Part shown: positions 1 through 64,000 of the stretch, in pieces
Numbering within the stretch: position 1 is the first letter of the stretch
How the letters are laid out: each line of letters opens with the position of its first letter
NCBI GenBank assembly: GCA_004764695.1
Contig: SMSO01000031.1
Span: 9,025,761-9,089,760, forward strand
DNA from: Schizochytrium sp. TIO01
Lineage: Eukaryota; Sar; Bigyra; Thraustochytrida; Thraustochytriidae
Length of the DNA: 64,000 bases
Direction: 5' to 3'
Program-made: the position numbers and the translations under genes
The notes under the pieces: model-generated
What the model saw: the letters and a program-made list of their open reading frames with translations, nothing else
What the model was told of the DNA's origin: nothing
Databases searched by the model: none

Positions 1-1454
1 ACAAAACAACTACGCACATGGCTTAAATATAAAATGGTTTCCTACTTCGTACCAGCGATATCAGACTCAGATAAACAAAAACTTTTCGTGTAGTGGATCC
101 TGCTAAATTTACGAGAGTCTAGGCGAATGAATGCAAATCGGAGCGGCCAAACTACTAATTCATCCACTCCAAAGGAGGTGTGGTAATTCTGATTATATGT
201 TTTATACTTTTATTGAAAAAAATCATTTGCTCATAATCTGAGCCTCTAAAATGTCAGATAAATCTGTAAATGGGCATTTGACAAGTCGAGCTTGAGCACG
301 GTATGCGATAGTCGCGAATATCTTCTTCGGTTCCATGTCGATCTTAACAATGAGTGTGCAACGCACCTTGATCCAATTTCAAGTGCTCAACTCGCCCTGG
401 CTGAGGCGGCAGGACCTTCGAACCCAAGATTTCTCCGGAACTCGTTCCAAAGTCAACCAGAGCATGCAAACAGATTTCTTCGTAGTTTAAAAATAAATAA
501 AAATACAACACCAGTTCTGTTAAATTTGACTGAGTTGGCATGAGTCGGCGACGCTCTCTCTCTCTACATGTCAGGACCTTGAAAATTGCCATGCGGCCAA
601 ATCAAAGATCAATTCGTGAATTTTGACAATGTTATTTATACTCTCGTCTTCACTTCAGAGGCATACACGGTATGCGAGCGAGCCGTAAGCCTGCGGCTCT
701 CAGACGATCTTCTTCAAGTTGCGCAACGCCGCATGCACGCGCTCTCTTCTTCGTTTGAAGAGAGTGTTTGCTCTGGATACTCGTAAGATCTCTTCCTCCT
801 CCTGTCATCAACGAGCTAGCTGGCGACCCCGTGTTTTTAATAATCTGCCGCACAGATCAGCCCCTATTCGGGTATCCTCCAAAACAGCCAGTCTTAGAGT
901 GAAGAGACGAAATTTAGAAAGAAGTTTTCACTTCAAAACGAACCGCCTGCTTATTATCGTACATGCAACCTTACGCCCTTCCTTGCCTCGCACAACTATA
1001 CATACATATACCCAACAACGAATCAATGTCCACTGCTTGGAACTGCAATTGGATATCGGGTTCCGCTTCGCAATGAATTCCACATTGCGGAAGTTCATCT
1101 TTGGCCCCATTCTTTGAATTTGTGCATGTATGTATGTATATATGTATGTGTATTTTCGTTCTTTCTTTTGGTACTTGAAAAGTCTCTCGTGGAGCTTTCT
1201 TTTGGCCTCTTCGTAGGAGGGACTTCCTTCTCTGTTAACGTGCTGGTCTACCTTAATGACGCAAGCATTGCACGGCCATAATTATGTGCCGACTGGAGCA
1301 GCCTCAATGAAAATCTTGGCTGAAATGAACGGTGATTGCAACACGCGTTCTTCATCTTCTTGCTCATCTTCGTGAAGGAGTTCGAGCTGAGATCCAACAA
1401 GCAAAGGTTTGCGGGGCTGTGCAGGCGTGTGCCTCCTCGCCACCCACTTAATTG

Positions 1455-1512
1455 GTTGCTTGCTTGCTTGCTTGTTTGTTGCTTGTTTGTTTGTTTGTTT
1501 GTTTGTTTGTTT
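1455..1512. repeat. (TTGC)n/(TTTG)n microsatellite
   Basis: The tract moves from TTGC units to TTTG units. Related TTTG or CAAA tracts recur at 3960-4002, 7451-7474 and 50502-50572. Confidence 0.9.
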
Positions 1513-2073
1513 ACAAAGCGATTGCGTTGTTGATGGCGAGGGAGATTAATTTGGCTTGGCTTGAGGTGCATGCATCCGCAAGAGCAGGAAATGCGTGCCT
1601 GAGCGAAGTTGGCTCAAAGACACGTGCTTGTTGACGAACGTACGCGCCGTCGAAAAGTGGGAATCGAGGATTTGGATCACTGCGAATCGAGCTCGAAGCA
1701 AGTGTCGATAATGTGACTGAGATGTGCAGAGCAGTTGACGCACTGAGGAGGCTGCGCAAGGCGGCGTTGGACCTGCGCGAGTATCTCCCTCGCCTCCCAT
1801 CGCTCCGTTGGTTCAAGGTTGTGATTGCATTTGTTCGCCATTCCGGAAACATCCTTCATCCACGTGGATCGATCGACTCACGATGCCGATTCTTGTTGGA
1901 ATGGGATCAGAGGAGTTGATCATCGTCAACGATGGGCAGACAGTCCATCAAGCCAAGCCAAGCCAAGTCAAGTCAAGGAAGTACGGGTGAGCGAGCGCAT
2001 TGGGTTGACCAACGTACTCCCTCCTCAGCTTGTCTTCGTGGAGCTGTGAATATCCTGGCGGCGGGAAATGACA

Positions 2074-2110
2074 CATTGCATTGCATTGCATTGCATTGCA
2101 TTGCATTGCA
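2074..2110. repeat. (CATTG)n pentanucleotide repeat
   Basis: About 7.4 perfect copies of a five-base unit in non-coding DNA. Confidence 0.9.
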
Positions 2111-2236
2111 GACCGAGCTCGAGAGAATGCATGCCAATGGGCTGCACGGACATGCCAATTCTCAGCCTCTGCTCGTTTGATTGAGCGTGCGCTTCTTTGA
2201 TTTGATTTTATATTCTTGGATTTTACTCTTCGATTG

Positions 2237-2262
2237 CTTCTTCTTCTTCTTCTTCTTCTTCT
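2237..2262. repeat. (TTC)n microsatellite
   Basis: About 8 to 9 perfect TTC units in a pyrimidine-rich context. Confidence 0.85.
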
Positions 2263-2507
2263 GTCAAGTTCTGTGGCCTCCTCCACTCCACACCTGCGTC
2301 ACCAACAGCTGGAACACGTGCATATCAACCCTCGAGGCCTTCAGCTTGCAAGGAAGAGAAGATGCCGTAGAGTGCCACGAAGAAAAGAAACCTTCGATTG
2401 AAGCCCTTTTGCAGACGCCGTCGAAAACTGGGGATGATTTTGACCCTTAATCTTCAATCTTCGCCCTGTGCTCATACTTATTCAAGATGCATTTGTTTAT
2501 ATACATG

Positions 2508-2516
2508 ATACATACA

Positions 2517-2545
<29 letters not shown>
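2508..2545. repeat. (CATA)n microsatellite
   Basis: About nine copies of CATA, followed closely by an ATTC tract at 2661-2683. Confidence 0.9.
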
Positions 2546-2547
<2 letters not shown>

Positions 2548-2660
2548 GCATTCGTCCACACAAGTACTGCTAAAGTGCATCTCTACCCATGCCCTCCATC
2601 CATTCATCCATTCACTTCAAGCTGCTTCTTCTTTTTGCTAGTTTCTATAAGTTAAGTAAC

Positions 2661-2683
2661 TTCATTCATTCATTCATTCATTC
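2661..2683. repeat. (TTCA)n microsatellite
   Basis: Five to six perfect TTCA units. Confidence 0.85.
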
Positions 2684-3959
2684 GTTGCCCGTCCATGTAT
2701 CGTGGTTCAAAGTTCATCGCATATCTCGCTTGAATCCTGTTGAAAGGCCCACAGCCGCTGCCCAACAGCAGTAGCTGTTGTAAGGCGATTGAGTGAAAGA
2801 TGTTTTCTTCTTTCTATTTTTAACAAGTTGGGATAACTAAAGAGGCGGATATTACGTCGGGTGCTAGCTATAGGCTGCCTCCGATATAATATAGCACCAC
2901 GAGTGACCTGGCTAGGTAATACTCCTCTCACAAGTCAGAGGCTACTCCTATATTGAAGCGGCAGGTAGTAGGTACAGTCCCTTTCCTGCATCACTAATAA
3001 ATTGTTTTAAATCTGAATGCCAGTTTTTGTTTTAATGGATAAACAAAAAAACTTTGCTTTGAAATAAATACGTCAATAAATGAAGTTGAAGACCATCCAT
3101 CTTTCTTAGCTGGAGCGAAACCAAACAAGCCAAGGCTAAGGACGCAGGCACACGCCCGATGGTGGCCAGGAAGCACAGCGTTGAGATAGCGAGTCGATGA
3201 TGGAGAAAGGACCACCCAACCAAAAGGATGAAACTTCGAAGCAGCAACGGCCTTCGGGGCCTTCGTGTTGACGGAATGACGAGAACTTCACTCAGTCAGG
3301 CCGCTTATTAGAACCGAAGCCATTGAAGTTGTGACTGATCCGGGAACGAAAGTGTGAATCCGCGGAAGGAAAGCTAAAAAAAGCTTTGCAAACACTGATT
3401 TGACGTTTTTGATGCTAAAAACAAGAGCAACTTGAAGCAAGAAGAAAAACGTGCAAGTGTAAACAGAGGAGGCTTTAAATCTGTTGATGCATCTTTCATC
3501 ATTTGTCTCTGCGAGGGTAGCGGTGCGGTAGCAGGTCTTATGTCAAAAAATAAAATATATAAACCAATAAAAAACAAACTTAGAAGATAACGAACTTGAA
3601 CTTTCTTCTATTCGTTTGTTTAGTATACCGACGTGGTAGCTTGAGTTTGAAAGGAACAGCATAAAATGACTTGGGTCCTACAGAAGAGAGTAGAAACCAT
3701 CATAGACGAATCGAAGCAACCACACTTTTTCTGGCACTTGACAATCCGACAATCATTCTCTTCAAGTTGATTTGCCTTTGCTTCGAGAAGTTTGATTTAT
3801 TTCTGGTTAGGGCTTCGAAGCGGGTTCGTTGCCCTCGTGCTTTGGATAGATAAAACCTCGCGATATTGACTTCTATAGCCAACCAGAGATGAATACAGGT
3901 GCCTACTCAGCCAACCATTCACGTCGCGAAAACCAGCCAAACAAACAACTTGAAACTCG

Positions 3960-4002
3960 AAACAAACAAACAAACAAATAAACAAACAAACAAACAAACA
4001 AA
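3960..4002. repeat. (CAAA)n microsatellite
   Basis: About ten units with one CAAA to TAAA interruption. It is the reverse-strand counterpart of the TTTG tracts elsewhere in the window. Confidence 0.9.
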
Positions 4003-4202
4003 TCGATCAGACTGGCATCAATTAGCTCAGCAAGTAACAGTTCTTCTCAAACTTGAAAGGTGGTGGGCGAGATCGTTCTTTATTGAAAGTAATATGGAGT
4101 GGATCGATTTTAGTGTTGATCACATGTTTCTATTTTAAGATAACTCTTATTTTCATGACCAGTTAGTATAATAAGTGCAGCAACTTCAATAAAGTTTAGT
4201 TA

Positions 4203-4262
4203 GTACCTAATCTTGCTGACTACTCTCATTAAGTAATGCTAATGAGCGAGTAGTTTAGGTAC
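4203..4262. repeat. Nested inverted repeat (60 nt)
   Basis: The outer arms GTACCTAA (4203-4210) and TTAGGTAC (4255-4262) are perfectly complementary. The inner arms 4220-4231 (CTACTCTCATTA) and 4240-4253 (TAATGAGCGAGTAG) are complementary apart from a two-base bulge. As RNA or single-stranded DNA this could fold into a two-part hairpin. It may be a small non-autonomous element remnant or a structured non-coding RNA; nothing in the sequence decides between them. Confidence 0.7.
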
Positions 4263-7200
4263 TTCGAGTTTCCTTTGGAAGATGATGTACTGCACGTTTG
4301 TCTGTTTTGCTTCTCTTTTGGGGTACTATAAACCCCTAAGTACTGGTACTTTCTTCTTTTTCTTTTTTGAAGAGTGAACTCTGTTAGACCCCGGAACCTT
4401 TTAATGAGAGTGTCGATTTGGAACTTCTTCCACTTTCTAGAAACGTTTTCATTGTCCCTTTTAATATTTGTTTTAACCTAATTTTACTTCTTGGAAAAAA
4501 AATGAACACTGCTGTGCTCTATTATTGTGATCTTGCGATTTCATCACTTTAGACTTAGCTGAAGCCTCAGAATGGTTAAAATAAATAACGCTCCTAGAAC
4601 AAGAAGCGCGCAAGCAAAAGCAAATACAACCTTGAAACTACAAGGTCACTTATCGTCGAGGCATGTCAGAAAAGAACGACAAGGTTTCCAAGTCTAAAGC
4701 ATTCTCCCAAAACAAGCAGGACTAGAAAATGACGAAAAAGGGAGCCTCCCAAGATGATCGTAGTGCCCTCTCATAATTCTGTGCACAGTCTGCTCACAGT
4801 TAGACATAAGGTGCACTTTGCAATTATGCGCGCCTTTTTTGAAGCGGTTCGCGCAAAGTTCGACATATCCATCATGACTAGCAAGCCAGGAACCCCAACT
4901 AGACTCCCCTGGTGCCCCTCTCCTATGGAGGACTTCATCTGATGGGTGACCTTTCTTCAAAGCTTGCAAGTTTTTTAGTTTCTTTAAACCTTGGGTGCCT
5001 CACTTCCATTTGAATCTCTTCTTTAACCCATTTCTGGAAGATACAACTACTATCTATACTCATAGTCAGAAGTAGTGTTAAGTCAATCCCCGCATAATCT
5101 TCTCTATTCCACATATTTGATACAAAGTTAGTCTCTTCTTTTCTTTGCTTTTATATAGAAGCATTATTTTCTTTCTTTCTTTTCAAACTCAATGAAGTAT
5201 TTACTTAGGTAAAGAATAATAAAAATATGGTTTTAAAATATGGTTTGTACACGACAATATTTCTTACTATAATAAGGCTAAGACTTGAAACTCCTTCTCT
5301 TTGAATACTGCCTATATCACTGTTGTTCTCTCATGATCATTTCTGTTTTACCAATCTTAGATATGGTCCTGATTCCATCCGTAGTAAGTGGAGGAGAGCA
5401 ACCACAAAGCTAGCAGAAACGCTAATGATTGGCTGTGTGGTATTTCTTACTCTAAAAGCAATTGCAAAGTCTGAGTGTCGATGTTCTTTTATCTTCTCTG
5501 CTCCCACTCACTTCACATAAAAAACAAAATGCCTCTTTCTCTGTCTCTGCCGCTGTGACAAACGGAGAACTTGTCCTTTTCTCTTCTTATGATGAAGGTC
5601 AGACAGTTCGTCCGTGAAGAGGACTACTTTGGAATAGATTGCTTAGTGTGCCTTAATTGCCTTACTGACCGTGGCGGTTGTGGACTCGCAAAAAAAAAAG
5701 TTGCTTCATTCCAGCTTGTTAAATGCGAGGACCCCTTATGGTTCCAGGACCGCATACCCTAAGCTCTAGCCAAACCTTAGATTTTAAAACTTAGATTAAT
5801 AAGTAGAATCAGTTTTGTTTCTTGAAATATTCTCTTTCCGTTTAAAAATCCTCTGGAATGAAATACATTGCGAAAATTAAAGTTTTGTGCAAATAGGTTA
5901 TGAACATATGATCAAATTCGATTGTTTCATAAAACTTTACACAGGGTCCGACCAGCAGAAAGAAAAAGAGAAAGAGTTTTCATTAAAGGAACATTACATA
6001 TAATTTTTTAATTGAATACTCTCTTTTTAATTGATGCACGTGAATGATCAAACTAATTGGAATGTTTTAAAACAAGAATTTAAAAGTCATATAATTTTTA
6101 TGTTATATTTTATTATTTTTAATAAATGTTTTTACAACAACACTGCATTAAATTGAGATGAATATTAGTGATCTGTCGAGGTTGCCTTCTTTTAATCCGG
6201 AATCCCCAAAGTAAAAGTATTGCTCGAATTAGTTTTTTGTTAATAAAATAAAAACAATGGTATCTAAGTATGATATACTGGACATCTTTTTGCTCCAACT
6301 CATGATGCGTCTCTCTCTCTTGAGCGTTAAGCCCCACTTAAATACCTTACCTACGTGTCCATAATGCAGAATGGCGGCGGACGGGCGGGCCTTGTTTCAG
6401 AATGATAGACCAATAAACATATAAAATAATTAAAGACATAAATAGACATTTAAAATATATTTTTTTATTCTTATTCTTCTATATTTAAAAATAATAAATA
6501 AACAATAACAAATAAATAAAAGCAGCGGAGTCCGAAAGGACTCTTTGCAGAACCCAGATCGATTGGTTGATTGATGGATGGATTGATTGATTGATTGGTC
6601 AAGATCTTGAACAACGCAGACAAACTATGCATTGGGCAAGAAAAGAAAAGTTCAATTGGGCAGAACGAAGACAACAAGGAAAGACGGACTCTTGGAAAAA
6701 GAAATACCAGCTCTCACGAAGACCTGTTCATTTATGCGAATTCGCATGGCCTCATAAAGTACGTGGGCGGATTGTATCATTTCTATTTAATTATTTGCAA
6801 CATACTATTTATCTCCATAACTAATACTTACTTACTCTCGCACCAAGAGGAGGGGACCCACGCAGCCTTTCCCTTCTGACTTTTAAGGCCGGGGGAAAGG
6901 AAAAAGGACATAGAAGAAAGAAAATAAGAGCTTTTCCTCTTTTTTGCTTCTTTGTCCATCGCGTGCTGGAAACGAGGATTGAGAGAGGATGGCCCGGCTG
7001 AGGACGAAGGTGGCAGTGATAATGGCGTGGTGCTGGTATCCGATAGCGCCTTTATTTATTTATTTGGCTCGCCGGTCCCTTAGTGTCTCTTCTGCTTGCT
7101 GTTTGTTTGCAACTGGTTCTCTCTTCTCTTGTTGGTCTTCTCCTTTTTCTTTTCTTTTTGGTCCCTCATCTTACTTACTTACTTAGTTTCATGGAAAAGC

Positions 7201-7450
7201 AATCAATCACCTCCAACTCTGCTCAAAGAAAGGCAGGCAGGGAGGTACCCTTTTAGCTATGCAATTCCATTGGCCCCGCCTCCTCTTTACTTTGAGCAGA
7301 GCGCGTCTGAGTCTGCGGATGGACTCATTCTTCGCTTAGAGAGAGAAGAGAAGAGAAGAGAAGAGACTGGCTTGCGATAACGAGTGCACCAACCCGCCCA
7401 AGAGGCGGTTTGGGCACTCTTCCTTTTCAAGTTGTACATTCATTCATTAC

Positions 7451-7474
7451 TGTTTGTTTGTTTGTTTGTTTGTT
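7451..7474. repeat. (TTTG)n microsatellite
   Basis: Six TTTG units in a T-rich region. Confidence 0.85.
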
Positions 7475-7865
7475 GAAGTTATAATTTGTTTTGGGATTTT
7501 CTTCTTTTTCTTTTTTAGTGTCCGAAGAAGAAAGAAGAGAAAGAGGGACTGAGGACTGACTTTCTTTTTTGTTTTCTCTTAGTTTTTGTTTTCTTCTTTC
7601 TAAGTTATGGTATAAAAGGAAGCAGCGAGGCGAACAACATTTACAGAACCAAGACGGAACAAATATGGAACAAGGCGGGGAGGCAAACGAAGCAGCAGCA
7701 AATTCGAAATTGAGACACCAATCGACTCACAAAGAAACAAAGCGCATCGACGAATTGATTAATTGAATGATTCATTGATTCATTGATTGACTCATATAGC
7801 AACCGATTGCACTCTGCTAGCAGATAACAAGTGGCGAGACCAACAGGCACTCTTGCCTTCCGTTT

Positions 7866-7926
7866 AAGCAAGCAAAGCAAGCAAAGCAAGCAAAGCAAGC
7901 AAAGCAAGCAAAGCAAGCAAAGCAAG
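7866..7926. repeat. Period-9 tandem array
   Basis: About 6.7 perfect copies of a nine-base unit (AGCAAGCAA type) with no substitutions. Perfect identity suggests recent expansion. Confidence 0.9.
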
Positions 7927-9058
7927 GAGAAGAGGTCGAAGACTCTACAACTTACTTTTGCTCCCTAAGAAAAGAGGAAGAGAGGGGAAAGGCAAAATAG
8001 CAATTCGGTCTTTCTTTTGGTTTCTATCCATCTCTTCTGAACTCCTTTTGCAAGAATAAGAGATTTTGATCGATCGATTGAAACAGCGTCGCAAATCAGA
8101 ATCGATTTGCTCTTACTGCAAGTTTTGCTGCTGTAGCACAAACCAAGCTGTACTCCTTCACCTGCCAGGCACGTGTGCTGCAACGAGTCAGCAAACCCTA
8201 GAGGACAAAAGTACCTTGCATTGCAACCAGGGACCAAGGTCACGTGCATCAAATCGAGGCGCTTGTGTATTGGGGTTGCAAGGCTGTAGGCGTGAAATTC
8301 GGGACTTGCAGAATTACCTGCGAAAAACCTTAATATTACTGCTACTAGTTCTGTGCAACTGTGCAAGACTTTAGGCTACTACTATTCGCCTAGATATTTA
8401 CCTGGGGCGTAAACATTTAATCTCCCAATCACTTGGTCCGCGGACAATAACCAAAAGATTTCAAGAACTCCAACGACAACCCGCGCGCCTTTGGATATAC
8501 ATCGCACACTTTCCAAATAATTAGACTTACGAGAACCCCACCCTGTATAACGAGTGTGACGCTGCTTTCTCCAATTCATCGTCTGAGACTCGTGGCACGA
8601 GATCAATTCAAGGCTTACCAGCTACCTTCTTCCTATTTACAGGAAATCTAATCTCCTTCCGCTAACAGTTCTCTCCAAACCCGAAACCTTTTGTAGCATC
8701 TTCGCTGCATACCACAGCCTTCAAGTGAAAGTCTCCCATCTTGCTTATTGTCTCAAGCAAGGAAACACTTCCCGGGTATCTTGACGAAATCAAAATCAAG
8801 CCTCAAGATTCACATTCCTTGAACCTTGTGGGTGACCGTCAAGACAGCATCAGCTCTATCTCACAGATACAAGACAGAACAGGGCGCACTCAAATCGCAC
8901 AGAAATCTTTCGCTGGTACCACTGGGTTCTCGTCCTCGACTCCTGTTCCCACGTTGCAGCCTCGAGACAAACCCACGAAGCTACCAGCTGAACAGAGCAT
9001 AGGAGTTACATCCGGTGCAACATCTGCACGTGCGAGTGGCGGGCTTTTGAAAAAAACA

Positions 9059-10456
9059 ATGGCCACTGCTGGTATTAAGAGAACTTCAACCTCTGCATTT
9101 GGCCTTGACGAGCCATTCGACTTATTTTACACTAAACGAACCCGCCGCGACAACGAATTGGACTGGCCCATGTATCAAAACAATTTCAACAACAACAACA
9201 ACAACAACGGGAACGGTACGAGTTATACTTTCGGTTTTGACACAGACATACCCCCTTTTTTGGCATCTTTCACAAGTGAACCGTCTGCCCAGCGCAACCA
9301 AGACCTTCGTCATGGAGGAAACATCTTTCGTGAGGAGGAGGTTAATCCTGGCCATCAGCTTAGCTCAAGTGCATTCCCTCCGTTTATGAGTTCTCAGGTG
9401 GAAGATACGGTTGAGGTCAATCTTGGTAATGGTAGGACCGCCCCCGAGCATAACGTCCCCCCGCCACCACCTACATTGCTTACTCACCACTCACTCTCGG
9501 CTTTTTCATCATCATCTTCTTCTTCTTCTTCTTCTTCTTCTTCTTCTTCCTCGACGTCTTCAGTTGCCTCTGGCACACCCTATTTGGCACATCAATATAG
9601 CGCACCCCCACATCTGATCAGATCACCCCACGACGCAGATGAGGATTACTGGGCTATGGTGGCCTCGGCACTAGGCAGCAACGAGCAAGAAGGTGGATTT
9701 TTTTCACATCATGGTCAAGGAAACACTGGAGCTGCCTTGCATAGCAGCCAGGCTTCCCGCAGCTTTGAGCCACCCTTGCATCTGATGCAAGAGCGGAGCA
9801 TTTCTGCACCAGCAGCAGCTATGATCAAGCACGAGCAAGAGGAGCAAACGATCTCTAGTGAAGACTTGGATCACCTTCATCAACATGATGAACATGCGGT
9901 TAAGGAGGAGCCCAAGTCCCCAAGTAACAGCAGTGTCAGCAGCAACAATCCCAATGTCACCGGCTCACATAATGGGGACGGAACCTTTACAGGTCACAGC
10001 GAGCCAATTGTTCGTACAAGTTACCTTGCAATCAACCAGAGTGGTCTCGCATACCAAATCTTCATGCGCCACGTGCAACAAGATAACGAGAATGATACCG
10101 CTGATGCATCCCAGGTTTTCTCCAAGCAATGCTTTGAGGAGTGGCTTAATACTCGCCTCACACCTTTGAAAAACCCTTTCGAATCTTATCGCCGCGCTCT
10201 TCTTGCTCATGTTACTGGTCTCGATGGCCGCAAACCCTTTCCTCCTTCTGTAGAGCAGGACATCCTTCGCATTGTTCGCATAAGCTCGATTTGGCCTTGT
10301 TTTGAGGGCCATACATTACCAAACGGGCGCCCTGTTCAAGTTGGTATCTATGGTTTCCGCGGCTATGGTTATTGGGAAAAAAATGCTGCTAGTCATAGCC
10401 AAGATGTTAAAACCGAAACCGAGGACTCGCGCATGCATCGCCACTTTTCTCGCTAA
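9059..10456 (+). CDS. Orphan low-complexity protein with SUMO consensus sites, possible transcription regulator
   Basis: The family is not recognised. From the ATG at 9059 the product is 465 aa. It has an Asn run near residues 41-50, a Pro run near 134-138, a Ser run near 150-167, and a compact C-terminal segment (about 315-445) rich in Trp, Tyr, Arg and Leu that looks folded; it contains EEWLNTRLTPLKNPFESYRR and GIYGFRGYGYWEK. Three sites match the SUMO consensus PsiKxE: IKHE (about 258), VKEE (about 282) and VKTE (about 451). The second extends to VKEEPKSP, the phosphorylation-dependent SUMO motif known from transcription factors, so a nuclear regulatory role is inferred. The frame is open for 110 codons upstream of 9059, back to a TGA at 8726, without an ATG, so an upstream exon or a non-AUG start is possible. 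Confidence 0.75.
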   Translation: MATAGIKRTSTSAFGLDEPFDLFYTKRTRRDNELDWPMYQNNFNNNNNNNGNGTSYTFGFDTDIPPFLASFTSEPSAQRNQDLRHGGNIFREEEVNPGHQLSSSAFPPFMSSQVEDTVEVNLGNGRTAPEHNVPPPPPTLLTHHSLSAFSSSSSSSSSSSSSSSSTSSVASGTPYLAHQYSAPPHLIRSPHDADEDYWAMVASALGSNEQEGGFFSHHGQGNTGAALHSSQASRSFEPPLHLMQERSISAPAAAMIKHEQEEQTISSEDLDHLHQHDEHAVKEEPKSPSNSSVSSNNPNVTGSHNGDGTFTGHSEPIVRTSYLAINQSGLAYQIFMRHVQQDNENDTADASQVFSKQCFEEWLNTRLTPLKNPFESYRRALLAHVTGLDGRKPFPPSVEQDILRIVRISSIWPCFEGHTLPNGRPVQVGIYGFRGYGYWEKNAASHSQDVKTETEDSRMHRHFSR

Positions 10457-12465
10457 GGGTATTATTTCCTTTTTGAAACAAGCTATTGAGGACAAATTAA
10501 TTCATACGATGGATTGAAAACGAAATAAGAAAAGCTTGCATTTACGTGGTTTTATTGATTTGTAATCAATCAAAGTGGTCCTTCCACCACGACGCCTGCG
10601 ATGATACGAGAACATGTTGTGTGATAGATTTATTTTCGTGCGATGCTGGTCAGGGTCTCTTCTTTGATCCTCCTTTGCGCCCCGCTATATCTCTTTCGAT
10701 ATGAGACACTTTCTTGTCTTGTACATGCCCATCTCAGCTCCAGCATGAAAAAATCTTTGGACTCTTAAATGAGCACATTTGGCTACTAGGATAATGCCCC
10801 AAACTTATATGCGCCATTTATCAAAAAGGTCATTCTCACGATGCAAGGAAAACACCACGCTTTATCATGACGCTTGCACATGCCGTACACGCGCAGAACG
10901 AATACTGTTCTTTTGGGAGATCACTCCAGAGATCACACGGTTCAAAATTGGTATTCTAAAACAAATACCACCTTTTCATAGTAAAGTATATATCAAATTA
11001 TCAACCTCTTATCTCATTAATCATCAGAATCCTACCTTTGCCAATCCCTGCTGAGTGAGAAATTCTCACCGAATCATGTTGGTATCTAATCCATCCATTA
11101 CTGCCAACTGGTACCTAACGTAGTCCTTATCGTTCATAGTACATGCGCACAATTTTTGTAGATTGGGACAAGGAATCAACACTGCCTCTGCTGTCATATA
11201 CCAAAAAAATTAATTCGACTTCTGAAATCCCGCAATCGCTTGCTGGTATATGTATTTTAAAAAGTTCAGAGACGAGCTTTGGTGGCATGGAGGAGAAGAA
11301 ATCCACATTTTATGTCGTCCTGTAACCTGACTTCATTAAAAGAACTCTGTTTTATCGATGGAGAAGACTGATATTATCCTCTTTAAAGTATATATATACT
11401 GGTAAACACATCATCAGCCTAGATTATGGGCAAGCTCTCCCCTTCTTCGCCCTGTGAAGTTCCAGTCGCACATGCTGCTGCTGCTGCTGCTGATGCTGTA
11501 AGTTAAGAAGTGAAAAGAATTAAATATAAAGTTAACAAAACGGTTTCTTTCCTTGCACAACTAACATCTAGGTAAGTGTAATTAGGCAGCCTCCTTGTAA
11601 AGCAGTAGGTTAATGGGGCTCTCGATAACCTTGGCATCAACTTCACTGGCTGCTTGACCATATCTCCACTTTCGGCAGTAATAACAAAGACTTTTAACAG
11701 TATCACTAACTAAAAATTGTGCAAGGGTTGGGTACCTATTTTCTTATTGAGTCGGGTAACTCTGAGGTCGTGTTTCTAAATTTCACTCGATTTCATCAAA
11801 CCTCTATCTGTCAGTGCCTGTGTTGCGAATGAGCAAGATCCAGCTCTAATACTTAAGTCAAAGTCTCCAACTAGCAGTTCGAAAATCAATAGTTGCAGGA
11901 CATCATTGTAAGTAACTAACAAGCCTGTTAAACAGTTTCTATTGACACCCACTTGTAATTTTTGCATGACCTTGCTTCCGCGCCTCGCATTTTTTATCCG
12001 GGATATTCTATGTACCTACCTCTACTACTAAGGACTTCAGTACATGCTCTCGAAAACCACGAAATTAGGCTCTAGAGTTAGTAATAAGAGCAAGTTGCAC
12101 ATGATTTAACTTATTACCTTTGACCAGTGAGAGTGGTAGTACCTACCTACTAACCAAAGCTCAAACCTCAGGGAAAGAGCATCAATTCTTCTTCCCATCA
12201 AGTGAGACTTGCACTCCTACGTTTGATTGCAGGTTCGTGGCGATATACGCTAGGTCTCCAAGTGGAGGCTCACAGAATTGCATCAAAACCTCGCAACTAT
12301 TCGATTCATAAACCAAAGACTCCACTCTCTGCAAATGCCGGTCTGTCTTTCACAATTCGCCGAGGCGTCTGTCTCCTGAGTCCACGCCGCTATATTGCTG
12401 CGGTAGCAGAGGCCTTCCCAGCGAGCGAGAGGCTGAGTGAGCAAGACGTCAGCACGCATCCGCCC

Positions 12466-12502
12466 TCTCCTCCTCCTCCTCCTCCTCCTCCTCCTCCTCC
12501 TC
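12466..12502. repeat. (CCT)n microsatellite
   Basis: About twelve perfect trinucleotide units, which create spurious Pro, Leu, Gly and Arg runs in several frames. Confidence 0.9.
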
Positions 12503-13454
12503 GCGAGATCGCCATTCTGTTGCCATGGGAGCGAACCCACAAAGTGCATTTGCCCTCTCCAAATCTCGAACGGCGAAGGATTTGAACTTCAATTCCGAGG
12601 TCATCGCCGTCGAAGAATCCAATCGACTTCAATTCGAACCAGCTGTGCAGCAGCTACTATGCACGTCAATGCTGGGGTCGCTGCGGTTGAATCCAAGATC
12701 TCGTGTCGATTGAGTCCACGATGATCACGATTGAAGCCGAATTGCGATTTTGAATTCAACAATTCAAATCCAACTTTTCAAGTTGATCGTGTAATGCCGC
12801 GTAAAGGAACACCTTCGACTTCAAGAACGTCGATGAGCGAACATTGAAGATTTGGTTAGTTCTGTTCTTGTTTGAAAGTGTTACAACGACGATTGATTTC
12901 TTCACTCTCCCCTTTCGGAAGTTTACTACCACCTTCTACCCAGCTGGTAGGACTCCAGGCAGTTAGGCCGTCGCCTAGGCACAGACTACTGATCTGTGGG
13001 TAGTAGCTGCTTAGCCAGTTAGCTACGCCCTGCTCCAGCCAGTTCTCGCTAGATCTCAGGATTCTCACTCCCAGTCTTCGAGACCTCAGCTAAAGCTGGC
13101 GACGCCACCAGCAAAGCACCCGGTGCCGCCGGCGGCCGCCTATTCGGAGCCAGAGCTCGATCAAACGATCCCAGAAACCTCAGCACAACAAACAAATAAG
13201 CAAGCAAGCGAGCAATGACTCCAAGTTCTTCACCAAGATACTCTGTCTCTGATTTATGGTAAGCAAGCGCATAATAGCACCTAAGCAGGCGCTAGTAGCT
13301 AGCTAGCTGTGGTAGTAGAAATATGAAGTACTTACAGTGAATTGATTATAGGCAGGCCCTAATGCTAGAGGCGCCTATGTGGGTCCTAGGAGCGAGGCTG
13401 TCTGGAAATCGTTAGCACCCTTTAACTCAATCATAGAAATGAAAAGAGAGCCAC

Positions 13455-13556
13455 GTTGAAGATTGAGTTGAAGATTGAGTTGAAGATTGAGTTGAAGATT
13501 GAGTTGAAGATTGAAGATTGAGTTAAAGATTGAGTTGAGTTGAATTCTGAGTTGAG
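13455..13556. repeat. 12-base tandem array (GAAGATTGAGTT)
   Basis: Four to five good copies of a twelve-base unit, then decayed GAGTT/GAATT units. The unit length is a multiple of three, so frames stay open on the minus strand, but there is no sign of a gene. Confidence 0.85.
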
Positions 13557-14735
13557 TATGGATTGACATTGAATTGAATTGAAGAGTTGGCTGAAAATGA
13601 GAGCGCGAGACCTCGTATTCGATTTCAAGAAGCAAGAGCGCCAGGAAACCGACCCTTGAGGTCGGCTGGCTTTGGGGTATTCCCGCAAGAGCGAGGACCT
13701 GTGGAGGCGTAAGCAAGCAGCGAGTCTGAGCGGTGGATCAAGGAGAGCAGCTGTTTCGAGAAGGCAGACCTGGAGCCACTCGGAAACGGAGATTCGAGTA
13801 TGCTACCAAAGATAAGTGAATGAACGAGTGAATGAGTGAATGAAACTCAAACGAACGATCGACATTACTTTGTTCTCTTTATTACGAGCTTAATCAATTG
13901 AATAATAAAAATAACAAAAAGAGATAACGTGAAATGAAAGCGAAAGCAGGTAGGCACCCCTAGCTCTGTCCTAAGGGATCTATTCCAAGAAAGCAAATCT
14001 ACAGCTGCCTATATACGCGTGCATAAACACCCTTTTTTCTGAGAAAGAAATTAAAATTGTACTTTTTGAATTGAAAAGAAGAATCGCAGAAAGAAAGAAT
14101 CGGGCGGGGTAGAAGTGGCTAGCGCACGTATAGGCCTACGGCACGAGTACTATGGAATTATGAGCACGAAAGGAAAAGTAAGTACGTGGTCCTAAGGAGC
14201 CCTAGGCACCTCGTAGGGCTAGAGGCCCCTAGGCAAGCAGGTAGGTACTCGTAAGTAGTGAGGGCGCGAATGGGATATGATTTGAATTGATCGATTGCCT
14301 AAGTAGAAGAAGCAGAAGAAGGCGCTCTCGAGCGGGTCCGGCAGAGCGCAAGAGAGCGCAGAACGGAGGCCGCGAGGGCAATGGCGCGCGGCAAGCAGCG
14401 GCGCGACGATGCCGGGGTCGAGGAGGATGGCCCGGAGGCAGCGGCGGTTGGCGGCGGCCTCGGGGATGGCAAAGATGCCGTGAGAGAGGACCTCCTGTCT
14501 GGACATGGGCGCCGGCAGGAGCTCGCGAAGACGGCGGGAAAGAAGATGGGTGATGAAGACAAAGGGGAGGAGAATGAGAACGGAAGTGGAAATGGAAGTG
14601 GGAATGGGAAGTGGAATTGACATTGGAGGAGAAACAAAAGAAACCCCATCCTTAGGACAGGAAAGAAGAGATTGCAGAATCGGTGCAGCAGGAAAAGCAA
14701 CTGCGAATTTGGCAAATCTAGGCGCGGAAAGAGCC

Positions 14736-15164
14736 ATGGAAAACGCCAATGCACATGTACAAATGGTGGAAACCAACAACAATGTTGACACAGACAAAAG
14801 CGCTCAAGGAGATAAGGAGATGCAAGATAACCCCTCAGGAGATGCAGAACATGGACGAGTCGAGCCCAACGGTGGCGGCGAAATCATGGATGAAACTGAC
14901 GGGAAAGATGACAACAACGTGGAATATAGTGAAGAAAATGCCGACGGCGAAGAGGATGAAGAAAACGCAGTAGAAGATGAAAATGCTGAAGCAGGCGATA
15001 TAGATGACGAAGATGATGACGACGATGAGGAGGAGGAAGAGGAGGAGGAGGAGGAGGATGACGAAGAAGACGAAGCCAAAGAAGACTCAAACGACGAAGA
15101 TCGCTCCTCGAAAACAAAACAGCTTGGAATCCCAAGAGGCTTGGGATTTCTGGGGATATTATGA
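14736..15164 (+). CDS. Acidic N-terminal segment, probably the start of the giant deubiquitinase
   Basis: This 142-codon frame starts at an ATG in good context (GCCATGG) and encodes an extremely acidic, disordered segment rich in Asp and Glu, including a long Glu/Asp run near 15020-15075. Its TGA overlaps the ATG of the 4067-aa frame by an ATGA arrangement, one frame apart. In a eukaryote with rare introns, two genes so close on one strand are unlikely. The segment is more probably the N terminus of the deubiquitinase, separated by a small indel in GA-rich repeats, an unrecognised intron or a frameshift. No GT donor exists between about 14972 and 15178, which disfavours a simple intron starting there. 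Alternatively it is an upstream ORF. An in-frame ATG also exists at 14505. Confidence 0.5.
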   Translation: MENANAHVQMVETNNNVDTDKSAQGDKEMQDNPSGDAEHGRVEPNGGGEIMDETDGKDDNNVEYSEENADGEEDEENAVEDENAEAGDIDDEDDDDDEEEEEEEEEEDDEEDEAKEDSNDEDRSSKTKQLGIPRGLGFLGIL

Positions 15165-18100
15165 GAGGCAAACCGACAGTTCTGATGCGCAGGGAAGCAA
15201 GCGAAATGTCGATGGTACCAGACGATAACTTCTCGGTAGCAGGTGTCGGCTCAGAGGGAACGCCAACGTCATCAAATGATATTGGACCAGAATATACGCA
15301 GGACTCGCCACGGCCAAATATTTTCGATGAATTCGCTATGGGCGTTGACATTAGCCAAAGAGGTTCGATGGTATCTGGCCCACACCTGGAACCCAGACAT
15401 AACCACCCCTTGGTGGCTGCACTTTGTCTAGCTCAAATTGATGTTGAAACCTTTGAGAAGATTGATGCGGAGCTTGGTGTCCTGAGGGACTGTCCAGAAG
15501 ATTTATATAGAGAGGAAGTATTTACACCTGCAGCAAGTCTGGTGCGTGGAAGCATTGAAGCTCTTCTAATGCGGAGAAAAGGCGTTGATGCTACGGTTCT
15601 GAAACATGCGAGTGTTCTCTTCGGGAGCTGTATTGACATGTATGCTGAAGGGCATACACTTCCTCCAAATGACTTACATGCAGCGATTAATTTCTTTTTC
15701 TCAAGCGGCCCCCAAGCTTATATCTTCAAAGGGGAAAGCAGTACTGCATCGATTGACTCCTTGCAGCTGCGAAAATTTCTCTCCAGATCTAAGTTTTGTG
15801 TTCAAGATGAAGCCAGCTTATTCCGCATTGCCCGAGAGTATTCTCCAGCAAATGATTATAGCTGTACTACTGTACCTTTGGAATTTATGCGCTGCATCGA
15901 AATGTTCTGTAACCAAGGGTGCCTAAAAACCATCGTCGATCATGTCGAGGGCACTCTGCAAAAGCCACGTCCTTCTCCTCACCATGTACTCCATTACGTT
16001 CAGCTCACCACCCACATTGTTGAATTCCTACGGGTTGACGTTGTAAAGCCTATTGTTGAAAACCTTGCCACGGCGCTCTCTTCTTATCTTGAGAGCCTTT
16101 CCAATGCAGATCTGCGCCATTTGGATCACAATGTGCTCTGTGAAATTTTCGCCAAGGTCGACTGTGTTCTTCGCAAGACAAATGCATTTCCTGTCCAGGA
16201 GATGCGGAGATGCGGCGAGTCCCTTCGCCTTGCAGTGGCACTTAAGCAGCTTCGTAGTCCGTTCATGCAGCAACGTTTGGCTGGCCTGCGCCAAATTCGA
16301 ACAATAGTTGAAGAAGCTGAACAGAGAGCTGCTACTGAAGCACTATTACGTAGATCACCCTCTGATTCTCGAGGTGGTGTGGTGCGCAAACGCTCCATCG
16401 ATGAGATTGATCATGCCTCAGAAGGTTTACGCAAGCGTCAAAACTTTGGTCAACTTCAGCTCCGCACATCAGAAGGAGGGAGAGGCGACTTCAACAATTC
16501 AAATGATACACCTTTGCGTGTACATACTGTTGGGCAGATTGGCGGGCAGGGAAATGCACCGAATACAAATTTTGACGAGAAGCTTTATCAATCTACGCTT
16601 AAAACTCTATTAAATAGCCACTCCCATGATTTCCATGGCAAAGATGACAATCCTAATCAACTTGAGCGAGCAGCTGAACTCTTAGGTCTTGCATCTTTCG
16701 TGAAGTTGCACTATGCTGATGTACTAGCAAAAGCCACTTCAGCAGAGGATGATTCAACTTTGGGGGAGATCAAGGGGCCTCAGACAGACACAGTCGACAA
16801 TAACTCGAAAGAGGTACCAGAAAAAAGTGGAAGAGGAGACAGTGCTCTTGTTGATGATGAGGAGGAATCGGATGAGCTGGACAGACGTCAATCTAAACTG
16901 CCACGGCGCGCAAGTGATACTGTAGCTGCCAAGGCTGATGCGGATTTTTCAAAGGCGAGAGATCAGCTAGATAAAGACAATGAGGCCATGGAAGTTGAGT
17001 CTGGAGACAGGTCTGGAGTACTCGGGGATCAGCAAGATTCCGAGCATAATGCCGACAATGCAGTTGCAGACAAAACTCCAGATGCTTTGTTGTCAGCTAA
17101 TGGTGCTGATGATGGGAAAATGGAAGAAGCTGAAGGACACAGTCAAGACTCACCAGTTTTGCCTTCTGAAGTCCTTTCATTCCTAAAGCTTTCAGAACCG
17201 TTGTCCCGTAAAGCTGCTTCTTCCGTTTTGGAACTCATCAAAAGTCGAGATAAAAGTTTATTATCAGAGAATACTAGTCAACAAACAAGTACTGATGATA
17301 GTAACAAGGACTCTGACGTTAAAAATCGTGACAGAAACAATGGTATACCCAGTACAGTCAAAAATGATGCAAGTATGGTTGCAAAGTTTGCGGAATATAT
17401 GCTTCAGGAGCACCGAAACCATCAACGTCCTTCAGATTCACCATATTTTAACGATGGTAGCGTAGTAGATGAAGAAGTATTGCAAGCACCCTCAGAATCT
17501 TCTGAGTCTAAATGTGTCGATCTCAAGAACACGTTGGGCTCTGATGAGAACAAAGTTGTTCAACGTAAAGCTTCGGTGTTCTCTCATGAATCTGCGCGGT
17601 CTGTTCTTGCCATGATTTTCGGCGAAGAAATGGATCAAGTGGCAGGGGATGGCGAAGGGGGGGGAGGAGTACGAGGAGAAGAAGAACAGGAAGAACAGGA
17701 AGAAAAAGATGACACGAAAGACATAGCCACAGAGGCCTTAACGCAGTGGTTTAAGGAAAATCATGTGGTGGAGGTCATTTTCGGCCCTGACTTCATTCAT
17801 ACGGAGGTACTTAAACGCTGCTCTGAAATCTGTCGTTTCCTTGCTGGACATAATCTATTTTCAGAGGAAGACCTTGATCTTGTCTGGGACACCGCTTTCG
17901 GCACAAATGCGCACGAAAGTATCCGTGAAACACTTTGTAGCATAATTTCTGACTTGGCGCGCTACCTACCTCTGAACAAACTCAACTATTTGTGGACCAA
18001 GATCAAGAACATTGACCTCGCCTCTCATGACATCAAGAGCCTGTCCTTTGTACGTAACTTTACAGTAAATGCTGTGCTGTCTCTTCGATGGCAAGAAGAC

Positions 18101-21100
18101 TCTGCTGACCTGGCTAAGGATGCCCCGCAGCAGCACTGGTACGGTCTTGGACTCTTTTGGGACCTTGTGCAAGACTCCACTATAATTTCTTCTGCTTGCC
18201 ATAAAGCGGCTCTTCAGCATCTTACTCATCTCTGTGCCTGGCAACCGTGCTTTGTTGCGCGAGGTGATTTCCTTCGTGCATGTATAAAGAACCTGGAACT
18301 AGCTCAATCCGTCCCGCAGAGTTTGAAGCTCATGCGCGCCATTATTACCTCCTTCCCACTTGATGGGACCCCAACACCTGGTGTGACAGAAAATGTGCCC
18401 TTATCTGCTACTCCCATGTCACGTCAAGATATCGTGTGTTGGCAACCTTGGCTAGTAAAGATTTGTCTGGAAAATCTCAAGCAGTACAAACTCAATTGCA
18501 CAAAGGTACTAGAGACCAGGCCAGAGTTATACTCTGCACTACTTACAAAGTCTCTTGTACAGAACGTAACAAGTCCTGTGACCAGTCCAACGATTGTTGA
18601 TTCTACAACATCTGCTGCAACATCTTCATCTTGTTCTTCAATTATAGGAGACTCCGGTCATGGCCCCGTCTCTAAAGCTATCCCTGGACAAACACAAGAC
18701 AGCGTGGAATTCCATGATGAAGATATGCACGAAGACAAATACGAATGCGATCTCTACGATGAAGAGGCGGAGGACCTCGGGCAGCTGGAGAATGCCGGTG
18801 TAGACCTATCTCCGTCAGACGATGGATCTCTCCAAGGAACTACTGTAAAGGACCCCAAAGTAGCAGGCAACCCTTTGGACTCGTACAAATTGATCGGCAA
18901 GTACTCTCACCTTCGTGGTCTCCGTATCCAATTGAATTTTCTCCGATTCCTTGTCATATCTTGTGGGAAGGAGACCGAAGATTTCCAGCTCACCGCAGAT
19001 CAAGCAGATATAATCCTTGAGAACCTAGCATGTAAAGCTCTTACACACAATGAGCGTAGCTTAGCACTCTCGTGGGTCATGCAGATGCATTTTGTTGCAA
19101 ACGCGTTTGGCCCTGATACCGCCCGAACAGCTCTTCCATTCACCTTTCGGAAATTATCCTTGTCTTCACTACAAAGCCGGGATTTCAGTTTCTTTGAGTA
19201 TTTTTTTCGTGTGGTCAATGTTGATCTTGGCCGTCTGACGTACACCCACGGTGGCAAACCTCGCCCCTTCAACTTTACACAAGCAACCCCACGCGCCTTC
19301 ACAGGAGAAAAGAATTGGCTTCACAATAAGTCCGCCAAAGAGCTTCGTAGATGCTTATCTGGACCTGAAAGCACCCACGAAGCTGCTAACTGTTTTCAGG
19401 TTGTAAATGCTCATCTCGTTGGGCTAGGCATGCTTTGGTGCATGGCATTGCGTGCAAATTGTAGTGCTGTAGCGAAACGTGCTGCCAAAATGTTGTGCAC
19501 TCTTTTCTCCTCTGTTTCTCCATCAACTAATGCGGAGTTTCAGCTAGACCAGCTCACCAACGTGGATGAACGAGAGCTCATTGCCCAAGGCTGGGAAATG
19601 GAGACTTCCAATGTGCCATTGCGTCAGCAAGCATTCGAAGGAAGTACTGGAATGCTAGTAGGAGGTTTTCTGCGTGAGGCAGTTGCCCAGCTGAAACAAG
19701 CTCTGGCAGACCAAAATCCTACCGGGTCTCGGACACGGGTCCGCTGCTTGATGCTTCTCAAAGACCTCCAAGCTTCCTGTGCGTCTTCAAGCCTTATGAG
19801 CAAATCGCATGGTGCACGGGTGGATCGAGTCAATCGTGCACAGGGTATCCTTAGTGGGGAAACTGTTGAACTTCGCATAAAGGAGGTGAACAAGTCTAAT
19901 ATGGAATTGCCTCTGCAAATTGCAAAGGTTGTTTCTGTGGCAGAATTACGATCATCTATAGCTACTCTTTTACAAAAAGATGCGAAAATGCTTCGCTTTA
20001 TCTCCAGTGGTAAGGAAATTAAAGCCCAAGATACTGCTGAATTACGACCTATTTCTCTTGAAGCCGGTCAAGTTATCCATGTAGTCGTACGCCAAGCCAC
20101 ACGGGCCACAGGGGGGGCTGGGAGGGGGGCTGCTTCACCAATGTCAACTCTCAGTTCATTTCCTCACTCGAATAATGAATGGAGGTTTAAACAACTTGAC
20201 GGTTTTCACTTTTCCGATGACATGAACAACAATGAGTTGGAGGAGCTTGAAACAGGGACGGCGGAAACTCATTTTAAAAAAAACGAGATCTCTTCAAACA
20301 AGTCCGATACCTCCAATACGAGTGCTGTGGACCAGTATCATGACGCCGATTCCGTGGACGAGTCTGCCGATGCAAAGGCTCGAAATATATCACCAGCTTC
20401 AGACAATAGCGCATCAAGGGATGACATGGAGGTGAGCGGTAGTAACAGGAACAGGCGTACTTCTGACGATAAAATGGATGTTAATCATGCACAGAACATC
20501 ATTTCAACGAATAACAATGCACTAAGTCAAAAAAGTACTCCTGTTGAAGTTGGTGGTAAATCTATTGACCATGGCGGGCATTCAGACCAACTAAAGTGTA
20601 TAGACGCGAAAAGCGTTCAAAACTCAAAACTGGTGAGACCCGATGCTATTCTACAACAGCCGGAACATGTCAAATTATTGACAGATTTGCTTTTTGATCA
20701 AAAGCCAACAGAAGTTGTTGCTGCCCAAACATGGGACCTGATCCAAGATTTACCAACCCGGGAAGATCTTTTTAAATCTATTCAGGACAATTCTGCGTCG
20801 TGGGATAGTTTGCTGGATCTTAAACCTATTCACAAGACCTTGTACTCATTGCAGATTATGGACTTTATGCTGTGTTGTGAAGACAACAACTTCATCGCAG
20901 CGCCGCATGACCATATCACTCCAGGCATGTCCAGATCATGGGCTCGCAAGGCCATTAGTCTTGGAGCTGTTCAGATGTTGATCAAAGTCCTTTGTACTGT
21001 TGATGATAATGATTCTCCGCTTCACACTCATACGCTTGGAATGCATTGCGTCTTAGAGTTAATTTGTGTGCTACAGAAGCTCTTGCAGCACTGCAGCCAT

Positions 21101-24100
21101 GATGAGCTCATCGAAACTTTGGAAATCCAAGGTCCCAAACTTAATGAGGCTTTGCTGGAGGCCGTTCGGGGTATTGCCACCAATGCTCCAAGTAGCGCAA
21201 TAACCTCTACATCTGCAAATTCTTCTAGTGGAAAAGGCAAGACAGCTATACCAAAATCTACTATATACTCCTCAAATAAGGAGGTCTCGGAGTCTTCCAT
21301 TTCACATGACGTTGTCCTTCGTGCCCTAGGCCTGCGTTTGTGGATCTGCGAGGCAGCTAAGGCACCTTATTTCGGGTGCCCTGCCACACAGGTGCAGCAT
21401 GGGCATGGGGAAGACGCATTCAGTAAGGAGTGGCTTACTACGTGCCTCTTCAACTGCTCGAACGAGAATGTGAAAGATGATGTAACAAAGAGTCTTTTGA
21501 AGTATCCACGAGATGGCCAAGGGCTCTTGAAAAGCCTGTCGGAGATCCTTTCAGAGGTAGAAAATCCTGAAAATCACCATCGCACCACGGAGTACTTTAC
21601 TTTACTGGCTGATCTTGCTCGGAGTGCTCTTGTTGCAGATTCGGATGCTGGTGAGTCTAGACTCTCTGATAATATGGACACTCAAACCATCCCTGAATGG
21701 GCTGAAGCTCTATTCGCCAAATTATTTGCAATCCTTCGCCAACATAAATCAACAGAGAAGCGATCTCGCCCCAGAGATGCCCCGGATCAAACTTTATGCG
21801 GTCTTCTGTTCACCCTTGAAGCACTACTTTCGAACAGTTCCATTTGCGATACCTTTGAGCAACAACAAGAGTTTGTCCGGACAGTGTTTGATGAATGTCT
21901 TTTTGACATTGAGATGGGTGACGCTGATCTCAAGCCGAAGTGTAAAAACCGCACTAGTCGCTCGTATGCGTTTCAAGTTCTTCTTGCTGCAGCAAAGAGC
22001 TCACGTGCTTGCCTTAAAGATCTCCTTCTTCTTATCGAAGCGCAACACAAACAAACCGATCTATGCGCACTAACAACCCAAAATTCGATAGACCATTGTG
22101 GCTTTCCTTCAAGTGTTCGATGGGCCATCACTGACGAAGGTGATGATCGTACTATTCGCGATCGCGAACATCAATGGCAGTATGACCCCGCGTCTCAACG
22201 CAAGGCTGACGTTGGTTATGTAGGGCTCCGAAACCTTGGCTGCATTTGTTATATGAATTCTTTGCTCCAGCAACTGTACATGATCCCAGAGCTTCGACTC
22301 GAGATTTTTCGCAGTAGTGAAACAAAGAAGCGTACTCGTGCAGCTCGCGACACAGAAAGTGCACAAATGAAAGCTAACTTGAGTGCTCTTAATAGTGAAG
22401 GAAGGTCTCTCGAGTCTGATGAGGATGAAGTGAAGTTGCGTCAGCACAAAGCACTGCTTCATCAAACTCGCCGCATGTTCACATGGCTACAGGAAAGTGA
22501 AAAGCGAGCCTACGATATGACTTGCTTCTGCAATAAGTCAATTTCATTGAATCATGGCAACCCAATTGACATTTTCGAACAACAGGACGTTGATGAGTTT
22601 TTTAACGTTCTTATGGATCAACTCGAACACGCTCTAAAGGACAGTAAACGCCCAGATATCTTACGAGACCTTTTTGGAGGAGTACTTTGCAATCAGATCC
22701 TCTGTAAAGAAGGTTGTTCGCATCGCTCAGAACGCGAGGAAAAATTTATGGTGTGTCAATTGGAGGTAAAGGGTAAACAGAGTATAAAAGAAAGCCTTGA
22801 CCTTTATGTGGAGGGTGAGATGCTTGAAGGTGATAATAAGTATCTGTGCGGGGAATGTAATGAAAAGAGAGACGCTCAAAAGCGAGCGTTTTTTGTTTCT
22901 CTACCGAATGTGCTCATGATTCATTTGAAACGGTTTGACTTTGACCTTGAACTTTTACGGAAAATTAAAGTAAATGACCATTGCGAGTTCCCGTCTGAGC
23001 TTAATATGAAGCAGTATACTCGGGAGGCCCTCGAAGAACGCGAAGAAAATATGAAGCCCGACGCATACTACGAATATGAATTGGTTGGAATCCTCGTGCA
23101 CACTGGAACTGCTGATAGTGGCCACTACTACTCATACATCAAGGAGCGTTTTCCCAAATGCGGACGTAAGTCCTGCGAATGGTTTCACTTTAACGATGAA
23201 CAAGTATCTCACTTTGATCCTGCAACTATCCCTGAAGCTACATTTGGTGGGATGCCAACTGGATCACGATGGGACTCGCAGCAGCGAAACGGCTCACAGT
23301 CTTGGTCTGCAAAACCTTATAGTGCCTACATGCTGATTTATGAACGCAAGGAGCGCCCGTGCCTGCCAGGGCTTCCAAGGGGACTAGCCAAAGCTGAGGA
23401 CGTCCTCCCTGTACTGCATAACGCCGTTCCAAAATTGCTACAACAAACCTGCTGGCAGCAGAACGTAGAGTTCATGCGCGATGAAATGGTTCTTGACGCT
23501 GCGTACGGGGACTTTGTTCTTAGCGCAAGCAAAATTGTAACCGAAGGATCGCCACCTTCTGTTGCCAACAATTTGTCGTCGAGTTGGTTCGAGGCATTGC
23601 AGGCGTGCTCGGCATTTGCAATCAATACATTAGTCCATGCTCGAAACAAGGAGCACCTTGATTCAATTATGACCCAAATTAAGACACTTATTCGAATTGG
23701 AGGCCCTCCTGCTCGTCGATCAATGCTGGAAAACCTCGAGGCTAACGGTGCGACTGCAGTTCGCCAACTGTTGTTGCGCTGTCCAATTCCTCAGGTGCGG
23801 GACACTTTCCTCAATCTCCTCAATGATCTCCTGCGAATAGATATTAAAGGCGATCGCATTCTTTACAACAGCGTTGCGACAAACCTCATCGAATTTTGGA
23901 ATGTCCCTTTCAAGCCTTATGCTGAACGTCAAATATATGATAAACGCAAGACGGATGTAGAGAATTATGGACGTGCATGGTTGGGAACCCTGGACCAAGT
24001 GCAGACTCCAATCGTCGAGGAGTTAGGAGAAATTCTCTGGGAAGATTGTCTCAGCGTTCCGTGTGTACCGCCCCTGGAGACACCATCACTTCGATTGATT

Positions 24101-27100
24101 GGTTGGATGATTGCGCATACAACAGACGCTCACCAGTCGTGGCGCAATGTAGACAGCTTATTTGCTGTGATGTCCTCATTTGCTGATCTTGGCAGACCAG
24201 AGCGAGTTGAGATGGTGCGAATGGGAGCTATTCCGCGTATTTTAGATTTTTTGTTAGATCAAGATTCTCCGAGCCTCCGTGTTCTTCACATGGACAAATC
24301 GCGCGAACTTGAATGTCGTCGCGGTATGGGCGAAAAATATGAACCTCCTACTCTCCTACATGCTGTGAGGACTCTAGCCTCCCTAGTACGCACATGTGAT
24401 ATTCCACTCGGCGCGCGAAACAAGAATATTGCCATTTATTATGGCGCATCTGTGTTTGATAGCGTTGATGATGAGTCAAGTAACAGTGCTGGCGACGATG
24501 AAGAAGGCAATGGCGACAGCATGGATGTAGCAAAGAAAATCTCACTTATGGCAAAATCACCGGTTCAACTTACGTGGCTTGATGTAGCTCTTATGATTCA
24601 AACTCCTCTTCTGCCAAGGCTTTTGGAGAACCATAATTCCTTCTGGATTTCCGACTTACAAGATCTCTTGCTCCATTTGGGCACCGGGAGCTCTTCACTC
24701 AGCTGGTTCATTGCAAATGTCATACGTAGTCAGCTCTTTACAGCCCCAGTCATAGCTGTGTCAACGCTGTTTCGCACCAGCGAAACCCTTTTGAGTGCTC
24801 CATACAACAAGCGTCTAGTTAAAAAGTACGTGGCGACAATGATTGATACGATACTCGCTGCAAGCGAAGTGGAGAGCGATGGAGTCGCAGCTGCCTTAGC
24901 TCATTTGTGCCGCCTTTTGAATGGAGAAAGTGGCTTCTCTGTGGCTCAAATCTTATACGAGCTGATTTCTGAATGGCTGATTGCCCTTCTTGTAGATCAT
25001 GACTCTGAGATTGTACGCAGGCAGGCTGCGGTCCTTGTGATCTCAATGGTTTCTGCTTTTGAAGCCAAGAACTTTCAAGCAGTATCTGACAAACAGAAGT
25101 CAACCGATTCTGAAGACGGGCAAGCACACACTGTTGAGAGCATCAATGAAGATCGTGTTATGGCTGACAACATGGAAGGCGACACAGGCGCCGAGGCAGT
25201 CACAGCAAGGTCAACCGACGATGATGCTGGCAAGGACCCAGTTATCGAGGAAGGCCATGAGATGCTAGGCACTGTACAGCTACTTCTGTCTATATTAACT
25301 CTCAGTTTCATGGATAAGATCTGCTCAAGCAATTCCTACGAGATGATTGTTATGAAGTGTCGATCCTTGCCTTCTATTCCTCAAAAACCTGCCATTCGGC
25401 GATGGGAAGGCCCACGCACCCAGCCTGTAAACTTCAATGATATCGAGGGCGAAGGTATTGCGGTTCTACCCGGAGAGAGCCGCGCAGATGCTTTAACTCG
25501 TTATGCTCTAAAGCTCAAAGATGCTCCTCAGGAACCTAGTCCCTTTACACTTGTATCAGCGCTGCGTACACTGCTAATCCTTCTAAAGCTTTGCACCAAA
25601 GAAACATACGAAAGTTTACTTGGTATTTCAGAGATGGAAGTTATTGTGACTTCTATTCTCAAAGTCGATGCATATAAGTTGGAGTGTGACTGGAATAAGG
25701 GAGAGCTGATTTCATTTCTCTACGAGATGACGCGAGACAACGAAGAAAGGATGGTTTCATGCACAAGTAATCCTGATGTCTTGAAGCGTCTGTTGAACAT
25801 TTCGATGGCTGTGAGGCCTTCAGAAGGTCATTACATCTTCAATGAAACATATGCTCCGGTATATTATCGTTTCTTTTGTGCTTGGGTAAAGTGCTCTTAC
25901 ACGAAAGCCCCCTTCGATGCTTTGGATAACTTACATCACCTCAAATGGGCAATCAAGTATTACTTACTCGATATTAACGAGTACATTTGCACTGTGGCTC
26001 CTCTACGTCTTCTCATGCGCATTACGGTACCCGCATTACAGAAGAATAGCCTTGCACTGATTGACGACCTTCAAAGCTCCTTACTTGTGTGTCAACAAGA
26101 CGCTATCCACAAAGTGGGTTTGGATAACTTGTTGCTTTCTATCCGTTGTCTATCGGGCGTTAAAGATTTGTATGCACCAGGGGAATCTGGACAAAGTATC
26201 GTTCTCGGCGCATACATGTCTTCAGACTTATCACCCGTTGATACGGAGAAGAATTCTACTTTGATTGCTGAGAAGCTTATTGTCAAAGGCAGCCTTGTCA
26301 GTGCTTTACTCACAAATGTGTTAGGTTATTTGCGAAAGGTTCCTGAGAGTCAGTATGAAGATAAGGAAGATAGGTACAGTCACTTGGAATACGGACTCAA
26401 GGTGCTTGGTGCAATGTGGGGAAGGCTTGGTAGAACTCGTGATTTAGTCATCATGCAAGCAAGCGCTAAAGAAGCACCCAATGTAGATGATTCTACTACA
26501 GATCAGGCAAGCAATCTAAACCTGTCTCGTCTTACACTGTCTGCCATTGCAAAGAGTCTCAACGAGAACCCTGACAGTGTAATTAAGTCTAGCCCGGCTG
26601 GGGAAGCAGCACATGCCTTCGCTTCAATTGCCGCAGGAGTAACTGGTGTCACTGCAGCTGGTAAGGCTGCAGACCCGCACAGTGATGTTGACAAGGATGA
26701 TGTTGCAGAGCTAGCTGACGATGAGAAGGAGGCCGAACTGTTGCAAGGATGCCAGGAGCTGCAGCGCGCTGCAGCTGCGGCTTGGATTCAGTACGTCCTT
26801 ATGTGCAATGAATATCAGGCTCCTGGGCAAGTCCGTGTCCTGGATGCTATTTCTAGCTGTATCTCAATCACCGTGAGGATTGGTTGGGAGTATGTTCGGG
26901 AGGCATCATGCATGAGCGATTTGGGGCGAGCAGTCGGCTCTCTGATCACTCGCCTGATGGCGCGCTTCAGACAAGACTCTGCCAATGACCAACCGCTAAC
27001 AAAGCCATATTTAGATGCAATCACATTTTCGTGCATGGCCCTGCTACAAGTACATTTCACAACAGGAAGCAAGCACAAGCTAAGCCCGTTTTCTGTTTCA

Positions 27101-27364
27101 GTAATTTCGGTACTTTTACTTGTTGCTCTCGAGCACAGGCACAACCCCAAACAGCATGCTGAAATTGCAAGCTTCCTGAACCAGATTCGTGAGCACACCA
27201 AAGATACTGCTTGGATTCGACTAAACGAGCAAGCAGAATTGTACATCAACATTTTAAGTAGTGAACCTGCTGCAATGCAACTTCTGGAGGAACACGATGA
27301 GGCCTCCAAATCAATCATTACTCATATTCGCGCCTTGTTAACAGACAACTCTGGAGAAATGTAA
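15161..27364 (+). CDS. Giant ubiquitin-specific protease, USP9X/USP24/USP34 type
   Basis: A 4067-aa single-frame deubiquitinase that should remove ubiquitin from protein substrates. The peptidase C19 domain spans about residues 2350-2730. The Cys box GLRNLGCICYMNSLLQQL has the nucleophile at about Cys2363 (the second Cys of the box). The His box contains DSGHYYSY with the base at about His2655, followed by WFHFNDEQVS. A zinc-ribbon pair is visible (CKEGC near 2512, CGEC near 2563). A ubiquitin-like domain lies at about 1567-1645. The N-terminal half contains alpha-solenoid helices typical of this subfamily (RLAVALKQLRSPF near 354, QWFKENHVVEVIFG near 860), separated by acidic disordered spacers. 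A long helical C-terminal part follows the catalytic domain. It is larger than human USP34 (about 3500 aa). The ATG at 15161 is the frame's first, but the true N terminus is probably the acidic segment just upstream. Confidence 0.95.
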   Translation: MRGKPTVLMRREASEMSMVPDDNFSVAGVGSEGTPTSSNDIGPEYTQDSPRPNIFDEFAMGVDISQRGSMVSGPHLEPRHNHPLVAALCLAQIDVETFEKIDAELGVLRDCPEDLYREEVFTPAASLVRGSIEALLMRRKGVDATVLKHASVLFGSCIDMYAEGHTLPPNDLHAAINFFFSSGPQAYIFKGESSTASIDSLQLRKFLSRSKFCVQDEASLFRIAREYSPANDYSCTTVPLEFMRCIEMFCNQGCLKTIVDHVEGTLQKPRPSPHHVLHYVQLTTHIVEFLRVDVVKPIVENLATALSSYLESLSNADLRHLDHNVLCEIFAKVDCVLRKTNAFPVQEMRRCGESLRLAVALKQLRSPFMQQRLAGLRQIRTIVEEAEQRAATEALLRRSPSDSRGGVVRKRSIDEIDHASEGLRKRQNFGQLQLRTSEGGRGDFNNSNDTPLRVHTVGQIGGQGNAPNTNFDEKLYQSTLKTLLNSHSHDFHGKDDNPNQLERAAELLGLASFVKLHYADVLAKATSAEDDSTLGEIKGPQTDTVDNNSKEVPEKSGRGDSALVDDEEESDELDRRQSKLPRRASDTVAAKADADFSKARDQLDKDNEAMEVESGDRSGVLGDQQDSEHNADNAVADKTPDALLSANGADDGKMEEAEGHSQDSPVLPSEVLSFLKLSEPLSRKAASSVLELIKSRDKSLLSENTSQQTSTDDSNKDSDVKNRDRNNGIPSTVKNDASMVAKFAEYMLQEHRNHQRPSDSPYFNDGSVVDEEVLQAPSESSESKCVDLKNTLGSDENKVVQRKASVFSHESARSVLAMIFGEEMDQVAGDGEGGGGVRGEEEQEEQEEKDDTKDIATEALTQWFKENHVVEVIFGPDFIHTEVLKRCSEICRFLAGHNLFSEEDLDLVWDTAFGTNAHESIRETLCSIISDLARYLPLNKLNYLWTKIKNIDLASHDIKSLSFVRNFTVNAVLSLRWQEDSADLAKDAPQQHWYGLGLFWDLVQDSTIISSACHKAALQHLTHLCAWQPCFVARGDFLRACIKNLELAQSVPQSLKLMRAIITSFPLDGTPTPGVTENVPLSATPMSRQDIVCWQPWLVKICLENLKQYKLNCTKVLETRPELYSALLTKSLVQNVTSPVTSPTIVDSTTSAATSSSCSSIIGDSGHGPVSKAIPGQTQDSVEFHDEDMHEDKYECDLYDEEAEDLGQLENAGVDLSPSDDGSLQGTTVKDPKVAGNPLDSYKLIGKYSHLRGLRIQLNFLRFLVISCGKETEDFQLTADQADIILENLACKALTHNERSLALSWVMQMHFVANAFGPDTARTALPFTFRKLSLSSLQSRDFSFFEYFFRVVNVDLGRLTYTHGGKPRPFNFTQATPRAFTGEKNWLHNKSAKELRRCLSGPESTHEAANCFQVVNAHLVGLGMLWCMALRANCSAVAKRAAKMLCTLFSSVSPSTNAEFQLDQLTNVDERELIAQGWEMETSNVPLRQQAFEGSTGMLVGGFLREAVAQLKQALADQNPTGSRTRVRCLMLLKDLQASCASSSLMSKSHGARVDRVNRAQGILSGETVELRIKEVNKSNMELPLQIAKVVSVAELRSSIATLLQKDAKMLRFISSGKEIKAQDTAELRPISLEAGQVIHVVVRQATRATGGAGRGAASPMSTLSSFPHSNNEWRFKQLDGFHFSDDMNNNELEELETGTAETHFKKNEISSNKSDTSNTSAVDQYHDADSVDESADAKARNISPASDNSASRDDMEVSGSNRNRRTSDDKMDVNHAQNIISTNNNALSQKSTPVEVGGKSIDHGGHSDQLKCIDAKSVQNSKLVRPDAILQQPEHVKLLTDLLFDQKPTEVVAAQTWDLIQDLPTREDLFKSIQDNSASWDSLLDLKPIHKTLYSLQIMDFMLCCEDNNFIAAPHDHITPGMSRSWARKAISLGAVQMLIKVLCTVDDNDSPLHTHTLGMHCVLELICVLQKLLQHCSHDELIETLEIQGPKLNEALLEAVRGIATNAPSSAITSTSANSSSGKGKTAIPKSTIYSSNKEVSESSISHDVVLRALGLRLWICEAAKAPYFGCPATQVQHGHGEDAFSKEWLTTCLFNCSNENVKDDVTKSLLKYPRDGQGLLKSLSEILSEVENPENHHRTTEYFTLLADLARSALVADSDAGESRLSDNMDTQTIPEWAEALFAKLFAILRQHKSTEKRSRPRDAPDQTLCGLLFTLEALLSNSSICDTFEQQQEFVRTVFDECLFDIEMGDADLKPKCKNRTSRSYAFQVLLAAAKSSRACLKDLLLLIEAQHKQTDLCALTTQNSIDHCGFPSSVRWAITDEGDDRTIRDREHQWQYDPASQRKADVGYVGLRNLGCICYMNSLLQQLYMIPELRLEIFRSSETKKRTRAARDTESAQMKANLSALNSEGRSLESDEDEVKLRQHKALLHQTRRMFTWLQESEKRAYDMTCFCNKSISLNHGNPIDIFEQQDVDEFFNVLMDQLEHALKDSKRPDILRDLFGGVLCNQILCKEGCSHRSEREEKFMVCQLEVKGKQSIKESLDLYVEGEMLEGDNKYLCGECNEKRDAQKRAFFVSLPNVLMIHLKRFDFDLELLRKIKVNDHCEFPSELNMKQYTREALEEREENMKPDAYYEYELVGILVHTGTADSGHYYSYIKERFPKCGRKSCEWFHFNDEQVSHFDPATIPEATFGGMPTGSRWDSQQRNGSQSWSAKPYSAYMLIYERKERPCLPGLPRGLAKAEDVLPVLHNAVPKLLQQTCWQQNVEFMRDEMVLDAAYGDFVLSASKIVTEGSPPSVANNLSSSWFEALQACSAFAINTLVHARNKEHLDSIMTQIKTLIRIGGPPARRSMLENLEANGATAVRQLLLRCPIPQVRDTFLNLLNDLLRIDIKGDRILYNSVATNLIEFWNVPFKPYAERQIYDKRKTDVENYGRAWLGTLDQVQTPIVEELGEILWEDCLSVPCVPPLETPSLRLIGWMIAHTTDAHQSWRNVDSLFAVMSSFADLGRPERVEMVRMGAIPRILDFLLDQDSPSLRVLHMDKSRELECRRGMGEKYEPPTLLHAVRTLASLVRTCDIPLGARNKNIAIYYGASVFDSVDDESSNSAGDDEEGNGDSMDVAKKISLMAKSPVQLTWLDVALMIQTPLLPRLLENHNSFWISDLQDLLLHLGTGSSSLSWFIANVIRSQLFTAPVIAVSTLFRTSETLLSAPYNKRLVKKYVATMIDTILAASEVESDGVAAALAHLCRLLNGESGFSVAQILYELISEWLIALLVDHDSEIVRRQAAVLVISMVSAFEAKNFQAVSDKQKSTDSEDGQAHTVESINEDRVMADNMEGDTGAEAVTARSTDDDAGKDPVIEEGHEMLGTVQLLLSILTLSFMDKICSSNSYEMIVMKCRSLPSIPQKPAIRRWEGPRTQPVNFNDIEGEGIAVLPGESRADALTRYALKLKDAPQEPSPFTLVSALRTLLILLKLCTKETYESLLGISEMEVIVTSILKVDAYKLECDWNKGELISFLYEMTRDNEERMVSCTSNPDVLKRLLNISMAVRPSEGHYIFNETYAPVYYRFFCAWVKCSYTKAPFDALDNLHHLKWAIKYYLLDINEYICTVAPLRLLMRITVPALQKNSLALIDDLQSSLLVCQQDAIHKVGLDNLLLSIRCLSGVKDLYAPGESGQSIVLGAYMSSDLSPVDTEKNSTLIAEKLIVKGSLVSALLTNVLGYLRKVPESQYEDKEDRYSHLEYGLKVLGAMWGRLGRTRDLVIMQASAKEAPNVDDSTTDQASNLNLSRLTLSAIAKSLNENPDSVIKSSPAGEAAHAFASIAAGVTGVTAAGKAADPHSDVDKDDVAELADDEKEAELLQGCQELQRAAAAAWIQYVLMCNEYQAPGQVRVLDAISSCISITVRIGWEYVREASCMSDLGRAVGSLITRLMARFRQDSANDQPLTKPYLDAITFSCMALLQVHFTTGSKHKLSPFSVSVISVLLLVALEHRHNPKQHAEIASFLNQIREHTKDTAWIRLNEQAELYINILSSEPAAMQLLEEHDEASKSIITHIRALLTDNSGEM

Positions 27365-27871
27365 GTGTTATTGGAGCCGATAATGAAACATCAATATAAT
27401 AATAATATATATAATATATTCCCCCCATTTATAAAATAACCTTCACTTAGCTAGGTAGATGTCCTAAACTATTTGGGATAGGGTAAACAGAATCGGAAAC
27501 CTTTTCATGCAGTGATATTTCAAAATTTCAAAATACTACGATTGCCGATTTATGAAAGAATACAATGATTTTCTCGGTCCAACTAGATGGAATATTTTAG
27601 GTAGAACTTTTATATCTACTAAGAAAACATGTAAAACATTGGCCGGTGACGATATACCATAAAACAACATTGCCAGGATAAATCCTTATCTTCATAAATT
27701 CATGCGCACGCTGCCAATACTTATTGTAAATAATTTATTAGTGGAAGTGTACCTATTTTAGATTATGAAAGCTTCAATTAAAGTGAACTGTGATACGCCT
27801 AACTTTTAAATACTGGCAAAATATTGCATGAATACAGGGTATATATGCGTAGACCCGACCTCTAAAAATAA
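27365..27871. other. Intergenic gap between convergent genes
   Basis: An AT-rich 507-base interval between the convergent 3' ends of the deubiquitinase and the histone-fold gene. It presumably holds both 3' UTRs and polyadenylation signals. No other feature is visible. Confidence 0.6.
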
Positions 27872-28564
27872 CTAAAAGTTCTGCAGCCTGGCTGCCGAAC
27901 TCTGAAGCATTAGCTCCTGCTCCCGCGCAAGGGCCTCTTCTTCCTCTTTTGTGAGCTTTGGTCTCTTCTTGCCTCCCTTACGTTGCTTCCTTATGGCTCT
28001 CGCACCACTTGGAGCGTTGACTCCTCCCTTAGATGTCACCAAATCCATACCTACGTTCTTTTCTGCATCAATATTTTTTGCGGCCCTCTTTCGGCCCCGC
28101 CTAGGGCCGGCAATTGCAGTCTTTTCTGAACTCGTTGACGAGCCTGTCGGAACTGGGCTGGAGGAAGAGCTAATTGGCTCAATTTTGGCTGTGTGTGGAC
28201 CCACAGATGATATCGTAGCAAGTTCACTCTTAGCTTCGTCGTGATCGTCGTTGTCGGTGGCCTTGCGCATTGCTTTAAGGCGGTTGTAGTATCTTCTAAA
28301 TCCAAGAGCGTAGAGTGCCTTGAGCACCTGGTCCTGACGCAGGCGACGCACGGAGGAGCGGCTGGCGCTAGCAGCCTCGCAGTAGGTATTGGCTTGACCA
28401 GTTATAATTCGCAAAAGCTCCGACGCATAAGCTGTCACTTGAGCTGTAGCAACCTTCTTACCACGACCAAGGCTTGCTCCGCGTTCACGCAAACTAGCAT
28501 CCAGTAACTCAGAAATCCATCGCACAGGCAGTTGAGATGCCTCACCAGACATACCACAACTCAT
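27872..28564 (-). CDS. Histone-fold protein (NF-YB / NC2-beta / Dpb4-like)
   Basis: A 230-aa protein with an apparent histone fold in the N-terminal half: helix 1 around LPVRWISELLDASL (residues 12-25), long helix 2 (about 42-66), then a loop and helix 3 ending in LKALYALGFRRYYNRLKAM (about 81-99). The LG-F-x2-Y-x3-LK pattern is typical of the CBF/NF-Y branch (NF-YB, Dr1/NC2-beta, Dpb4/POLE3). Such proteins heterodimerise and act in transcription or chromatin. The second half is disordered, with a basic stretch (KQRKGGKKRPK) that could be a nuclear localisation signal, then a Glu-rich tail EEEEALAREQELM that resembles the region after the fold in Dr1. Which subfamily it belongs to cannot be settled by eye. 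The minus-strand ATG is at 28564. The gene converges on the deubiquitinase. Confidence 0.7.
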   Translation of the reverse strand: MSCGMSGEASQLPVRWISELLDASLRERGASLGRGKKVATAQVTAYASELLRIITGQANTYCEAASASRSSVRRLRQDQVLKALYALGFRRYYNRLKAMRKATDNDDHDEAKSELATISSVGPHTAKIEPISSSSSPVPTGSSTSSEKTAIAGPRRGRKRAAKNIDAEKNVGMDLVTSKGGVNAPSGARAIRKQRKGGKKRPKLTKEEEEALAREQELMLQSSAARLQNF

Positions 28565-30488
28565 GAAGGCAAGTGCTCAGGAGGCAAACACGGTCACTCC
28601 GGTGTTATCTCCTTACAATGAAGCTTCAAGAGATCTGGTGGTGCGTAGCGCAAGGCCTTTGGGTTTGGATTTTTAGGTTTTTGTTTGTCAAAAGCACTCA
28701 ACTTGAAGTTACTTTGAAACAACAGTAATCATGTTGTTGTTTCTTTTTTATTTTTTTTATTTCTTTTTTAAATAAATTAGTTACTCTCACTCTCAGAAAG
28801 ACTTGGTTTGATTTCAAGACTTGTCGTGTGGGGTCTGAGATATGAAACTTAAGATCGCGATTAATAGTTGTTAAGAATCTTTCAGAAATAGCAGGAAAAT
28901 GGGACCAAATCCGCTTAAGATGGACAAAACCCGAAAATAAGTGGTTGATCCTGAAGTAGATAGCATGAAAAATAAGGGCTGCACTCTTCAAAATGAGCAT
29001 ATCTCAGTGGCCTAAAAGAACACAAATTGGAGGAAATCAGAGAAGATTTGGTACACGTAGTAATATCAGTGAAGAAAGAAACACGAAAAAAAGTAGAAAG
29101 AATTTCATTTAGAAAGTATATTTTACTTTGTCGATTTTTGTTTGTAAAAGTAAATGCGTTGTACTTCGGGAAGTGAAAAGGATTTGAAGATGCTATTTAA
29201 GTACACATTTAGGGAGCAAACGTAGTGGAATGTTTCTAGCTAGAATGCTTTTAGCAGTGAGGGTGCATCCTACCCAAATGTGGGATGTTTTCTCTATCTA
29301 GAATGTGTTTGGTAAATTCTGGAGGAGGTTTAACACCGCCGCCAAACACCAACGAAGACCCATCTTTTAGTTCGATATTCGGTTAATTCAAACTGCAAAG
29401 TTATCGCAACAACAAGTCTTCAATTTCAAACAGCATTTTGAATACTTGTACACTTGTGGGTCAGAGCTATATAGTTATTCAAATGTGCAAAACGCACGAT
29501 ATTCCAAGCTGACACCAAGGAATATGTCAAGTCGGGTTTCATAGTTGGATTGTAGTATGATTTCGTTATAAATTTAGACTTAAGAACTTAGTTATTCAAT
29601 TGACGGAACTTTTCCCTGGGGAAAACATATAATTATCTACTGAAAGATTTGGTTCGTAAAGATGAGTTTCAAAGCATGCACAGGATATCTTAACACAACT
29701 TTCCTGATACTTCCTGATCATCTATAACTGGCTTTAACTAAACTTGACAAATGGAACCGTAGAAGATAAGAAGTCTCTAAAAATTACTTGTTCCAAACTT
29801 ACTTTTATATATTGGTGAGTGATATACTTTGATTTGACTCGAGTTTTACCGAGTAAAGAGTTCATAGGAGTAGCATCTGGTAGTGAAATCAAGAGTAATT
29901 TCAATAATGAGTTGAAGTTAGGAGGGATATGGACGATCGTACTTTAGCAAAGTACAAACTTCCAGCACCCCTAGAAGGTTGAAAAGGTAGCCTATCCTAC
30001 TTAAGTGAAAGTAGTGCCTTGATAATATACTTCACGCATAAATTATAAGGTGCAGAGCAAATTAGCATTGCAGATGTGTAAATACTAATTTCTCCGTCTA
30101 TCTTGCAACTTCCAAAAATCATCTCCTTTGTGACAGTTCTTTCATCTCAACTAGCACTTCTTCATCACAGACACCAGCTATTTATACTACCTGCTTAATA
30201 AAGGTATACTACTTCATTGCATCAAGAGAAAGCGCATGAAATGAATGTTCGTTTTCTAGGTTTCGAAAGCAACCGAACACCGCTCCGTATGTTATATGCT
30301 ACGACCGAGCATGCATATATTCTTAGCTTCATTGCGCTTCAGAAGCGTGCTCAAACCCCTCTCAAGTGTTATCATTTTATGGTCTGAAATTCCAGAAGAC
30401 TCGAGATATTTCGAATCTGTCAAACGTTGGAGTATATGTAATCCTGATTTTGTCGACTATCGTAAGGTCAAATATACCGTCGCTGAAG
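28565..30488. other. AT-rich intergenic interval
   Basis: 1.9 kb between the 5' end of the histone-fold gene and the 3' end of the membrane protein gene. Only short frames without protein-like character occur. No repeat or RNA feature was recognised. Confidence 0.6.
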
Positions 30489-32780
30489 TTAAGTAGAGCT
30501 AGACGAGGAAGTTGAGAATCCCTCTCTCAACGTTTTAAGGCGTCGAAGAATCGGAGTTTGTGCGGGATCTTGAGGGGATGCAGGAAGGTACACCGCTGCA
30601 TATGGTTCAGGTGACCAAAGCTGCAGAGCTTCCAGCGACTGGACATCGCAAAAGAGTTCTCTGTATCTTGGACCACGTTTCATATCAAAAAGTGAAGCAT
30701 CGCGACTTGGAGGCTTTCTAGCGCGTTGCCCAGCGAACGCTACTTTAGAAAACCCCTTGCGCCCATCTATAAAATCAGAAGAAATTAGTGCCTTCTTGGC
30801 AGAAATCACACCTGGAGTAGAGCGTCGAATGTCTTGCCACCATTTCCAAGGCAATAACAAGAGTCCGTCTAACGTTACTAATCTCCACATAAAGCGGCGA
30901 ACAGAAAGAAATCGATGCAGATAAAGAAATACGAGACACGATGCCAAGACTGAGGTTACCAAGCTAGCTGTGCTGATATTCAGACCTCGTGTAGATGAGA
31001 GCATTCCGTGAAAGTTAGTTTCTGCTGCGGCAGACCTTGAGGGAACCCAGATTGCGAGGGTGGCTAGTACGAGACGTAATATTATGCAAGTCTCTGTGAT
31101 TCTTGCACATAGAACACCAATCTGGCTTGTTAGACTTCTCACAGGAAATTGAGAGAGCGAGATTAATGCCTTTTTCTCGGACAAGTATATTATGAAAAGT
31201 TCCGCCCCACCAAGAGGTGCTAACCAGATGACTATACCCGAATATGGAACACAAAGAATGACTGTTCGCAAGGTTGACATATAAGCCTGTGCAAGATCCC
31301 ATGTGGGAGGCAGAAATTTCTTGTTCATCTGTTGCTGCGTTAGTGGGCGGCTTGAAAGCTCACGCCGCAGGTATAGATAGAGGTTTCTTGCAAAAGAAAA
31401 CCACACGACTTGTAGAATCGTGTGCATTGTTTGCGCAATAACAAGGTTGGGAATAACACGATCTGACCACCACGTATAAGAAAAGGGTTTACGCGTATAC
31501 GCTGATACATAAGACCAATAAAATGGCCAAAGCAGGTAGCAAGGCACGTCAATACACAGCGTAGAAGCTAACACTGAATAAAATATTGTGAAACTTCGTA
31601 AAGGGTGTCCATACCAGTCAAAGGCACGACTGAGACCAAATCGGGAACCCTTGTTCCATAAGACGAGTATCGCTGCTCCAGCATAATGACTGCCAAGGTC
31701 ATTTGCTACGTCCCAGACGTAGTAACCAATAACCATATTAAAAATAAGCAGCGTGACTAAAAGCAGCGCACATCGTGCTGGCCACCCTGACTGAGCATAC
31801 CAATGCGGATGTTGGAGTCTGAACCAGTCAATATTTGAGGGGTAGACCTCTTCCACGGTACCAATCGCACGTAAACGTGTTAGTGGCGCACCAAACATAA
31901 GACATAAGTGATGCAAAATCCAGTGACGATTATCATGGTGCATTAGTTCGCGAGCAAGGCTCGCATGGGCAGCACTTTTGAATGTGATAAAGAGAAAATC
32001 AACTTTGTGATGTGCAGTACGAGCAACTGCGCCTAGTTCTTCTTGGAGGAATAGGTCCCTAAAATAAGATTGCTCTATTTTTTTCAGAGCAACTATACTG
32101 GCTTTGAGTCTTTGCTTAGCAAGGCGAAACTCCTTGGTTATCGGGTCTAATGTATTCATTTTCTGCCTTTCAGCCTCGCCAACTTCAACAAGCATGATAC
32201 GCTCTTCTGCAGCACGCGCGAAGCTTAGGTTTTCAGAGCTGTAGTTCAAAAGGCCAGTAATACATACGTCAATGATTGGTGGGGTTACCTCCCGAGCAAA
32301 ACGCGTTCTTTCTCCATAACTATCCTTAAGATGGCTTCTCTTCCGGTTTCTTGAGAGCTGGAGTTGCTTGAAGAAAGTTTGCAATTCCTTTTTCTTAACA
32401 GCATCCGTGCGATGTGGCGCTTGAATCACCAGTAAGGATCGGGATGCAATGTTCAGTTCTTGTGCTTCAAAAGTCCCAGTTTCCTTCTGACGCTGGCTAA
32501 CGGTGACGCGACCCATGTAACATGCTATTATCGCGGTAAGCAGAGCTGAGCTTGCGTTGATGATTAGAAATGGCTCAAACAAAAGCTGGCAGTCATCTCG
32601 AATACATGTGGAAACACTCCACCTTCGAGCTTCTATTACATAGGCCTGTGCGATGGATGCAGAGTTCTCTGAGGAGAATTGGCGAACTGACGTAAAAAAT
32701 GTGAGTACGAGAGGTACACTAAAAAGTGAGAAAATGAACATGATCACATAAATGTACCTTGTTTGGCGGAAAAAAACCCA
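30489..32780 (-). CDS. OSCA/TMEM63-like multipass membrane protein, probable C-terminal part of a RING fusion gene
   Basis: The frame is open from 32780 (no stop) to a stop at 30489; its first ATG is at 32741. It encodes two N-terminal hydrophobic helices (32735-32690 and about 32570-32510), a cytosolic domain of about 220 aa containing RSLLVIQAP and FLFITFKSAAHASLA, then many transmembrane segments. The layout matches the OSCA/TMEM63/CSC1 family: an RRM-like loop with a FxTFKS-type strand, a P-x-N-I-D-W segment just before the next helix, and a later FLPPTWDLAQAYMSTLR...PYSG segment. Members are osmo- or mechanosensitive cation channels. The frame overlaps the upstream RING frame on the same strand, offset by one base at a T7 run (32770-32776), so both are probably one gene. 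Resemblance to the related TMC or anoctamin families cannot be excluded. Confidence 0.7.
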   Translation of the reverse strand, partial: WVFFRQTRYIYVIMFIFSLFSVPLVLTFFTSVRQFSSENSASIAQAYVIEARRWSVSTCIRDDCQLLFEPFLIINASSALLTAIIACYMGRVTVSQRQKETGTFEAQELNIASRSLLVIQAPHRTDAVKKKELQTFFKQLQLSRNRKRSHLKDSYGERTRFAREVTPPIIDVCITGLLNYSSENLSFARAAEERIMLVEVGEAERQKMNTLDPITKEFRLAKQRLKASIVALKKIEQSYFRDLFLQEELGAVARTAHHKVDFLFITFKSAAHASLARELMHHDNRHWILHHLCLMFGAPLTRLRAIGTVEEVYPSNIDWFRLQHPHWYAQSGWPARCALLLVTLLIFNMVIGYYVWDVANDLGSHYAGAAILVLWNKGSRFGLSRAFDWYGHPLRSFTIFYSVLASTLCIDVPCYLLWPFYWSYVSAYTRKPFSYTWWSDRVIPNLVIAQTMHTILQVVWFSFARNLYLYLRRELSSRPLTQQQMNKKFLPPTWDLAQAYMSTLRTVILCVPYSGIVIWLAPLGGAELFIIYLSEKKALISLSQFPVRSLTSQIGVLCARITETCIILRLVLATLAIWVPSRSAAAETNFHGMLSSTRGLNISTASLVTSVLASCLVFLYLHRFLSVRRFMWRLVTLDGLLLLPWKWWQDIRRSTPGVISAKKALISSDFIDGRKGFSKVAFAGQRARKPPSRDASLFDMKRGPRYRELFCDVQSLEALQLWSPEPYAAVYLPASPQDPAQTPILRRLKTLREGFSTSSSSST

Positions 32781-33582
32781 TTACACCAATTCCAAAACAT
32801 TCTTGAAGATCAGTCTCACTCACTTCGAGAATACCTAAATTAAGCTCTGAGTTTCGTGGACGCTCCAATCCCAGAACCTTTTCGATGTGGGTGCCTGCAA
32901 GAAGTGCGTCCGCATACATCTTTGCAGCACCAACATCAACAATGTGCTTTTTCTGAGCTAGTGCAATCTCCTCTTCCTCCACTTCCTCCTCCTTTGTTCG
33001 ATAATCATCGACTGCTTGCATACAAACAGGACAAAGAATTTTTCCTTGAGTTCTCTCGTTCCTTAGTTCTAGATAACATGGTTCACAGATGCATCGATGA
33101 CGGCATGGGATCAATCTCAAAAGTCCATTTTCAGTATCATTCAAACAAATTTGGCACAATCTTTCATCAGATGCTTCATTGTGATCAGGATCTTCTGCTG
33201 GATTTCCTAAACCCACATCGTAATCGTCCTCTTCGTCTCCTGTACTGGCGCTTATATTGTCGTCGTCGTCGTCACCATCATCGTCATCATCGTCATCATC
33301 GTCCACGTCGTCACCGTCGTCACCGTCGTCTTGTCCATCGTCGTCCTCTTCATCGTCGACGTATTTTACATCTTCATCTTCATTATTGCCTTGGCTGTCT
33401 TTTACCCTGATTTTGGAATGATGGCTGGTTTTCTTCTTACCCAGAAGCTCTTCCAAGGCACCGGTTGTAATCCCATCCCTATGAGAAACTTTTTTCGATA
33501 GACCATCAAAGCTCAGCTCATTATTCCTTCGACGTGTTCTTCTCTTTGAAGACTGTGCTGGTGAGCGCGCCCAGAAAGGCAT
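32719..33582 (-). CDS. RING-HC finger protein with acidic region, probable N-terminal part of the fusion gene
   Basis: This 287-aa frame from the ATG at 33582 has a basic N terminus, a very long Asp/Glu run (about residues 68-110) and a C3HC4 RING finger. The zinc ligands are Cys143, Cys146, Cys160, His162, Cys166, Cys169, Cys184 and Cys187. The PCRHRCICEPC core resembles the MGRN1 and MAPL type of RING-HC E3 ligases, so E2 binding and ubiquitin transfer are inferred. A coiled Glu-rich segment follows (about 196-212). The last residues after GVMG are probably not real: skipping one T of the T7 run at 32770-32776 continues the frame into FFRQTRYIYVIMFIF, the first membrane helix of the downstream frame. 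If so, the true product is a RING ligase anchored to a channel-like membrane domain. Confidence 0.8.
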   Translation of the reverse strand: MPFWARSPAQSSKRRTRRRNNELSFDGLSKKVSHRDGITTGALEELLGKKKTSHHSKIRVKDSQGNNEDEDVKYVDDEEDDDGQDDGDDGDDVDDDDDDDDDGDDDDDNISASTGDEEDDYDVGLGNPAEDPDHNEASDERLCQICLNDTENGLLRLIPCRHRCICEPCYLELRNERTQGKILCPVCMQAVDDYRTKEEEVEEEEIALAQKKHIVDVGAAKMYADALLAGTHIEKVLGLERPRNSELNLGILEVSETDLQECFGIGVMGFFPPNKVHLCDHVHFLTF

Positions 33583-34027
33583 TCTACTTTATGTATCTTA
33601 GCTTTTCTGCAAGGACTGTTCTTCTTCTACTTAGGCTATCACGTTCAAGCTGTTCAAGTTGTTTGCACGCCTACAAGTGCCTCTACCAAATCGCGGAAGT
33701 TGCCATCTTCTTGGCTGAGCCCGCGTTCAATCAGGCGATGATCCCAAGAAGTCTTTTCCGCATATAGAGCCGTTGGGGAGGAGGAGAGAACATTTCACTC
33801 GATTTTGCACTAATGTTCACAGACGAGACCATCGTAGCGTGGGTAGGTGTGTACTCTGTGATTGAACACTGCTAGTTCTTGTTTTCAGACTGGCGCAGCG
33901 AAGTACTTTCAAGCATTGCACGTGAGGTTTTTGGGGCCAAAGTTAGGCGATCTTACGGCAGTGCACAGCCGTGTGGACTGCCCCGTGTTCAAGCTCTAAG
34001 GGAAGGTTTCGCGACGCATATTTAAAC
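33583..34027. other. Probable bidirectional promoter interval
   Basis: About 445 bases between two divergent starts (RING gene at 33582 minus, small orphan at 34028 plus). No repeat or RNA feature is visible. It presumably carries both promoters and 5' UTRs. Confidence 0.45.
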
Positions 34028-34633
34028 ATGACTGACCCAGAAGAGGTTGTCTCTTTTCAACGTTCAATTCTGGAAAATCGTATTCGGAGGAAGCCTCCTA
34101 GCGTGCGGGAGGTAGAGCAACAGGCTGCCAAGCATGTGATGCACTCGAGGGCGCACAATCGGCTGGACGATTGGCGCAAACCTGAGAGCTACAGCAACTT
34201 GCTGGGACAATTTCGACCTGCTCCGCATGAAAAACTAGATCCCCTTTCCCAAATGCGTAACGTAGATGCGTGTGGGACACCAGTTTCAATGACTAAGACG
34301 ATGTTTAGTTCGCCAAAGCCGCGGGCGGCTCAAGACCAATATCAGGAGCGGCGCACCGAGTGCCGTACCAGTGTTTCGAATGCAGTGTCATCTAAGCGTG
34401 TACAGTCTCACCTTAAATCTCCTTTTTATCGATCAGACTCGACCAAGGTCTCTACTGGCTTTACCAGTCGCGCTGAGATGCTGGCTGCACGGAAGCGTGC
34501 AGATCACCAGCGTGCGCAGGATACGTTTGGCTCCCCAGAGTCTATGGGCTTTGTGGACTTTTCTTGTGGCAGAAAATCTATGGATACTGTAATTCGCAAC
34601 ATCAACAACATTGCAGAGCCGAGCAAGAAGTGA
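34028..34633 (+). CDS. Small basic orphan protein
   Basis: The family is not recognised. The ATG at 34028 gives 201 aa, starting MTDPEEVVSFQRSILENRIR. The protein is basic, rich in Arg, Ser and Gln, with a likely N-terminal helix (residues about 4-45), no membrane segment and few hydrophobic residues, suggesting a largely helical or disordered binding protein. The frame extends 19 codons upstream to a GTG without an ATG, so a short 5' exon is possible. It is divergent from the RING gene. Confidence 0.6.
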   Translation: MTDPEEVVSFQRSILENRIRRKPPSVREVEQQAAKHVMHSRAHNRLDDWRKPESYSNLLGQFRPAPHEKLDPLSQMRNVDACGTPVSMTKTMFSSPKPRAAQDQYQERRTECRTSVSNAVSSKRVQSHLKSPFYRSDSTKVSTGFTSRAEMLAARKRADHQRAQDTFGSPESMGFVDFSCGRKSMDTVIRNINNIAEPSKK

Positions 34634-36240
34634 GCACCTTTACTTTATGAAAGACTTGTCAAATTATTCTAGAAATACTGATCAATCAAGAAATATACTA
34701 TGCATAAAAATGGGTCTATTTCCAATTCCAACCAGGACATCAACGAAGACATCTTTGCTTCTGAGCGAATCTTTAAGCTTCAGATGATATTTTACAATAT
34801 TGAAATTGAAATTTAATCTAAGTTCGACTGTTAGGTTTGACACACTCCAGCTAGAAAGAGGACGCCTCTGTATGCGCCGTCTCAGAGACCAACTCCTAGA
34901 ACGGCCTCCTCAACGAAGAAGGGCTCCGGAAATAAATAAGGATAGCATTCGTAGTGGTCTGCTCATAGGTAGAACAGTGTGCTTGAAATGACCAATGCCT
35001 TCAGCTCCTTACTTTTGTGTGCTTCACTTTTACTCGAGTTTCGCCACGCAGCTCGAAGTGAAGTACTTCAACAATACTCTCTGACAAGGGCAAGTCTTCG
35101 GCCTGTTCATTTGCCAGCAATTCGATCTCATCCTATTTTCAGAGTTTTGTCCGCATTGCTTTACTTAATCCCTCTTTCCTGCATGCCAAATTTACCCGAG
35201 TACCTTCTAGTAGGTAAAATCATTTCTGTGCTCAGGTTACAACTACCTTGGCGGCACCATCGTGGCTTTCCAAATTCCTTTCATACCTGTGGTGCCACTC
35301 CATGCCAAAACTGGACCTCTATGACCAGAACAACATGGACATCAAACTGAATGACAGACTCGGAGGGAGACTATTTTCTGAGCTTGTCTCGACTGTTCCG
35401 AGTTTTGGCGGAGACCTTCCCTCGTTTCACAGGTTGTGTGTTTTGCTATTTTCACAGGTTAAATGGTCAATTGACCAATGGACGGTCGAAAACTGCATAA
35501 AAGAATTTGAAGCTCTAGGTACGATTCAGTACGAGCGGTAGTATTATTTATAGTAGGAGGACGAATCTATTTTGAAAGAAAAAATTAGGTGAGTATATCA
35601 AAAAGTGCACCTATCATTAAACTAGGTATCGTATACGTCAATTCTCTGTTCTTCTGATTCTTCCTCCCCGCCGATGACTGACTTTGAATTGGACGATTCC
35701 GTCCCTCAATCCCTTAAGCTCTCAGGAGAAGCAGGGTTGAAGAACCTGGAGAAGAACTTCAAATAAATAAATAAATAAATAAATAATGAACATCAGAAAG
35801 GAAAGTTAATTTATGTTTAAAAAAATAACGTGACCATCTTTAGCTCGCATCAACACAAAAACGAAGACAGAGACAAGGAAACTCTTCACATCCTAGCCCT
35901 TAAGGGCCCTTATAATCATGAATGCACTGATTGGATTGAGATTCCAGACTGACACCCATTTTCTTCACTCGCACGATCAATTCAATTGATCCGAGGTTGG
36001 CCCGATTTTTTATTTCGTCGTCGTTGAGTTCTGTAAAAATAAAGCTCTCTTTCAAGAAAAAGTAGGTAACTAACTATAGATAGAAAGAAAGGGAAAATAA
36101 AAAAGGTATCATTATTGTTTCTATTTGATTGATTGTTAAAAAACAAAACAAAACAAAAAACTTGTTTCAAATTTGTTGTTAGCTCAAAATTGGGTGAAAC
36201 GTGAACAATTGTGAGAACAAGTCACGGCAGCAAAGATGGA
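34634..36240. other. Intergenic interval with a possible split gene
   Basis: Plus-strand frames at 34979-35350 and 35248-35541 have partly protein-like composition; the second ends in VKWSIDQWTVENCIKEFEAL. GT-AG pairs with pyrimidine-rich ends lie between them, for example 35213-35234 and 35433-35457, but they would be introns of only 22-25 bases, so no gene model is offered. A (AAAT)n tract lies at 35760-35787. The rest is AT-rich with no recognised feature. Confidence 0.35.
35760..35787. repeat. (AAAT)n microsatellite
   Basis: Seven perfect units. Confidence 0.9.
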
Positions 36241-38103
36241 ATGGTGGTCGTTTCCGTGGGTCTGCCCGCCGCTAGCCGGCTTGGCAGCACGCTGAGTGCG
36301 CCGCAGGTGACTGGAAGCTGTCACTTGGTTTCACTACTCTCCTTTCCGCATCTTTGTGTCGTTCTCGACGCCGCCAAGACCGTCGAAGACATCCCAGACA
36401 CACAAAATGCCCATGGAGTCTCTCACGATGCTTCCCGTGGCGTCTCAAACAGCGACGAAGACGACAATATGAACATGGCTGTTGAAGATATCACTAAAGA
36501 CCGTGCAAAGCTCTCTGCGTCGCTACCGTGGGCAGGGTCACTGCAGGGTGTACGGCTCCTTGCGGGACCCGCTGGCGCTGGAGAGCCTGATGCCCAGGCC
36601 TGGGCCGCTGATGCCTCACTCTTCGTCGTTGCGTATGGTCAAACGCTGAGAGTTTTTGCACCACCAAGATCGAAACTGTCTCATCATAACGGTGGTGACA
36701 CTCCTGTTGCCTCCAAAACCACTCAAAATGCTCAGGATTTTGATGCCGGTAAGGACGATATTAACGTCTCTCAAAATGTGATTAGTGTGGACAGTGAGAA
36801 GGACTTTAGAAATCCTGCTCATACTGATCCAGCATTGGGCTTTGAGGGCCTTGATAAGAACTGGCCGACACAGACGCAAACGTTGGTGGTGCGACAGAGG
36901 GTTCGAGATTTGGCTTGTAGTAAGTGCTTATCCCGAGATCTTAATTGGATTGCTGTGGCGGGGGAGCATGGCGTGAAGGTCTTTGATTTGGAGCAACAAA
37001 CTCCACCAATTTACTTGGTCAGGTCGTTTGCAGTAAGCCTTGTCACCTTTCATGATAATGACCTGTTGGTATGCACAACCGACGGACATCTTGGTATTTG
37101 GCACTTGCCATCATCGCTCCAGGAGGCAAAGAGGGAATCTTCTCGGGCGCTTGATGCCGCGTGGCGAACAGTGATTGACATTTCAGGGAAATTCACATCT
37201 GCAAGTTTCACACCGGACGGCTCATACTTTTCGGTAGCAAGCTGGCGCGATGGAGTGTACATTTATGCGCGCACTAAAACCGGACAGTATGTTCTTGACA
37301 GACACATTGAGATTCACAGTGAGCTGTCGAGAACGATGCAGCATGCTATGCTTGTTTGCTTTTCGCTGACCCAGCGGCCGATACTAGCCTACACAACCCA
37401 TGACAATCGTCACATCAATTTTTATGATGTAATATCGCACCAGGAAGTAGCCCCTGCCTGGGACGACATCGGCGATGTTGTTACGGGTATGTGTTGCAGT
37501 ATGCGCGGCACACTTGTCATGCATACTCTCCATGGTCACCTCAGCGCGCGTAAGTGGCCATATCAAGATGTTGTCACGAGTCCCCCACCTCCCCGCATGC
37601 CTTCCCTCAATGGTTTGCCTGAGATTGTTGCTAATGAATTGAAGGAGCGCCATGTCCTGCGCCACATCGTTATGGATGGAATCCGCGTGATTCTCACGGA
37701 TGGTTGTGCGCACATTTGCTTTATGCCAAAACAAAAGTGGCGCGCCGTGGTAACACGAAGTACTGCGGTGGGTATAGTGACTGGTCGTATAGTGATTTTT
37801 GCTGGACCTGGTGCCTCAGCCAAAGCATTACACGCCAACATAGATACTTGCACTTTGGAGATACTTTCTGATGTGGAGCTCGTAGCTTTAGATGATTCGG
37901 TTTCCCTGAATGAGAACAGTGCCTCTGAGGCATCTTTTAATGAGGAAGGTGGTTCAATCTTGGCAAAAGCGATGCGACCAACGTTGAAATCAAGAGAGCC
38001 TAAACACATTTTGGGTGGGGGAAAAGATAAGAATGGGCGCATTCTTCTTGCCACCGTTTATGACGTCAAGCATATGCCAATGCTTGGTATCATACGTCCA
38101 TGA
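36241..38103 (+). CDS. Beta-propeller-like (WD40-type) protein of unknown role
   Basis: A 620-aa protein from the ATG at 36241; an out-of-frame ATG lies five bases upstream. Several blade-like segments end in a hydrophobic strand after a turn, such as NWIAVAGEHGVKVFDLEQ (about 237-254), DLLVCTTDGHLGIWHL (about 276-291), GSYFSVASWRDGVYIYAR (about 332-349) and LAYTTHDNRHINFYDV (about 385-400). Two disordered acidic insertions lie in the first third. There are no signal peptide or membrane segments. The propeller is inferred from the pattern; the specific family is not recognised. RIC1- or vesicle-coat-type propellers are possible comparisons but no diagnostic motif was seen. It is probably a scaffold in a larger complex. 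Confidence 0.7.
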   Translation: MVVVSVGLPAASRLGSTLSAPQVTGSCHLVSLLSFPHLCVVLDAAKTVEDIPDTQNAHGVSHDASRGVSNSDEDDNMNMAVEDITKDRAKLSASLPWAGSLQGVRLLAGPAGAGEPDAQAWAADASLFVVAYGQTLRVFAPPRSKLSHHNGGDTPVASKTTQNAQDFDAGKDDINVSQNVISVDSEKDFRNPAHTDPALGFEGLDKNWPTQTQTLVVRQRVRDLACSKCLSRDLNWIAVAGEHGVKVFDLEQQTPPIYLVRSFAVSLVTFHDNDLLVCTTDGHLGIWHLPSSLQEAKRESSRALDAAWRTVIDISGKFTSASFTPDGSYFSVASWRDGVYIYARTKTGQYVLDRHIEIHSELSRTMQHAMLVCFSLTQRPILAYTTHDNRHINFYDVISHQEVAPAWDDIGDVVTGMCCSMRGTLVMHTLHGHLSARKWPYQDVVTSPPPPRMPSLNGLPEIVANELKERHVLRHIVMDGIRVILTDGCAHICFMPKQKWRAVVTRSTAVGIVTGRIVIFAGPGASAKALHANIDTCTLEILSDVELVALDDSVSLNENSASEASFNEEGGSILAKAMRPTLKSREPKHILGGGKDKNGRILLATVYDVKHMPMLGIIRP

Positions 38104-39424
38104 GCCCTGTAATTCTGAAGATATCGATCATTAGCAGCCTTTATTTTAAATGGCCAAAACACTACCGATCATTCATTCCGTTCACTATTTTCCTTCTTTC
38201 TCGATTTTTAGGTCAATTGATCATTCTGCTACTGCTGATATGCAAACTTTTACACATCGTACAGACCCGCACTTGATGGAGAGTGTAGTTTCCTCATTTT
38301 TGTGTGTGTGCGTGTTTTTTTTATTCTACAAAAAAGATTAGATCAACAACGTTTCTGAATGTTGATCAAGACAACTAGAAATACCTAATAATAAGAGATG
38401 TAGACGTTTCTGTAATGTTATTGTGGTCATATTTTTAACATGTAGCACCCATAGTATATGCACATGTGAAAACTTGGACTCTGATAGATTCTTTGTTTAC
38501 TTTAAATAATGATGTGGATGGATTCGCGACTCCACAAGATACTCGACTAGCTAATTCATTTTGACAATCGAATGGAATTTTAAATACTGAATAGCGACAA
38601 GTCATGCAAATGTATTGGTGGGTTACGTAATACTAAGATATATCAAAGAAGAGTCTATTATGAACTGTTGTTATAATTCTTTCTTCAAAGGCGATAACAC
38701 GGCAGTTCCTCAAAAGTGCACAATATTGAGAAGAAGTTATTCGGACTCATTAGGACATAAGAGTTTACATGATGTCAGGGAAAAGGGCTGAGTTTTCTGT
38801 AAAAGCAAAAAGATATATTTGGTTGAAAGATGTGCGAATAGGGTTAGCCGCTCGCTATACCATGAGGAAGAATGCGAAAAAGCAGCTGTATGTTGGATTT
38901 CCAACGCGGAGATGATGGTTGAGAGGACGGATGCCGCCAGAGCCATGCAAAGGGTGTGCCATGTATCCTTCTGGGTCTCCCAGTCACATCACGAATCCGT
39001 TACATCAATGCCGACGCGCGAAGATGTTACATTCAGTGGAGTGATAAGGCAGCTGAGGATATCCTTAAAGGATGAAGATTCTTTTTCATGCTAGATACCA
39101 GATGTCCTTTGGGTAGTAAAGAACAGCATAGGCATAGGAGATTCTTTCAATAACTTCTTTAAATCCTGGGACCCATGATGCAATCCTATGACTCTTTCTA
39201 TTCGCTAGGTTGCGTGTTTAACTTCATCAAGGTAGACCTAGCTGGTTGAAATACTGGGCAAAGAGTGGTAAAGTTAAAATGAGGTAGTAGTTGTTGTTGA
39301 TCGTCATGAAAGAAGGAAGTGGATAGAGTAAGTAAGTAGAGTGTAGTGGTGCTCAAACAAAGATAATGTTGATTTCAAAGGGGTTTGATCGATGGGTAGA
39401 GTGAAGGTGGAACGCAAATTAATC
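38104..39424. other. Intergenic interval between convergent genes
   Basis: 1.3 kb between the 3' ends of the propeller gene and the eIF3h gene. AT-rich at the left, with no convincing frame, repeat or RNA gene. Confidence 0.6.
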
Positions 39425-40726
39425 CTACTGGGCCTGCGCGGCCTCGTGGCCTTGCTGCACAGCGTTGGACAGATACAGTTTAGAGAATCCAGAGCCGGAG
39501 AACTTGTTGACCTGCTCGCAATAGATGCCAATCTGCTTGAGGATGAGGAGGGACTCGAGGTTGGACTTGGTGTTTTGGGGCTTGAAGATAGGGTTGTTGG
39601 GGTCGCCGTTTTCTGGGAGGAGCGGCTCTCCACGCTCCTCACGAGCGCGGTTCTCTGCGCGACGTTCCTGGATCCATTTGATCTGCTCCTGCTCAATCGC
39701 TGCCAGCCGCTTCTGCTCGCGCTGGCGGTCCATCTGGTGAGCGTTCAGCTCGGTTACCTCCTCCAGCATGAACTCCAAGTTGGTCTCCAAGTAGGAGTTC
39801 GTGCTCAGGTTCAGGCGGTCAAAGTCCACGTCAAGGCGGTCACCGTTGCGGTCCTTGAGGTCCTGAATGAGCACGGTGAAGAGGTGTGCGTTGGTGATCT
39901 CAATGGGGACCTCCTCAAGGATCTCCTCGGCAGTGAGGTCCATATCCTGTCCTGCACTTGACATCACTGCGGAACCGTCGTTCTTAAGGCCTCCCACGGC
40001 TGCCACCACAGATGGCGACAGCTTCACGACACCCTTGTTGCCACTGCCGTTCTGCTTCTTGCGCATGAGCTGCACAAAGGCCTCAGAAAGCCTGTAAGCC
40101 TTGAAGTACAGGTTACCACGCTTGGTCTGGTGCGGGTCATACACGAGAAACACGGAACGCTGCACCACCGCGGCGTCAAGCTTGTCCTGCTCAGCAAACA
40201 TCTCGCGGATCACCTGAGCGTTACAGAACGAACTGAGAGACACAGAACGGTACCATCCGACGGGGTTGCAGTCCACGTTGATGTCGCGAAGGAGCTTGAG
40301 CATCTCGCCCTTGTACTCTGCCATGGCAGATGCCTCCTCGCGAGCAGCAGCAGCCTTAGCGGCCTCCTCCTCGTCCTTGGACCTCTTGCCGCCAGAGACC
40401 GAAGAAGAAGCGGCACCGTTGGGCTGAGGAGAAGGAAAGCAGTTGGTTACTTCAAGCTTCGTATCCACATCCATACCAAGAAGCGTACCCTTGCACAAGT
40501 TGGGCCAGGCCTCCTCGCAGTGCTTGATGACCTTGAGCAGCACAAGGCCGTCCACCTTGACTTTGTCGAGCTTCGAGGGAGGCTTGAGGGAGGCAGCGGC
40601 CACGCTAGCCACACCACCACTCTTACCCTGAAGCTTCTCAGCAAGAGTAAGGCCACCCTCCTTCTTGCCTTCAGAAGCGGCAGCGGACGCAGCCGCAGCC
40701 GAGGCTCCCCAACGAGGCACCGACAT
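39425..40726 (-). CDS. EIF3H: Translation initiation factor eIF3 subunit h
   Basis: A 433-aa subunit of the eIF3 complex, which assists 40S recruitment and scanning in the cytoplasm. The MPN domain starts at about residue 57 with VKVDGLVLLKVIKHCEEAWP, then LLGMDVDTKLEVTNCFPSPQ and NPVGWYRSVSLSSFC, all characteristic of eIF3h. Like other eIF3h it shows no JAMM metal-binding motif, so it should be structural. The C-terminal half has the typical EEVPIEITNAHL segment, a long charged helix, RGEPLLPE and a final LLILKQIGIYCEQVNKF segment. Lineage-specific Ala/Lys-rich insertions lie within the MPN domain. The gene is markedly richer in GC than its neighbours and strongly codon-biased, consistent with high expression. 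The start is the minus-strand ATG at 40726. Confidence 0.95.
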   Translation of the reverse strand: MSVPRWGASAAAASAAASEGKKEGGLTLAEKLQGKSGGVASVAAASLKPPSKLDKVKVDGLVLLKVIKHCEEAWPNLCKGTLLGMDVDTKLEVTNCFPSPQPNGAASSSVSGGKRSKDEEEAAKAAAAREEASAMAEYKGEMLKLLRDINVDCNPVGWYRSVSLSSFCNAQVIREMFAEQDKLDAAVVQRSVFLVYDPHQTKRGNLYFKAYRLSEAFVQLMRKKQNGSGNKGVVKLSPSVVAAVGGLKNDGSAVMSSAGQDMDLTAEEILEEVPIEITNAHLFTVLIQDLKDRNGDRLDVDFDRLNLSTNSYLETNLEFMLEEVTELNAHQMDRQREQKRLAAIEQEQIKWIQERRAENRAREERGEPLLPENGDPNNPIFKPQNTKSNLESLLILKQIGIYCEQVNKFSGSGFSKLYLSNAVQQGHEAAQAQ

Positions 40727-43700
40727 GATGTTGATCCGAGCGAGTTAAGTGCGAGAAACGAGAAAGATCGATCTGCTGTTCGACCAAGAGATTAGAGAAG
40801 CGCTCCACCAACCAGTCAGACGACGGGAGGCAGGCAGGAAGCAGGCAAGCAGTCGCCAGTGAAGAGCTCTGCGCGGAGAGAGGCAGGCCCAGACGATCAA
40901 GCTAGCAAGCGAGCGAGAAGCCCTTCCTTTGTTTAAAAGCCTTAGTTATTATTGGCGCTACTTATTGGTTGTTGGCCTTCTTCGCGCCCTGCTTGGCGCC
41001 CATCTTCAAAATACTCTATTGTGCTAAATGGAACAAGTACAGATTAAACCCGACCTATAATACATATCGAAAGACATACAATGAAGAATGAAGATAATCT
41101 GCACTTTGCACTTTGCAAAAAATAGAAAATTAGAACACCACTATCAAGACTATGGCAAATATGAGGATAGCGAGAGGTTGGTGTGCTCTAGGTGTTCTAT
41201 TTTCTGGCAGCATCACTAACTACCTACCATGTCTTGTCAATGACTTATGCAACATTGATTGTGAACTTGTGGAGAGGAGTCACAGTAGAGAATACAGGCT
41301 CGAAAGAAGAGTATAATGGTCAGACAATGGAGTACAAACGAAGATCAAGAAGGCAGCTTTAAAAAAAAGTCAATTGATCAAAATCAAATGATTCGTTTAT
41401 TGAGTCACAATTCATCGATTCATTTGGATCGAGCTCCGAGCGCCGGCGAGGAATAAAGCTAATGCGATGAGTCTGGAAAGTCGATCAATCTGATTTGAGT
41501 ACCTTACGATCCTTCCTCAATTTATTCACAGGAGCCTATCTTTTATTGTCCCATCCATCTTGATTCATCATTCATGAATCTAATCTTTCTCAAAGCTAAA
41601 GAAACTAATTCTATTTGTTCATCACCCGCTTCTAAGAGTCACCTATGATCTCATAAAGAAGAGAAACTCCTATATTGAAGGCCTAGCCTCGCCTAGTCTT
41701 CAAAATATGGGGAGTCTACTGTTTAAGGTATATGGGTTCTAATGAGCTCTCCGCCCTCCATCGCAGCCGCTCGTTTTTGCATAGAGTAACCCCCTCATAA
41801 TGCAAAGCCTGCGCATACAAATTATATGAAAGGTGGGGGTAGTGAGGGAATCATGACGAACCCTAAAACATCTACATTGAGGAGGGCATAAGAGTATGAG
41901 AGTGCTTTGACGACAAGTTTGAGCTGGAGAGGCCAGATTGGCAAGAATATAACATTTACAACGATAAGGCTGGGCGGCATGTTTGATCGTGCTCTTGGCT
42001 GGGTAATACCCACCAACTGATTCAATAACGGAAAATGGGATTAAGCTGGCGACCAGAATAAGTATAAGATACCTTCCTACTGGTTTTGATAGTCAACGTC
42101 ATATTCCAGGGTAATTTCTCAAAAGATCCATCAACGTGACGAATTTCTATTGGAGCAGAGACAGATGACATGCACGGCATCAAGTGACCTCTGATGTTAA
42201 TAATTTGGCCTGGCGGTTAAGCAGTAAAATTTGACATATCTACCCACTATCCTACCCGCTGGAATTATGATTTGAGTAAGCATTATCCAGCAACCACAGG
42301 GGATACCTCGGTAGCGGTCAGCTTGTTTCCTTACATGATGGGTAAGGTACCTACTACCTACTACCTACTTAACCTCCTACCACCATAGCACGCCACGGCA
42401 TGACTTCGCATTTTAATCAAAAAGAAACCTAAAAATAGGAAAGCTACCTCACCAGGGGAGGGAACACATCAAATAAAAAAGAGAACGTCATCGCTGAAAT
42501 GGAGATGTGATCATTGAACTAAGCTTGAGGTTTCCTTGTCGCCTCATTAATTCATCTTTACTTTTCTAGACTAATTGACGAATCAGAAACCACCGAAAAA
42601 CGGGGCAGATAATGAAATTAAAGATAAGTATACATTTGTTTACAGACCTAACGCTAGTGCAAGTGATAGATCTTCAACACATCATCACAAGTGGGCCCCT
42701 TATATAATGATCGCTTGCAAGTTTTTTGCGAAGAAAGTTTTCGAGATTAAATATCTAGTTGTAACTCGTTCTTCATCTTGAAATTTTAATACGAAAGAAT
42801 TTCTGAACAAAGCTCGCTTAATTGAACTACTTTGTCTGATAGTTTTTCTTTTGTCCGAAAAGGAACAGAGGAAAAGATTAAACAGGTAGAATATTCAGGG
42901 TGCCAAAGACTACCTTTGACAACAAGGAAATCAAAGCATTGGAATCTTCTAATTTTATATTATTAAACAGAGGCGATTAGATCAACAGGAAACGAGTGTT
43001 TGGCCAGTTTGTATTATTACATTAAATCAAATGCCTGCACATCCAATGATAAGAAGATAAGGGTAATGTGAAATTAGAATTATAAGAACACTAGTTTGGT
43101 CTGAGAACCAAGACATGGAAAAGCGAGTGGGCGAAATGAAGGACAACCTCAAATGGCGTGTGGCTAGAAATACTTCTATTAATCTCTCATTTATATTTTA
43201 AAATACTTGTATATATGTAGATTCGTTCTATTACTGAAAGGGTTTTCATATTATGCGATAGACAAGAGCAAAGCAGCTCAGGGTATATATCATCATTGTT
43301 TTTAAAATGAAGAAAGGCAAGCAAACTCCCAAACAGCAAGCCACCTTGTCGAAATTGTCCTGGACTAGCGTGCCCAACTTATCTGGAAGGCATATCTCTC
43401 AAATTCCATCATAACAAAAATGAATTCAAGGATTTTTTTTTTTTCATTCGTGGTTGTTGTGCATGTGGCAAGCATGAAGTAGTCGAAAGTAAAGTATCAG
43501 ACTATAAGAGAGAGTTTTTGATGAATTATTGATGAAAATGGTTTTAAAAAGAAACGATAATAATCGAAACGGTATTGACTTTGTAGTTGTGATTTCTGGT
43601 GCGGTGACTGCTGGTTGGCACAAAATCACACGATTTGGACAAGGGTTAACGTGAAAAGAGGCACTCTCTCCATTGCCATGCAAAGGACGGGGAAGAAAGA

Positions 43701-43744
43701 AAAGAGCATCCTGACGGGCCGGCAGACGTCATCAAAATGCGCGA
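40727..43744. other. Non-coding interval
   Basis: 3 kb between the 5' end of the eIF3h gene and the 3' end of the CNOT3 gene, both minus strand. The first 200 bases are GC-rich and probably hold the eIF3h promoter. Small TAGG/CCTA palindromes occur at 42304-42313 and 42345-42352, the second followed by repeated ACCTACT units. No convincing gene. Confidence 0.6.
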
Positions 43745-45823
43745 TCATGCCTTCTTTGTGGGTGCTGTAGAAACCTCGTCCTCAAGAAAAGCGTACTCAA
43801 AGGTAAAGTTAGGTTTGATACGCTGACCCCAATTGGTCTCAAAGTCAAAATAGACGTAAGTTCCGACTTCATAATCGTCCGTGGTTGTCCGTGGCTCTTC
43901 ATGACGTTGAAACCATGTGTGATACTTCTTATGGTACCGCCATGACTGACGTTTAAGCTCACGGGCAGCCAAATATTGCTGATGAGTGTTGGGTTGGTGA
44001 AAGAAGACGAAAAACAAGGTATCGAGGTCGACCTTCTCCATGAAAGCAGCCGAGTCGAAGCTTGCCGGGGGGTTTGCGGGGAAACTAGGCGGAGTTGAGA
44101 AAGGATTCCTTGGTGTGTATGTCTTGGTCCTTTCTGATTCCGCGGGCCCCGGAATATGCAACAAACTCGAGTCCAACATGGCGAGTTTCTGCCGCAGGTC
44201 AAGGCCGGGCAGAGTGATTTGCCGAGTTGGCCTCGGGTGAAGGATAGGGCCATCTGGCATATGTGGTACTTGTGCATGAGCTGCTACAGATGATTGTGAT
44301 GACTGTGAAGTAGAGCTAGCCTGTGCTTGCGTTGCCAACTGCTGCTGGGGGTGCTGACCAGTGGTCAACGGGGTTGGCTGCGACTGACCTGCAACAGGCG
44401 TCTGCGAAGAGCTCCCTGGTGGCAAAGCTGCTGCAGCTACAGGTGTTTGCAAATTCGAGGTTGGCTGCGCCGCCCCTGACGCAGCCACTGGTACTGTCGA
44501 AGGTGAAGGTGAAGGTGATGAACTTGCTGACACTGCTCCCGCTGGTGGCGGTAGCTGCTGTCTTGACCCAGGCGGTAATGGAACTGATGGGGTTGTGGAC
44601 GATGGAGATGAGTTTGCTGATACTGATGCTGATGTCGTTCCTGCTGCGGGGAGCTGCATTTGTGAAGAAGGCGTATGTACCCGATCCGTGCCTGCTGCAG
44701 GCAAGACATTGCCTCCTGCAATGGCTGCAGCAGTAGTTCCAGTTGAAATATGCGACTTTTCGTCGCCTGCAATGCGCTCCGCAGCAGTTCGCTCATCCAC
44801 GATCCCACCTTGCGCCTCAACTTCTTTCCTCTTAGTCTCTTCCTCTTTCTGACGTGCGAGCTCGAGCTTCTCTTTCTCTTTTCGTGCCTTTTGAGCTGCC
44901 TGCTGCTGCTCCAAAATGGCTGCACGCTGCTGCTGCTGTGCAAGGAGAACATCAGTCTCTGCAGACTCCTTCTCGTCCTTCTTCTTCTTTGTCTTGTCCT
45001 TTTTCTTCTTCTTCTTACCCTCGGCGTCCTCGCCCTCCTTCTTCACCTTTTTCTCCTTAACAGGTACTGCAGGTGCTGCGGCAGCTGCGGCAGCAGCAGC
45101 AGCAGCGGTGACAAGGCCTTGAGAAGCCATGCGCTCTTCTAATTCCAAAGGATCGTACAACGCCTCGTCGTTGTAGAAGTCTGGCTCCATGTTGCTTTCA
45201 ATGTAATAGGTGACGTCGTCCTTGATGTCATCCACCTCGTCGGGATCTACAACTCCGTTGTCTACAGCGCGGATAATCATCTCCAACTGTGCCATGTGCC
45301 ATTTGTGTTGTGATATTTTCTCCTCAAAATCTTTGATCTTTTCCGCATGTTTTGCCTTTTTCTTCGCCGTACTTGATAAGGACTCCACATCGGCCTCGAC
45401 ATTTTCGAGTTGAGCTTGAATATCCTCAATGCGATCTGCTACCCATGCTTTGCAATCCTCCTGGGCTTGCTCTTCTGCAGTTAACCTACCGGTCTTGCTC
45501 AAACCTTCCCGGCTATACGCTTTGGTTTTCATCTCACGCTCCAGCTCTTTGAACTTTTCCATTCTCTCCTCGACGGATCGCCTTGCATCCAATAATGGGT
45601 CCTTGTTGCGAATTTCTGCGTTGGCCGCCCATGTTTTCACCTGTTCTCGCAACCTCTGCAATTTTTTAATCTCCTTCTTCAAGTCTTGCTCGTATTTCTC
45701 CTTTTGGTTCTGCTGTGAAGCCGAGTGTACCTTGTCCCAAATATCGTCAAAAAGCTCATTCCCTTCCACGATCTTCTTCAGCACGCGGTCCACCTCCGCC
45801 AAAAGTTTCCTGTTGTTACTCAT
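43745..45823 (-). CDS. CNOT3: CCR4-NOT complex subunit 3 (CNOT3/NOT5)
   Basis: A 692-aa subunit of the CCR4-NOT deadenylase complex, which controls mRNA decay and translation. The N-terminal Not3 domain (about 1-225) begins NRKLLAEVDRVLKKIVEGNE and is a long coiled coil containing EKYEQDLKKEIKKLQRLREQ, which is diagnostic. A middle linker has an Ala run, a Lys-rich stretch (about 255-290), then Gln/Ser/Pro-rich disordered sequence. The C-terminal NOT box (about 590-680) contains LFFVFFHQPNTHQQYLAARE and KKYHTWFQRHEEP, the NOT2/3/5 signature used for dimerisation with NOT2. The start is the minus-strand ATG at 45823. The whole gene is one exon. Confidence 0.95.
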   Translation of the reverse strand: MSNNRKLLAEVDRVLKKIVEGNELFDDIWDKVHSASQQNQKEKYEQDLKKEIKKLQRLREQVKTWAANAEIRNKDPLLDARRSVEERMEKFKELEREMKTKAYSREGLSKTGRLTAEEQAQEDCKAWVADRIEDIQAQLENVEADVESLSSTAKKKAKHAEKIKDFEEKISQHKWHMAQLEMIIRAVDNGVVDPDEVDDIKDDVTYYIESNMEPDFYNDEALYDPLELEERMASQGLVTAAAAAAAAAAAPAVPVKEKKVKKEGEDAEGKKKKKKDKTKKKKDEKESAETDVLLAQQQQRAAILEQQQAAQKARKEKEKLELARQKEEETKRKEVEAQGGIVDERTAAERIAGDEKSHISTGTTAAAIAGGNVLPAAGTDRVHTPSSQMQLPAAGTTSASVSANSSPSSTTPSVPLPPGSRQQLPPPAGAVSASSSPSPSPSTVPVAASGAAQPTSNLQTPVAAAALPPGSSSQTPVAGQSQPTPLTTGQHPQQQLATQAQASSTSQSSQSSVAAHAQVPHMPDGPILHPRPTRQITLPGLDLRQKLAMLDSSLLHIPGPAESERTKTYTPRNPFSTPPSFPANPPASFDSAAFMEKVDLDTLFFVFFHQPNTHQQYLAARELKRQSWRYHKKYHTWFQRHEEPRTTTDDYEVGTYVYFDFETNWGQRIKPNFTFEYAFLEDEVSTAPTKKA

Positions 45824-47927
45824 CGTGATACTTCAATTGTTGCAAACTCTATTTCAGCAGCTACAGTTAAATGCTCTGCCAAGATGCCACAGAAAAAAGT
45901 CGGACAAAATATCTTCAAGCTTCGTTCAAGACGTCAAAGAAACTATAAATGCGTGATCTCAGCCCAAGATCCTCACCTCTTTGGAAATTCCCAAAGTGAT
46001 TTCAGAATTCGATCCCCAGATTGGAATCTTATTCAAAGATAGACCGCAGGAAAACCTAAGGAGATAGATAGATATCAGGTAAGAGAAAAGAGATAGAGAC
46101 AGCTATTTCTGCGCTGTCGTTTCGCAGAAGAGCACCACCACCGCAGCTACCGCAGGCCTCTCTGGCGTGGGTGCACGAGGTGTTTTCGACGAGGCGATTA
46201 AGATATGCCCTTAGGCGTACGGGAGCCAGGCAAGGCTGGTCGCGGCGTCCTGAGCAGTCGGAGATGCGCCGTCGAGAGACCAGGCTGGCGAATGGGCCCG
46301 AAAACCGCTTTGGGCAGAGCCACAGAGTACCGCTCCGGACAAGAACGCACTTCAGATCCTCCACAAGGGCCTCCTCCTGCGTCTGCTGCAGATGGAGCCA
46401 AGCACAAGCCTTCACACGCCCGCGCAACCGCCGCTCCGGAGCGAGTCTTGCGACTTTGACGCTCGCTCCCCTTCGCTGCGAAGCGGTCCAAAAGCTTCAG
46501 GATACCCCCGTTCCTTGGATCAATTGAGGAACGTTCTAAATAATATAGTATAAGTTTCAATATCAGAAGAACTCATGCAGAACAGGGGCCGAGGGGCATG
46601 ATAGACAGAAAGTTAGAACAAATTAGAACGTTTGGAACGTGCTGGCAAGAAGGACGTTGCGCGAAAGAACACCTGGAACGCACATGCGCTGCAGTGTGAA
46701 TGAATGAAGAAGGTCACTTTACGATCGCGAAATGAAGAATTCTCGAGTTCAAGCTTCTCAGGTATTTGCCGTCGGGGATGTAGTTTGTGTGTACGTAGCT
46801 AGCCGCGTCGTGGGATAGAGCTGTGAGCTGGAGAAAGTGAACGAGTTAATCTTCTGTGCTGTGAAATACTTTCATTCGGTCTTGTTCTTTTACTATGTGT
46901 AATTCGTTACCTACCTGGGAGTACTTGAAGGCAAGAAGTAGCAGGTGGTAGTATACTTTTCCTTACGGGGCCCATTACATTACACTCTCACTAGTACTCA
47001 GAGGTAGCAAGTTGGGTAAAAGCGCAAGCACTCGTTGATTACATGATATACACTACCTAAGGCTAGGTGCTAAACACGTGCACAAAGGCAGTAGAAACTT
47101 CCGTGGGACGTGATTTCCATACTCGGACACAACTCGAAGCGACGCAAGTGTTGCGAGCGCTATTCTCAACTTTCTTGCTGGTGGGTATGTGCACATATGG
47201 AGCCCCAATGACTTGGAGTGATACCATGCGATATTGCTGTCCATCTTTGTTTTGCGATGGTGCCGATGAAAGTAATCGTGTTCGTCTATTTTACTTAGAG
47301 ATCGAGGTGAGGGAATTCAGGCGCAGAGCCGGTGCCGACCGAGATAATATCGGATTGGCCCAAGCTTAAATAGTGCATACGTACGAGCGGGGAGGTGAGC
47401 AAGTTCTTTGTCAATACACTGGAAGCAGGAGCGAAGAAGTTGCGTGGAATGCTATCTAGGTATCCGGGATCATGAAGCTTTTGTCAAAAGTGAAGATGTA
47501 AGTGTCATTCATCATGGTTAGTTACCTAAATCCGAGTTCGCATTGTATTAATCTAGCTGGCTTGGCACATGAGGCTTGCAAACCAAATCTTGCAAACCAA
47601 ATCAGGATGTCAGACCAGACCAGATCGTAGCTACCGAGGTACTAGTACTTCTTTTTCTTTTTGCCACGAAACTTGCAGTATCTTTGACTTAGATCGTCCT
47701 AAAAAGACGGCGGAGAAGAAAGTACTACGACTACACACAAACAGTCTTGCACTCATAAATTGAGTAGGTCCGCCTATTTATGGAGTCAACAGGTTACTAT
47801 TCGATCGAGCCACTGCGTCCTTGCATTCTTCTTGTATAAGTACTCTTAGCAGAAAATCTAGGTAGACGTCCTGGCGAGACTCTCTTCTACTTGGACCAGT
47901 CCTGCAGCTTGTTTTGTTATACTTGTC
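45824..47927. other. Intergenic interval with a GC-rich island
   Basis: No convincing gene. 46100-46500 is GC- and CpG-rich, which leaves several frames open on both strands at once, a sign of composition rather than coding. A small ACCTA/TAGGT hairpin sits at 47055-47068. The left end probably holds the CNOT3 promoter. Confidence 0.55.
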
Positions 47928-48470
47928 TCACTCATTGTCCCCTGCAAAGAGGATCTTTCCTTCATCATCGTGGTGACCTGTCTCCACACTCTCTTGTAGG
48001 CGCCCGATCCAGTTCCATTCTACTCTTTCATGCGGAAAGGATTGGATTTGCTTTAGTTCCTGCCTGAGAACGTAGTACTTCATCATGGCGACCACGGTGG
48101 GGTTTGATCTTTCCGCAGCTATCTCCACAGATGCTTTGTACGCGCGTTCACCAAACCACGATCGATGCAGGCAGCTAGCATTGGCAAGGCCACGATAAAA
48201 GAACACCTTGACGAGCAAAGCCGCGAGGAAGGCGCCCGCAATACATCTCTCGGCTGACAGCGAGCGGCCTCCTCCCATTCCTCCCATGCCTCCTCCCATG
48301 GCCTTCTCATCAAGTCTGGACTGGCCAACTGTTAACTTCCAAAGGTTGGTTAACTTCTGCGAGTTCAGGTCAGGTTCTTCGCCGAGCCAAGTTTGCTCTT
48401 GCGCTTTTCCCTGAGATGAACGCGCTGCTGCATCTTCCTCCAAGCCAGCCCAGAGCCCCAACTTTTGCAT
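47928..48470 (-). CDS. Doubtful hypothetical protein with one membrane segment
   Basis: The family is not recognised. From the minus-strand ATG at 48470 the product is 180 aa, with a Gly/Met-rich stretch, one plausible membrane helix (CIAGAFLAALLVKVFFYRGL, about residues 76-95) and a helical charged C-terminal part with VAMMKYYVLRQELKQIQSF. The C-terminal half looks protein-like, but the gene lies beside a GC-rich region where chance frames are common, and no homologue can be named. It may also be an exon of a spliced gene. Confidence 0.35.
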   Translation of the reverse strand: MQKLGLWAGLEEDAAARSSQGKAQEQTWLGEEPDLNSQKLTNLWKLTVGQSRLDEKAMGGGMGGMGGGRSLSAERCIAGAFLAALLVKVFFYRGLANASCLHRSWFGERAYKASVEIAAERSNPTVVAMMKYYVLRQELKQIQSFPHERVEWNWIGRLQESVETGHHDDEGKILFAGDNE

Positions 48471-48675
48471 CTGCTGCCGCCCTCCTTCTCCTCCTCCATC
48501 TCAGGTATCTCTCTCTCTCCCTTCGTCATCCTCCCACCCTACGCCCCAAACGAGAGCGGCACCCGAGGGTTGGAACTCCCAAGTGCACATCGATCTCAAG
48601 CTCGCAGCCGCCAACTGCCGGCGCTGCAGTCGAGCCTTCGCTTCCTTCGCTGGCGCCGCGGCGTGTACTTGGCCT

Positions 48676-48712
48676 CAGGCCAGGCAGGCAGGCAGGCAGC
48701 CAGGCAGCCAGG
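48676..48712. repeat. (CAGG)n microsatellite
   Basis: Imperfect CAGG/CAGC units in a GC-rich interval. Confidence 0.8.
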
Positions 48713-50023
48713 CTCCTCGCCGCAGTGCATGCATGCATCCACCAGTGCCAGAGCCTCCAAGCCCACGCAGGCAGCTCGACTTGACGCACCAACTCCGAAC
48801 CAGCCCGCGTCGAGGTTGGCGCAGGGTGCTGCTTTCCAAGCAAAGGGTGTGCGCCGAGCTGGCATAGGCGCCTGCCTACCTGGGCAGTAGGCAAGCCACA
48901 CACCAACAACCAGGAGAGCGAGGAGCAGCGTGGTCTCCGAGCAGATTCCGCATCCCGCCAAACCCGATACTGCGCCCAGGTCCAAGGGCTGGCGCGCCTT
49001 CAAGCACACGCGAGCCCGGGTTCCGCCAGGCTTGTCCTTCCCGTCCTCCTGCGCGTCTGCCGACGCCCACCCCCGCGATCCTCGAGGTCGCAGACCTCGC
49101 TCAGCGGGCAGAAGCAGGTACCCACAAAGGTCTTGTCCAGGCCTGACATAATACCAGCACCGGTGTCATAAAACGTGTATAAATACGCGTTTCCTACCTT
49201 ACCAGACACCGCGTGCGCCGCCTCGGGCCCCTAGCGGGCGGCTAGGCGAAACGCCACGAGGGCTTTTCCCTGCGTCCGGGCCCGGCCAACCGATTTGTAG
49301 CCGCCAGGCTCTCAGAGGGGACCGCACTCCTCGCCAAGTCGCAGCGAGAGGGCCCTTCTCCTCAGGCCCCGGCGGCTTCTGCGTTCTGCGGCGCGCTTGC
49401 TTTCTTTCCCCGGCTCGAGCGGACGAAGGAAGCTTAGGTCTGTCTGTCTGCCTGTCTGCGGCAGCCTCCTGGCAGAGAACAGGGCGGCGGCGGCGGAGAG
49501 AACGGAACGCAGAGAACGAGGCCGAGCGCACCGCCCGTAAGGGACCCGGAGAGAGGGAGGGTGGGCGAACCCAGGGAGTACACCGGGTCGCGTAACCGAG
49601 GGACACGGCGCCCTCTGGCTCAAGCTCAGGTAGTGGTGCAGATAGGCGAAAGGGTAGGAGGTGTTCCAAGAGGGTGTTCTTTTCGATTCCTGAGTCGGCG
49701 AGTGTGTTTTGAAATTGGAGGAAGAAGAAAGAAAGCTCAAATTCAATCCGAATTTGAAAAATTCGAAGTCTGCGACATTGATTCATTCCCACATCGTCGA
49801 TCGATCGGCTGGGCTGGAGGCGCGGCTGGGGTGCGGCGAGGCGGTCGGTGCACAGGCAGGACGCACTGGCTGGAAGGCAGCGCGGGGGAGGCGGAGAAGC
49901 CCGAGCGCGAGTTCCTCTCTTTGGATTCGTTTCCTTCAATTTCTTTCCATCATCATCGTCACCAATTTCCTCCGTCTGATTCCTTTCCTTCTCTCAGCTC
50001 TGTTTCCTTTGGCTTCCGTCTGT

Positions 50024-50072
50024 TCATTCATTCGTTCGTTCGTTCGTTCGTTCGTTCGTTCATTCACTCACT
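50024..50072. repeat. (TTCA)/(TTCG)n microsatellite
   Basis: Eight TTCG units flanked by TTCA units. Confidence 0.9.
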
Positions 50073-50501
50073 CCGAGTCATCTTCGCTCAGTCAGTCCAC
50101 TCGCTCCACGCCACCGCTTTCCTGGGCGGCTCTGCCTGCACCAGACGCCCTCAGGCCGCCTGCGAAGCTGGAGAAGAGAAGCGCTGCGCTGCGCTGCCAT
50201 CGATCGTTGTCGTGGATTGAGACCGTCGTCGATCTTATTGATTAGGTCGATCGATCGATCAAAGACGGTGTTCTTCGACAGAGGGAAGGAACAAGCGAGC
50301 TTGCTTACTACAGGCGCAGGGAACTTGCAAGTGAAGAATCGGAATTCTCTATTGAAGGCCGTCTTCGTACTGTAGAGCAAACTGAGCAGCTGATAGTGGA
50401 AGCTGGATTGCTCTATTGATATTGACTGGGGGGCGCTTGCAGTCGATAGCAGTTGCTATTTATTTCGTTTGCAACTTTCAAGTTCTCCTCCTTCTCGTTG
50501 G

Positions 50502-50572
50502 TTGTTTGTTTGTTTGTTTGTTTGTTTGTTTGTTTGTTTGTTTGTTTGTTTGTTTGTTTGTTTTGTTTGTTT
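50502..50572. repeat. (TTTG)n microsatellite, longest in the window
   Basis: About 16 TTTG units with little interruption. Confidence 0.9.
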
Positions 50573-50894
50573 CTCTTCTTTTCTCTCATTCATTGCTGAG
50601 GACTCGGAAAGTGGTGTTGGTTAAAACAAAAAATAACACTATTCTGATTTTGAGGATTGTAAGAAGGAAGGAGAGGGAGAAGAAGAGAGGGTGAAATAAC
50701 TCAGTTCGCCTGCGAGCTAACCTCGATCTCGCACCACTTCCTGCTCCCGTGCGGCGCCGTTCTCTGCGCCTCGCTCGCGCAGACGCCCCGCGGCGGGCTG
50801 CCAGCGGCAGGCGCGAGACCTGCGCTGGCCGAGGAGTACGCCGTACTCCCCTCAGCGGCAGTCAGGCAGGCCAGCCAGCGAGTCTTTGACTCTC

Positions 50895-50895
50895 A

Positions 50896-50939
<44 letters not shown>
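50895..50939. repeat. (TC)n(TA)n dinucleotide tract
   Basis: About twelve TC units pass directly into about ten TA units, some 415 bases upstream of the 14-3-3 start codon. Such tracts can adopt non-B structures and sometimes occur in promoters. Confidence 0.9.
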
Positions 50940-51354
50940 TGACTACATAGACGCCTTCTGCATAGCGCGTAGTGGTTGCCAGTTGAATTCATCGGACACC
51001 GACCGCAGTTTGGCGATTGGAGACGCAAAAAAATCAACTTCCTCAGGGACTCGCAGGAGAACTTTTTACGCTGCAGGAGGAATTGACAGATCTTGAGTGG
51101 GAAGAGACAGCACTTTGCTATATTATCGAAGAAAAGGCTGATTCTTGCGTGAAGACTCGGAATTCGACCCTGATTTAAGAGCCTCTCTTGCATTTGCATG
51201 GGCTTGATTTCTCATATACCTGCTTTGAGACCCAATTTATTCTTAAGAACCTCGGTGACGCCTTGGAATCTCTTTGTTGGACTTGAGACAACCCTGAATT
51301 TGCTGTTGAAGGAGTGAGACACACAAGGTGCTAAAATTTTGGGGAAACGGCGCC

Positions 51355-52761
51355 ATGGACGACGAATCAGGCTTTTTTGGAGGGATGGACATGGACCATA
51401 GCGGTCACGGAGTCCTTGGAGGCGATGCCATAGTAAGGGATACTGACATTGCCTCAGCCTCAGGAGCCTTTGAGATGGATGAAGACCCCACATGCGTACC
51501 GGAAAGTATTCCCTACGGTGCGTACAAAGGCACAGGACCTGCGACTTCCATGTCATATCTATCTACTGCACGAAGTTGCGGGATCTTCACTCCAGATGAA
51601 GACGGTGCAGTTCCAGACCTTGTTGCACAATCACGTTTGCATGAGGATATCCCAACTAATGGTGGTTTACTTGCTAGCAGCAGCAGCAGCCTTGCAAGCT
51701 CACACACCACTTCCCTACCCGTCCCACCAGGAGGATTTGTAACGCCTGTTAGCACTCGTGAGCTCGCTTTTACTGAAGATACTGTGGATGATATCCTTGG
51801 TATGGACGATCGTGGACTAGAATCCGCTGTGACAACAAGTCTCGTGCCAAATCTTGACTCGGCCAGTGTGAGTGAGCTCCGCATTCTCGCACAAGTAACG
51901 GAAAAGGCCGAACTCTATGAAGATATGCGTGTGGTGGTGCGACGCATGGTTCAAGTTTCCGGCAGCCTCGGTGAAGAGGAACGCCACTTGCTTGCCACTG
52001 CATACAAGAACGTTATTGGAGTCCGGAGGGCCACATGGCGTGCGCTCTGGGAAAAAAGCCAACAGGAGAAACGCCAAGAGGAAGCTGAGCGCGCCTTGGC
52101 AACTGCAGCTGAGGCTCGCGCACAGCGGGAGCTAAAGGATGACCCAGATGATCCCTATGGAGATCTTGACAAAATCGAGGTCCCTCCTTTTGTATCTGAG
52201 AGTCTAAACAGTCTTAATGGTATTGACATTGAAGACGCAGGCTCGGCGTGCCCTTTAGAGGATCATGGGGACCGCACTTCGCCATTAGCCATGGCATCTG
52301 CAATTGTTCGTGAAGAGCTGGAAGAAATCTGCCTTGAAATGATCGATATGGTACATGATTCTCTCTTGCCACGTGCCGAAAAGGATCATGCCGGCGCTGA
52401 TGTCATCATTTTTTACCAAAAGCTTATCGCAGACTATTACCGATACTTGGCAGAACATATGCGCGAGCGGGACCGTAAGGATTATGTCGCGAGCGCTGAC
52501 CACTATTATTCGGAGGCTCTTGATCTTGCCGATAAACACTTGCCGCCAGCCCATCCGCTCCTCCTTGGGCTAGTACTTAATGTGTCTGTCTTTTATTTTG
52601 AAGTGCTCAATACACCAGACAAGGCGTGCCAGCTTGCCAAGGAGAAGCACGATGCTGCGGCGCGGTATTTAGAGTCTACTCCGGATGCTGATAGAGATGC
52701 GTCGGTATTACTTGATCTTTTACGTGAGAATCTGACCGTTTGGACATTGTCCGAAACATAG
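51355..52761 (+). CDS. 14-3-3 family protein with long N-terminal extension and internal insertion
   Basis: A 468-aa phosphopeptide-binding protein; ordinary 14-3-3 proteins are about 245-260 aa. The ATG at 51355 has an ideal context (GCCATGG). The 14-3-3 fold occupies about residues 176-467. The groove residues of the family are conserved: YKNVIGVRR carries Lys218 and Arg225 (Lys49 and Arg56 of 14-3-3 zeta), DYYRYLAE carries Arg363 and Tyr364 (Arg127 and Tyr128), and LGLVLNVSVF carries Asn409 (Asn173). It ends with LLRENLTVWTLSE, as usual. Unusual are a 175-residue disordered acidic and Ser-rich N-terminal extension, and about 75 residues inserted between helices C and D (236-313). Binding to phosphorylated clients is expected; dimerisation cannot be judged. 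Confidence 0.95.
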   Translation: MDDESGFFGGMDMDHSGHGVLGGDAIVRDTDIASASGAFEMDEDPTCVPESIPYGAYKGTGPATSMSYLSTARSCGIFTPDEDGAVPDLVAQSRLHEDIPTNGGLLASSSSSLASSHTTSLPVPPGGFVTPVSTRELAFTEDTVDDILGMDDRGLESAVTTSLVPNLDSASVSELRILAQVTEKAELYEDMRVVVRRMVQVSGSLGEEERHLLATAYKNVIGVRRATWRALWEKSQQEKRQEEAERALATAAEARAQRELKDDPDDPYGDLDKIEVPPFVSESLNSLNGIDIEDAGSACPLEDHGDRTSPLAMASAIVREELEEICLEMIDMVHDSLLPRAEKDHAGADVIIFYQKLIADYYRYLAEHMRERDRKDYVASADHYYSEALDLADKHLPPAHPLLLGLVLNVSVFYFEVLNTPDKACQLAKEKHDAAARYLESTPDADRDASVLLDLLRENLTVWTLSET

Positions 52762-53238
52762 TATTCTCGCACATCGCTCCACAAGATTTTGCTACACTCT
52801 CTGCCTCCATTCTTCGTTTCTGAGTTTTCAACCCCATTCGTATTTCTTTTTATAGCCGTCACCAACCTCTCTAATTCTTCGCTGCTACTTTTTATATACT
52901 TATATAATAAAAACTTCAAAGCTTCTGTAGTCTGCTGTTTTCAGAAAGAACATTAGAGGCAAAGCAACTATTTATTGCTTCTGTGATAGCGAGTTCTGAA
53001 AAGATTCAAGCACTCCTGGAAATAATAGGTCTGTGTTGGATATCAGAATCACTGTTTCTTTTTTCTTTCTTTTTTGTTAAAGGTAGTATTTTTTAAGCTG
53101 ACTTAGGTGCTTTCAAGTTAAACTCAACAACATATATTTCGAAAGAATAAAATGAATTTAAGATTAAAGTGATATACAATAGAACTACAAATTCAATCTA
53201 GGGTCGAGGATAACTTTGTTAACTCTACTCACCTATGC
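52762..53238. other. Intergenic gap between convergent genes
   Basis: 477 AT-rich bases holding the 3' ends of the 14-3-3 and lipase genes. No other feature is visible. Confidence 0.6.
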
Positions 53239-55326
53239 TCATGTGTCTCCCCCCCTTGCGGCCTCTGATGGGCCATGTTTTGCTTGCACGGTATAAGTCG
53301 GACTTTCGTCCACATCCATTTCGGAGTTTGAAGCTTCTTGTACAGCGGCCACAGAATTGTCTGCACTTACAGGGATCTTCCCGAGATTTATTTTCTCAGG
53401 CACTTGCTCGTCATTCTCAGTTGGATCGGAGCCATCGCAAGTTGCAACTGCATATGTTTTGCAAGCAACAGACTCTTTACCATTCGGAGACGGAGGAGCG
53501 CCCATAGCTCGAAGACGCATCTCACGAAGAGTCCGTACATACTCGTTAGGAAGATGAATAGCAAACATGCTCTCGGTGAGCTCGATGGCATCAAGAATGT
53601 TTACAGGGTCGATTTCTACAAGGGGTTCCTTTCCAAACTCGTCAGAGTCGAGCATATATACTCTGCCAGCACTGTAAAGTTTGTCTTCTGGCTTGGACCG
53701 TTCAAGGCTTGCATAGATTTGCGACTTTTCTTCTTTAGAGACTGAACTTGCCGGTGCCATAGCAATCATGGCGCGTTGAAGGTCCTGAAAGCTTCTCAAA
53801 CTTAGGCGAGACACAATATCATCACCAACGATAATTGAAGTTATATGCTTCCGCGTGAACGGAGCTTGGGCAATTTCATGACTGACACTACATGGAGAGC
53901 CATAAGCAAATGCACGGATGTTTCGATCTCGAAAAATAGGCATGCGGGCCCAGAGAAGAGTTAGCAGTGTAGCAACACCTGCACCAAGGCTATGGCCTGT
54001 GACAACAAGCTCATAACCTGGATTACTTCGCAAGAGCTCCACCACTGGCTCATGCAGATCATTTGCCAGACGCTGCGCAGATCTCATAAATCCTTGGTGC
54101 GCACGGCCTTCAATGACCTTTTCATTGTCGTACATAGACACGAGCTCTTCTTGCTCACACACGAGGTCAACAAGAACGTCATGGGGGCGCATGGTTCCGC
54201 GTATACTAATGATCACCTTGCGCGAAATGTGGCTAACGGCAACAAAGTGGCCAGGACGATACATTTCACTACCTTGGTGTAGAATGATGATATCATCTTC
54301 CGGAATACCGGTTACACCTCGAATAGCCGCTTTGTCTCCCTTCATAGACCAGCGGCTAGTACCTGGTCCTGCAATCCCGAGAAAGTGCAATGCATGGTGA
54401 CCATAAGCAGCCGCGGCAAACTGCGAATAGCGAAACCATTCATCTACAACCTCAAGATCAGGCACCTGGGTAGCGCTCTTGCTTTCTGGCGAATCGCGCC
54501 ACTTCTCGAGGCGCTCCATGCGGCGTTCACGTTGCACCTCTGAAAGGGCACGTGCACCAGCCATAAGCTTGAAGGGGTTCTTCACCGTGAGTTCTCCTGA
54601 TAGCTGACCAAGCAGTGTTGCAAGACCGAGAAGAGCATCTTTGGTATGGAAGGAGTCATCGACGCCACGGAGGCCATTGACATATTCACGTAAGGACTTA
54701 ACGGTTTGGCCACGCTCTGCACCGGAGAGCTCGAGTGCCCCGTCAGAAGCACCAAGCGAGGCTCTCGTGATATCGTTGGAGAAGTCAAGACTTGCACGGG
54801 TTATACCGTGGGCGAAATCAAGAACGCTCGTCAAGGCATTTTGAGGGCCTTCAGTAGCAGGTACGCCCAACCATCTGGCAGCCTCAAACGGAGCACTAGC
54901 TGCAGTTTTACCAAACCAAAATCCCAGATCCGTGCCTGATCGTGCAAAGTTAAAACCAGTATCTACGGCAGGCACTGCAGCACTAAGACCATCGCGAAGG
55001 TATCCCAAGCCTGTTTTGTAGTCCTCGGTAGTCCATGCAGCATTTGCGTCTTCATTGGGGTCCTCTGTATCTCCCTTATCGTTCATCTTGGCTTCGGCGC
55101 CACTCTCAGTAGCATCAAGACCAGTTTTGCCATCAGATTCATCCTCCACAGAGGAACCCACCACAAGTGCTTCAGGGGCTGTTTGTGAAGTGTCTAATCC
55201 AGATGCATCCGCACGATCAGAAGTATAATCTGCACGACGATCTTGGGTTTGCGCAGAATGGGTATCAGATGAGCTCGAAGGTAAACTGTCGGGCATGCTG
55301 TTTAAGCTTTCAAGATCACGGCCCAT
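53239..55326 (-). CDS. Class 3 lipase, diacylglycerol-lipase-like
   Basis: A 695-aa product from the ATG at 55326. The alpha/beta-hydrolase class 3 lipase domain contains the nucleophile elbow VVTGHSLGAGVATLL (Ser446), a likely catalytic Asp in VGDDIVSRLS (502 or 503) and a C-terminal candidate His in FAIHLPNEYV (591). The oxyanion strand IISIRGTMRPHDVLVDLV and AYGSPC are also typical. The layout resembles DAGL-type lipases, which hydrolyse diacylglycerol to monoacylglycerol and a fatty acid. An acidic linker precedes the domain. The frame stays open for 96 codons upstream of the ATG, to a stop at 55615, and includes a hydrophobic stretch (RRVAGIAVVVAAFSVVRAF) after a basic region that would make a good signal anchor. 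A spliced 5' exon or a non-AUG start is therefore likely, giving a membrane-anchored enzyme. Confidence 0.9.
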   Translation of the reverse strand: MGRDLESLNSMPDSLPSSSSDTHSAQTQDRRADYTSDRADASGLDTSQTAPEALVVGSSVEDESDGKTGLDATESGAEAKMNDKGDTEDPNEDANAAWTTEDYKTGLGYLRDGLSAAVPAVDTGFNFARSGTDLGFWFGKTAASAPFEAARWLGVPATEGPQNALTSVLDFAHGITRASLDFSNDITRASLGASDGALELSGAERGQTVKSLREYVNGLRGVDDSFHTKDALLGLATLLGQLSGELTVKNPFKLMAGARALSEVQRERRMERLEKWRDSPESKSATQVPDLEVVDEWFRYSQFAAAAYGHHALHFLGIAGPGTSRWSMKGDKAAIRGVTGIPEDDIIILHQGSEMYRPGHFVAVSHISRKVIISIRGTMRPHDVLVDLVCEQEELVSMYDNEKVIEGRAHQGFMRSAQRLANDLHEPVVELLRSNPGYELVVTGHSLGAGVATLLTLLWARMPIFRDRNIRAFAYGSPCSVSHEIAQAPFTRKHITSIIVGDDIVSRLSLRSFQDLQRAMIAMAPASSVSKEEKSQIYASLERSKPEDKLYSAGRVYMLDSDEFGKEPLVEIDPVNILDAIELTESMFAIHLPNEYVRTLREMRLRAMGAPPSPNGKESVACKTYAVATCDGSDPTENDEQVPEKINLGKIPVSADNSVAAVQEASNSEMDVDESPTYTVQAKHGPSEAARGGDT

Positions 55327-57330
55327 GTTGCTGGTAGACTCTGGGAAAGCTCTAACTACACTAAATGCTGCCACCACCACCGCTATGCCCGCCACGCGGC
55401 GCGGAGAAGCGTGAGTTCTCCACAGCTTCTTCTGAAGCCAAGGGATCCGTAACGAACCGCCTCGAATCTTCAATCTAAGACTAAAACAAACCTTGCACCA
55501 AACACAACTTTGGCAACTAAGGAAACGCTGCTCCAAACCTACGCACCCAGAACACCGTGTACTCCCACGACTTGCAGCTCGACAAAGCTTTACTCGAAGA
55601 CGAGCTTTCTCTAATTAGTACTTAGGCAGAGATACTGCGTCATCAGAAGTTGTCTTCTTCGCAGAGTCATAACAGTATGCATAGAGTCACTTTTTCAGCT
55701 AATTGTCACTGCGTTTGGACCTACAATCGTAGTTCTCAGAATTATTAAGGAACTCTGGGTTCCTGACAGCGTGGAGTTCGTCATTTAGATGCTTTGAAGG
55801 TGGGGCAGGAGTTTTTTGTTATGGTTAGCGAGGGGTGTAGAAGAAGCTATGTCGAGTTCGTGCAGAAATTTCCAGGCTTAGTTTTGGGCAATACTTCTGC
55901 AAGCTAGCTCTTTTGCTGATTTCGATAATGGTTGCTACAGTTGCTAAGATGAACCTTGAATTTTTGGAGGGTCATTTATAGCTACAATAGATGTTGCTGA
56001 GCAAGCTTGACCTTGCCTGAGAGCTCCGGAGTAAACGCTTACTTACTAGCAAGTCGCACAGCCATTTGCGAAAAGTTCTTGCGACGCATCGCTCAACGAG
56101 ATCCGTGCACCTATTGTAGTAGTAGGTACCTAGTATTCTGAGGAAATGGCTTTGGGAATTGGTTTCTATACGTGCGATTGCGTTTGCCAATCTGCTTATA
56201 CACACCAAAGAGAGCAAACTATGTTAGGAACTATGATGGTAGGATGGAAGCTAAAGTAGGCCATGTTTGTGTAGTACGAGCGCCGCCTAGCAGCAGGTGT
56301 GCATGCTGGAAATTGCGCTTCCACAACTTGGGCTTCCTGCAGCGGCGAGAGTTCAACTTACTTGGAGGTATCCCCCCCAAAAAGCGTACAAACTTGCGCA
56401 GAAGATATCAACGAGCCAGCAGAGTAAGTCAATGAGGCTTGTGCAACCATGCTGGAATGCTGACGCATTTCACTCAGTGCGTGACTTTTACCTTTCAGAA
56501 ACTGTGGATGATAGATTGTTGCTTAGAGAAAATATTTAACTATATCATGTGTGTGCACCTACCTTCCAAAGTATGTTCTTTTCTTTTAAACAACAAAGAA
56601 GACTGCTGTCAAGATATGCTAGTTGCCTGGTCATCCAGGTTGTCGTCATGCTCAAGAATCGATCCAGCCTTGTAGTATGTTGTTGGGCCAGAACAAACAT
56701 GGTCGTCAGCATTTAATTGTGCAAAGCGGTAACAATAAGCTTCTGCGGCACCAATGTGTAATAAACCCGAATGCGATATGATGTGATGACCGAAAGCCAC
56801 AAGTAACTTCGATTTGCCCAAACTAGGTACTACTAGTATGCAACCTTCGGCGATTCAGCGTTGGGATTCTTTGTAATGAGAAGCTTTGGGGCACTTCAGT
56901 ATTATGAAAGAACCGCCAAGATCGATCGATACACTAGGGAACTTCGTCACAAACCATTCGATTGCATGACAATTCACGAACTTCATTTGAGCTTGGAACA
57001 AATCGACGCCTTCCCTCAAGTTGATCTGAGCTGCGTGTACACAACTTACTCTACAGAACTTGAGACGAACACTCATAAGTCCGAGAGGAAGAATTTGTCG
57101 AAATCAATGACTACGATCTGAGAATTTCTATACTTTATCGCTGTACAGGAGGCTATGGCCATGACTTTCCAGTTCAAGGCGGCTACCAAGTCTTTGTAAA
57201 TGAGTGATTGTATTGGCTTGAGCTTTTAGCCAAGCTAACAGATTTTAACTCATTAACTCTAACTAGCAAAATGTCTGTGGTTTAACCCCGAATTGAGCCT
57301 CAGTTCAGCTTGTGTGTTCGCGGACTTCTG

Positions 57331-57714
57331 ATGGTAAGGTTTGGTGATGGACGCGTATATATGAGCCATAACCCCCTCATGTTTGCCCTTTGCCTGTACG
57401 TATCACGAATCAGCTATGAAGGTTCTTCCCTCAGCACAAATATTTTAGAGTGGTTTGAAATTGTTGCAACTGCCATTCGCTCCACTAATGTTGATGCAAG
57501 ATTCCCGTGCAACGAAACAGTCATCAACGCAGGAGCATTGGAATCCAGCCCCATAGGAGGTCTTCTTGGTACGCATCGAGCTGGAAATTCTCAGCTGTTT
57601 ACTCCTACTTCAAGTTATAATCCGAACCTCGTGATAACAACGGTTCTACCACCGCAGCATCGACTGCTGTCTTGCTTTATCAATGCTATAGCTAATAAGA
57701 CGCAACAAGGTTAA
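57331..57714 (+). CDS. Weak hypothetical frame
   Basis: 127 codons from the ATG at 57331. The composition is balanced and fairly protein-like (it includes ILEWFEIVATAIRSTN), with no recognisable domain and no supporting context. A good splice-donor-like GTAAGG directly follows the ATG, so the frame may be intronic or chance. Confidence 0.2.
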   Translation: MVRFGDGRVYMSHNPLMFALCLYVSRISYEGSSLSTNILEWFEIVATAIRSTNVDARFPCNETVINAGALESSPIGGLLGTHRAGNSQLFTPTSSYNPNLVITTVLPPQHRLLSCFINAIANKTQQG

Positions 57715-58244
57715 ATGCCTCACTGCATAAAGTATGGCTCTCATGATTTATTGTAGTACATACCTTTATTCAACCATTGGTTTCCAAATCACAGGCTTGC
57801 TAAATTCAGTCATGTAAAGTGCACTTGCCTGCGATGGGCATTAACTATCGTAGAAAAATGTTATCAACAGAACTAGGCCTATCACTTGACTAGTGCTGTG
57901 TTTGAAAACACAAACACCTCGTAGCCTGCTCCCCCTTCGAGAAAAGAAACAAACACAACACTTAGAATGCTGATGCAGCTTTGTTGCAGTAATCTGTTTC
58001 TCTTCTTACACAGAAAACCACCTTTGAGGCGGCAAGCACTACATATATTTGCTTTTCGAATTCATAATGAGGAAAGTAAGGAAGGAACATTGACGTCCCT
58101 AATGCGAGTATGCGCGATTATCAAGCCAAGCTATATAAGGCACAGCGAACTCGGCTCGCAAAGTGTACAAAATGTGCAGTGGAAGGCAGCCAGTAAGTTT
58201 TCACTCAAATGCCTTGCACAAGATTCGCGCGTGCATATACATAA

Positions 58245-58259
58245 GGGGGGGGGGGGGGG
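58245..58259. repeat. G15 homopolymer
   Basis: Fifteen consecutive G on the plus strand in AT-rich surroundings. The length is uncertain with most sequencing methods. Confidence 0.85.
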
Positions 58260-60725
58260 CATTTATGACTTCAATCTTTAAAAAGTAAAAATAAGAAGTA
58301 GGTTTTCATCAACTCAAACGATCAAACACATGGCGAAGCTGAAAATAGTGTGCAAGAGAATGATCAATGGGCTGGACGTTCTACTCCGGAATGAAATTTG
58401 GGCGCATTGAAAGAAGAAAGCAAGGTACTGTAGCGACCATTGTGATCTGAACGTTGTATGCATTTTCATTAAATTCAGGTTTTATTATTTTATTATTTTA
58501 TTTTTCAAAATCATATTTACAAATTTCAATTAATTTATTTCTATTTTCAATTATAATTTTTTAATTTAAATTTATCTTTTTAAAAGGGGAAAAAAGTCCT
58601 TGTATTACCTCAATTTTCACTTTCGATGACTACTTCCCCTTTGAAACCAGCTACATGACTTGCTCACTGGGTGAACACTCGAACATCCATCCAATAAAAT
58701 ACGTCAGAGTCTTCGCGGTTCTCCACCATCATTTTATTAGTGCTCTGATGCAAACTTCAAAATACCGTGAACTTCAAGCAGTTCAGCCAGGGCGAATTTT
58801 ATAAATGTAATAACCTCAGAGAAACCTTCCCAAAACTCACGAGTCCCAAAGCCATGAAGAGCTCAGCTCAAGGTAGGTATAATACTTACCTAGGGGCCTT
58901 GATCACATTGGTACGTCGTAAGTACTTTACAACTCGGAAATCACAGTAAATATAGCGTGGCACGTGAATTGTTCGGCAGGTGCTGTGATGATACGAGAAT
59001 GAGCGTACACGTGCCGCATGTGGGCACCATGGAAGAGCTAGGGTACTAGTTATGAGGTTTGAAGGGGTATAGGGCTCTCGCAACGCAGTAGATGCAACAT
59101 GCGAGCGTCCGTCCCCGGCCCTGGCACCTCTTGCTCCCATCCGTCTTCTGCAGAGCGAGAAGAACGTCTTCACTCAGCTTGAAAGTTTCGTTCATTGTTC
59201 CTGCTAGTAGTGCTATGCAGTGTTAGGTGGGCACCTAGTAGAGTACTATACTTGGTGTTTCTGATGTTTTGAGAATGAGCGCGAGTGATGATGAACGAAC
59301 CCTGAAAAACGGGTCTTCGGGAGAGCTACCTTTTGCTCCACTGCAGTACTATTATCGTATGGGCTGAATACGATTCCATGCAACGTAAGAATATGAGTGG
59401 ATTTGCTACGTGAACTTTGAAACTTTGAAGAAGTGAAGAAACTGAAAGTTATGATGTGCGCTACACGAAGTACTAAGTACTGCTATGTACTACCCAGGAA
59501 GAAGAGGAAGTAATAGAGGCAAGTGCCGAGAGGGAGGCATCATCCTCCCAAAGAGGGCCTTGGTTAACTGAGAATAGCTCCCCTTTAAATCATATAACGC
59601 GTAGCTCTTTCGCCTGTTTGGGTTTGTTTGCTTGATTTAGCCGAATCCCCTCGAATGGCAAATCGCGGGGCTTTACACTCATACCTCTTCACGACTCTTT
59701 GTCTTTTCAGCAGAGAAGGTGTGAACATGTAGGTAGAATAGAATAAATAGTCTGTATTCATATTAGTTAAGCCAACTAGGAGTGCATTTTAAATATGTAT
59801 TTTTTAACTAAATATATTAAAAGGAAAACATCATGTGTTTTTTTTTTGTATTTAAAGTTTAATTTAAAAAAATAAAAAAAAGTTGTTTTTATTAATGCAG
59901 TGGTGAAAACATCGTAGCTCACAAAGACAAGAAAAAGGCACTCGCAGCAGAGCACGACACAGCAGAGCACGATAGGCATGTCCAGCATTGCAGAAACTAA
60001 CTTCGAAGCAACTGAGACGCCATTTGTGCGGGCATTCGCAACAGCAGCATATACATTTGCTCTTCAGGAGGGTGTCGTATTTCGAGTTTGGGCTTGCTGT
60101 GCACGCTACTTGAGACATCGAATCGAATTGAATCGATACTGATCAGGTGACTGGAATAAATAGTACCTAGCAGTACGCAGCTCTGAACAGTATCAGACAC
60201 GCGCGACAACACAAAAATACGTTCTTGCGTTTTACGACACTCAACGTAGTGACACCGAGATAGTAGCAACGAAAACTCGAAAAACCCATTTGGCATCTAT
60301 TGTAGGCGTCAAGGCAAAAGTCTTGAGTTGCTTTCCGGCTGGTGGTAAACCGGAAGCCCTTTTCATCACTCGCACACGGAATTCTCTCGTGAATTTCAGC
60401 CTCAGCAATCAAATCCGCAATTAATTAAGAGGGTCCTTTCAGCCGGGTGACTCTTTCTTACGACGTGTGTACGAACTTCCTGAACTCATATCAAAGGTTT
60501 GCAGGTAAGGAGGTATTGCGAGCCCAGCCCAGCAGAAACGCAACCATTCATATCTCCCCAACGAGGCATTTCGTCGTTTGCCTGCTGTATCGATCTCCAG
60601 AGACGTCAGGAAGGTTTCTGTGACTAATCGACCTTCTATTCAACTCAGCATTACCCTTGGCGAGGTGTACGTGTAAACACGTCTACTTGAACTAGATACG
60701 AAGTAGTACAAACCAGCGAAAGCAA

Positions 60726-61991
60726 ATGCCGTGTCCTTGTCTAGGTGCCGATGACGGCACAGATAAAAATGCGGAGCTTGCATTGAGCACACAACAAACT
60801 CGACCACAAGAGGAGCAATTGGCGCCAGCTGTGACAGATGATTCTGATCTTCGGCGAGCGCCTTCGAGTAATAAAAAATCCAGGGGTAGCAGAGGTAGCG
60901 ATAGCAGCAACAAAGAACCATTTAATCCTATGGACTACGAGGATGGCGGTGTTGATGGCCTCTCAAAACTTAGCAACAAGTCTGACTCTCATAGGAGCCT
61001 TGAAAAACCCATCGAGAAGAGCATTTCTGAGAACAAGTCGCAAATTAGTGGCCGACTTAGTACCATAAGCATGATGGGGGAGGATCTCCTTAATCTTTCC
61101 TATGACGCTCTATCTGAACTAGCTACAGAGCTATGGCGCCAAGCCACACAATATTTGATGCCAGATGAAGCCGCAGAGGCTAACGAGATTCATGCTGAAG
61201 AGATTAAGCACATGGATAAAGAACAACTTCGGGAACACGTTGTCGCAAACAGAGATATTTCAAACGCCGTCCAGGAAATTGTAGACTCGGGAGAAGCGAC
61301 TGGCGATGAAGTTGCAAGTGCTCAGCGTTCGTCTTTAAACCTAGGTGGATCAGAGCTTTTCAATGGTGACCAGTTTGCAATGATTCTGCGTCGATCAATT
61401 AATCCTGACAATACAATTAATGCAGAGCTCTTCCTCAAAGCATCTCGTCAGCTTCCCGGTCTTGTTGGTGGCCTAGGTAGAACCTTCGAATTTGCCACAG
61501 CTGATATTGAGAAGAAAATGGAAATTGCAGAAGAGCGTCTAACTGAAACGGCTGACGATCTTGGAATGAGCAAATCCCAGGTTACTTTGGAAGACATGGT
61601 AGAACGTGACATTCGCCTTGGTGTTACACATGATGGTAAAAAGGCCGCTCCCGCATCTCGCACCCTTTTGCGTCTTCTATGGTTCTTTGATTTTACTGCC
61701 GCATTACTACAAGGAACAGCAGATGCTCAGGATGAGGACTTGAGTACAATCTGCTCCAATGCATATGAGGAGGCCTTGGCACCACGTCACCCTTGGATTC
61801 TTCGTAAAGCTGCTCGTTCGGGAATGCGTCTTCTCCCGAACAAACGTGTCTTCCGGGTGCGTCTCGGAACTGCAGACCTCCCTCGCGATGTTGAAAAGGC
61901 TAGAATTACAGGTTGGGCAGATGAGGTCCGTGCAGTAAAGGCAATTATGTGGGACTACATGGAAGACAAGGGTTTGGAGGAACTGCCTTAG
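60726..61991 (+). CDS. GLTP-fold lipid transfer protein, ceramide-1-phosphate-transfer-like
   Basis: A 421-aa protein from the ATG at 60726. The GLTP domain covers about residues 233-400: LFLKASRQLPGLVGGLGRTF, ATADIEKKMEIAEERL, SRTLLRLLWFFDFTAALLQ and AYEEALAPRHPWILR are typical. GLTP-fold proteins carry sphingolipids between membranes. The headgroup residues follow the CPTP/ACD11 pattern: Asp260, Lys264 four residues on, an Arg302/Arg306 pair and His355. Glycolipid-type GLTP has Asn at the Lys position and Trp at the second Arg. A phosphate-headgroup ligand such as ceramide-1-phosphate is therefore inferred. The first 230 residues are disordered and charged, much longer than in animal CPTP, and start with MPCPC, where the Cys residues might be lipidated. 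Converges on the aminotransferase gene. Confidence 0.85.
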   Translation: MPCPCLGADDGTDKNAELALSTQQTRPQEEQLAPAVTDDSDLRRAPSSNKKSRGSRGSDSSNKEPFNPMDYEDGGVDGLSKLSNKSDSHRSLEKPIEKSISENKSQISGRLSTISMMGEDLLNLSYDALSELATELWRQATQYLMPDEAAEANEIHAEEIKHMDKEQLREHVVANRDISNAVQEIVDSGEATGDEVASAQRSSLNLGGSELFNGDQFAMILRRSINPDNTINAELFLKASRQLPGLVGGLGRTFEFATADIEKKMEIAEERLTETADDLGMSKSQVTLEDMVERDIRLGVTHDGKKAAPASRTLLRLLWFFDFTAALLQGTADAQDEDLSTICSNAYEEALAPRHPWILRKAARSGMRLLPNKRVFRVRLGTADLPRDVEKARITGWADEVRAVKAIMWDYMEDKGLEELP

Positions 61992-62560
61992 ATTCAAGTT
62001 CGTAAGTGTTTGTCACTCTTTCTCCTTCCTTGTGCCTATGTGTGATTCCGTGGTTTGTGGTTGCTTTGATTCACTTTACTGGAAGAGATTTCGCTTTGAC
62101 CCATAATAATCCTTGGCATATAGAGGCATATAGAGACATAACAGATCGTATGGATAACGTCGAGCTATACATGCATCCGTTCTCTGTATATACCCCTGCC
62201 ATGATGTTTTTCAAGATCAGTAGTACTCTTGAAAATCCTACGTTATCTACTCTTAATTCTGAAATTTTATAAAACAAGAACAAATTGTATGAAAACAATT
62301 TCTCTCTTATTCAGCCCCGAAATAAGTTGGTCAAAGTCTCTGGTAGTCCTATCTCTTTGTAGGTGACCTTCTTCTGCTTAGAATAGCAAATACAAACTAG
62401 TTTCTCAAATAATGACTCATTTCGCAGGAACGATACTTGTGTTAGCAAAGCATCCGGCATTGATGGAGTTGGAGTGAATGCAACATCCTTCCGAAGTTGT
62501 AGAAAGAAAAAGAAAAGAAAATCATGAATTTTTATCAGAACATTATATTCAAAAGGCTGC
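61992..62560. other. Intergenic gap between convergent genes
   Basis: 569 AT-rich bases with the 3' ends of the lipid transfer protein and aminotransferase genes. No further feature seen. Confidence 0.6.
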
Positions 62561-63790
62561 TCAAGCAGTGATATCCGGACCAGTAATGGCCTTGACAGCA
62601 GCATCAATCGTTTCGGGCTTCTTACAGATGGCAAAACGCACAAGGTAATCAGGCGCGTCAACATTGTTATGGAAGACAGACATCGGCACGCAGACTACGC
62701 CCTTCGCGGTAGCCATCCAACGAGCAAACTCTACATCATTTTTGCCCGTCTTGCGTGTATCACACACGAGGAAGTAACCTCCGTCCGGATAGATAACTTC
62801 TGCACCAGCTGCCTCAAGAGCTGCACCAAGCCTACGAGCATTTTCCTGAAATTGGCTACCAAGTTGAGCGACCTCCTTGGACACAATAGAGTCAGGGCCC
62901 TTGTCGAGGTCGCGAATCGCAACTGCAGAGCCCTCTTGAAAAGGGGTGGGCGCGCAGTAAGAGTTGTAGGCATGTAGAGATGAGACAGCCGAGACGATGT
63001 CCGGAGGACCAAAGACCCAACCCACACGCCAGCCCGTGAGAGAAAAGAGCTTGGATGAAGAGCCCAAGGTCAAAGTGCGGTTGGCCATACCTTTTTCGTG
63101 GGCAAGGCGAATATGTTTCATAGGGTTGAAGACAAAGGCTTCATAGACCTCGTCAGAAATGCACAATAAGTCTTTGCGCACTACAAGCTCTGCAAGCTTC
63201 GAAATTTCCTCCGCTGTAGCCACATGACCCGTGGGGTTGTGAGGAGAGTTGAACATGATCAATTTAGTCTTGTCTGTGATGGCATTTTCTAGCTCCTCGA
63301 AATCAATGCCAAAACCCGGTGGACGCAAGGTTAGAGTGATGGGTTTGCCACCCGCCATTTTCACCGCCGGAAGGTACCACGGAAAGTAAGGTTCAAAGAT
63401 GATCACCTCATCGCCAGGGTCAACAATAGCCTGCATGGCAGCATAAATGGCTTCCGTAGCGGAGGTTACCACCACTACGTTGAGATCAACATCAACTTTG
63501 GCTTCTGCGGGAATACCGGCATCCTTGTTCCAGTGATCCGCGAGTGCCTCTCGCAAGTTGCGCGTGCCAGGCACCGGGCTGTACTGATTGAGTCTCGGGT
63601 TTTCCTGTACAACTCTGCACGCTTCGTCGCGAGCGATTTTAGTGCCTTCGAAGTCAGGAAATCCTTGCCCTAGGTCGCAGACGATGTTGGGCCCCTGTGC
63701 AAGCTTAATAATCTCTGACCAGACCTTTTGTCCTCCGCTATTGCCTTCGCTCAGCACCCTCTGACTCACACGACGGAGCTTCGACATCAT
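62561..63790 (-). CDS. PLP aminotransferase class I/II, kynurenine aminotransferase type
   Basis: A 409-aa fold-type I PLP enzyme. The Schiff-base Lys is about Lys247 in LGSSSKLFSLTGWRVGW, followed by the conserved Arg255. Also visible are NSPHNPTG (Asn185), ISDEVYE with Asp213 and Tyr216 that hold the cofactor, the GQGFPDFEG N-terminal lid segment, and FEPYFPWY. This set fits kynurenine-oxoglutarate or glutamine transaminases (KYAT/CCBL group), which transfer amino groups from kynurenine, glutamine or methionine to 2-oxo acids and often also act as cysteine-S-conjugate beta-lyases. Substrate preference cannot be read from the sequence. The N terminus is basic (KLRRVSQRVLSEG) and could be a weak mitochondrial presequence, which is an inference only. 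Start at tandem ATGs at 63790 and 63787. Confidence 0.93.
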   Translation of the reverse strand: MMSKLRRVSQRVLSEGNSGGQKVWSEIIKLAQGPNIVCDLGQGFPDFEGTKIARDEACRVVQENPRLNQYSPVPGTRNLREALADHWNKDAGIPAEAKVDVDLNVVVVTSATEAIYAAMQAIVDPGDEVIIFEPYFPWYLPAVKMAGGKPITLTLRPPGFGIDFEELENAITDKTKLIMFNSPHNPTGHVATAEEISKLAELVVRKDLLCISDEVYEAFVFNPMKHIRLAHEKGMANRTLTLGSSSKLFSLTGWRVGWVFGPPDIVSAVSSLHAYNSYCAPTPFQEGSAVAIRDLDKGPDSIVSKEVAQLGSQFQENARRLGAALEAAGAEVIYPDGGYFLVCDTRKTGKNDVEFARWMATAKGVVCVPMSVFHNNVDAPDYLVRFAICKKPETIDAAVKAITGPDITA

Positions 63791-64000
63791 CCGCAGCTCA
63801 ATGCTTTTTTAAGTATACTTCAATCTAATCTGTACACTCCCTAAATCAACTCTCGAATCGAGACAAGACGCGAAGTGGGTTTGCTGCATCCTCCAAGTCG
63901 AGTTCGCAGCACATTCGCTCGCTCTGTGAATTACTATCTTCTTCTTTTTCCCAATTTCTTTTCTTTTCTCTTCTTTTCCCTTACTAAACCACAACTACTA

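Follow-up and report, generated by a model that had tools for sequence, protein, structure and literature searches.

A probable RING finger and divergent OSCA-like membrane protein gene of Schizochytrium sp. TIO01, broken by one base at a run of seven T

Two overlapping frames on the minus strand of a 64,000-nucleotide stretch of the Schizochytrium sp. TIO01 genome (the window) are best explained, and with good confidence, as one gene of about 1,030 codons that joins a RING finger to a divergent OSCA-like membrane domain and is broken by a single base at a run of seven T (T7). The assignment to one gene is carried by a switch of coding signal from one frame to the other and by a conserved motif that is divided between the two frames at the T7 run.

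Results

The window and its two overlapping frames

The source genome comprises 64,063,054 bases in 37 contigs, and the window corresponds to positions 9025761–9089760 of its contig. The window is eukaryotic, as judged from its gene content, which includes, according to Pfam, a USP9X/UBP24-like ubiquitin hydrolase of 4,067 codons and an eIF3h subunit. The hydrolase is a single open frame (15161–27364, plus strand) with a ubiquitin-like match at residues 1582–1645 that lies below the cut-off. An acidic frame of 219 amino acids (14505–15164, plus strand) overlaps its start in a different frame, over approximately 100 open bases (15061–15164), and this may reflect another break of frame, an intron or two separate genes. 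The stretch 48001–50000 has a GC content of 60.7%, compared with 37.6–50.9% in other 2-kb stretches, and contains overlapping open frames on both strands.

A sequence-only reading had proposed two overlapping same-strand frames and a T7 run within their overlap. The frames are present on the minus strand at 33582–32719 and, counted from the first ATG, at 32741–30489, and the run is located at 32776–32770. The main features are as follows.

32719..33582, minus strand: RING frame, 287 codons, ATG to TAG
33259..33384, minus strand: acidic stretch rich in Asp and Glu ahead of the RING; limits approximate, taken from the translation
33022..33156, minus strand: C3HC4-type RING finger (Pfam zf-C3HC4_3, eight of eight Cys/His ligands)
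30489..32780, minus strand: membrane frame, open for 763 codons
32770..32776, minus strand: T7 run, the likeliest place of a net one-base frame break

The two frames share 62 bases, stop codon included. The membrane frame encodes 750 amino acids from its ATG at 32741, and the joined reading of about 1,030 codons contains no further stop. No second copy of the gene was found in the genome.

A complete C3HC4 RING finger

The RING finger announced by the sequence-only reading is well supported. The RING frame matches PF13920 (zf-C3HC4_3) with an E-value of 1.6e-8, above the Pfam cut-off, and all the ligands of the C3HC4 pattern are found between 33156 and 33022, so that the finger is complete. 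Both the spacing of the zinc ligands and the Pfam cut-off place it among RING E3 ligases of the C3HC4 type. A search of the genome with zf-C3HC4_3 returned 49 places, the RING of the window being one of them. A basic linchpin residue is expected after the last Cys pair of RING E3s; the translation has Met-Gln at this point instead. The product of the RING frame may act as an E3, binding an E2 and transferring ubiquitin.

Matches of the RING to PDB sequences were to RNF13, CGRRF1, MGRN1 and RNF38 proteins (six sequences, E-values from 4.5e-4 to 0.0082), and the likeness lies in the RING sequence. To our knowledge, none of these proteins carries an OSCA-type membrane domain.

The coding signal and a conserved motif pass from one frame to the other

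Codon usage was scored in segments of 75 bases with a model trained on 72,054 bases from 25 long, non-redundant frames that excluded the gene itself; the training frames were picked for being long and open, and antisense frames may be among them. In the eight segments starting between 33042 and 32832, scores range from +4.2 to +9.1 in the RING frame, as against −14.3 to −1.2 in the membrane frame. By contrast, the membrane frame is the higher in all 11 segments starting between 32772 and 32472 (−0.5 to +4.4 versus −12.6 to −0.3). The score of the RING frame is above zero from 33042 to about 32757, and its tail past the T7 run drops to −9.0 and −8.0 (segments starting at 32772 and 32742). Four segments over the RING itself score from −4.0 to −0.5 in the RING frame, values that are still above those of the membrane frame. 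When the changepoint was computed over single-skip positions, the 20 best positions, spanning 32721–32781, held 98.2% of the posterior, and 49% of it fell within 32755–32790; codon usage alone, therefore, does not fix the break to the T7 run. With a larger training set (32 frames, 87,291 bases, including overlapping paralogue copies), the share near the T7 run was 56%.

A sequence motif also bears on the place of the break. L034, L035 and L036, three OSCA/CSC1-like paralogues encoded on other contigs of this genome, have in common, immediately ahead of and within their first transmembrane helix (TM1), the motif GxG(V/I)xx(Y/F)Fxxx(K/R), followed by a Pro 15 residues on. Its two halves are found in the two frames.

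32770..32796, minus strand: FGIGVMGFF, the left half of the motif that precedes TM1, encoded in the RING frame
32694..32768, minus strand: right half of the motif (RQTR and onwards, through TM1), in the membrane frame, in directly continuing register

The left half has its best site in the RING frame at FGIGVMGFF, with none of the 36,294 peptides of the window as good, and the best site of the right half in the membrane frame starts with the residue immediately after it, where 13 of 36,294 are as good; no peptide of the 36,294 equals both halves together. The motif block was picked after the likeness had been seen by eye, so these counts do not have the meaning of a blind test. The motif is thus split at the T7 run, which supports the proposal of the sequence-only reading that the break lies at or near this run. 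Scored by HMM search, the joined reading comes out slightly below the membrane frame on its own (18.8 versus 19.5 bits), which speaks against the one-gene reading; the motif part was aligned in the right order, with 2.9 bits (E 11), a value that is not significant by itself.

Taken as a whole, the coding switch, the motif that continues across the break and the failure of any of 90 frame-keeping GT-AG introns to save both motif halves uphold the one-gene reading. Both frames are real and, very probably, together form one gene.

Cause of the break and alternative gene structures

The break most probably reflects either an assembly error in the homopolymer or a recent mutation. An assembly error within the T7 run is the simplest cause and is favored here on general grounds. 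Eleven A/T runs of at least seven bases occur without a shift in the 25 long open frames (13 in the larger training set), which indicates, for frames that were selected for openness, that such runs are often correct in this assembly.

A second cause under the one-gene reading is a recently broken allele of the fused gene, that is, an early pseudogene, which we regard as possible and on balance unlikely. The break is single and no second genome copy was found; as no other stop interrupts the approximately 1,030 codons, the gene, if dead, must have died recently. A broken allele and an assembly error nevertheless fit the present sequence equally well.

Recoding, also a form of the one-gene reading, appears improbable. 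On this reading, a one-base slip of the ribosome or the RNA polymerase at the T7 run would affect some of the products, and the cell would make a short soluble RING protein as well as the full membrane ligase. A frameshifted chloroplast gene has been reported to be recoded at a homopolymer run (PMC8254509), and here the seven U followed by C would allow a tRNA decoding UUU to re-pair on UUC. About a dozen bases downstream is a 9-bp hairpin (z −2.6), the best among three folded stretches and equalled in stability by 3 of 200 shuffles, and the long reading free of further stops also agrees with recoding. However, the CCG codon after the run makes up 16% of 1,181 Pro codons and is not a rare one, the tail of the RING frame past the run is strongly negative in codon score, and the A/T runs of the 25 open frames carry no shift. 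No homologue in which the site might be conserved was found in viral_contigs, searched with the membrane frame and with the three-paralogue profile, or in genome_contigs, searched with the membrane frame alone.

A soluble RING protein and a separate membrane protein starting at the ATG at 32741 could also be the products of two genes or of a single message carrying two open frames, an arrangement that we consider quite improbable. Each frame has its own ATG, the overlap is short, and TM1 would retain 19 of its 21 residues with a start at 32741. Natural splitting of a polytopic membrane ligase has been reported (PMC3464245), and a simple gene-finding HMM, too crude to be relied on, preferred this structure, placing no shift at the T7 run and beginning a second gene at 32516. 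Against it, a start at 32741 loses the GxGhxx(F/Y)F motif, which lies in the RING frame, together with the charges before TM1, and in codon usage the RING frame keeps a positive score as far as the T7 run. Elsewhere, the same crude HMM put one-base shifts at 14582 of the window (plus strand), at 6495 of L030 and at 4712 of L033 (minus strand).

An unseen intron that restores the frame is highly improbable and was rejected: donor- and acceptor-like sites flank 39 bases at 32757–32719, but removal of this stretch leaves the frame unchanged and does not join the frames, and among the 90 frame-keeping, stop-free GT-AG introns of 25–400 bases, 12 keep the left motif half only, 78 keep neither and none keeps both. 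The ends of the 39-base stretch (32719–32757, minus strand), which lies in the doubly open region, belong to a 9-bp inverted repeat.

A distant relationship of the membrane part to OSCA/TMEM63

The single gene preferred here owes its membrane part to a frame that the sequence-only reading had called OSCA/TMEM63-like. The frame has no Pfam match up to an E-value of 10, RSN1_7TM, PHM7_cyt and RSN1_TM included, and does not match a profile built from four canonical OSCA paralogues in this genome (hhalign 0.2%). No convincing PDB relative was found by sequence, the best match having an E-value of 0.17.

The relationship becomes apparent through the L034–L036 subfamily. These paralogues are themselves OSCA-like, since PHM7_cyt matches all three (above the cut-off in two by hmmscan and in three in the genome search) and, searched as a profile, they reach CSC1 structures (E 2.9e-5) and the canonical OSCA profile (96.8%). 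Pairwise hhalign between the membrane frame and the subfamily gives 60% with an E-value of 8.5e-5, and blastp to L036 within a set of 11 proteins gives 1e-4. With the L034–L036 profile, the membrane frame scores 19.5 bits, whereas none of 500 controls, comprising 499 shuffled sequences and one reversed sequence, exceeded 3.3 bits. The match is clearest in one transmembrane block.

31152..31313, minus strand: transmembrane block of 54 residues matching the same block of L034–L036 (0 of 1000 shuffles as good)

Tests of three further blocks gave weak results, with 51, 201 and 444 of 1000 shuffles as good; the blocks are in the expected order, the last one (444 of 1000) being only the second-best site. 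In a genome search with L036, the membrane frame was the only place outside the three paralogues among the matches listed, as the last of seven, with an E-value of 0.067.

The name OSCA/TMEM63-like thus holds for the membrane frame in the sense of a distant link through three divergent paralogues (E 8.5e-5, and the block at 0 of 1000), and it finds no backing from Pfam or from the canonical profile. With moderate confidence, and on sequence grounds, the membrane part is predicted to be a very divergent OSCA-like protein that lacks TM0.

The L034–L036 subfamily is divergent, has no RSN1_TM match and carries GxG(V/I)xx(Y/F)F ahead of TM1. An additional match of L034, to the Anoctamin family, lies below the cut-off (E 6.5e-4). 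A further locus, L037 (C34:3044000-3049500), is very divergent and OSCA-like, its only Pfam match being to PHM7_cyt, below the cut-off (E 6.6e-5, hmmscan). PT-rich repeats are present in two paralogues, L030 and L032.

Transmembrane organization

A simple hydropathy scan finds nine hydrophobic helices in the membrane frame: two, followed by a long loop, and then seven, of which one is weak. The first two are the following.

32685..32747, minus strand: TM1 (hydropathy, 21 residues), net charge +2 on its N-terminal side
32511..32573, minus strand: TM2 (hydropathy), net charge +2 on its C-terminal (loop) side

The positive charges on the RING side of TM1 and on the loop side of TM2 indicate that the RING and the loop share one side of the membrane, which, by the positive-inside rule, would be the cytosol. 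Hydropathy and charges thus bear out the earlier proposal of two helices before a long loop, with the RING facing the same side as the loop. The same reading had placed a good hydrophobic helix upstream of the first ATG, and this was overstated: the frame is indeed open from 32780, but TM1 starts at 32747, two residues ahead of the ATG at 32741, and only a charged and aromatic lead-in, RQTRYIY, lies upstream. No hydrophobic helix that could serve as TM0 was detected in the RING frame by the hydropathy scan. A single-sequence structure model of the membrane frame reached a pLDDT of 35.8, which is too poor for fold matches to be meaningful; an OSCA chain is absent among the 50 fold matches listed, a result that is uninformative at this model quality.

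Discussion

The organization of the predicted protein recalls two known systems. With OSCA/TMEM63 (CSC1) proteins it shares two helices, a long loop on the side of the RING and a transmembrane bundle, as well as one transmembrane block by way of L034–L036. It differs from them in having neither a Pfam match, nor a match to the canonical profile, nor TM0, and in carrying a RING at its N-terminus; canonical OSCA1.2 is described as having TM0–TM10 (PMC12346119). With Doa10/MARCH6 it shares an N-terminal RING followed by many transmembrane helices, a likeness of layout. Doa10 has an N-terminal RING-CH followed by 14 helices (PMC10802466), whereas the present protein has a C3HC4 finger of the zf-C3HC4_3 type and nine helices by hydropathy, so that neither the RING type nor the helix number fits the Doa10/MARCH6 family.

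The sequence-only reading knew of no RING ligase built onto an osmosensitive-channel-type domain. A search of the literature for a RING or ubiquitin ligase together with OSCA, TMEM63, CSC1 or DUF221 showed no such fusion among the papers listed. The word RING is absent from the main text of a survey of diatom OSCA proteins (PMC11085791).

The gene as joined at the T7 run would encode an acidic stretch and a C3HC4 RING in the cytosol, followed by a polytopic OSCA/TMEM63 (CSC1) relative without TM0. Such a layout would be that of a membrane-embedded polytopic E3 with a cytosolic RING, as in Doa10. The RING would recruit an E2 and ubiquitinate proteins in or near the membrane, and the OSCA-type part may hold substrates or sense the lipid or tension state of the membrane. 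That membrane tension or lipid state directly controls the tethered RING E3, with slippage at the T7 run setting the ratio of free to membrane-bound forms, is a highly speculative extension to which we give very little credence.

The case illustrates that a divergent OSCA-like protein missed by Pfam can be recovered through its paralogues, and that one homopolymer break can hide a fusion of this kind from annotation. TMEM63B has been reported as a mechanosensitive scramblase (PMC13332465). If the fusion is real, the fold of a tension-gated channel or lipid scramblase and ubiquitin ligation would be combined in one chain, which would provide a testable, direct link from membrane state to protein turnover.
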